From the NCBI GenBank assembly GCA_019695305.1, contig JAIBAG010000022.1, positions 1 to 36,086 on the forward strand: DNA of 36,086 nt. Direction: 5' to 3'. The position numbers were made by a program, and so were the translations under genes. The first letter of the stretch is position 1. Each line of letters begins with the position of its first letter. This stretch comes from a bacterium (lineage in GTDB: Bacteria > UBA10199 > JAIBAG01). The notes under the pieces were generated by a model. That model saw only the letters and a list, made by a program, of their open reading frames with translations, had not been told where the DNA came from and did no database searches. Shown here piece by piece: positions 1 to 36,086 of the stretch.

Positions 1-243
1 GATGATAATATCGATCAAGATTGCGACCGTGCCGATGATGATAGTAGTGCGGTAGATGTGCCTTTGTGTAAAGAAGCAGGAGCTGATGGGAACTTAACCG
101 CCTTTGGTGATGGTGGGGGCGGTGGTTGTGGTTGTGATGTGGGCGCTTCTTCTCGTGGAAGTGTGGCCTCGATGATATTGGCTATGCTGGCGTTAGGTAC
201 TTTTCTGGTTCTCAGAAAGAGGCTAGAAGCTAGCCGGAGTTAG
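1..243 (+). CDS. C-terminal tail of a secreted/surface protein with MYXO-CTERM-like anchor (5' partial)
   Basis: The reading frame is open from the first base and stops at 241-243, so only the last 80 residues are present. It begins with an acidic Asp-rich stretch (DDNIDQDCDRADDD) resembling the DNDCDG-type Ca/metal-binding repeats of MopE-like proteins. A Gly-run with Cys-Gly-Cys follows (GGGGGCGCD), then a hydrophobic segment of about 17 residues and a basic tail (LRKRLEASR). Gly/Cys motif, single membrane helix and basic end is the architecture of MYXO-CTERM-type C-terminal sorting signals of deltaproteobacterial surface proteins. The body of the protein lies outside the window, so its function is unknown. 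The gene at the other end of the window carries related acidic repeats. Confidence 0.7.
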   Translation, partial: DDNIDQDCDRADDDSSAVDVPLCKEAGADGNLTAFGDGGGGGCGCDVGASSRGSVASMILAMLALGTFLVLRKRLEASRS

Positions 244-254
244 CCCCTAAAATT

Positions 255-290
255 TCTAGACAAAATGTACTCATTGATATAATTCCGTTA
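255..290 (+). promoter_or_regulatory. Probable promoter of the acyl-CoA ligase gene (extended -10)
   Basis: A perfect TATAAT lies at 278-283 and is preceded by TG-A, giving an extended -10 (TGATATAAT). A weak -35-like TAGACA is at 257-262 (15-base spacer). A start point about 7 bases after the -10 would fall near 290, only about 6 bases before the ATG at 296. There is no Shine-Dalgarno sequence, so the message would be nearly leaderless. Inferred from sequence only. Confidence 0.5.
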
Positions 291-295
291 TTTCA

Positions 296-2095
296 ATGAG
301 TAAACAACAGACCCCCCAAAATATTCTAAAAATGTTTGATCATACCGTGTCAATGCGCGGTAACGATGTTTCCATCCGTTTTAAAGAAGACGGTGCCTGG
401 AAAACTTTTACCTGGAATGAAGTTTATTCTAAAGTTCTCGATTTAATAGGAGCCTTAAAAAAGTTTGGTTTAAAAAAAGGTGACCGTGTTTGTATTTTTG
501 CAAAATCTTGCTACGAGTGGACTTTTACCGATTTAGCCATTATTGGTGCGGGTTGTGTTACAGTTCCTATTTACGAAAGTAGTCTTTCCGACCAGGCTCA
601 ATATATTTTAGATAATTGCGAAGCTAAAGCCGTGTTTGTAGGTGAGGCCACTCAGCTTAAAAAAGTAAAAGAAGTTCTTTCTACACTTCCCCATTTAAAA
701 CAAATTATATCTTTTGCAGATGTGGCCAAGGCTGACAAAAGCGATGGTATTTATACCATGGATGAACTTTTTATTTTGGGAGCCGGGCAGGGCAAGGAAA
801 CCTTTGATAAAATGAAGGACGAGCTTACGGCCGATTCTGAAGTGTCGTATGTTTATACTTCTGGTACCACGGGTCCTCCCAAGGGTGCCGTTTTAACTCA
901 TGGTAATTTTATTGGCGAAGTGGTGGCTCTTAAAAAAATGCTCCCTTTTAACCCATCCATGGAAAATTTAACCTTTTTGCCTTTGGCGCATATTTTTGCA
1001 CGTATGGTGCAGTTTGCCCAAATTGATATTGGTTTTGTGCAAAGCTATGCCGAAAGCATCGATAAAATTTTAGATAATTTATCCGAAGTGCGTCCTCATA
1101 TTTTAGCCAGCGTTCCCCGTATTTTTGAAAAAATTCATACCCGTGTGTTGCAGGGGGTTGAAAACGGTTCGGATACAAAAAAGAAAATTTTTAACTGGGC
1201 TGTTCGTGTGGGTGAAAAGCGTTCTCATTATTTGGTGAGAGGTCTCATGGTGCCCGTGACTCTTAAGCTAAAATGGGCTGTAGCCTACAAACTTGTTTTT
1301 TCCAAGTTGCACGATAAGTTGGGGGGGCGTATCCAGTATTTTATTTCGGGTGGCGCACCTTTATCCAAAACCATCGGCGAGTTTTTTCACGCTGCAGGTT
1401 TTCTTATTTTAGAAGGTTATGGTTTAACCGAAACCAGTGCCGCTGTAACGGTAAACACGCCAGATGCCATGAAAATTGGTACGGTAGGTAAAATTGTTCC
1501 GGGTGTTGAGGTGAAAATTGCGCCGGATGGTGAAATATTGGTTCGCGGTGGTTTGGTTTTTAAAGGATATTATAAACGCCCCGAAGAAACCAAAGAAGCC
1601 ATTGATGCCGATGGCTGGTTCCATACTGGTGATATTGGTATTATTGATACCGAAGGATTTTTAAAAATAACCGACCGTAAAAAAGATATTATTGTGACCG
1701 CTGCTGGTAAAAACGTAGCGCCTCAAAATATTGAAAATCTGTTTAAAAGCGATCCTATGATCTCGCAAGTGATGATCCATGGTGATAACCGCAAATTTTT
1801 ATCAGCCCTTATTACTCTTAATAAAGATCAGGTAGAAGGGTATGCCAAGGAACATAAAATACCCTTTCAAGACTATGCCGATTTGGTGAAGAATGAAAAA
1901 ATATACCATCTCATCAAAACACGACTTGACGAAAAAAACCGTCAGCTGGCAAAATATGAAACAATAAAAAAATTTGCTATATTGGAAAGTGATTTTTCAA
2001 TTGAAACAGGCGAGTTAACGCCTACGCTTAAGGTTAAACGCAAGTTTACATCGACCAAATATAAAGATATCCTCGATAGCTTCTATCAGGATTAA
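296..2095 (+). CDS. fadD: Long-chain acyl-CoA synthetase (AMP-forming, FadD/FAA1-like)
   Basis: This 599-residue ligase would activate fatty acids with ATP and CoA to acyl-CoA, feeding beta-oxidation or lipid synthesis at the inner membrane. All signatures of the ANL superfamily are present: the P-loop-like YTSGTTGPPKG near residue 186, GYGLTETSA near 375, the ATP-ribose-binding Asp in HTGDIG near 443, and the hinge/C-domain motif DRKKDIIV near 459 followed by GKNVAPQNIE. A ~70-residue C-terminal extension after the catalytic lysine region is typical of the long-chain FAA1 (COG1022) group rather than short acetyl-CoA synthetases. The start at 296 is chosen because the frame opens there right after a TATAAT box; no SD is present. 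Chain-length preference cannot be read from the sequence. Confidence 0.9.
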   Translation: MSKQQTPQNILKMFDHTVSMRGNDVSIRFKEDGAWKTFTWNEVYSKVLDLIGALKKFGLKKGDRVCIFAKSCYEWTFTDLAIIGAGCVTVPIYESSLSDQAQYILDNCEAKAVFVGEATQLKKVKEVLSTLPHLKQIISFADVAKADKSDGIYTMDELFILGAGQGKETFDKMKDELTADSEVSYVYTSGTTGPPKGAVLTHGNFIGEVVALKKMLPFNPSMENLTFLPLAHIFARMVQFAQIDIGFVQSYAESIDKILDNLSEVRPHILASVPRIFEKIHTRVLQGVENGSDTKKKIFNWAVRVGEKRSHYLVRGLMVPVTLKLKWAVAYKLVFSKLHDKLGGRIQYFISGGAPLSKTIGEFFHAAGFLILEGYGLTETSAAVTVNTPDAMKIGTVGKIVPGVEVKIAPDGEILVRGGLVFKGYYKRPEETKEAIDADGWFHTGDIGIIDTEGFLKITDRKKDIIVTAAGKNVAPQNIENLFKSDPMISQVMIHGDNRKFLSALITLNKDQVEGYAKEHKIPFQDYADLVKNEKIYHLIKTRLDEKNRQLAKYETIKKFAILESDFSIETGELTPTLKVKRKFTSTKYKDILDSFYQD

Positions 2096-2170
2096 AAGTT
2101 GATGTGCTGGTGTTGGTGTTCTGATGTTTCAGGACATGAGCATACGGTACAAATTAGGGGAGCATCCACC

Positions 2171-2563
2171 ATGGAAACAACGCCTGCAAAATCCTCCGGG
2201 ACCGGATCATCCGGTTCGGGTTTAGAGCCAAATGTGGCTTCGCTGTTATGTTACGTATGTACTTTTGTAACGGGTATTGTGTTTTTGATTATTGAAAAAG
2301 ACAATAAGCAGGTGCGCTTTCATGCCTGGCAGGCCATTGTGTTGGGGGGCGCTTCCTTTGTAATACAGCTGGGGCTTTCTATTTTAGGTGCTATTTTGGG
2401 TGCTATTGCCGGACCTTTGGCTATGATTATTAGTATTTTTGTACCGGTGGTTTGGCTGGCTTTCCTTATTTTCTGGATTGTAGCCATGGTAAAAGCTTAC
2501 CAAGGGGAACAGTATAAAATTCCCTTTATTGGCGACATTGCCGAAAAGCAGAATAATAAATAA
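2171..2563 (+). CDS. DUF4870/Tic20-like small membrane protein
   Basis: A 130-residue protein. An in-frame ATG at 2171 preceded by AGGGGAG is preferred over an upstream ATG at 2099, which would add a Cys/Trp-rich stretch not expected in this family. After a Ser/Gly/Thr-rich N-terminus it has about three to four hydrophobic helices. The family hallmark is visible: a first helix ending in a short charged turn, then QVRFHAWQAIVLG, and a C-terminal YKIPFIGDIAE. This pattern is that of the DUF4870 (Tic20-like) family of bacterial inner-membrane proteins, whose function is not established. It follows fadD by about 75 bases and may be co-transcribed. Confidence 0.75.
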   Translation: METTPAKSSGTGSSGSGLEPNVASLLCYVCTFVTGIVFLIIEKDNKQVRFHAWQAIVLGGASFVIQLGLSILGAILGAIAGPLAMIISIFVPVVWLAFLIFWIVAMVKAYQGEQYKIPFIGDIAEKQNNK

Positions 2564-2578
2564 TTCTTTCCTCATTAT

Positions 2579-2634
2579 ATCCTCCCCCTTCCACACCGTG
2601 GTGGGGGAGGGTTGGGGAGAAGGGGCTTTCCCCT
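2579..2634. repeat. GC-rich palindromic intergenic repeat (copy A)
   Basis: Nested inverted repeats: CCTCCCCC (2581-2588) pairs with GGGGGAGG (2603-2610), inside which CCAC/GTGG (2591-2594/2598-2601) close a small loop; AGGGG/CCCCT (2621-2625/2630-2634) follow. It is much more GC-rich than its surroundings. A second element at 7825-7900 has the same logic and ends in the same GAGGGTTGGGG string, suggesting a dispersed REP-like family. Confidence 0.6.
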
Positions 2635-3028
2635 GCGCTCTAAACTCTTTCCTTTTTTATCCGTTCTTTTTTTATCAATCGCCTTATTTTTGGGTTTTTT
2701 TGTAGCGCCTTCCGATGTGGAAGGTGGGTTTATTTTATGCTGGTTTAAGCGTTTAACCGGTATTGATTGCCCTGGTTGTGGGTTAACGCGGGCGTTTCTT
2801 TCTATTCCGCGTGGGCATTTATGGCGGGCCTTTTTGTATAATTGGGCATCTCCTTTTTTGTATTTGGCCTTTTTTATGTATTGGTTATCCAGTTTAATGG
2901 AACTGTTGCGAGGCAAACAAATAAGTTACCCGGGGCGTTTTGTATATGCTTTAAGCACGCTGATTATGGTGTTGCTGGTAGGGGGATGGGTGTACAAGCT
3001 GCTGATTCACTTTCATGTTTTAGGATGA
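2612..3028 (+). CDS. DUF2752-family membrane protein
   Basis: About 138 residues with the DUF2752 hallmark: one hydrophobic helix, then LCWFKRLTGIDCPGCGLTRAF (Cys-Pro-Gly-Cys-Gly-Leu-Thr-Arg), then two further helices with a Pro-containing C-terminal region. The family is found widely in bacteria as a small inner-membrane protein of unknown function; the CPxCG pair may bind metal or be redox active, which is inference. The start is uncertain: no ATG precedes the conserved part, and the only good candidate is TTG at 2612, which lies inside the palindromic repeat, so the first residues (GRRGFPLRS) would be repeat-derived. It sits directly downstream of the DUF4870 gene. Confidence 0.7.
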   Translation: MGRRGFPLRSKLFPFLSVLFLSIALFLGFFVAPSDVEGGFILCWFKRLTGIDCPGCGLTRAFLSIPRGHLWRAFLYNWASPFLYLAFFMYWLSSLMELLRGKQISYPGRFVYALSTLIMVLLVGGWVYKLLIHFHVLG

Positions 3029-3118
3029 TTTTTTTGTTGTGTTTTGGGGATGTTTTGTTAAACCCGTAAAACCCCCACAAAACTGGGGTATTTATTATTC
3101 ACTTATGGAGGATATTTT

Positions 3119-3445
3119 ATGGCATTAACTGGAGAACAAATTTTTAACGAAAAAATTGCACAAAAATTAAAAGACAATGGCGATAAAGCAACCAGCATCA
3201 ACGCTATTTACGAATTTAAATTAACCGGTGGTTCTAGTGATGTTTGGACTCTCGATTTAACCCAAGCAGGTGGTAAAATTTCTAAAGGGTCTTCGGGCAA
3301 AGCTCAGTGCACGGTAACTATTGCCGAAAGCGATCTTTCAGATATTGTTGAAAAGAAACTCAACCCTCAAATGGCTTTCATGTCGGGCAAATTAAAAGTT
3401 GCCGGAGATATGGGCCTTGCTTTAAAGCTGGGTAACGTTCTCTAA
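3119..3445 (+). CDS. SCP2 sterol-carrier-like protein
   Basis: A 108-residue, single-domain soluble protein. It shows the SCP2 pattern: an N-terminal helix, an alternating strand region (INAIYEFKLTGG, VWTLDLTQAGG, CTVTIAESDLSDIV), and the C-terminal NPQMAFMSGKLKVAGDMGLALKL segment that closes the lipid-binding tunnel. SCP2 domains bind acyl-CoA, fatty acids or other lipids. Standing between an acyl-CoA ligase and meaB, it fits a fatty-acid/acyl-CoA handling neighbourhood. The start at 3119 has a good SD (GGAGG at 3107-3111). A strong terminator follows, so this gene likely ends a transcription unit. Confidence 0.88.
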   Translation: MALTGEQIFNEKIAQKLKDNGDKATSINAIYEFKLTGGSSDVWTLDLTQAGGKISKGSSGKAQCTVTIAESDLSDIVEKKLNPQMAFMSGKLKVAGDMGLALKLGNVL

Positions 3446-3470
3446 AATATTTCCCATCTTTTTTTAATAC

Positions 3471-3510
3471 GGAACCCCGGCCCACTCTATGAGCCGGGGT
3501 CACGTTTTTT
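3471..3510 (+). terminator. Rho-independent terminator after the SCP2 gene
   Basis: ACCCCGGC (3474-3481) and GCCGGGGT (3493-3500) form an 8-bp GC-rich stem with an 11-base loop, followed shortly by TTTTTT (3505-3510). A textbook intrinsic terminator. Confidence 0.85.
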
Positions 3511-3517
3511 AGGCTCC

Positions 3518-4450
3518 ATGCATCCACTTGTAACCCAAATGCTGGCCGGTGATAAGCGCGCCTTGGCGCGACTGATGACCTATGTAGATAATCAGCACGA
3601 CGACCTACTGGCTATAATGAGTGATGTGTATGCTTACACCGGTAAGGCTCTTAAAATTGGGATAACGGGTCCCCCGGGTGCTGGCAAATCCACTTTGGTA
3701 GATAAGCTCATTGCCATCTACCGCAAACAAAATAAAAAAGTAGGTGTGGTGTGTATTGATCCCAGTTCGCCGTTTACGGGCGGCGCAGTTTTGGGAGATC
3801 GTATTCGCATGGTAGATCATGGTGCCGACGATGGTGTGTTTATACGCTCGTTAGGTTCCCGTGGTTCGCACGGCGGTTTGTCGAGGGCTACACGGGATGT
3901 GGTAAGTTTACTGGATGCCAGCGGAATGGATGTGGTGTTGGTAGAAACAGTAGGAGTAGGGCAGACCGAGCTTGATATTATGAGTGTGGCTCATACTACG
4001 GTGGTGGTGTTGGTTCCGGAATCGGGCGATACCATTCAAACCATGAAGGCTGGCCTTATGGAAATTGCCGATGTGTTTGTGGTAAACAAGGCCGACCGCG
4101 ACGGTGCCGATCGCATTTTTGCCGAACTTAAAAGTTTAACCGAATTATTTCATAAAGATATTGTGGTAGAAGTTCTTAAAGTACAGGCCGCTAATAACAT
4201 TGGCGTTGGTGAACTGGAACAGGCTATTACGCGCCATACGGCTCAAAAATCGCAGAAAAAAGAAGATGTGCTTTCTTTAATGCTGGCTGAAGAAGTGATG
4301 GATGTGGTTTTTTCAGAGCTGCATCAGACACTTAAAAAAGAGTTTAAAGCCGATGGCTTGCTTAAAGAGGCTTTTAAAGAACTGAAAAGTAATAAAAATC
4401 CCTACCGGGCTGCCGCCCATATTTTGAAAAAGCTCCGGATTTCATCTTGA
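3518..4450 (+). CDS. meaB: MeaB/ArgK-family G-protein chaperone
   Basis: A 310-residue P-loop GTPase of the MeaB/ArgK (G3E-related) family, which protects and reloads the B12-dependent methylmalonyl-CoA mutase or related acyl-CoA mutases. Visible motifs are Walker A GPPGAGKST near residue 51, the switch region CIDPSSPFTGGAVLGDR, the Walker-B-like VLVETVGVGQTELD, and the base-recognition motif VNKAD. Its length matches the family. It starts only about 8 bases after the T-run of the preceding terminator and has no clear SD. No mutase subunit is present in the window, so the partner must be encoded elsewhere; the acyl-CoA ligase and SCP2 neighbours are consistent with odd-chain or branched acyl-CoA metabolism, which is inference. 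Confidence 0.9.
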   Translation: MHPLVTQMLAGDKRALARLMTYVDNQHDDLLAIMSDVYAYTGKALKIGITGPPGAGKSTLVDKLIAIYRKQNKKVGVVCIDPSSPFTGGAVLGDRIRMVDHGADDGVFIRSLGSRGSHGGLSRATRDVVSLLDASGMDVVLVETVGVGQTELDIMSVAHTTVVVLVPESGDTIQTMKAGLMEIADVFVVNKADRDGADRIFAELKSLTELFHKDIVVEVLKVQAANNIGVGELEQAITRHTAQKSQKKEDVLSLMLAEEVMDVVFSELHQTLKKEFKADGLLKEAFKELKSNKNPYRAAAHILKKLRISS

Positions 4451-4500
4451 CAGGAGCCTATTTGATCTATAAACCATTGTTTTTGTTGTAATTTTGTCGA

Positions 4501-4691
4501 GTACTGCATTATTTGATTGTATGGATGCTGTACCAGTGTTTGTAACAAATTAATTTATTAGATTTTTATATGAATTAATTTGAACAAACACTAGCACTGC
4601 TTCTATTATATTTTTGTGGATGCTGTACTGGGGTTTGTAATCAAATTAGTCTATTTAGATTTTTAAATGAATTAATTTGAACAAACCCCAG
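4501..4691 (+). repeat. Two tandem ~93-base hairpin elements abutting a tRNA gene
   Basis: Copy 1 (4501-4593) and copy 2 (4594-4690) align along their whole length: both begin G[T/C]ACTGC, share TGGATGCTGTAC (4522-4533 and 4617-4628), and then form a long AT-rich hairpin. In copy 1 AGTGTTTGT (4535-4543) pairs with ACAAACACT (4584-4592); in copy 2 CTGGGGTTTGT (4628-4638) pairs with ACAAACCCCAG (4681-4691). The inner stem CAAATTA.../...TAATTTG is kept in both. The outer-stem bases differ between copies but change on both arms together. The right arm of copy 2 overlaps the first two bases of the tRNA. There is no poly-T tract, so these are not ordinary terminators. The rest of the 4451-4689 gap holds no gene that I can support. 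Confidence 0.8.
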
Positions 4692-4761
4692 GCGCGTAGC
4701 TCAGTGGTAGAGCACTTGCTCGACACGCAAGTGGTCAGCGGTTCAATCCCGCTCGTGCCTA
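4690..4761 (+). tRNA. tRNA-Val (anticodon GAC)
   Basis: A full cloverleaf folds: acceptor AGGCGCG/CGTGCCT (4690-4696 with 4754-4760, one G-T pair), D-arm GCTC/GAGC, anticodon stem CTTGC/GCAAG with the 7-base loop TCGACAC, a 5-base variable loop, T-arm AGCGG/CCGCT with TTCAATC, and discriminator A73. The anticodon GAC (4722-4724) reads GUC/GUU Val codons, and A73 agrees with valine identity. CCA is not encoded. Oddity: the base 5' of the anticodon (position 33) is C rather than the almost invariant U. Confidence 0.85.
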
Positions 4762-4771
4762 CAGTAACAAC

Positions 4772-4842
4772 AGTGAATAGTGAATAGTGAATAGTGAATG
4801 GAACGATTTTTACCATTCACCATCCACCATCTACCATCCACC
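4772..4842. repeat. Palindromic array of 7-base repeats between tRNA-Val and thrS
   Basis: Four perfect AGTGAAT units (4772-4799) are followed, after an 11-13 base spacer, by four CCATYYA units (CCATTCA, CCATCCA, CCATCTA, CCATCCA; 4813-4840). CCATTCA is the complement of TGAATGG at the end of the first block, so the two halves can pair as a long imperfect hairpin. Related degenerate units recur at 12185-12213. Confidence 0.8.
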
Positions 4843-4848
4843 TTTAAA

Positions 4849-6573
4849 ATGGTTTGTAGACCCGGACATGAAAACGATCCTGTAGAAAAAATGCGTCACT
4901 CAGCGGCTCACGTGATGGCGTCGGCCGTTGTGAGCTTGTATCCTAAAGCCAAAGTAACCATTGGTCCTGTGATCGATAACGGATTTTATTACGACTTTGA
5001 AATTGAAGAACCCATTCATCCTGATGATTTAAAAAAGATCGAAGCGAAGATGAATGAGATTATTAAAAAGGGCGAGCCCTTTGTGCGTAAAGAAGTATCC
5101 AAAGAAGAAGCGATCAAGTTTTTTAAGGAACGCGGTGAAAAATTTAAAGTAGAAATTATTGAAAATTTTCCTCCCGGCGAGGTAATTAGTCTTTATCAAC
5201 ACGGTGATTTTGTGGATTTATGCAAAGGTCCTCACGTTGAAAAAACTTCTGAGATTAAAGCGTTTCATCTTCAAAGTGTTGCGGGTAGCTACTGGCGTGG
5301 CGATGAAAAACGCGAGCGCCTGCAGCGTATTTATGGAACTGCATTTGCGAGCGATGCCGATTTAAAAGCACATCTTGCCATGCTCGAAGAAGCCGCCCGT
5401 CGTGACCACCGCAAATTAGGACGTGAACTTGAGCTTTTCAATTTTCATCCCGAAGCCCCGGCGTCTCCTTTCTTTTATCCTAAAGGAGCCATGGTTTATA
5501 ATTTGCTGATTGATTACCTGCGTGGTCTTTATAAAAACCAGGGTTATTCCGAAGTGATCACGCCGCAAATTATTGATACCACCTTGTGGGAGCGTTCCGG
5601 GCATCTCGAGCATTTTAAAGACAATATGTATTTTACCGAAGTGGAAGGGCGCGAGATGGCGGTAAAGCCCATGAACTGTCCCGGGCATTGCCTGATGTTT
5701 GGCGAAAAGAAATGGTCGTATCGTGAACTGCCTGTTCGTTTTGCCGATTTTGGACGCTTGCATCGTTTTGAACGCAGTGGGGTGACCCATGGCTTAACCC
5801 GTGTGCGGACCTTTTGCCAGGATGATGCCCATATTTACTGCACTCCCGAACAAATGGATGGTGAGATTGAAGCCTTTCTTAAAATGGTGCAGCAGATTTA
5901 CGATCACTTTGAGTTTAAAAACGTGCATGTAGCTTTGGCCACACGCCCCGAAAAATATATTGGGACCCCCGAAATCTGGGATACGGCCGAAAGAAAGCTG
6001 CAGGAAGCCCTTACCAAGGCCGGCCTTACCTTTACTATTAACCCCGGTGAAGGGGCCTTTTATGGGCCTAAAATTGAGTTTCAGGTAAGTGACGCGTTGG
6101 CGCGTCGCTGGCAGCTGGGCACTCTCCAGGTTGATTATTCAATGCCCGACCGTTTTAACCTCAATTATATCGATTCTAGCTCGTCGGCTTGTAGGCCTGT
6201 AATGCTTCACAGGGCTGTTTTGGGGTCGCTAGAGCGCTTTTTTGGTATTTTATTGGAGCATACGGCCGGGGCTTTCCCGTTTTGGCTATCTCCCGTTCAG
6301 GTGCAATTAATACCAATTACCGATGGACAAATAGACCATGCTTTAGGTATTAGAGATAAACTAAGGCTTTTAGGCTACCGTGTGGATGTAGATACCCGCA
6401 ACGAAAAGCTGGGCCTTAAAATACGCGAAGCTCAGCTTAAAAAAATCCCTGTCATGGCGGTTTTAGGAGCCAAGGAAGTAGCGGCTAATCAGGTGAGTAT
6501 CCGTGACCGCAAGGCTGGTGATTTAGGTGTGAAAAGCACAGAAGATTTTTTTGAATTGTTAAAGTCATATTAA
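4849..6573 (+). CDS. thrS: Threonyl-tRNA synthetase lacking the TGS domain
   Basis: A class II synthetase charging tRNA-Thr. From ATG 4849 it is 574 residues. The editing (N2) domain is complete: the HSAAH pair near residue 17 and CKGPH near 125 supply the zinc-like editing site. The catalytic core has motif 2 around RFADFGRLHRFERSG, the zinc ligands in MNCPGHC, DDAHIYC and MLHRAVLGSLERF (motif 3), and the usual C-terminal anticodon-binding domain. The ~60-residue N-terminal TGS domain of E. coli ThrRS is absent. The frame extends upstream to ATG 4798, but that stretch is translated 7-base repeat (FTIHHLPSTF) and is unlikely to be real; ATG 4891 is another possible start. None has a good SD. 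It heads the infC-rpmI-rplT-pheST-ihfA operon. Confidence 0.9.
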   Translation: MVCRPGHENDPVEKMRHSAAHVMASAVVSLYPKAKVTIGPVIDNGFYYDFEIEEPIHPDDLKKIEAKMNEIIKKGEPFVRKEVSKEEAIKFFKERGEKFKVEIIENFPPGEVISLYQHGDFVDLCKGPHVEKTSEIKAFHLQSVAGSYWRGDEKRERLQRIYGTAFASDADLKAHLAMLEEAARRDHRKLGRELELFNFHPEAPASPFFYPKGAMVYNLLIDYLRGLYKNQGYSEVITPQIIDTTLWERSGHLEHFKDNMYFTEVEGREMAVKPMNCPGHCLMFGEKKWSYRELPVRFADFGRLHRFERSGVTHGLTRVRTFCQDDAHIYCTPEQMDGEIEAFLKMVQQIYDHFEFKNVHVALATRPEKYIGTPEIWDTAERKLQEALTKAGLTFTINPGEGAFYGPKIEFQVSDALARRWQLGTLQVDYSMPDRFNLNYIDSSSSACRPVMLHRAVLGSLERFFGILLEHTAGAFPFWLSPVQVQLIPITDGQIDHALGIRDKLRLLGYRVDVDTRNEKLGLKIREAQLKKIPVMAVLGAKEVAANQVSIRDRKAGDLGVKSTEDFFELLKSY

Positions 6574-6578
6574 TTAAT

Positions 6579-6592
6579 AGGAGGTTTGTATT
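6579..6592 (+). promoter_or_regulatory. SD and AUU start of infC
   Basis: A perfect AGGAGG (6579-6584) is followed after 5 bases by ATT (6590-6592), in frame with the IF-3 coding sequence. AUU starts in infC are known to allow IF-3 to repress its own translation, so the same control is likely here. Confidence 0.85.
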
Positions 6593-7150
6593 CGTCCCCC
6601 AAATAGACGTTTCGATGGTAATCGTGATAAACAGCGCGGCCCGCGCATGAATCGTCAGATTCGTGTACCGCAAATCCGCCTTATCGGTTCTGGTGGTGAA
6701 CAGATGGGTTTGTTTGCAACCGACGGGGCCATCAAAATTGCGTTTGATGAAGGTCTTGACCTGGTAGAAATTGATCCCAATGCCAATCCGCCGGTGTGCA
6801 AGATCATGGATTACGGCAAGTACAAGTACCAGCTGCAAAAGCGTCAGCATGAAAGCAAGAAAAAGCAGATTGTGGTGCATGTAAAAGAAATTAAAATACG
6901 TCCTAATATCGACGAGCATGATATTGAATTTAAACTCAACCATGTGCGCCGGTTTTTAGAGGATAAGGATAAAGCCAAAATTACATTACAGTTTAGAGGC
7001 CGCGAAATGATGCATGCCGATCGCGGTAAGGAACTGATGGACAAGTTTATTAAAGGAACTGAAGGACTTGGCGAGGTGGAAACGCCTCCCAAAATGGAAG
7101 GGCGCAATCTTTCCATGGTACTCACTCCGTTAAGTAAAAAAGCAAAGTAA
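6590..7150 (+). CDS. infC: Translation initiation factor IF-3
   Basis: IF-3 binds the 30S subunit and polices start-codon and initiator-tRNA choice. The chosen start is the ATT at 6590 because it lies 5 bases after a perfect AGGAGG and is in frame; the first ATG (6647) has no SD and would remove a conserved basic leader (RPPNRRFDGNRDKQRG). This gives 186 residues. The N-domain shows MNRQIRVPQIRLIGSGGEQMG and DLVEIDPNANPPVCKIMDYGK, followed by the lysine-rich linker (KRQHESKKKQ) and the C-domain (KEIKIRPNIDEHDIEFK, ITLQFRGREMMH). It follows thrS by 16 bases and precedes rpmI by 16 bases: the classical thrS-infC-rpmI-rplT operon. Confidence 0.95.
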   Translation: MRPPNRRFDGNRDKQRGPRMNRQIRVPQIRLIGSGGEQMGLFATDGAIKIAFDEGLDLVEIDPNANPPVCKIMDYGKYKYQLQKRQHESKKKQIVVHVKEIKIRPNIDEHDIEFKLNHVRRFLEDKDKAKITLQFRGREMMHADRGKELMDKFIKGTEGLGEVETPPKMEGRNLSMVLTPLSKKAK

Positions 7151-7166
7151 CAGAAGGAATGATATT

Positions 7167-7364
7167 ATGCCAAAATTAAAAACAAACAGCGGAGCCGCTA
7201 AGCGTTTTAAAGTAACCAAAAAAGGAAAGGTGAAGTTCACCCGTACTAAACGCCGTCATCTCTTGGAATCGAAAAGCCCCAAAAAGAGTCGTCAGGGACG
7301 TAAGTCGGCTTATCTTCATAAGTCGGACGAGGCTTCCATTAAACAAATTTTACCCTACGCTTAA
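7167..7364 (+). CDS. rpmI: 50S ribosomal protein L35
   Basis: A 65-residue, very basic protein with the L35 signature: MPKLKTNSGAAKRFKVTKKGKVK at the N-terminus, a central KRRHLLESKSPKKSRQGRKS and a short C-terminal helix ending IKQILPYA. Length matches the family. SD-like AGAAGGA precedes the ATG. It sits between infC and rplT, as in most bacteria. Confidence 0.96.
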   Translation: MPKLKTNSGAAKRFKVTKKGKVKFTRTKRRHLLESKSPKKSRQGRKSAYLHKSDEASIKQILPYA

Positions 7365-7392
7365 CGCGAGAGGGTTTAAACAATCTTGTTTC

Positions 7393-7438
7393 CGGGTAAG
7401 AATTAACGAGTTTTGACCCATTGTGGGTTAAGCACCCG
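7393..7438 (+). promoter_or_regulatory. Structured leader before rplT (possible L20 autoregulatory site)
   Basis: In the 92-base rpmI-rplT gap, CGGGT (7393-7397) can pair with ACCCG (7434-7438), enclosing a hairpin GACCCA/TGGGTT (7415-7420/7424-7429, one G-U pair). L20 of E. coli and Bacillus binds rRNA-mimicking leader structures to repress its own operon; whether this structure does so is inference. Confidence 0.35.
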
Positions 7439-7456
7439 AGAAGCAGAAAGGAACAA

Positions 7457-7810
7457 ATGGCACGTGTAAAACGCGGCACTAAGGCAAAAGCCCGCCGCAA
7501 GAAAATATTAAAAGCCGCCAAAGGATATCGTGGTGGTCAATCAAAACTTTTCCGCACAGCGGTAGAAAAAGTAGCTAAAGGTCGTGCGTATGCTTACCGC
7601 GATCGCAAGGCTAAAAAACGCGATTTTCGTGCGTTGTGGATTACCCGCATTGGCATTGCTTCTAAAATAAACGGAATCAGCTATTCCCGTTTTATGGCCG
7701 GACTTAAGAAAGCCAATATCGGTTTGGACCGCAAGGTACTTTCCGAAATTGCCGTTAATTCGCCGGTTGTTTTTAAAGAATTAATCGAAAAAGCAAAAGC
7801 AGTACTGTAA
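7457..7810 (+). CDS. rplT: 50S ribosomal protein L20
   Basis: A 117-residue basic protein essential for early 50S assembly and, in several bacteria, a translational repressor of its operon. Motifs are [26 protein letters not shown], the [18 protein letters not shown] segment and the C-terminal globular domain ending in [12 protein letters not shown]. The start at 7457 is fixed by the conserved N-terminus and the AAAGGA SD; an in-frame TTG at 7421 would add residues not seen in the family. Confidence 0.96.
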
Positions 7811-7824
7811 CGGATCTACTCTCC

Positions 7825-7900
7825 CTGGCCCTCCCTTACAAAGGGAGGGGAATTCTTTGTCCCCCTTTGTAAGGGGGACTATAGGGGGTAGAGGGTTGGG
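7825..7900. repeat. GC-rich palindromic intergenic repeat (copy B)
   Basis: Between rplT and pheS, CCCTTACAAAGGG (7833-7845) is perfectly complementary to CCCTTTGTAAGGG (7863-7875). Each arm is also a local hairpin (CCTCCCTT-ACA-AAGGGAGG; CCCCCTT-TGT-AAGGGGG), so the element can fold as one long stem or as a cruciform pair. It ends in GAGGGTTGGGGG, as does copy A at 2579-2634. It lies inside an operon and would form a strong structure in the message just upstream of pheS. Confidence 0.7.
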
Positions 7901-7908
7901 GGCCCGTA

Positions 7909-8940
7909 GTGAAAGATTCTCTTTTATCACGCTTAGAAGAACTAAAACATTCATCTGCCGCCCTTTTTGATACGGCTGCCAGTGAGGCAGAGTTGTATCA
8001 AAAAAAGGTAGAGGTGTTGGGTAAAAAGGGAGCTTTAACCGAAATCTTAAAAGATTTAGGCAAGCTTTCGGCCGATGATCGCCCGCTTGTTGGACAGGCT
8101 GCTAATAGTTTTAAAGCAGGCCTCGAGTCGCATTACGAAGCGCGTCTTCAACATCTTAAAAGCGAAGCCATCAATAAAGCCCTATCGGCCAATACCATCG
8201 ATGTGAGTTTGCCTGGCTGGAATTTACCACGTGGGGCTCATCATCCTGTGCGTCAGGTATTAGATGAAATGAAATCCATTTTTATGAAAATGGGTTTTGA
8301 TTGCTTTGAAGGCCCCGAGATTGAAACCGACTTCTATAATTTTGAAGCGCTCAACATTCCTCCCGATCATCCAGCGCGGGACATGCAGGATACCTTTTAT
8401 GTGTCGCCTGAGCTGTTACTCCGAACACATACCTCTCCCGTTCAAGTGCATGTGATGCAAAAAGACAAACCCCCCATCCGCATGATTGCGCCTGGCGTGG
8501 TGTATCGCTGCGATTCAGACATGACCCATACACCCATGTTTCACCAGATTGAAGGTTTATTGGTAGATAAAGGGATTCACTTGGGACATTTAAAAGCTGT
8601 GTTAGGCGAGGGGATTCAGCGCATTTTTGATAAGAAGCTCAAGATGAAATTCCGCCCGAGTTTCTTTCCGTTTACCGAACCATCTTTTGAAATGGATATT
8701 GAATGTGTGATGTGTTCGGGAAGTGGTTGTCGTGTTTGCAAGCAAACCGGCTGGCTTGAAATTTTGGGCTGTGGCATGGTGGACCCGGCTGTTTTGAAAC
8801 ACGTTAAAATTGATGCGAACGAGTATTCGGGTTTTGCATTTGGTATCGGTATCGAACGCGTAGCCATGCTGAAATATGGTGTAAACGATATCCGTTTATT
8901 TTTTGAAAATGATTTACGTTTTTTAAGGCAATTCTCATGA
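7909..8940 (+). CDS. pheS: Phenylalanyl-tRNA synthetase alpha subunit
   Basis: A 343-residue class II catalytic subunit of the (alpha-beta)2 PheRS. It begins with an N-terminal coiled coil (residues ~1-85), then motif 1 (HPVRQVLDEMKSIFMKMGF), motif 2 (FHQIEGLLVDKGIHLGHLKA) and motif 3 (FGIGIERVAMLKYG) near the C-terminus. A four-Cys insert (CVMCSGSGCRVC) before WLEILGCGMV looks like a small zinc knuckle, as seen in several bacterial PheS. The start is GTG at 7909 (KDSLLSRLEEL...); no ATG is available before the coiled coil. Its stop overlaps the pheT start by 4 bases (ATGA), so the two subunits are translationally coupled. Confidence 0.95.
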   Translation: MKDSLLSRLEELKHSSAALFDTAASEAELYQKKVEVLGKKGALTEILKDLGKLSADDRPLVGQAANSFKAGLESHYEARLQHLKSEAINKALSANTIDVSLPGWNLPRGAHHPVRQVLDEMKSIFMKMGFDCFEGPEIETDFYNFEALNIPPDHPARDMQDTFYVSPELLLRTHTSPVQVHVMQKDKPPIRMIAPGVVYRCDSDMTHTPMFHQIEGLLVDKGIHLGHLKAVLGEGIQRIFDKKLKMKFRPSFFPFTEPSFEMDIECVMCSGSGCRVCKQTGWLEILGCGMVDPAVLKHVKIDANEYSGFAFGIGIERVAMLKYGVNDIRLFFENDLRFLRQFS

Positions 8941-11315
8941 AGATTTCTTACACCTGGCTTAAAGAATTAGTTCCCGGCTTAAAAGTGAGGCCGCAGGCTA
9001 TTGCAAATAGCTTAACGCTGGTAGGTTTGGAAGTAGAAGCCATCCACGATTTAGCTGCTCCTTATCAAGGTATTGTTGTTGGTGAGGTTTTGGAAAAAAA
9101 GCCGCATCCGTCTTCTGATAAACTCTCTGTATGCCAGGTGTCCGATGGCAAACAAGTAAACACGGTTGTGTGTGGGGCGCCCAATGTAGAAGCCGGTAAA
9201 AAATATCCTTTTGCTACCCTTGGTACCCGTTTTGAAAACGGGATGGTGATTGAAAAACGCAAAATCCGTGACGTAGAGTCATCGGGCATGTTGTGTTCGG
9301 CCAGCGAATTAAATTTATCATCTGAGTCTTCCGGGCTTTTAACATTGGCCGACAATGCCAAAACCGGCATGGAATTTTCCAAATTTTATGGTTTGGATGA
9401 TGTGGTTTTAGAAATCGGACTCACGCCCAACCGTGGCGATTGTTTTTCTCATGTGGGTGTAGCGCGTGAAGTGGCCGCTATTTATGGTCTTAAATCAGTG
9501 TTTCCCAAAGAAGTTTCTATCAAGGGAACTTTCTCCCTTAAAAAAGAATTAAAAGTTCAAAACGCCGTTTCCAAATTATGCACGCGTTACTCGTCGCGCA
9601 TGCTCAAAAATGTGAGTGTTAGCCCGTCGCCACAAGCTGTTCAAAATCGTCTGGCGGCTTTAGGAATTAGACCCATCAATAATGTGGTGGATGCTACTAA
9701 TTATGTGATGCTCTTAACCGGCCACCCTGTGCATGCCTTTGATGCCCGTTTTGTGAGTGGGGGAACGATTAAAATTTCGACAGCTCAAAAACTCTCGGCC
9801 TCTCAGTTTAAAACCTTGGATGGTGTGGATCGTAAGCTGGAAGGGGAAGATCTGCTTATTGCCGATAGCGAAAAGGCGATCGCATTAGCAGGTATTATGG
9901 GTGGAGAGAATTCGGGAATTCGTTCCGATACTACTACCGTTATTTTAGAAGTGGCACAGTTTCATCCCACAGCGGTGCGTAAAACCTCGCGTCGTTTGGG
10001 GCTGGTAACCGATTCGTCTCAGCGTTTTGAACGCTTTGTCTCGCCCGAAACTATTCCTCAAGCTTTAAATCTTCTCACCAGTTTTATTATAGCCTGGGCC
10101 GGTGGTGAAGCCAGTAGCGATGTTATTGATCTCTATCCTGTAAGATTTAAAAAATTAAACCTGACACTACGCGAAGACTTTCTAAAGGGAGTGACTGGTG
10201 TTGCTTATCCTGCACGTGATATTGAAAAAATTTTAAAGGCGCTCGAATTTGCCCCTAAAAAAGCGGGGAAGGCTTTTAAGGTAACTGTTCCTTCGTATCG
10301 TTCGGATGTAACGCGTGAGATTGATTTAGCCGAAGAAATCGTCCGCTTTAAAGGGATGGATGCTATCCCGGCTGTTTTCCCGCCTGCTCTCATGCGCACG
10401 GTGTATGAATCGAACGCCGAAAAGCGTGAGAGAACACTGCGTGATTTTTTTGTGAGCGAGGGCTTTTTTGAAAATATCCATTACAGCTTTACCGATCCTG
10501 TTCTCACCCAAAAAATGGGTGTGGATCAAAGCTCGCTTCTTAATTTAATGAATCCCTTAAGTGCCGAATTATCGGTGATGCGCGATAGTTTATGGCCGCA
10601 GCTTTTATCTACGGCTTCAAAAAACTGGAGTGCTGCAGAAGGCGTGCTGCGTGTTTTTGAATGCCGTTCCATTTATCAAAAGCCTCGCATCGAAAAGAAA
10701 TCGTTTGCGGCTTTATATGCCGGTGCTTATGTGAACGGTGGTTTAAATTTACCCAAAGTGCCAGTTGATTTTTATTTTGGCAAAAAAATGGCCAGCGATG
10801 CTTTTAAAAAATTGGGTTACGAAGTTTCCTTTCAAAAAGGAGCGGTGCCTGGAGTTTATCATCCGGCCAATAGTTTAGTGATTAAAGCAGGGGAGATTAC
10901 GGTTGGTTATGTTGGCACTCTTCATCCCCAAATTGCCGAAAAGTTTGAAATTGGCGAAACCAATCTTTTGGAGATCGATTTAGAAGCTTTAGAGGGTGCT
11001 TCTAAGGCCTCTTTTAAGTTCCAAAAACTTAATCCCTACCCACAGGTAAAGCGTGATTTAGCGCTTGTTGTAGACCGCTCTATTAGCTACGACAGTATTG
11101 AAAAAGCGATTAAAAGTAAGCTGACACCCTGGCTTGTTAATGTTGAAATATTTGATATTTATCAAGGGGATAAGATAGAGTCTTCAAAGAAAAGCTTAAG
11201 CCTTGCTCTTACTTATGAATCGTTTGATAAAACCCTGACCGATGACGAGGTAAATAGGGCTCATTTCGAACTTGTTGATAAACTTCGTGATTCTCACGGA
11301 TACCTTCTTCGTTAG
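8937..11315 (+). CDS. pheT: Phenylalanyl-tRNA synthetase beta subunit
   Basis: A 792-residue beta subunit, full length for the bacterial family. In order: N-terminal B1 and tRNA-binding (EMAP-like OB) domain at residues ~40-150 (VGEVLEKKPHPSSDKLSVCQV, VVCGAPNVEAGKKYPFATLG), the B3/B4 editing domain around residues 210-390 (PINNVVDATNYVMLLTGHPVHAFDA), the B5 domain, the inactive catalytic-like core, and a C-terminal ferredoxin-fold anticodon-binding (FDX-ACB) domain (residues ~700-792; YPQVKRDLALVVD, SLSLALTYES). It starts inside the pheS stop codon. Confidence 0.95.
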   Translation: MKISYTWLKELVPGLKVRPQAIANSLTLVGLEVEAIHDLAAPYQGIVVGEVLEKKPHPSSDKLSVCQVSDGKQVNTVVCGAPNVEAGKKYPFATLGTRFENGMVIEKRKIRDVESSGMLCSASELNLSSESSGLLTLADNAKTGMEFSKFYGLDDVVLEIGLTPNRGDCFSHVGVAREVAAIYGLKSVFPKEVSIKGTFSLKKELKVQNAVSKLCTRYSSRMLKNVSVSPSPQAVQNRLAALGIRPINNVVDATNYVMLLTGHPVHAFDARFVSGGTIKISTAQKLSASQFKTLDGVDRKLEGEDLLIADSEKAIALAGIMGGENSGIRSDTTTVILEVAQFHPTAVRKTSRRLGLVTDSSQRFERFVSPETIPQALNLLTSFIIAWAGGEASSDVIDLYPVRFKKLNLTLREDFLKGVTGVAYPARDIEKILKALEFAPKKAGKAFKVTVPSYRSDVTREIDLAEEIVRFKGMDAIPAVFPPALMRTVYESNAEKRERTLRDFFVSEGFFENIHYSFTDPVLTQKMGVDQSSLLNLMNPLSAELSVMRDSLWPQLLSTASKNWSAAEGVLRVFECRSIYQKPRIEKKSFAALYAGAYVNGGLNLPKVPVDFYFGKKMASDAFKKLGYEVSFQKGAVPGVYHPANSLVIKAGEITVGYVGTLHPQIAEKFEIGETNLLEIDLEALEGASKASFKFQKLNPYPQVKRDLALVVDRSISYDSIEKAIKSKLTPWLVNVEIFDIYQGDKIESSKKSLSLALTYESFDKTLTDDEVNRAHFELVDKLRDSHGYLLR

Positions 11316-11364
11316 GGGTATTTTTCCCCTTAAAAAGGTAGTTAAAAAAACTTATAAAAATCAA

Positions 11365-11409
11365 TTGTCTTCCGTAATCCGTTTCTGTAATATAGTGACA
11401 TTGTTCACT
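11365..11409 (+). promoter_or_regulatory. Probable ihfA promoter with a CRP/FNR-like palindrome at the start point
   Basis: TTGTCT (11365-11370) and TAATAT (11388-11393) are separated by 17 bases: a good sigma-70-type promoter in the pheT-ihfA gap. Immediately after the -10 lies AGTGACATTGTTCACT (11394-11409), a palindrome whose core GTGA-N6-TCAC equals the consensus core of CRP/FNR-family sites. A protein bound here would cover the start point and should repress. It could instead be a weak hairpin, since TTTTTTTT follows it. Confidence 0.5.
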
Positions 11410-11433
11410 TTTTTTTGAATGCATGGAGGGAAT

Positions 11434-11709
11434 ATGACAAAGGCTGAAATCGTTGAATCGGTATATGAAAAGATTGGTTTTTCCAAAAAGGAAGCTCAGG
11501 ATATTGTAGAACTTGTATTTGATACCATTAAAGAAACCCTCGAAAAAGGTGAGAAGATTAAAATTTCCGGATTTGGTAATTTTGTTGTTCGTCAAAAACG
11601 TCCCCGCATTGGTCGTAACCCGCAAACCGGTGAAGAGATTGAAATTACGCAGCGCAAAGTGCTTACATTTAAGCCGTCTCAAATTTTAAAAATGGCGCTG
11701 AATAAATAA
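11434..11709 (+). CDS. ihfA: Integration host factor alpha subunit / HU-family DNA-bending protein
   Basis: A 91-residue HU/IHF-fold protein. It has the family N-terminal helices (MTKAEIVESVYEKIGFSKKEAQDIVE), the core GEKIKISGFGNFVVRQK, and the beta-arm with the intercalating-proline motif GRNPQTGEE. Position directly after pheT is the classical position of ihfA, which favours IHF-alpha over HU. The start at 11434 has a GGAGG SD; an in-frame ATG at 11419 lies upstream of that SD and is less likely. It has its own promoter candidate in addition to operon read-through. Confidence 0.9.
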   Translation: MTKAEIVESVYEKIGFSKKEAQDIVELVFDTIKETLEKGEKIKISGFGNFVVRQKRPRIGRNPQTGEEIEITQRKVLTFKPSQILKMALNK

Positions 11710-11783
11710 TGGTAAAGAGTAGTTTGCGTTTTCCCCAAAAATAATCCTTTATCTCCTCGTTATATTTTTATATGGACTTCACC

Positions 11784-12176
11784 ATGACTGAAGCCCATCA
11801 AATTCCTGATAAATTATATTTTAAAATTGGCGAAGTTGCCGAAATTGTTGGCGTAGAGCCTTATGTTTTACGCTATTGGGAAACTGAGTTTAAAGACTTA
11901 ACTCCTGTAAAATCGCGCACCAATCAACGTTTGTATAAAAAGAAAGATGTGGAGTTACTTTTATCCATCCGTGATTTGCTTCATAAACAAAAATTTACCA
12001 TCAAGGGTGCTCGCGTTAAATTAAAAGATTCGCCCAAAGATAAGAAAGACAATGCCAGCCAATTGGGCTTGTATACAGCTCCTGAGGCAGAGGCCGATCC
12101 CAAACACTTGGCCCGTCACAATGTATTAAGCCAATTAAAAAGTTTAGTTCACGATATGAAAAAAGAATTGGACTGA
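11784..12176 (+). CDS. MerR-family transcriptional regulator
   Basis: About 130 residues. The N-terminal winged helix-turn-helix is clear: [25 protein letters not shown], then [36 protein letters not shown], the standard MerR wing and coiled-coil start. The C-terminus is short and charged with no obvious effector cysteines, so it is probably not a metal sensor. A short MerR protein next to ihfA is common in deltaproteobacteria; its regulon is not known to me. An in-frame ATG at 11772, 4 codons earlier, is the alternative start; neither has an SD, and TATATT at 11761-11766 may be a -10 lying unusually close to the start. Confidence 0.85.
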
Positions 12177-12184
12177 TTGAAGAA

Positions 12185-12213
12185 GTGAATTGTGGGTAGT
12201 TGATGGTGGATAG
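12185..12213. repeat. Degenerate 7-base repeat array
   Basis: Four consecutive 7-base units GTGAATT, GTGGGTA, GTTGATG, GTGGATA lie between the convergent merR and kinase genes. They match the GTGAATA units at 4772-4799 in phase and content, so this looks like a decayed copy of the same repeat family. Confidence 0.5.
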
Positions 12214-12217
12214 TTTT

Positions 12218-13180
12218 TTAAGAAAATTTTAGTTTTTTCACAAGGCCTGCAATCTGCTCAAAGCGTTCCACATATTCCCTGTAATCTTTAAACGGCGAGG
12301 CGGCAACCTTGCCATTCTTCAGTTCAAAATCACGCAAGCGTGTGAGGAGAAAGCGCATGGCGCTTTGTTCTAGATAATAAGCAAAATATTGTTTTTCTAA
12401 AGGACTCAACTTTCTTTTTTTCTGATAGCCCTTGAGGAAGGCTCTTACAAGGGCGGGAGAGAGTATCGTTTTTTTGTGGCAAAGGGCATGGATGCAAACG
12501 CCGATATCAAATAAAAAAGCTCCCTGGCCTGCTGCTTCAAAGTCAATCAAACCCAGCATTTTATTGCCTTGATAGAAAGTATTTTCGGGAAAGATATCGG
12601 CATGGATTAAGCCTTGTGGAATTTTCTTGGGTTCGTTTTTTTTGAGGGATGCCAGTTTTTCACGCGTGAATTTAAAAATGTGCGGGTGCTTTTGATTTAG
12701 TTTCTTTTGAATTTGTTGAAAAACTTTCTGCTGACCTTTTAAATTAAAACGGTGGGGAGGTAATTTTTGTCCGATAGTCAGTTTGTGAAGTAGCCCCAGT
12801 TTTTGCCCTAAATCGCCTAATTGCTTTTCGTTTAAACTGACAGGAGATTTGCCAAAGACTTCATCAAAAATAAGTGCAAATTTCTTTTGATAAGGGACAT
12901 AAAAAGAGCCTTTGGTTGTTTTGAGGGGAACGGGAGTTTGAAAAGGGAGTTTTTTGGCAATGCGCCCTAAAAGCTTAAAAATTTTAATCTCGTTTAAAAG
13001 CCGTGTTTTTTCGGCTACCTCATCAATTTTTAAATAATAGTTTTTATGGGGATAAGTAAGGCGGTAATAGGTATTCACCGTGCCTTCCACAATACCCTTG
13101 GTTTTTACGGGTTTTTCGAGGCCAAAGGCAGTTGCAAGGGCATTAATCGTATTGTTAGAAAGTTTTGTAAAAAGGGCCAT
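12218..13180 (-). CDS. Homoserine kinase type II-like (ThrB/aminoglycoside-phosphotransferase fold)
   Basis: A 320-residue kinase on the reverse strand. The C-lobe motif GLIHADIFPENTFY near residue 190 is the APH/choline-kinase catalytic loop (HxDxxxxN), and LGLIDFEAAGQGAFLFDIGV supplies the metal-binding Asp. The N-lobe has the pattern GIVEGTVNTYYRLTY with a lysine-containing strand (NYYLKID) as in type II homoserine kinases of Pseudomonas (ThrB). The best inference is threonine biosynthesis (homoserine phosphorylation), but other small-molecule or sugar kinases share this fold and no other threonine gene is nearby. It is divergent from mutS across a 72-base gap and convergent with merR. Confidence 0.7.
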   Translation of the reverse strand: MALFTKLSNNTINALATAFGLEKPVKTKGIVEGTVNTYYRLTYPHKNYYLKIDEVAEKTRLLNEIKIFKLLGRIAKKLPFQTPVPLKTTKGSFYVPYQKKFALIFDEVFGKSPVSLNEKQLGDLGQKLGLLHKLTIGQKLPPHRFNLKGQQKVFQQIQKKLNQKHPHIFKFTREKLASLKKNEPKKIPQGLIHADIFPENTFYQGNKMLGLIDFEAAGQGAFLFDIGVCIHALCHKKTILSPALVRAFLKGYQKKRKLSPLEKQYFAYYLEQSAMRFLLTRLRDFELKNGKVAASPFKDYREYVERFEQIAGLVKKLKFS

Positions 13181-13252
13181 AAATTAATTGATTCTTCCCT
13201 GTATATAAGATTAAGGATGGATGGAACAGGACTTTTTAATAGCTCAACTCTT

Positions 13253-15841
13253 ATGGCCGAAACCAGCGAATTAACACCAGCCATGCAGCAATATATGGCG
13301 ATGAAAAAGGCGCATCAGGATGCGATCCTTTTTTTTCGCATGGGTGATTTCTATGAGATGTTTTTTGAAGACGCTGTTACGGCCTCCCGTGTTCTGGAGT
13401 TAACGCTCACCGCCCGCAATAAGAACCAAAAGGATTCCATCCCTCTCTGTGGTATTCCGTATCATGCCTCTCAAGGCTATATTCAAAAATTGCTGGCCAA
13501 TGGTTTTAAGGTAGCTGTCTGCGAACAGATGGAAGACCCCAAACAGGCTAAGGGTGTTGTTAAAAGAGAAGTGGTACAGGTTTTAACGCCGGGGCTTGTG
13601 TTTGATCCTTTGTGTCTCGATGAAAAAAGTCACAACTATTTAGCGGCTATCTGTGGTGATGGTTCCAATTTTTCACTGGCCTTTGTGGATGTAACTACCG
13701 GGGTGTTTAAGGTAACGGAAGTATCCGGTGAAGAAAAATTATTTGATGAACTCTTAAGGTTAGAGCCTAAAGAAATTTTAGTAGAAAAAACCGAAGAACC
13801 CGCGGCATGGCAGGATAAGATTAAACTTTATTTTTCAAGCGTGCGTCTAAATCGTCTTTCTGGTTTTGCTTTTGATGCCGATTATGCCTCCGAGCTTGTC
13901 CAATCCTATTACAAAGTAAACCCGCAAGTGTTGGGCCTTGAGGCGCTCAGGCTAAAAGCGGTGGGTGCTGTTCTGGGTTATCTGAAAGAAACTAAATTTT
14001 TGCGCGAAGGCCTTATTAAAGAACCCGATGCTTATTTCTTTTACGGCTACATGGTGCTCGATCAAAGCACCAAAAAGAATCTGGAATTAACGTCTAGCAT
14101 TGTTGACGGTGGTAAAAAAGGATCTTTGCTATGGTTGCTTGATGAAGCGCAGACCCCGATGGGTTCGCGTCGGATTAAGGATTGGCTTCTTTATCCGCTT
14201 GTAGATGTCGAAAAAATCAACGAGCGTTTAAGTAGTGTGGAAGAGCTCACACAGTATCCGGATATTGTGGATGAAACACGTTCTTATTTAAAAGCTGTGT
14301 CCGATATGGAACGTATTCTTAATCGTGTACTGTCGGGCAATGCCAATGCGCGTGATTTAAAAGCCTTGGCTGATTCGCTTGATAAATTGCCGCCGGTATT
14401 TTCCAAGTTATCCGGTTTTGGTGCTTTCTTGCTCACCACTATCCAGCAGAATCTCGATCTTTTAGAAGATGTGAAAGCAGATATCGAAGCCATTATTGTG
14501 GATGAACCGCCTTTAGGATTAAAAGAAGGTGGGATTATTAAAAACGGGATATCGCCTGATTTGGATGAACTGCGTAATATTGAGCATCATGGCAAATCGT
14601 TTATTTCCAATCTCGAAGCCGCTGAGCGGGATAAAACAGGCATCAGCTCGCTTAAAATCCGTTTTAACCGTGTGTTTGGTTACTATATCGAAATCACCAA
14701 CACGCATGCCGGTAAAACACCGCCGCATTATGTACGCAAACAAACCTTGGCCAATGCCGAACGTTACATTACCGACGAGTTAAAACAGTACGAAGATAAA
14801 GTGCTGGGCGCGGGTGAAAAAATTAAGAATATCGAATACGATCTTTTTAGTCAGCTGCGCGAACGTGTGGCTACTCATTCCGCTCGTATCCGTAAAACTG
14901 CCAGTTTAGTGGCCGATCTGGATGCTCTTTTATCGTTTGCAACACTCGCCCGCGAAGGTGGTTATACCAAACCGCAATTTGTTGCCGAAAATGTTTTGCA
15001 CATCACCAAGGGACGTCATCCGGTAGTTGAAAAACTGGTGCGTGAAGAAAGTTTTGTGCCCAATGATGTTTTTATGAATAGCGACGAAGGCTATCTCATG
15101 ATGATCACCGGCCCTAATATGGCCGGTAAGTCCACCTTGATGCGGCAGGTGGCAATTATTACACTTTTGGCCCATGTGGGTTCATTTGTACCGGCTGAAG
15201 TAGTTAAGTTAGGCGTTGTGGATCGTATTTTTACCCGTATTGGCGCCTCCGACTTTTTATCCAAGGGACAATCCACCTTTATGGTGGAGATGCTCGAAAC
15301 GTCTCAAATTTTAAAACATGCCACTAAAAAGAGTCTGGTTATTTTAGATGAAATTGGCCGGGGGACATCTACCTTTGACGGTTTGAGCATTGCCTGGGCG
15401 GTGAGTGAAGATTTATGTGACCGTGTAAAATCCCGTACACTCTTTGCCACGCATTATCACGAGCTTACCGATTTGGCCCACGAAAAGCCCGGGATTAAAA
15501 ATTATCATATGGCCGTGAAAGAAGCGGGGGGAGAAATCCGTTTCCTGCGTGAACTGCGTGCGGGCGGTACCAATCGTAGTTATGGTGTGGCGGTGGCTCA
15601 AATGGCCGGATTGTCTCCTCAGGTTGTGGCTCGGGCCAAAAAAATACTCAAGTTGCTTGAAGATAAAGATTTAAAATTTGAATCCCGTGCGCTTCATAGT
15701 GTCCAGCCGTCTTTATTTGATGCACAGCCTCATCCTGTTCTTGAAAAATTGAAGGAAGTGGATGTGAATGAGCTCACTCCTCTTAAGGCACTCAATCTAA
15801 TAGCCGAGCTGATAAAGGATTTACAAACAGACTCAAAATGA
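13253..15841 (+). CDS. mutS: DNA mismatch repair protein MutS
   Basis: An 862-residue mismatch-recognition ATPase. The mismatch-binding domain has the Phe-x-Glu motif in RMGDFYEMFFEDA near residue 35. Connector, lever and clamp domains follow. The ABC-type ATPase has Walker A GPNMAGKST near residue 620, the STFMVEM loop, Walker B LVILDEIGRGTSTFDG and the H-loop FATHYHEL. The C-terminus holds the helix-turn-helix dimerisation segment and an oligomerisation tail. The start at 13253 matches the family N-terminus (LTPAMQQYMAMKKAH); an ATG at 13217 is also in frame, and the frame stays open far upstream over the divergent kinase gene. No mutL is present in the window. Confidence 0.95.
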   Translation: MAETSELTPAMQQYMAMKKAHQDAILFFRMGDFYEMFFEDAVTASRVLELTLTARNKNQKDSIPLCGIPYHASQGYIQKLLANGFKVAVCEQMEDPKQAKGVVKREVVQVLTPGLVFDPLCLDEKSHNYLAAICGDGSNFSLAFVDVTTGVFKVTEVSGEEKLFDELLRLEPKEILVEKTEEPAAWQDKIKLYFSSVRLNRLSGFAFDADYASELVQSYYKVNPQVLGLEALRLKAVGAVLGYLKETKFLREGLIKEPDAYFFYGYMVLDQSTKKNLELTSSIVDGGKKGSLLWLLDEAQTPMGSRRIKDWLLYPLVDVEKINERLSSVEELTQYPDIVDETRSYLKAVSDMERILNRVLSGNANARDLKALADSLDKLPPVFSKLSGFGAFLLTTIQQNLDLLEDVKADIEAIIVDEPPLGLKEGGIIKNGISPDLDELRNIEHHGKSFISNLEAAERDKTGISSLKIRFNRVFGYYIEITNTHAGKTPPHYVRKQTLANAERYITDELKQYEDKVLGAGEKIKNIEYDLFSQLRERVATHSARIRKTASLVADLDALLSFATLAREGGYTKPQFVAENVLHITKGRHPVVEKLVREESFVPNDVFMNSDEGYLMMITGPNMAGKSTLMRQVAIITLLAHVGSFVPAEVVKLGVVDRIFTRIGASDFLSKGQSTFMVEMLETSQILKHATKKSLVILDEIGRGTSTFDGLSIAWAVSEDLCDRVKSRTLFATHYHELTDLAHEKPGIKNYHMAVKEAGGEIRFLRELRAGGTNRSYGVAVAQMAGLSPQVVARAKKILKLLEDKDLKFESRALHSVQPSLFDAQPHPVLEKLKEVDVNELTPLKALNLIAELIKDLQTDSK

Positions 15842-15845
15842 GCTA

Positions 15846-15862
15846 GATATGGCCTTCATATC
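15846..15862 (+). promoter_or_regulatory. Small hairpin abutting the glnD start codon
   Basis: GATATG (15846-15851) and CATATC (15857-15862) form a 6-bp stem with a 5-base loop directly followed by the glnD ATG at 15863. The gap holds no Shine-Dalgarno sequence, so the stem occupies the place of the ribosome-binding site. Role unknown; the stem is short and may be chance. Confidence 0.3.
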
Positions 15863-18589
15863 ATGCTTTTAGAACCTCAAAACCAATCTGAAATTGAACT
15901 CCATCCTGGCGATTTTGACCGTTATATTCCCGATTTAAATTTGAATGGAGTTGACGTGAAAGAGGCGTCTCTTGCGTATTTGGAAGAATGTCGTGCCAAT
16001 GTTAAAAAACTGCAAGATGCCTATTATCATTCCTTACACGTTACGGGCGCCTTGTCGCGTATGACCGATAAACTGATTATTGGTTTATTTAAAGTTATTG
16101 AAAAAGAAGTGCTGCGAAAAACCACGCATCAGGGTGATTATGCCACTCTTGTGGCAACAGGCGGTTATGGCCGTGGCGAAATGAATGTATATTCCGATAT
16201 CGACCTTCTTTTTTTATACCCTAAAAATAAGGGCGCCTATATTGAAATGCTCACCGAAAAGCTGCTTTATATTTTGTGGGATTTAAAACTCGATGTTGGA
16301 TATGCCACGCGTACAATAGGAGATTGTAAAAAGCTGTTTCTAGAAGATGTAACCATCATGACATCCATGCTCGATCGTCGTTATTTGGCTGGTGATAACG
16401 AGCGTTATGAAGATTTTAACCAGGAAATTTTAAATTTGGTTAAATCGGGTAGTGTTAGAAAAAAAATGGTAGAGAGTAAGGTGCGTGAACGTAAAGACCG
16501 AGTGAGTAAAAACGGCGCTTCTGTTTTTGTGCTGGAACCCAATGTAAAGGAATGTGCAGGCGGATTGCGTGATTTACAAACCTGTCAGTGGCTTTCTAAA
16601 TTACTGGGTTTAGATGGTTCTTTTGCTTCGTTATCTGAAAGAGAGTATTTAACTATTGATCAAACCAATGTGTTAGGCGAGGCCCGTTCTTTTTTACTAC
16701 GTATCCGCAACGAATTACATTTTTTAACCAAGCGTAAAACCGATCAGCTTACTTTTGACAGACAAGAAAATGTGGCGCGCCACATGGGTTTTGAAAATGA
16801 TGATGATATCCCACTGGTAGAACGGTTTATGCAGGCTTATTACAAGTATGCTTATCAGGTATCGGCCATTACGGATACGCTTATCCGTCGTATTGAACAT
16901 CGTGATAATATGGTCACAAGCCTGGTACGACGTGTTACTTCGCGTAAAATTGATGATGATTTTCGCATTGTAGATGCTCATATTGCGGCTAAAAATACCG
17001 CTGTTTTTGATGAAAATCCAAAAGCGCTCATGACGCTTTTTTATCATGTTCAAACTTTGGGGATGTCTATCCATCCCGAAACAAAAGAAGTGGTGCGGCT
17101 TAAAAGTGCCAAGCTTGATAATGCCTTTAGAACCAACCCCGATAATATTGAGGCGTTTCGCAAGTTACTCAACTCGTACAAAAATTTGGGACTTACTTTT
17201 TTTGAAATGCATGATGTTCAATTTTTAGACGAATGGATGCCCGAATTTAAAAAGCTGCGTTGCCGTGTACAGCACGATATTTATCATATTTATACCATCG
17301 ACACTCATTCAATTTTTGCTGTGAATGAGCTTTCCAAGCTTGTGGCTGGAGATTATGCCGGTAAATTTGATTTTTTTCTGGAAATTTTAAAAGAAGTGCA
17401 GCAGCCAGAACTGCTTACATTGGGGCTTTTTTTACACGATATTGGTAAGGGCGAAGGCGGGAATCATTCGGTAAAGGGTGCAGAAATTGCCAAAAAAATT
17501 ACCGACCGTATTAACTATAGCGACGAAGAAAAGAAGGCGATCGACTTTTTAATTACATCGCATCTTCTCATGCCTCATTTATCTCAACGCCGCGATATAG
17601 AAGACCCAGATCTAATTATTAATTTTGCGCGTTCCATGGGCACATTGGATAATCTCAACATGCTTTTTCTTCTTACCTGGGGCGATATTCGTGCCGTGGG
17701 TCCTGAAGCCTGGACTGATTGGAAGGGAACTCTCTTAGAAAAACTATATCGTAAAACGCGCGAGGTGCTTCTAAAAGGAGATTTTTCGCCGGAAAGTTCA
17801 CGTTTGCATGTGAGTCAGGGAAAAGAAAGATTAAGAGAAGCTCTTTTAGTGCATTATCCTGTTTTAAAAGTGGATTATTTCTTAGACCAGATGCCGCCTC
17901 GTTATTTTGTTATTCATACGCCGGATGAGGCCATCAAGCATTTTTTACTGTTTAATGATGAGTTAAAAGATGAAGTTACAGTAAAACAAATTCCTATTAA
18001 AGAGGAAGGCGTAAACGAAATATTAATAGATTCGCTAAATTCACCTAAAGTTTTTTATTTGGTTACAGGTGTAATGCTTGCTTATTCCATCAATATTTTA
18101 AGGGCCGATATTTTTCCCACACGGGATGGACATTTACTCATTATTCTTAAAATTACCGATGAGAAAGGGGGGATGATTCACAACGATACTCTTTTTAAAG
18201 AGGTAAAATTAAGTCTGGGTGAGGTTATTAGTGGCCGTGTGAAAGTAGAAAGCCTGCTTGAAAAACGCAATATCCCCGATTATCTCAAGAAGAAACAGGT
18301 GCAAAAGGCTAAAACGAAGGTGGTGGTAGACAACGATGTATCGGCATATTCCACGGTAATCGATATTTATGCACACGACCGTTTGGGCCTTCTGTACGAT
18401 ATCAGTCGCACTCTTTACGATCAGGGTTGTTATGTAGAGGTTTCTAAAATTTCAACCAAAGTAGAGCAGGCAACCGATGTCTTTTATGTGAAGGATATTT
18501 TTGGACATAAAATTACATCAAAGGCCAAAATTACGGGCATTCAGAAGGCTCTTATGGCCGTTATAGAGCCCGAAATTCCGGCTAGCTAA
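15863..18589 (+). CDS. glnD: PII uridylyltransferase / uridylyl-removing enzyme GlnD
   Basis: A 908-residue bifunctional nitrogen sensor that adds UMP to PII protein under low glutamine and removes it under high glutamine. The nucleotidyltransferase domain has GGYGRGEMNVYSDIDLLFLY near residue 98. The PII-UTase helical domain follows (EPNVKECAGGLRDLQTCQWL). The HD hydrolase domain has the metal site FLHDIGKGEGGNHS near residue 524. Two ACT domains for glutamine sensing lie at ~735-800 and ~830-908 (IYAHDRLGLLYDISRTLYD). Length and domain order match the family. It follows mutS by 21 bases. PII (glnB) and glutamine synthetase are not in the window. Confidence 0.95.
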   Translation: MLLEPQNQSEIELHPGDFDRYIPDLNLNGVDVKEASLAYLEECRANVKKLQDAYYHSLHVTGALSRMTDKLIIGLFKVIEKEVLRKTTHQGDYATLVATGGYGRGEMNVYSDIDLLFLYPKNKGAYIEMLTEKLLYILWDLKLDVGYATRTIGDCKKLFLEDVTIMTSMLDRRYLAGDNERYEDFNQEILNLVKSGSVRKKMVESKVRERKDRVSKNGASVFVLEPNVKECAGGLRDLQTCQWLSKLLGLDGSFASLSEREYLTIDQTNVLGEARSFLLRIRNELHFLTKRKTDQLTFDRQENVARHMGFENDDDIPLVERFMQAYYKYAYQVSAITDTLIRRIEHRDNMVTSLVRRVTSRKIDDDFRIVDAHIAAKNTAVFDENPKALMTLFYHVQTLGMSIHPETKEVVRLKSAKLDNAFRTNPDNIEAFRKLLNSYKNLGLTFFEMHDVQFLDEWMPEFKKLRCRVQHDIYHIYTIDTHSIFAVNELSKLVAGDYAGKFDFFLEILKEVQQPELLTLGLFLHDIGKGEGGNHSVKGAEIAKKITDRINYSDEEKKAIDFLITSHLLMPHLSQRRDIEDPDLIINFARSMGTLDNLNMLFLLTWGDIRAVGPEAWTDWKGTLLEKLYRKTREVLLKGDFSPESSRLHVSQGKERLREALLVHYPVLKVDYFLDQMPPRYFVIHTPDEAIKHFLLFNDELKDEVTVKQIPIKEEGVNEILIDSLNSPKVFYLVTGVMLAYSINILRADIFPTRDGHLLIILKITDEKGGMIHNDTLFKEVKLSLGEVISGRVKVESLLEKRNIPDYLKKKQVQKAKTKVVVDNDVSAYSTVIDIYAHDRLGLLYDISRTLYDQGCYVEVSKISTKVEQATDVFYVKDIFGHKITSKAKITGIQKALMAVIEPEIPAS

Positions 18590-18597
18590 GGGTGATT

Positions 18598-18840
18598 ATG
18601 TTCTATCTTTTTATTGTGATAGTTGTTATAGCCACGGCTGTTTTAGCCTGGATGCGCTTTAGAGACAGGCGTTATCTTAATGCGAAAACGCGAGATATAT
18701 TAAGTGAAAGTGTTAAAAAAGATATAGAGAGTGATCAGAAAGAATTTGAGGAATTGCAAAAAAAGTTTGCCGGTACCCTCACTAAACAAGCTCAGGCCAA
18801 GTATAAGGCCAGCGAAATTATAACCAAAAAAAATCCATGA
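18598..18840 (+). CDS. Small single-pass membrane protein, unknown function
   Basis: An 80-residue protein: an N-terminal hydrophobic helix (MFYLFIVIVVIATAVLAWM), a basic stop-transfer patch (RFRDRRY), then a charged, probably helical/coiled-coil cytoplasmic tail rich in Lys, Glu and Gln. Start ATG 18598 is preferred because AAGGG lies 5 bases upstream; a GTG at 18592 is also in frame. It is wedged between glnD (8-base gap) and der (4-base ATGA overlap), so it is surely translated with them. I do not recognise a family. Confidence 0.65.
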   Translation: MFYLFIVIVVIATAVLAWMRFRDRRYLNAKTRDILSESVKKDIESDQKEFEELQKKFAGTLTKQAQAKYKASEIITKKNP

Positions 18841-20174
18841 CTGATTTTTACGCTTCATATCGCCCCTTGGTGGCGCTCATTGGACGCCCTAATGTGGGCA
18901 AGTCGTCTTTATTTAACCGGCTGGTAGGGTACCGCAAGGCGCTGGTGTATGATGAGCCTGGGCTTACACGTGATTTACATATTGAGCGTGTAGATTGGAC
19001 AGGAGTTACTTTTGGTTTAATTGATGCCGGTGGACTAGAGCTAAATAGCCCGGATAAAATTCAACAAAAAGTTACCGAAAAAGCTTTTAGTGCCCTAGAA
19101 ATGGCCGATGTGGTGTTGTTTGTTCTGGATGTCAGAAGTGGTATGACGCCTGCCGATGAAGAGTGGATTAAGCTTGCGCGTAAAACCAAAAAACCAAAAA
19201 TTATTGTAGTGAACAAGGTAGATACCGAATCAACCGAAGCTCTTTTTTCCGAATTTTATAAAATAGGTATTAAACCCATGATGCCCATTTCGGCCGAAAC
19301 AGGGCGTGGTATTTCCGAGTTTTTAGACGAGCTGGTTTCTCAAATTAAAGCCCTTAAGCAGCCTGAACCCGAAGTTCTTCCTGAGGGTACAATCAAATTG
19401 GCGCTGGTGGGTAGGCCTAATGCGGGTAAATCCACCTTGCTTAACCGTATGCTGGGGGAAGACAGGGCCGTTACAGATGATACGCCTGGCACTACCCGTG
19501 ACCCAATTTCTGCTACCCTTAAAAAAGATGACCGTATTTTTACAATTGTGGATACGGCGGGCATTAGACGGCGAGGGCGCATAGACGACAAAATTGAAAA
19601 ATATTCGGTTATCAAGGCGCTGGATACTATTGAAAAAGCCGATGTGGTGCTTTTAGTAGTGGATGCGGTTTCCGGTATTGGAGAGCAGGATGCTCATATT
19701 GCCGGAGAGGCTTTAAAGCAGGGGAAAGCGCTCATTGTTCTTATTAACAAGTGGGATTTGGCTCAAAAACAAACAACCAAAGAGGAAATATTAAGTGTAT
19801 TAAGCCGTAAATTTCGCTTTGCCGATTTTATTCCCTCAATTGTTATTTCGGCCCAAACAGGTTATGGACTTGATAAGCTTTTTCAAACCGTAGGGTCAGT
19901 GTATGATGAATATACTAAAAATATTTCAACCTCGGCTCTCAATAATGCCCTACATAATATTATAAAACAACATGTTATGCCTGTTTATCATGGTCATGAT
20001 GTCAATTTACTGTATATTACCCAAAAAGCAGTCAAGCCTCCCACTTTTTTAGTTTTTTCCGACAGGCCCGCTCAAATTCATTTTTCTTATCGTCGTTACT
20101 TTATCAATAAACTCCGTGAAATATTCGATTTTCACCGGGTGCCACTAAAGGTTGTATTTCGCAAGAAAACATAA
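18837..20174 (+). CDS. der: Ribosome biogenesis GTPase Der (EngA)
   Basis: A 445-residue protein with two tandem GTPase domains, needed for 50S subunit maturation. G-domain 1 has GRPNVGKSS near residue 17, DAGG and NKVD; G-domain 2 has GRPNAGKST near 192, DTAGIRRRGRI and NKWD. The C-terminal KH-like domain (residues ~355-445) ends VPLKVVFRKK. Tandem G domains plus KH are unique to Der. The start overlaps the previous stop (ATGA). Confidence 0.96.
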   Translation: MTDFYASYRPLVALIGRPNVGKSSLFNRLVGYRKALVYDEPGLTRDLHIERVDWTGVTFGLIDAGGLELNSPDKIQQKVTEKAFSALEMADVVLFVLDVRSGMTPADEEWIKLARKTKKPKIIVVNKVDTESTEALFSEFYKIGIKPMMPISAETGRGISEFLDELVSQIKALKQPEPEVLPEGTIKLALVGRPNAGKSTLLNRMLGEDRAVTDDTPGTTRDPISATLKKDDRIFTIVDTAGIRRRGRIDDKIEKYSVIKALDTIEKADVVLLVVDAVSGIGEQDAHIAGEALKQGKALIVLINKWDLAQKQTTKEEILSVLSRKFRFADFIPSIVISAQTGYGLDKLFQTVGSVYDEYTKNISTSALNNALHNIIKQHVMPVYHGHDVNLLYITQKAVKPPTFLVFSDRPAQIHFSYRRYFINKLREIFDFHRVPLKVVFRKKT

Positions 20175-20202
20175 TCCCAATAAGGCGGGATAAGTCTCTA
20201 AT

Positions 20203-20239
20203 CAAAGAAAATTGTGCAAAAAAGGCACAATTTTCTTTG
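20203..20239 (+). terminator. Long perfect hairpin after der
   Basis: CAAAGAAAATTGTGC (20203-20217) and GCACAATTTTCTTTG (20225-20239) form a perfect 15-bp stem with a 7-base A-rich loop. There is no long T-run after it, but the right arm is T-rich. It is the likely transcription end of the mutS-glnD-der unit, and could act in both directions. Confidence 0.65.
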
Positions 20240-20258
20240 TCAGATACTAAATAAACAG

Positions 20259-20287
20259 TTGCCAAAGTGGAGCATCTTTTATACATA
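20259..20287 (+). promoter_or_regulatory. Probable promoter of the OmpA-family gene
   Basis: TTGCCA (20259-20264) is followed by TATACATA at 20280-20287, allowing a -10 (TATACA or TACATA) at 15-17 bases. It lies between the der hairpin and the ompA-like start, where a promoter is needed. Confidence 0.45.
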
Positions 20288-20334
20288 CCCATCCAGTCTT
20301 TTGTTTTCCCATTTAATAATTATGTGAGGCTTCT

Positions 20335-21600
20335 ATGAAAAAAATATATTTGCTGTTTTTTGCTTTAGTTCTTGTTTCTTCCAGTGCACAGGCTTTGAAT
20401 GTGCAAACATTTCGTCCTGGTACGGGTCAGGTAGAAGGTTACACTCTTTATACTTCCGATTTACTCCCTAAAGGTCGATTTACTTATGGCTTGGGTTTAA
20501 ATTACGTGGTTAACCCTCTGGAAGTAGGTAGTGCCGTTACTAACCGCGTGCGTGGCTTGGTTGATGGCGTTATGACCAGCGATATATTAGTTGGATATGG
20601 CTTAGCCGACTGGCTCAATATTAACGTAGACGTACCTGTTCATTTATATACCAATGTTGCCCCTGTATTTATTGCAAACCGTGATCAGGGTTTTGGTGGA
20701 ATGGGTGATATTGTGGTAAACCTACCTATCCGTATCTGGGATGCCGAGCAAACAGCAAGTCATTTGGGTTTAGCTCTTATTCCCGAAGTAAAAATTCCCA
20801 GCGGTTATGGCACTAACTATATTGGTGATGACGGCTTAAGCGGTGGTGCTACTTTAGCTGGTGACTGGAAATTTGGCGATAATCGTTTGTATGCTAACTT
20901 AGGCACCAATTTTCGTGATAAAGAAGCTATTTCTAACTTGGGAATTAATCACGAGATGACCTACGGTGTGGGTTATCAGCGTCCTCTTTCCAAAGAACAT
21001 GACTGGAACATTATTGCGGAAGTAAAAGGATCAACCAAGTACAAGGAATTTTACAGTGAAGAAATTACCACACCCGTGGAAGCCTTGGGTGTTATCCAAA
21101 AGAAATGGATGGATGAAAGTTTGGTGTTAAACGTAGGAGCTAGCCGCGGTATTACCGGTGGTTATGGTTCTCCCGATTTCCGCGGATTTACCAGCATTTC
21201 TTATTCTTTTGGCAAACATAAAAAGAAACCAGCTGCAGCTATTAAAGAAAAAGTATTGTTCCCGTTTGATCGTGATCAGTATTATCCTGAATACGATACC
21301 AATATTGATCGTATTGCCAACTACTGGAAGGCTCATAAAGATGTTTATGTGAAGCTCTCGGTTGCTGGTCATACCGATTCTAAAGGTTCCAATGCCTATA
21401 ACGACAACTTGTCGATTCGTCGTGCTAAAGCAGTAGCCAAGGCCTTAGTGGCCAAAGGCGTACCTAGCGACAAAATCATTGTTTCCACTTTTGGTGAAAA
21501 CGAACCCGTTGCTCCTAATGAAACAACGGATGGAAAAGATAATCCAGACGGTCGTCAGCAAAACCGTCGTGTGGAAATTACTCTTCTTAAAAAAGAGTAA
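20335..21600 (+). CDS. OmpA-family outer membrane protein
   Basis: A 421-residue exported protein. A signal peptide (MKKIYLLFFALVLVSSSAQA) is followed by a ~260-residue region with alternating Gly/aromatic strands typical of an outer-membrane beta-barrel (residues ~25-285; transporter/OmpL-like pattern such as YGLADWLNINVDVPVHLY). A C-terminal OmpA peptidoglycan-binding domain spans residues ~300-420 (VLFPFDRDQYYPEY, SVAGHTDSKGSNAYNDNLS, RRAKAVAKALVAKGV, QQNRRVEITL). It would tether the outer membrane to the cell wall. It has its own promoter candidate and a strong terminator, so it is probably a monocistronic, well-expressed gene. Confidence 0.9.
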   Translation: MKKIYLLFFALVLVSSSAQALNVQTFRPGTGQVEGYTLYTSDLLPKGRFTYGLGLNYVVNPLEVGSAVTNRVRGLVDGVMTSDILVGYGLADWLNINVDVPVHLYTNVAPVFIANRDQGFGGMGDIVVNLPIRIWDAEQTASHLGLALIPEVKIPSGYGTNYIGDDGLSGGATLAGDWKFGDNRLYANLGTNFRDKEAISNLGINHEMTYGVGYQRPLSKEHDWNIIAEVKGSTKYKEFYSEEITTPVEALGVIQKKWMDESLVLNVGASRGITGGYGSPDFRGFTSISYSFGKHKKKPAAAIKEKVLFPFDRDQYYPEYDTNIDRIANYWKAHKDVYVKLSVAGHTDSKGSNAYNDNLSIRRAKAVAKALVAKGVPSDKIIVSTFGENEPVAPNETTDGKDNPDGRQQNRRVEITLLKKE

Positions 21601-21620
21601 GCTTTTAATGTATTGAAATA

Positions 21621-21650
21621 AAAAAGGCGCCCCAATGGGCGCCTTTTTTA
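21621..21650 (+). terminator. Rho-independent terminator after the OmpA-family gene
   Basis: GGCGCCC (21626-21632), loop CAAT and GGGCGCC (21637-21643), preceded by AAAAA and followed by TTTTTTA: a classical bidirectional intrinsic terminator. Confidence 0.95.
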
Positions 21651-21675
21651 TTTGTATCTGATTGATTTGAAGCTT

Positions 21676-23685
<2,010 letters not shown>

Positions 23686-23708
23686 ACTTCTTAGTAATTT
23701 AACGAAAT

Positions 23709-23725
23709 TGACACACAGATGTCAC
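23709..23725 (+). promoter_or_regulatory. Candidate Pho box upstream of phoB
   Basis: Two direct units, TGACAC (23709-23714) and TGTCAC (23720-23725), spaced by exactly 11 bases, match the half-site spacing of PhoB boxes (TGTCAY at 11-bp steps). They lie 25 bases upstream of the phoB start, consistent with autoregulation. Confidence 0.55.
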
Positions 23726-23749
23726 CTTGAGTAACTATCTAGGAAAACC

Positions 23750-24439
23750 ATGAAAATACTGATTATTGAAGATGACAAAGATATTGCCGAGATGCTCGAA
23801 TATAATTTCAAGCAGGAACATTTTGAAGTAGCTGCTATAGGCAGCGGGCTTGAGGGCCTAAAGAAAGCTAAAAAGTGGCTTCCTGATCTCATTATATTAG
23901 ACCTTATGCTTCCTGATATGGGAGGTATTAATGTGTGCCGGGTTTTAAAGAGTGAGGAAGATACTCAAAATATCCCGGTGATTATTCTTACGGCTAAAGG
24001 CGAAGAGATTGATAAAGTAGTGGGTTTTGAAGTGGGTGCTGAAGACTACATGACCAAGCCCTTTAGCCCACGTGAGCTGATGTTGCGGTCGAAAGCCTTG
24101 TTAAGACGTGTTAAAAAGAAAAAGGTTCCTCTCAATTCTTCTGTAACTTATTCCTTTGGTAACCTTAAGGTCGATCCTGATAAATTTGAAGTTTTGGTTG
24201 GTAAAACAGATGTTAAACTGACCGCTGTTGAATTTAGGCTTCTTGAGTTTTTACTGGCAAACAAGGGGCGTGTGGCCACCCGTGATGTTTTGCTCGATAA
24301 AGTTTGGGGCTATGATGCCGAACTGACTACACGCACGGTAGATACCCATATTAAACGTTTGCGCCAAAAACTTCTTTCTGCTGGAGATTATATTGAAACC
24401 ATCCGTGGGGTAGGCTATAAGTTTAAAGAGAAACCGTGA
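23750..24439 (+). CDS. phoB: Phosphate-regulon response regulator PhoB (OmpR family)
   Basis: A 229-residue regulator. The receiver domain has the acidic pair (IIEDDKDIA), the phospho-acceptor Asp in LIILDLMLPD near residue 52, the switch Thr (ILTAKG) and the Lys in DYMTKPFSPREL. The C-terminal winged-helix DNA-binding domain follows (LTAVEFRLLEFLLANKGRVATRD, RTVDTHIKRLRQKL, IRGVGYKF). Identity as PhoB rather than another OmpR-family member rests on its place directly before a PhoR-type kinase and the porin-pstSCAB-phoU genes. SD-like AGGA precedes the ATG. It overlaps phoR by 4 bases (GTGA). Confidence 0.92.
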   Translation: MKILIIEDDKDIAEMLEYNFKQEHFEVAAIGSGLEGLKKAKKWLPDLIILDLMLPDMGGINVCRVLKSEEDTQNIPVIILTAKGEEIDKVVGFEVGAEDYMTKPFSPRELMLRSKALLRRVKKKKVPLNSSVTYSFGNLKVDPDKFEVLVGKTDVKLTAVEFRLLEFLLANKGRVATRDVLLDKVWGYDAELTTRTVDTHIKRLRQKLLSAGDYIETIRGVGYKFKEKP

Positions 24440-26193
24440 AACTTAAAATTCACACTAAACTCTTTTTGGCCTTTGTTCTTGTAATCCTCACAAGTCTTTT
24501 GTTGTTTGGTATCTTCGTTTCTCCTCGTTTTAAGCAACTTATTATTAATCAGGAAAAAGAAAGTCTTTTAGAAGAGTTGAATTTAATTAATTCGCTCATT
24601 AAGGATATCCCTCCAGAAAATTGGAATGAAAGTTTTATGGATGCCTGGGTTGATAAAATGGCTTTCAATATGAAAGCAAGACTCACGGTTGTTGATAAGG
24701 AAGGGAGAGTTATTGGCGATAGTTTTGTTGATACAGATAAACTTTCTGCGCTTGAAAATCATATTTTACGTCCCGAAATAAAAGAATCACTTTCCATGCC
24801 CTATGGTTTTTCGATGCGTTATTCCGAAACTGCAAAAATGAATATGTTGTATGTGGCTCTTAAAACTGACCATGGCTATATTCGTCTTGCTCGCTCTATG
24901 GATAGTGTTGATGAAACGCTCCTTCAAATGAAGGGGATGGTTCTATTTTCTTACTGTGTATCCTTTGTTTTAGTGGGTATTCTGGCATTTTTTCTTTCGC
25001 GATCCATGAGTTCTCTTCTTAAAAATATGACGCGTGTGTCGCGTCAGATTTCAAAAGGTGATTTTACCGAACGGCTTATAAAAACAAACGATGATGAATT
25101 GGGAGAAATGATAGATTCTATCAACGAAATGGCCCGCCGTTTGGATGAACAAAAGCATTCTATTTCAGCAGAAAAAAATCGTCTTTTAACTGTACTGAAT
25201 GCCATGATGGAAGGGGTGGTGGTGGTAGACACAGCAAAAAGAATTTTACTGATGAACCCGGCTGGTATCCGGATGCTTGGTGCCCCCGAAAACTATCACA
25301 ATAAAAGTCTTATTGAATCTATCCGTTATCCTGTTTTGGAAGGCCTTATAGATAAAACTTTAGTTTCGGGTAATTATCATCAGGAAGAAGTAAATTTAAC
25401 CATTCATAAAAGAGATTATGTGTTTGTTGTGCATGTATCTCCCTTGCTTGCCGATAATGAACAACCGGGCGTTGTGATGGTTCTTTACGATGTATCGGAA
25501 CATCAAAAACTGGAAAATATGAGACGCGAATTTGTGGCCAATGTATCACACGAACTTAAAACCCCGCTTACCAGTATTTTAGGCTATGCTGAAACTTTGC
25601 AGGATGGGGCTCATCAAGATGAAAAAACCCGCCTGTCATTCATGGATAAAATTGTCCGCAATGCCAATCATCTTAAAGAATTGGTGGATGATATTTTGGA
25701 ATTATCCCGAATTGAATCGGGCAAAGACGAATACCATATACAAAAAATTGAACTTAAAAAATTTATGGAAGATTTGCTGCAACTATATAAGGAAAAAGCG
25801 GCGCAGCGTAAAATTACTTTTAAGCTTTCCCTGGATAATACTGTTTCTCACCTTCACACCGATCCTCAAAGTTTACGCCAGATTTTGGGTAACCTTATTG
25901 ATAATGGGATCAAGTATAACCGCGAAGAGGGCTCTTTAACAATTACAAGCCATCAAAAAGATGGTTATATTGAAATCGGGGTCAGCGATACTGGTATGGG
26001 TATTCCCAAGGAGGATGCCGAGCGGGTTTTTGAGCGTTTCTTTAGGGTAGATAAGGCTAGAAGCCGTCAGATTGAAGGAACGGGCCTGGGGCTTTCCATT
26101 GTAAAACACCTGGTTACCCGTCTTGGGGGGAGCGTAGGGGTTGATAGTGTTATTTCCCAAGGAACACGTTTTTACTTTACCCTCCCTTTGTGA
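24436..26193 (+). CDS. phoR: Phosphate-regulon sensor histidine kinase PhoR
   Basis: A 585-residue membrane kinase starting with GTG at 24436. Layout: TM1 (residues ~8-28), an extracytoplasmic sensor of ~130 residues, TM2 (~164-186), HAMP (to ~235), a PAS domain (~240-350), HisKA with the phospho-acceptor His in FVANVSHELKTPL near residue 372, and HATPase_c with N box (LIDNGIKYN), G1 (DTGMGIPKED) and G2 (GTGLGLSIVK). The periplasmic loop plus HAMP is larger than E. coli PhoR, which has almost no external domain, and resembles the Gram-positive and deltaproteobacterial PhoR layout. It shares an operon with phoB. Confidence 0.92.
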   Translation: MKLKIHTKLFLAFVLVILTSLLLFGIFVSPRFKQLIINQEKESLLEELNLINSLIKDIPPENWNESFMDAWVDKMAFNMKARLTVVDKEGRVIGDSFVDTDKLSALENHILRPEIKESLSMPYGFSMRYSETAKMNMLYVALKTDHGYIRLARSMDSVDETLLQMKGMVLFSYCVSFVLVGILAFFLSRSMSSLLKNMTRVSRQISKGDFTERLIKTNDDELGEMIDSINEMARRLDEQKHSISAEKNRLLTVLNAMMEGVVVVDTAKRILLMNPAGIRMLGAPENYHNKSLIESIRYPVLEGLIDKTLVSGNYHQEEVNLTIHKRDYVFVVHVSPLLADNEQPGVVMVLYDVSEHQKLENMRREFVANVSHELKTPLTSILGYAETLQDGAHQDEKTRLSFMDKIVRNANHLKELVDDILELSRIESGKDEYHIQKIELKKFMEDLLQLYKEKAAQRKITFKLSLDNTVSHLHTDPQSLRQILGNLIDNGIKYNREEGSLTITSHQKDGYIEIGVSDTGMGIPKEDAERVFERFFRVDKARSRQIEGTGLGLSIVKHLVTRLGGSVGVDSVISQGTRFYFTLPL

Positions 26194-26207
26194 ACTTCTT
26201 CAGGTAG

Positions 26208-26240
26208 TGTCACAAACTTGTCACAAAGATGTCATCTTAA
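26208..26240 (+). promoter_or_regulatory. Triple Pho box upstream of the phosphate porin
   Basis: Three direct repeats at strict 11-base steps: TGTCAC (26208), TGTCAC (26219) and TGTCAT (26230), each followed by an A/T-rich 5-base spacer (AAACT, AAAGA, CTTAA). This is very close to the known PhoB half-site repeat. It lies 15 bases after the phoR stop and about 220 bases before the porin start, so it likely drives porin-pst transcription. Confidence 0.8.
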
Positions 26241-26306
26241 ATTCTCCTCTTCATTCTATTTCGTCACACAAGTTAAACGGAAAATTCGCCACCGAATCCT
26301 GTTTAA

Positions 26307-26448
26307 TTTTACGGCCAGGGGGCCGTAAAACCTAATTGACAAGAAAAGCCTGAATCTGTCGACAGATGGAATCTTATCCCGCTCCGCCCTCCGGGCTTCG
26401 GGGATAAGAGCCTGTAACATCTACCTGCGGCAGACGAACAGGCTCTAA
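26307..26448 (+). promoter_or_regulatory. Structured leader of the porin message (successive inverted repeats)
   Basis: Between the Pho box and the porin start lie: TTTTACGGCC/GGCCGTAAAA (26307-26316/26321-26330); a perfect 14-base palindrome ATCTGTCGACAGAT (26354-26367); a stem CTTATCCC.../...GGGGATAAG around 26373-26408 with an inner GCCC/GGGC; and AGAGCCTGT.../...ACAGGCTCT around 26407-26448. Four strong symmetric elements in about 140 bases, GC-richer than the flanks, with no ORF that looks real. Role unknown: attenuator, mRNA stabiliser or mobile repeat. Confidence 0.6.
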
Positions 26449-26458
26449 GGAGAATGAA

Positions 26459-27625
26459 ATGAAACAAACATTAAAAATGTTAGTCTTGCTGGTATTACTG
26501 GCAGGCATCGCAGGTAAGGCCCATGCCAATGGCACTCCACCGGCCTGCGATAAAGTAGGGTATGACAAGGGATTTTATTTAAAAACCTGTGACGGTGAAT
26601 TTAAATTGAAATTCAACGTTCACTTACAACCTCAATATCAATTCTTATCCATCGAAGGCGGGGAAGATACCAATACTTTTCAAATCAGACGTGCTCGTTT
26701 GATTTTTAGCGGTAATGCCTTCACGGAAGATTTGACCTATAAGTTTCAATATGAAGCTATTGGTGGTCGGGATAACGCGGTAAAAGACAATGACGCTTTT
26801 GTGAACAGCTTACGCGATGCTTACTTAAACTATAAATATAACGAACAGCTTAACATCATGGTAGGGCAGGCTAAACCCCTCTTTAACCGTGAAGAGTTAA
26901 CCAGTGATACCGAACAGCAGTTTATCGGTTACACCATTGCCAACGAAGTGTTCACCCACGAACGTGATATGGGTGTGTGGATTCACGGTAAGGCTTTTGA
27001 AAAGAAATTGGAATACGGCGTATTCATGACCAACGAAGGTTTAAACCGCAATAAAACCAATCAGAACAACGATTTCCTGTTTGGTGGCCGTGTGGTGTAT
27101 AACATCTTAGGTAATCATGGTTACACCTTTGGTGCGGTAAAACACCCCGAAGATCACCAGTTAGCCGTGGGCGCTGCTGTTGATTACAATGCAGCCGATT
27201 CAAACGGTGGTGGCGATAAAATTATCGCAACAACCGGTGATATTGCGTACATGTATAAAAACTTTTCGGCATTTGGAGCTGGCTACTTTGCTCGTGACAC
27301 AGACGCTGATGCCACCCTTTTGGGATTTAGTGGTCAAGCAGGCTACTTCATTATCCCTGAAAAATTTGAAGTGGTGGGCCGTTTTGCCGGTGTTATTCCT
27401 AAAGCCACAGGCGTGACCAATGGTTACGAAGCTGGCGGTGCCGTCAATTATTATTTTAGAGGCCATAACTTAAAGCTTACTGCTGACTATGGTATGTTGA
27501 TCAATAGCGCGTTAGTACATAATGGTACTAATCAAGCTAAATCGATGTTTACCAGTTTTAATCCCGGTTTCCACCAGGATCAGACTGATCATCGGGTACG
27601 TGCGCAGTTACAGTTGTTCTTTTAA
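26459..27625 (+). CDS. Phosphate-selective porin (OprP/OprO family)
   Basis: A 388-residue outer-membrane porin. A signal peptide (MKQTLKMLVLLVLLAGIAGKAHA) precedes a 16-stranded-barrel-type sequence with the OprO/P start LKFNVHLQPQYQFL and IRRARLIFSGNAFTEDLTYKFQYEA, the conserved LRDAYLNYKYNEQLNIMVGQAKPLFNREEL, and a terminal aromatic strand ending LQLFF, as needed for BAM-dependent insertion. Two Cys residues near the mature N-terminus (CDKVGYDKGFYLKTC) may form a disulfide. The family forms anion/phosphate channels induced by phosphate limitation; the Pho box upstream supports that here. SD AAGGAG precedes the ATG. Confidence 0.9.
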   Translation: MKQTLKMLVLLVLLAGIAGKAHANGTPPACDKVGYDKGFYLKTCDGEFKLKFNVHLQPQYQFLSIEGGEDTNTFQIRRARLIFSGNAFTEDLTYKFQYEAIGGRDNAVKDNDAFVNSLRDAYLNYKYNEQLNIMVGQAKPLFNREELTSDTEQQFIGYTIANEVFTHERDMGVWIHGKAFEKKLEYGVFMTNEGLNRNKTNQNNDFLFGGRVVYNILGNHGYTFGAVKHPEDHQLAVGAAVDYNAADSNGGGDKIIATTGDIAYMYKNFSAFGAGYFARDTDADATLLGFSGQAGYFIIPEKFEVVGRFAGVIPKATGVTNGYEAGGAVNYYFRGHNLKLTADYGMLINSALVHNGTNQAKSMFTSFNPGFHQDQTDHRVRAQLQLFF

Positions 27626-27644
27626 TGCTTAAATAGTATTGAAG

Positions 27645-27690
27645 ACAGAACACGGAAGATTAAAATCTTCCGTGTTCTGTTAAACTTTTA
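27645..27690 (+). terminator. Hairpin between the porin gene and pstS
   Basis: ACAGAACACGGAAGATT (27645-27661) and AATCTTCCGTGTTCTGT (27664-27680) form a perfect 17-bp inverted repeat separated by AA, followed by TAAACTTTT. Probably a partial terminator or 3'-end stabiliser separating abundant porin message from pstS. Confidence 0.75.
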
Positions 27691-27708
27691 ATAACTACCG
27701 AGGTAACT

Positions 27709-28674
27709 ATGATAAAAAATAATCTTAAAGCAGCGTGTCTGGTTCTGGGATTAACCCTTGCGGGGGGTGTTCAAGCCGAGACTTCTTCTGTGGATGCTGC
27801 TATTGCTCCTTACGCCAGTGTATCGGGTGTTTCGGGCAATTTAAACAGTGTTGGTTCTGACTCGCTCAATAATCTTATGACTTTTTGGGCCGAAGGCTTT
27901 AAAGCCGTTTATCCCAATGTGAATATTCAAATTGAAGGAAAGGGTTCTTCTACTGCTCCCCCTGCTTTAATTGAAGGGACTTCCCAATTAGGACCCATGA
28001 GCCGCGAAATGAAATCCACCGAAATGGATCAATTTTCCAATAAGTTTGGTTATAAGCCAACCGAGATTAAGGTGGCTGTGGATTCTTTAGGTGTTTTTGT
28101 TAATAAAGATAATCCGATCGAATGTTTAACCTTAACCCAGGTTGATTCCATTTTTTCGTCTACCTATAAAAGAGGTGGACAACCTGCCGAAAAATGGGGT
28201 GATGTAGGTGCGACCGGCGTTTGGAAAGATAAGCCTATTTCTCTTTATGGCCGTAACTCTGCTTCGGGTACCTACGGTTACTTTAAAGAACATGTTTTAA
28301 GCAAAGGCGATTATAAGCCAACCGTTAAAGAACAACCGGGCTCTTCCTCCGTTGTGCAAGGTGTAGCCAGCGACTTGGGTGGCATTGGTTACTCGGGCAT
28401 TGGTTATAAAACTTCTGATGTAAAGGCCATTAAAATTGATGCCGGTAAAGGTTGTGTAGAGCCTAGCAGCACCACAGCTTTAAATGGCAGCTATGGAATC
28501 TCTCGTTTCTTGTATGTTTACTTCAACAAGAAACCTACAGGTTCAATGGATGTGTTAATAAAAGAATTCTTAAAATACACCTTGTCTAAACAAGGGCAGG
28601 AAATCACCATAAAAGATGGTTATTATGCTTTGCCGGCTTCCATTGTAGAAAAAGAAATGACCAAGCTTAAATAA
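27709..28674 (+). CDS. pstS: Periplasmic phosphate-binding protein PstS
   Basis: A 321-residue exported protein with a signal peptide (cleavage after GGVQA). The phosphate-binding pattern is clear: SGNLNSVGSDSLNNLMTFWAEGF, GKGSSTAPPALIEGTSQLGPMSR, GRNSASGTYGYFKE and QPGSSSVVQGVASDLGGIGYSGIGY. This resembles the Pseudomonas-type PstS more than the E. coli form. It captures phosphate in the periplasm and delivers it to PstCA. SD GAGG precedes the ATG (27709). It is bracketed by two strong hairpins, consistent with higher expression than the permease genes. Confidence 0.95.
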   Translation: MIKNNLKAACLVLGLTLAGGVQAETSSVDAAIAPYASVSGVSGNLNSVGSDSLNNLMTFWAEGFKAVYPNVNIQIEGKGSSTAPPALIEGTSQLGPMSREMKSTEMDQFSNKFGYKPTEIKVAVDSLGVFVNKDNPIECLTLTQVDSIFSSTYKRGGQPAEKWGDVGATGVWKDKPISLYGRNSASGTYGYFKEHVLSKGDYKPTVKEQPGSSSVVQGVASDLGGIGYSGIGYKTSDVKAIKIDAGKGCVEPSSTTALNGSYGISRFLYVYFNKKPTGSMDVLIKEFLKYTLSKQGQEITIKDGYYALPASIVEKEMTKLK

Positions 28675-28698
28675 GCTTGTTTTTCTCCTTTTATTTAG

Positions 28699-28737
28699 TT
28701 CCCACGGGCCTTATAAAGGCCCGTGGGAATTTGCTTT
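28699..28737 (+). terminator. Hairpin between pstS and pstC
   Basis: TTCCCACGGGCCTT (28699-28712) and AAGGCCCGTGGGAA (28716-28729) form a perfect 14-bp stem with a 3-base loop, followed by TTTGCTTTTT. Good intrinsic terminator or attenuator that would lower pstCAB transcription relative to pstS. Confidence 0.85.
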
Positions 28738-28816
28738 TTACCCCTACTTTTGCAGCTAACATGAAATGAATTTTTTTCTTGGATATTTCGGTTTTATGGC
28801 TAAAAAGGGTATAACT

Positions 28817-31081
28817 ATGCAACAAAACCGATTCACCCCCTCTAAAAAAGTTATCTTAATTGATCGGTTCATGTCGCATTTTATCAAAGTGGGTGGTTTA
28901 GGCCTTATTGCCGCCGTTCTTGGAATTTTTCTTTTTATTTTTTTCCAGATTTTACCTCTTTTTAAAGGCGCATCTATTAAGCGTTTATATTCTTATACTC
29001 TTCCTCAAGCCTCTTACACAACACTGGGTGCCGACGAATGGGGAGAAAAGCCTTTTTTATTGGTGGGGCTAAATAAAATTCTATTTTTAGATAGCGAGAC
29101 AGGAAAGGTTACTTCAAAGGTTTTGGCCCCCGAAGGCTTTACAGGTAATATTATTAAAACTTCTTACGATAATGAGAGTCAGTCGTTTTTACATCTTACT
29201 TCCACTGGCGAGTTTTTTATTAGTAAAATTATCTACGAAGCCCAATACAACGGTGAAAAACGCAGTATTATAAGTAGTGTTGACTATTCTGCGCTTTATC
29301 CCATGGGAGGAATTTTAAGTCAGGATATTGTCGATTTGTCTTTTGGTTGGAGTAGCGATGAGCCCACCGTGGCTTTTATATCTAAACAAAATGGTTCTAT
29401 TAGTGTTGAAACTGTTAATTTAAGCCGCTCACAAAGTCTTATGTCGGAGGGTGAGCTTGAAGTGGCTTCGCATGATAATTTAACGGCAAATCTTGAAGGA
29501 ACACCCGATAAAATTAGGCTTAGCGCTACAGGTGATATTTTGGTGATTCTTACAAAAGAGGGGCATGTTTTTTATTTTCAGAAAAATGATCATTCCTTTT
29601 CACTTATCCAAAAATTTGTTCCGTTTGAAAATCAAAGTCAGCGTGCCGTGAGTTCGATGGAATTTATTTTAGGAGGTGTTTCATTGTCATTTGTATCTGA
29701 AGATGGCTCTCATGTAATCTATTCTCTTTTAATTCCCAAAGGAGAAAATAAGCGCCTTTTTGTGCAAACCAAAAATTTTGATAAGCTACCATCGTTGTTT
29801 ACTTCTTTTTCTAAAAGTTTGCGTAATAAAGCACTTTTGTTATCGGGGGAGCATCATCTCTCGCTTCGTTACGCAACAACTGAACAGATTAGGCTTGAAA
29901 AATATATTCCTGACAGAAAAGTAAAAATAGCTTCATTATCCACTAAATATGACAAACTTCTGATGCTAGATGATAAAAGTGTGTTAACGGTGTACCGCCT
30001 AAAAGATCCTCATCCTGAAGGTGGATGGAGAGCATTTTTTGGAAAAATATGGTACGAAGGAGCCAACGAACCTGGATATACGTGGCAATCTTCGGGAGGT
30101 AGTGATTCGTTTGAAGCAAAGCTTTCGTTAGTACCTTTAATTGTGGGTACTTTAAAAGGGACTTTTTATGCGCTTCTTTTTGCCGTTCCCATTGCGCTTT
30201 TGGCTGCCGTTTATACCTCCGAATTTCTACATCCCCGTTTTAGAGCATTTATAAAACCCACTCTTGAAATTATGGCCTCACTTCCATCTGTTATTTTGGG
30301 CTTTTTGGCTGCCTTGTGGTTAGCGCCCCTTGTAGAAGCGAGGGTGCCGTCGCTTGTGATGGTGGTTTTATTGTTACCTTTTATTGCCATGGGCTGGGGA
30401 TATTTTTGGTCTAAACTGCCTGTTGAAAAAAGATCGTGGCTTAAACAAGGAAATGAAGTTTTTCTGTTAATCCCGGTCGTGATTATAGGTGGTATTATTG
30501 CGTGGAATTTGGGCCCTGTTTTAGAACATCTTATTTTTTATGTACACGATGCCCACACCGGAGAAAAAATAGCCGATTTTAGAAAATGGTGGGTAGAGGT
30601 TACAGGCCTTACTTTTGAGCAGCGTAATAGCCTTGTTGTTGGTTTTATTATGGGCTTTGCGGTTATTCCGCTTATTTTTACGATTACCGACGATTCTTTA
30701 AGTAATGTGCCGCGTTCACTGCGTTCTGCTTCTCTGGCATGCGGTGCAAGCCGTTGGCAAACGGCCTGGAAAGTTGTGCTGCCTGCAGCTTCGGCAGGAA
30801 TTTTTTCGGCCATTATGATTGGTTTTGGACGGGCTGTGGGTGAAACCATGATTGTGCTTATGGCCACAGGCAATACACCCATTATGGATTGGAATATTTT
30901 TTCGGGCATGCGGACTCTATCGGCTAATTTAGCTGTAGAACTACCCGAAGCGCCTTTTCAGGGTACTTTGTATCGTACCTTATATTTAGGAGCCTTTGTT
31001 TTGTTTATAATGACTTTTGTGGTGAACACAATTGCCGATGTGATGCGGCAAATTATTAGAAAAAAGTATAAAATGCTTTAA
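28817..31081 (+). CDS. pstC: Phosphate ABC transporter permease PstC, large form
   Basis: A 754-residue permease, more than twice the length of E. coli PstC. After TM1 (residues ~24-46) comes a ~385-residue extracytoplasmic domain (residues ~50-435) with many short beta-strand-like segments, perhaps a propeller-like fold. The classical permease core follows (VGTLKGTFYALLFAVPIALLAA, LEIMASLPSVILGFLAA), with a further loop and the EAA-type coupling motif SLACGASRWQTAWKVVLPAA. The large form resembles the Pseudomonas/COG4590 type. Start 28817 is preferred (AAGGG 8 bases upstream); in-frame ATGs at 28796 and 28766 lack an SD. It pairs with the equally enlarged PstA. Confidence 0.9.
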   Translation: MQQNRFTPSKKVILIDRFMSHFIKVGGLGLIAAVLGIFLFIFFQILPLFKGASIKRLYSYTLPQASYTTLGADEWGEKPFLLVGLNKILFLDSETGKVTSKVLAPEGFTGNIIKTSYDNESQSFLHLTSTGEFFISKIIYEAQYNGEKRSIISSVDYSALYPMGGILSQDIVDLSFGWSSDEPTVAFISKQNGSISVETVNLSRSQSLMSEGELEVASHDNLTANLEGTPDKIRLSATGDILVILTKEGHVFYFQKNDHSFSLIQKFVPFENQSQRAVSSMEFILGGVSLSFVSEDGSHVIYSLLIPKGENKRLFVQTKNFDKLPSLFTSFSKSLRNKALLLSGEHHLSLRYATTEQIRLEKYIPDRKVKIASLSTKYDKLLMLDDKSVLTVYRLKDPHPEGGWRAFFGKIWYEGANEPGYTWQSSGGSDSFEAKLSLVPLIVGTLKGTFYALLFAVPIALLAAVYTSEFLHPRFRAFIKPTLEIMASLPSVILGFLAALWLAPLVEARVPSLVMVVLLLPFIAMGWGYFWSKLPVEKRSWLKQGNEVFLLIPVVIIGGIIAWNLGPVLEHLIFYVHDAHTGEKIADFRKWWVEVTGLTFEQRNSLVVGFIMGFAVIPLIFTITDDSLSNVPRSLRSASLACGASRWQTAWKVVLPAASAGIFSAIMIGFGRAVGETMIVLMATGNTPIMDWNIFSGMRTLSANLAVELPEAPFQGTLYRTLYLGAFVLFIMTFVVNTIADVMRQIIRKKYKML

Positions 31082-31098
31082 TTTTTTTAATAGCGCGT

Positions 31099-32766
31099 AT
31101 GGTTGATAGTAAAAAATTAAAATCAATTCGATCACCGGGTGAGCCTCTGGTTTGGTTTACAGGGCTTGGTCTTGTAGTGGGTATTGTGATGGTGACGCTT
31201 CTTTTGGCTCTTGTTTTTGTAAAAGGCATGCAATCGTTTTGGCCACGTGATGTTGTGGTAGCTACTCTTAAGGAAGGATCAAGTTTTCGGTCTGGTAATA
31301 TTATTGGTGGCGAAATTACGCGTGATCGTGAAAAACGAATTCAAACTGAAGGTGTAGAAAAGCCCGAAAAAGAAATTCAATTTTATACGGGCAATAAAGA
31401 TACTTATGGTGAAAGTTTTGTTTATATCGATCAAAACGATATTGTAAAAAAGGAAAAACCGGCAGGAATTATCAAAATAGAACGTCTGGAATATGGGAAT
31501 GCTTTGGGCTATCCTCAAAAAATTAATTTAATAAACGGCGATGAAATTTTGGTGTCGGCGCAAAATTTTGAAGATAAATTATCGGATCTTACCGATGAAG
31601 TAAATGACCGTTGGGATGAAATCCGTGATATTGAAAAAATTAAGATTGGTGCCATCAATACTGAACTAGAGAAAATCCGTTCTAAAAAGAAGGTTGTTGA
31701 AGAAAAGGCAGCCAGTAATCCGGAAGTGCTATTTAAAATAAAAGATTTTGAAAAAAATGAGCTTGAACTCAATGCCGATTATAAAAAGTTGGCTGATAAG
31801 GCCCGTGAATTACGTGCCAAACAAAACGAAAACAAACTTACAATAAAACTTGTTTCGGGAGAGTCTGTTAGTTTAAACATGGGGCAGGTTTTGCATTACT
31901 ACTATCCTAATCAATTAGGTATTTTTTCCAAAGGTATCCTGTTTGTTCAAAATGGCTGGCATTTTTTAACCGAAGACCCGCGTGAGGCCAATACCGAAGG
32001 CGGTATCTTTCCGGCTCTCTTTGGAACTTTTGTGATGACGCTCCTCATGTGTATTTTTACAACACCCTTTGGAGTGATGGCGGCTATTTATCTTAAAGAA
32101 TATGCCAAACAGGGCTTCTTTTTACGTTTGGTTAGAATTGCTGTTAATAATCTGGCCGGTGTACCGTCTATTGTATTTGGTGTTTTTGGGTTGGGCTTTT
32201 TTGTGTATACGGTGGGATCTTCTATTGATGAATTGTTTTTTTGGGAAAAACTGCCAACACCCACTTTTGGAACTGGTGGTATGTTGTGGTCGTCTTTAAC
32301 ACTTGCTCTATTAACATTGCCAGTTGTTATTGTTGCTACCGAGGAAGCCTTATCGGGTGTGGGACAGCCATTACGTGAAGCGAGCTTTGGTTGCGGGGCT
32401 TCTAAGTGGCAAACGATTGCACGCGTTATTTTGCCGGCATCGGCCCCTGGTATTTTAACAGGGATGATTTTAGCAATGGCCCGTGGGGCAGGTGAGGTTG
32501 CTCCTCTTATGCTTGTGGGGGTAGTAAAACTTGCACCTACATTACCCATCAACGGTATTTTCCCCTATTTTCATTTCGATCAAAAATTTATGCATTTGGG
32601 TTTTCATATCTACGATTTGGGTTTTCAATCTCCCGATTCCGAGGCGGTACAGCCCATGGTGTTTGCAACTACACTTTTTTTAATTGCCACCGTTGTCTGT
32701 TTAAATATCGGGGCCATTTATATTCGTGAAAAGTTACGGAGGAAATATGCCAGCAGTGCCTTCTAA
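31099..32766 (+). CDS. pstA: Phosphate ABC transporter permease PstA, large form
   Basis: A 555-residue permease versus ~300 in E. coli. TM1 (residues ~15-40) is followed by a ~250-residue extracytoplasmic insertion. Its middle (residues ~155-250) is highly charged and heptad-rich, probably a coiled coil ([16 protein letters not shown]..., [13 protein letters not shown]). The permease core starts near residue 300 ([20 protein letters not shown]), with [20 protein letters not shown] and the EAA-type loop [21 protein letters not shown]. It would form the PstCA channel, energised by PstB. It starts 17 bases after pstC without an SD and overlaps pstB by 20 bases. Confidence 0.92.
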
Positions 32767-33520
32767 TGAACCAATTTTAAACGTGATTGATTTTTCGTTT
32801 TCTTACGGCGACAAAGTGACCCTAAAAAATATAACCATGCAGATTGGGGCGCGCAAAGTGACGGCTTTAATTGGTCCTTCGGGTTGCGGCAAATCAACGC
32901 TTTTGCGCAGTATTAACCGCATGAATGATTTAGTAGATGGCACAAGTCACGACGGCGATATCCATTTTCATGGTCAAAGTATTTTTAATCCTAATCTCGA
33001 TGTCATTTCTCTGCGTCGTCGAATTGGGATGGTGTTTCAAAAATCTAACCCTTTCCCCAAATCAATTTATGAAAATGTAGTATTTGGACTAAGAATAGCC
33101 GGTGAAAAGAGAAAAGATTTTTTAGATGAAACCGTTGAAAAAAGTTTAAGAGCAGCGGCTTTATGGGATGAAGTAAAAGATCGCTTAAACGATAATGCTT
33201 TGGGCTTATCGGGTGGTCAGATGCAGCGTTTATGTATTGCGCGTGCTATTGCCAACCAGCCCGAAATTGTTTTAATGGACGAGCCATGCTCGGCATTAGA
33301 CCCTATTGCAACAGCCAAAATTGAAGCGTTGATTCATGATTTAAAAAAGGATTATACTATCATCATTGTTACTCACAGCATGCAACAGGCAGCACGCGTT
33401 TCGGATAGAACGGCCTTTTTACTCTTGGGTGAACTGATCGAATATAACGATACCGGAAAACTTTTTACTAACCCTCAGGAAAAGAAAACTGAGGAATACA
33501 TCACAGGGAGGTTTGGATAA
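32747..33520 (+). CDS. pstB: Phosphate ABC transporter ATPase PstB
   Basis: A 257-residue ABC ATPase. Walker [10 protein letters not shown] is near residue 43, the Q-loop is [17 protein letters not shown], the signature [16 protein letters not shown], Walker [14 protein letters not shown], and the H-loop IIVTHSMQQ. The [13 protein letters not shown] string is diagnostic of PstB. The start at 32747 has a GGAGG SD and lies inside the last codons of pstA (20-base overlap); a GTG at 32726 is in frame but sits upstream of that SD. Confidence 0.96.
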
Positions 33521-33521
33521 T

Positions 33522-34199
33522 ATGGACCATACCGATAAACAATACGAAAAAGATTTGCAGCATTTAAAAGAACTTATTCTTCGCATGGGAAGCTTGGTAG
33601 AGGAAATGCTTCGGGACGATATGAAGGCTCTTGAGAAGCGGGATTCTACTTATTGCGATGCCGTAAAAGTGCGTGAATCCAACGTAAATCAAATTGAAAT
33701 TGATATCAATGAAGCGTGTCTTAAGCTTTTAGCTCTGCACCAGCCGGCAGCGTCTGATTTACGTTTTATTACCATTGGTTTCCGCATTGCTTCCGATTTG
33801 GAACGCATGGGTGATTTGGCCGAGAGTATTGCCAAGCACATCCGTTATTTAAATCAGGATAATCCTCTCGATGTTTTGGGCGATTTCCCGGCTATGGCCG
33901 ATGATACCCTTAAAATGGTGAAGCTGGCTTTGGATGCTTTTGTAAACCGCGATACCGATGCAGCTGTTGATGTTTGTAAAATGGATGACACGGTAGATAA
34001 AAAGAAGTGGAGCGTTCAGGAAAAAATTATCGATAAAATGAAAAGTGACCCTGAAAGTATTGTACGCGGTACACGCTGCATGCAAATTGCCCGTCACTTA
34101 GAACGCATTGCCGATCACGCTACTAACATTGCCGAAGAAATTATCTTTATGGTGAAGGGCGTAGATATTAGGCATATGGGTAAAAGAAGTCCCATTTGA
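33522..34199 (+). CDS. phoU: Phosphate signalling regulator PhoU
   Basis: A 225-residue, all-helical protein with two repeated three-helix bundles, each carrying an acidic metal-binding motif (RMGDLAESIAKHIR near residue 90; RHLERIADHATNIAEE near 195). PhoU links PstSCAB activity to PhoR and keeps the regulon off when phosphate is plentiful. Start ATG 33522 follows GGGAGG (33506-33511) by 10 bases; an in-frame TTG at 33513 is too close to the SD. It directly follows pstB and ends the phosphate unit. Confidence 0.94.
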   Translation: MDHTDKQYEKDLQHLKELILRMGSLVEEMLRDDMKALEKRDSTYCDAVKVRESNVNQIEIDINEACLKLLALHQPAASDLRFITIGFRIASDLERMGDLAESIAKHIRYLNQDNPLDVLGDFPAMADDTLKMVKLALDAFVNRDTDAAVDVCKMDDTVDKKKWSVQEKIIDKMKSDPESIVRGTRCMQIARHLERIADHATNIAEEIIFMVKGVDIRHMGKRSPI

Positions 34200-34342
34200 T
34201 TTTTTGGATAATTTTATATCCAGCATTTTGTCTTTTTAACGCGCTGCCTCCCAATTATTTTTGATAGTTCTCGTATTTTATTTGTGTTCTTAAAAAACAT
34301 TCACTACAAAATAAGCAAAGGGGGAAATGTATTGGAGGTAGC

Positions 34343-36086
34343 ATGCGTCATTTATGGATTTTGTTTCTCGCTTTTCTTTTCCCCAATCTTCTTTTTGCTT
34401 CACCTCTTATTTATTCTACAAACGGTACCTGGCTTAAAAAGAATGTTCATGTTGTAGATGGAAGCCTCAGTTCCTCCGGTGATATTATTGTTGGGGCATT
34501 TAATACAGTCGACGAGCATCTTCTTGCTAATAACGATGTTTTAATCCAGCGCGAATCTCATATTTTGGGTAATGTTGAATACGATGGAACGCTTATTGTA
34601 AAGCCCGCTGTCATTATTGATGGAGCGCGTATTAATCCGGCATCGGGTGATTTTGCGCAAAATATCCCCACGCAAACTTATCAAGCGGGTGGCACATCGT
34701 TTACTGTTGCTGCAGGCCTTACGCAAAATCTTTCGCCCGGTTCATACACCGATGTTTTGGTTCAAAAAAATGGACAGCTTCATTTAACAGGTGGAACTTA
34801 TCATATCAATCGTTTGCGGCTTAATACCGGGGCTCGTTTAATTATTGATGCCGAAAGCACTCTTATTATCGGCGATACGTTTCAGTTTTTACAAAACTCG
34901 CGCGTTATTTTGGCCCCGTCCGTTTTACCCCATCAATTTGTTATTTATCAAACACGCACACGAGACCCTTACTTTAATTACACCAGTATTAATCAGGCCA
35001 TTAATTATTTAAACCAGTTGGTGCTGACAAATTATAGTTATCTTGGGAATAATGTAATTTTTAAAGGAACCATTTTTTCTGCGTATGATCTTATTGCACT
35101 CAATTCCGGTGTTCAGTTTGAAGGACATATAGAAGCTCAAGAAGTAATTGTGGGAGCAAACAGTACTTTAACTTATGCCGAACCACCTTGTATTCCGGCC
35201 GATGAAATCTGCGGCGATGGGATTGATCAGGATTGTAATGGCAGTGATTTAGCGTGCCCACCGGCAGATAGTGATGGGGATGGTTTTTCGCCCAACGATG
35301 GCGATTGTGATGATGCCAATAGTGAAATTTATCCCGGTGCCAGTGAAGTGTGTGATGAGCTGGATAATGATTGTGATGCGCAGATTGATGAAGATGCGGT
35401 GGATGCTTCTTACTTTTATGTAGACGGCGATCAGGATGGCTATGGAGATGATTTACAAGTAGTAAGCGCGTGTAACGCGCCAGCAGGGACAGTTTTAAAT
35501 GGGGATGATTGCAATGATTATGACGCTCAAATCAACCCTCTTGTTTTAGAAAACTGTGATGCTGTTGATAATAATTGTGATGGGAATGTGGATGAGGGCG
35601 TCGAAAGATGTGTTGAAGGTGTGGTTGTTCCTCCAGAACCCGAAGAGGTAGCGCCTCCATTAGAAGAAACAATTCCTGTTTCTGCCGTTGAAGAAACTGA
35701 ATTTTTATACACCGGCACCAATCCTATCCAAACCGATGTGGCTGTAGAAACAATTGATCCTTCCTTGGTGAGTGTAGTGCGCGGTAAGGTTTTAGATGCC
35801 CAAGGTAATCCACTTGCCGGAGTCACAGTAACCATTCATGAAAAACCAGAGTTTGGCAGTACACTAAGCCGCTTAAGCGGCCAATTTGATTTGGCCTTAA
35901 ATGGCGGTGGTTGGATAGTAGTTAATTTTAATAAAGATGGTTATTTGCCTGTACAGCGTAAAATTCAGGTGACCTGGCGCGATATAGCAACACTTCCCGA
36001 TGTGATGATGATGGAAGTTGATCCGCATATGAGTGTTGTTGACTTAAGCTCTTTAACTGAAACATTTGTTTTTCAGAGTGAACCTA
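34343..36086 (+). CDS. N-terminal part of a large secreted MopE-repeat protein, probably Rhs/YD-repeat type (3' partial)
   Basis: The frame opens at ATG 34343 (GGAGG SD at 34334-34338) and stays open to the window end, giving 581 residues. In order: a signal peptide (MRHLWILFLAFLFPNLLFA); a beta-rich region (~20-280) with repeating short strands (HILGNVEYDGTLIVKPAVII, GSYTDVLVQKNGQLHLTGGTYH), possibly a beta-helix; two acidic Cys repeats (~287-423; DSDGDGFSPNDGDCDD, EVCDELDNDCDAQIDE, DNNCDGNVDE), the MopE putative metal-binding motif with Ca-type DxDxDG loops; a Pro/Glu-rich linker; then a carboxypeptidase-regulatory-like domain (~477-545; GKVLDAQGNPLAGVTVTI). This last segment and the following WRDIATLPDVMMMEVDP resemble the head of giant deltaproteobacterial Rhs/YD-repeat proteins; that part is inference because the repeats lie beyond the window. 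The 143-base gap before it holds no gene that I can support. Confidence 0.8.
   Translation, partial: MRHLWILFLAFLFPNLLFASPLIYSTNGTWLKKNVHVVDGSLSSSGDIIVGAFNTVDEHLLANNDVLIQRESHILGNVEYDGTLIVKPAVIIDGARINPASGDFAQNIPTQTYQAGGTSFTVAAGLTQNLSPGSYTDVLVQKNGQLHLTGGTYHINRLRLNTGARLIIDAESTLIIGDTFQFLQNSRVILAPSVLPHQFVIYQTRTRDPYFNYTSINQAINYLNQLVLTNYSYLGNNVIFKGTIFSAYDLIALNSGVQFEGHIEAQEVIVGANSTLTYAEPPCIPADEICGDGIDQDCNGSDLACPPADSDGDGFSPNDGDCDDANSEIYPGASEVCDELDNDCDAQIDEDAVDASYFYVDGDQDGYGDDLQVVSACNAPAGTVLNGDDCNDYDAQINPLVLENCDAVDNNCDGNVDEGVERCVEGVVVPPEPEEVAPPLEETIPVSAVEETEFLYTGTNPIQTDVAVETIDPSLVSVVRGKVLDAQGNPLAGVTVTIHEKPEFGSTLSRLSGQFDLALNGGGWIVVNFNKDGYLPVQRKIQVTWRDIATLPDVMMMEVDPHMSVVDLSSLTETFVFQSEP

Follow-up and report, generated by a model that had tools for sequence, protein, structure and literature searches.

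A tandem pair of probable MITEs in the 5' leader of a tRNA-Val gene, members of a new family of known type

Two long hairpins, head-to-tail, lie between a predicted promoter and the first base of a tRNA-Val gene, and the question that this locus raises is whether they are parts of the tRNA transcript that matter as RNA or insertions that came to rest there. The window, by which we mean the whole stretch of 36,086 nucleotides that was analysed, corresponds to contig C22 in a draft genome of 2.78 Mb (G000, hereafter the own genome). Both units lie between a presumed TTGACA-type promoter, at the 3' end of the meaB-type gene, and tRNA-Val(GAC), the gene order tRNA-Val(GAC)-thrS being kept in most genomes of the class. 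The predicted promoter suggests that the units are transcribed as part of the tRNA-Val 5' leader. We conclude, with a probability of about 0.88, that they are a tandem pair of MITEs, whose family is new within a known class of element. The features of the locus, all on the + strand, are as follows.

3518..4450, +, MeaB-type GTPase gene (Pfam PF03308, E 3e-79), its 3' end overlapping the presumed promoter
4447..4452, +, TTGACA, presumed -35 box of the tRNA-Val promoter, 5' of both units, as judged from relatives
4499..4500, +, left target-site position, now GA where TA is expected; fresh copies have TA, and with the preceding C this gives C[TA]G
4501..4591, +, unit 1 (W1), 91-bp body of the putative mobile element; covariance match 4500-4594, 103 bits with model R2, for which it was a training copy
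4535..4592, +, long hairpin of unit 1, AGTGTTTGT ... ACAAACACT; fold z = -5.1; its pairs covary across 16 family members
4592..4593, +, TA common to both units, inside CACTAGCAC, intact
4594..4688, +, unit 2 (W2), 95-bp body of the putative mobile element; covariance match 4593-4691, 109 bits with model R2, for which it was also a training copy
4630..4689, +, long hairpin of unit 2, GGGGTTTGT ... ACAAACCCC; fold z = -7.5
4689..4690, +, right target-site position, now CA where TA is expected; A4690 is base +1 of the tRNA, and fresh copies elsewhere have TA
4690..4762, +, tRNA-Val, anticodon GAC (ARAGORN; Rfam RF00005, 65.8 bits)
4798..6573, +, thrS (threonyl-tRNA synthetase), downstream (Pfam)

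Just 3' of the tRNA, at 4769-4840 of the window, there is also a tandem AACAGTGAATAGTG / AATAGTGAATAGTG followed by ACCATTCACCATCC / ACCATCTACCATCC, which are roughly mutual inverts.

The two head-to-tail hairpin units described in the initial annotation are real. Each is made of G(T/C)ACTGC, an AT-rich spacer, GATGCTGTAC and the long hairpin, and the two bodies (91 and 95 bp) are 82% identical. The predicted folding energy was -20.2 kcal/mol for the hairpin of unit 1 and -29.5 kcal/mol for that of unit 2 (z = -5.1 and -7.5, respectively), and none of 200 dinucleotide shuffles folded as well as either. The 12-base leader noticed before each hairpin is indeed repeated in each unit, but the unit begins further upstream, at G(T/C)ACTGC. 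The compensatory changes that had been claimed between the units are present in the outer stem, where there are two double pair-keeping changes (A-T to G-C and T-A to G-C), but compensation is incomplete, since unit 2 shows one G-T change and one broken pair (C-A) in its inner stem. The terminal inverted repeats are weaker in the window copies, and the main palindrome spans the middle to the right end. An integron attC site was considered and dropped by eye, the hairpin being without the AAC/GTT box layout.

Further copies, which the initial annotation had proposed to seek by blastn and a covariance model, were present in the own genome and in seven other genomes of the phylum. In the own genome, blastn with the tandem pair found a full copy between DoxX-type and TetR-type genes (contig C11), and a pattern search found one on contig C10, flanked by genes for an ABC-transporter ATPase and MlaD, that has lost nearly all of the long hairpin; neither has a tRNA nearby. 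The near-exact hairpin deletion on C10 (G000:C10:35774-35816, L028) leaves AGT/ACACT; a loss of this sort at the palindrome base is what replication slippage would be expected to give. A covariance model (R2) trained on the two window copies and the C11 copy added copies on C49, C24 and C17, and weaker ones on C20 and C10 came from model R3, for which 16 copies were used. The C11 and C17 copies have TA on both sides.

Beyond the own genome, R2 matched G007, G008, G022 and G038. We ran R3 on 46 genomes of the phylum, the own genome included (the class search likewise covered 46), and found copies in eight of them (G000, G003, G005, G007, G008, G011, G022 and G038); thus seven of the other 45 carry copies when R2 and R3 are taken together, and the comparison genomes all lie outside the genus and family of the source. 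E-values reached 1e-18 per genome. The bodies are mostly 82-103 bp long with no gene inside, and are therefore too short for a transposase gene. The copies of G022 are 96-99% identical. What ties the own-genome type to that of G005 is the model score (41 bits), the architecture and the TA/CTAG flanks, their identity not being high. A blastn search of 146 genomes with unit 1 gave AT-rich noise only outside the own genome; a pattern scan of genome contigs gave four chance matches only; on viral contigs a loose 17-base pattern gave chance matches only and stricter family patterns none; and searches of phages and plasmids gave short AT-rich matches or none. The only Rfam match was to the tRNA, weaker ones being far under the gathering scores. 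Within the searches made, this MITE family is confined to one bacterial phylum; the family is new and its kind is known.

Alignment of 16 sequences showed that 92.7% of hairpin cells were paired, compared with 81.1% in shuffles, a percentage that leans towards structure because the added copies were found by a structure-rewarding model. The double changes are stronger support: 12 of the 23 hairpin pairs were changed on both sides, compared with 5.6 in shuffles. When partners were slid by one to three columns, pairing fell to 28-45%.

The identical copies of G005 are independent of the structure-rewarding model. This genome has about 15 copies, with 15 end matches in each orientation (forward and reverse). 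Among the loci fetched, copies at six did not differ at any of the 101 bp and a seventh was identical over 100 bp, with unrelated flanks; two copies on its contig C71 have common flanks, which places that locus in a larger repeat. The left flank ended in CTA in every G005 copy fetched and the right flank started with TAG or TAT, the exceptions being two decayed loci (CAG and TGG). Both ends of the element read TAGT(C/G)CTTCGACAA(C/T)TTAAT in inverted orientation. Terminal inverted repeats of about 20 bp, with at most one mismatch at each end, were found in the G005, G011 and G003 copies; across the family the end signatures are TAGT(C/G)CTTCGACAA or TAGTACCTTGACC. In the own genome, G007, G038 and G022, TA likewise flanks most copies at both ends. 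Since the right flank is TAT at two loci and the left flank is TTTTA at the own-genome C11 and C10 loci, the C and the G lie outside the element, and TA is therefore the duplicated part and CTAG the preferred target. At 17 of 32 loci the target position coincided with the stop codon (TAG 16, TAA 1) that closes a neighbouring open frame of 100 codons or more, a count that may include genes truncated by the insertion. In the whole window, CTAG is strongly depleted (24 sites versus 131 expected from base composition).

Taken as a family, these are short sequences without a transposase gene, with dispersed near-identical copies, terminal inverted repeats and a target-site duplication, as in MITEs; this bears out the suggestion of a small non-autonomous mobile element, identical copies being found at unrelated TA-flanked loci. 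The TA duplication and the CTAG preference are those of IS630/Tc1-mariner elements, and we infer mobilisation by a transposase of that type, the enzyme family being deduced from target and duplication only because no transposase with matching ends was found. Matches to DDE_3 occurred in only three of the eight copy-bearing genomes (G003, G022 and G005), as fragments or, among those read, without these ends, and gave no autonomous IS630-type partner; this is weak evidence, as the genomes are incomplete drafts and repeats break assemblies. Single unmatched ends at G003:C2, G005:C195 and G029:C5 were read, and none bounded a transposase. The G003 locus (G003:C2:9462, L338 about 4462-4730) has a longer, roughly 270-bp non-coding version with inverted repeats of about 46 bp, which begins with CTAGTCC and ends with GGCACTAG; G005:C195 is a solo right hairpin and G029:C5 a lone end.

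ISY100, of the Tc1/mariner superfamily, duplicates TA on insertion (PMC2170065), and IS630 prefers TA in CTAG (Tenzen and Ohtsubo 1991, as cited in PMC2170065); TA insertion and the 2-bp duplication are common to both and to the element described here, whereas IS630 and ISY100 are autonomous with a transposase and the present element is geneless, with no end-matched partner found. RUP, the repeat unit of pneumococcus, is a MITE attributed to IS630-Spn1 and, by its description, is likewise non-coding and intergenic, about 107 bp long, with terminal inverted repeats and a TA target (PMC2229807). An autonomous partner has been proposed for RUP, which has 108 copies; for the present family no partner was found, and copies number about 1-15 per genome. 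The Correia/NEMIS elements of Neisseria, also likened by description, are about 107/155 bp long with TA ends and long stem-loop transcripts (PMC2229807), but they have another host, and RNase III cutting has been proposed for NEMIS.

How the pair came to lie at tRNA-Val may be read from the ends. Its left border reads GTC[GA] and its right border [CA]GGCGCG, and the TA at the junction of the two units is intact. In same-order relatives (L212, L214 and L215) the tRNA start reads T|AGGCGCG; given a C in front, this would be a CTAG site, and the tRNA would begin with its A and G. The simplest reading of these sequences would be insertion into GTC[TA]GGCGCG, followed by decay of T to G and T to C at the outer ends. 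The AG that the initial annotation saw to be common to the end of unit 2 and the tRNA start is then best read as a decayed TA duplication (C4689 A4690) plus the G of the target. Elements of this family, non-coding and non-autonomous with palindromic ends, insert into TA, with a preference for CTAG, and leave the TA duplicated; the mechanism is presumably cut-and-paste. One copy would have landed in a C[TA]G site spanning the boundary between leader and tRNA-Val, two bases on either side, and the second would then have entered a TA of the first to give the head-to-tail pair, in this probable order; a second landing would be possible because insertion keeps a TA at each end. The pre-insertion site without the units would read ...GTCTAGGCGCG.

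The spacing of the promoter agrees in scale with that of relatives: TTGACA (4447) is 243 bp from the tRNA, or 53 bp when both units are deleted in silico, and the -35 box is 55-81 bp from the tRNA in L218, L225, L233, L212 and L227. TTGACA was found 55 to 223 bp 5' of tRNA-Val in L212, L213, L214, L218, L225, L227, L231 and L233, and some other relatives have longer tRNA-Val leaders filled with other sequence. The element was absent from the tRNA-Val leaders of the relatives examined, which have unrelated sequence in its place. Unrelated long hairpins are found in the tRNA-Val(GAC) leader of L213, L215, L217, L236 and L237, several sharing blocks such as GAGGA...GACGA.GGC.ACG, and these leader hairpins had no Rfam match; the leader of L212 has a REP-like GTAGGGGCGTACGGCCGTACGCCC palindrome. 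The tRNA-Val leader seems to be a common landing place. In L215, L219 and L231 (G004, G017 and G001), the first 12-19 bases of the tRNA are repeated about 105 bp upstream in the same orientation (AGGCGCGTAGCTCAGTGGT in L215), with a hairpin coming next; this suggests a small insertion whose direct repeat derives from the tRNA, or else a tRNA that was partly duplicated.

The proposal that the element targets tRNA 5' ends was not supported, the target being TA in CTAG. A tRNA or tmRNA lay beside three of about 35 insertions examined (the window pair upstream of its tRNA, the C17 copy about 50 bp upstream of the tmRNA, and copy G008a 40 bp downstream of tRNA-Arg), and about 32 had neither nearby. 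This proportion is perhaps above chance; as the copies are scattered through several genomes of the phylum, the tRNA is most likely a mere landing site.

Two readings bear on the mechanism and on the hairpins themselves. The hairpins might be single-strand substrates of a Y1 (HUH) transposase, REP/REPIN or IS200/IS605-like, that cuts after CT and targets CT|AG. The element ends in ...CACT|AG, left flanks mostly finish in CT, TnpA-REP enzymes cut at CT beside hairpins (PMC8266576), and there are two Y1_Tnp genes in the own genome and eight matches in G022; the element also resembles the REP/REPIN repeats of TnpA-REP (RAYT) in being a short palindromic extragenic repeat with CT beside the hairpin. 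It differs from them in its TA duplication, its terminal inverted repeats and its length of about 100 bp, and no RAYT gene was bounded by it. The left flanks of C11 and C10 are TT|AG and right flanks are sometimes TAT or TAA, which a TA duplication fits better than a CT cut, and the 20-bp terminal inverted repeats of the G005 copies also argue against a Y1 enzyme. Furthermore, none of 16 Y1_Tnp loci scanned in the own genome and relatives was bounded by the element, one match lying about 1 kb away, and G038, an assembly only 82% complete, has six copies yet no Y1_Tnp was seen in it. We therefore regard mobilisation by a Y1 transposase as unlikely. The two Y1_Tnp (RAYT-like) genes of the own genome (L209 on C35, L210 on C9) lie near GAGTCTCAAAATCGGACT...GAGTCTCATTTT repeats, with GTACC(T/C)GGTAC palindromes on both sides of the L209 gene; these are possibly the genes' own REP family. 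As for chance or simple AT-rich palindromes without a common origin, AT-rich loops do give many weak blastn matches elsewhere, but E-values to 1e-18, the loss of pairing on sliding and the identical dispersed copies contradict this reading, whose probability is negligible.

The units might otherwise be a conserved structured RNA or a processing signal of the tRNA-Val transcript, under selection for RNA structure, as the initial annotation had suggested. Their position between promoter and tRNA and the pair-keeping changes, between the units and across the family, would agree with this. However, most copies have no tRNA nearby, the leaders of the relatives examined do without the element, and Rfam gave no match; positive evidence for such an RNA was not found, and we consider it highly improbable. 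Paired changes between units can come from template switching or conversion between palindrome arms. They are likewise expected from correction of palindrome arms and from the need for matching transposon ends, and family-wide pairing, being expected of a palindromic transposon, shows no selection on RNA. Recruitment of a MITE pair, in which the leader hairpins, the second of them abutting the acceptor stem of tRNA-Val, control processing (e.g. by RNase III and RNase P) or expression of the tRNA-Val(GAC)-thrS region and the GC-richer stem of unit 2 was selected for that role, is very unlikely. The window units, as MITEs in a presumed transcribed 5' leader that is removed by RNase P, are probably tolerated passengers, and would thus be neutral.

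These results add a MITE family with a clean TA/CTAG signature, and they show that pair-keeping changes between adjacent hairpins near a tRNA can stem from a palindromic transposon rather than a functional RNA. Because the element starts with G, a TAG stop is preserved after insertion, and landing at stop codons could let the element settle at gene ends without damage.
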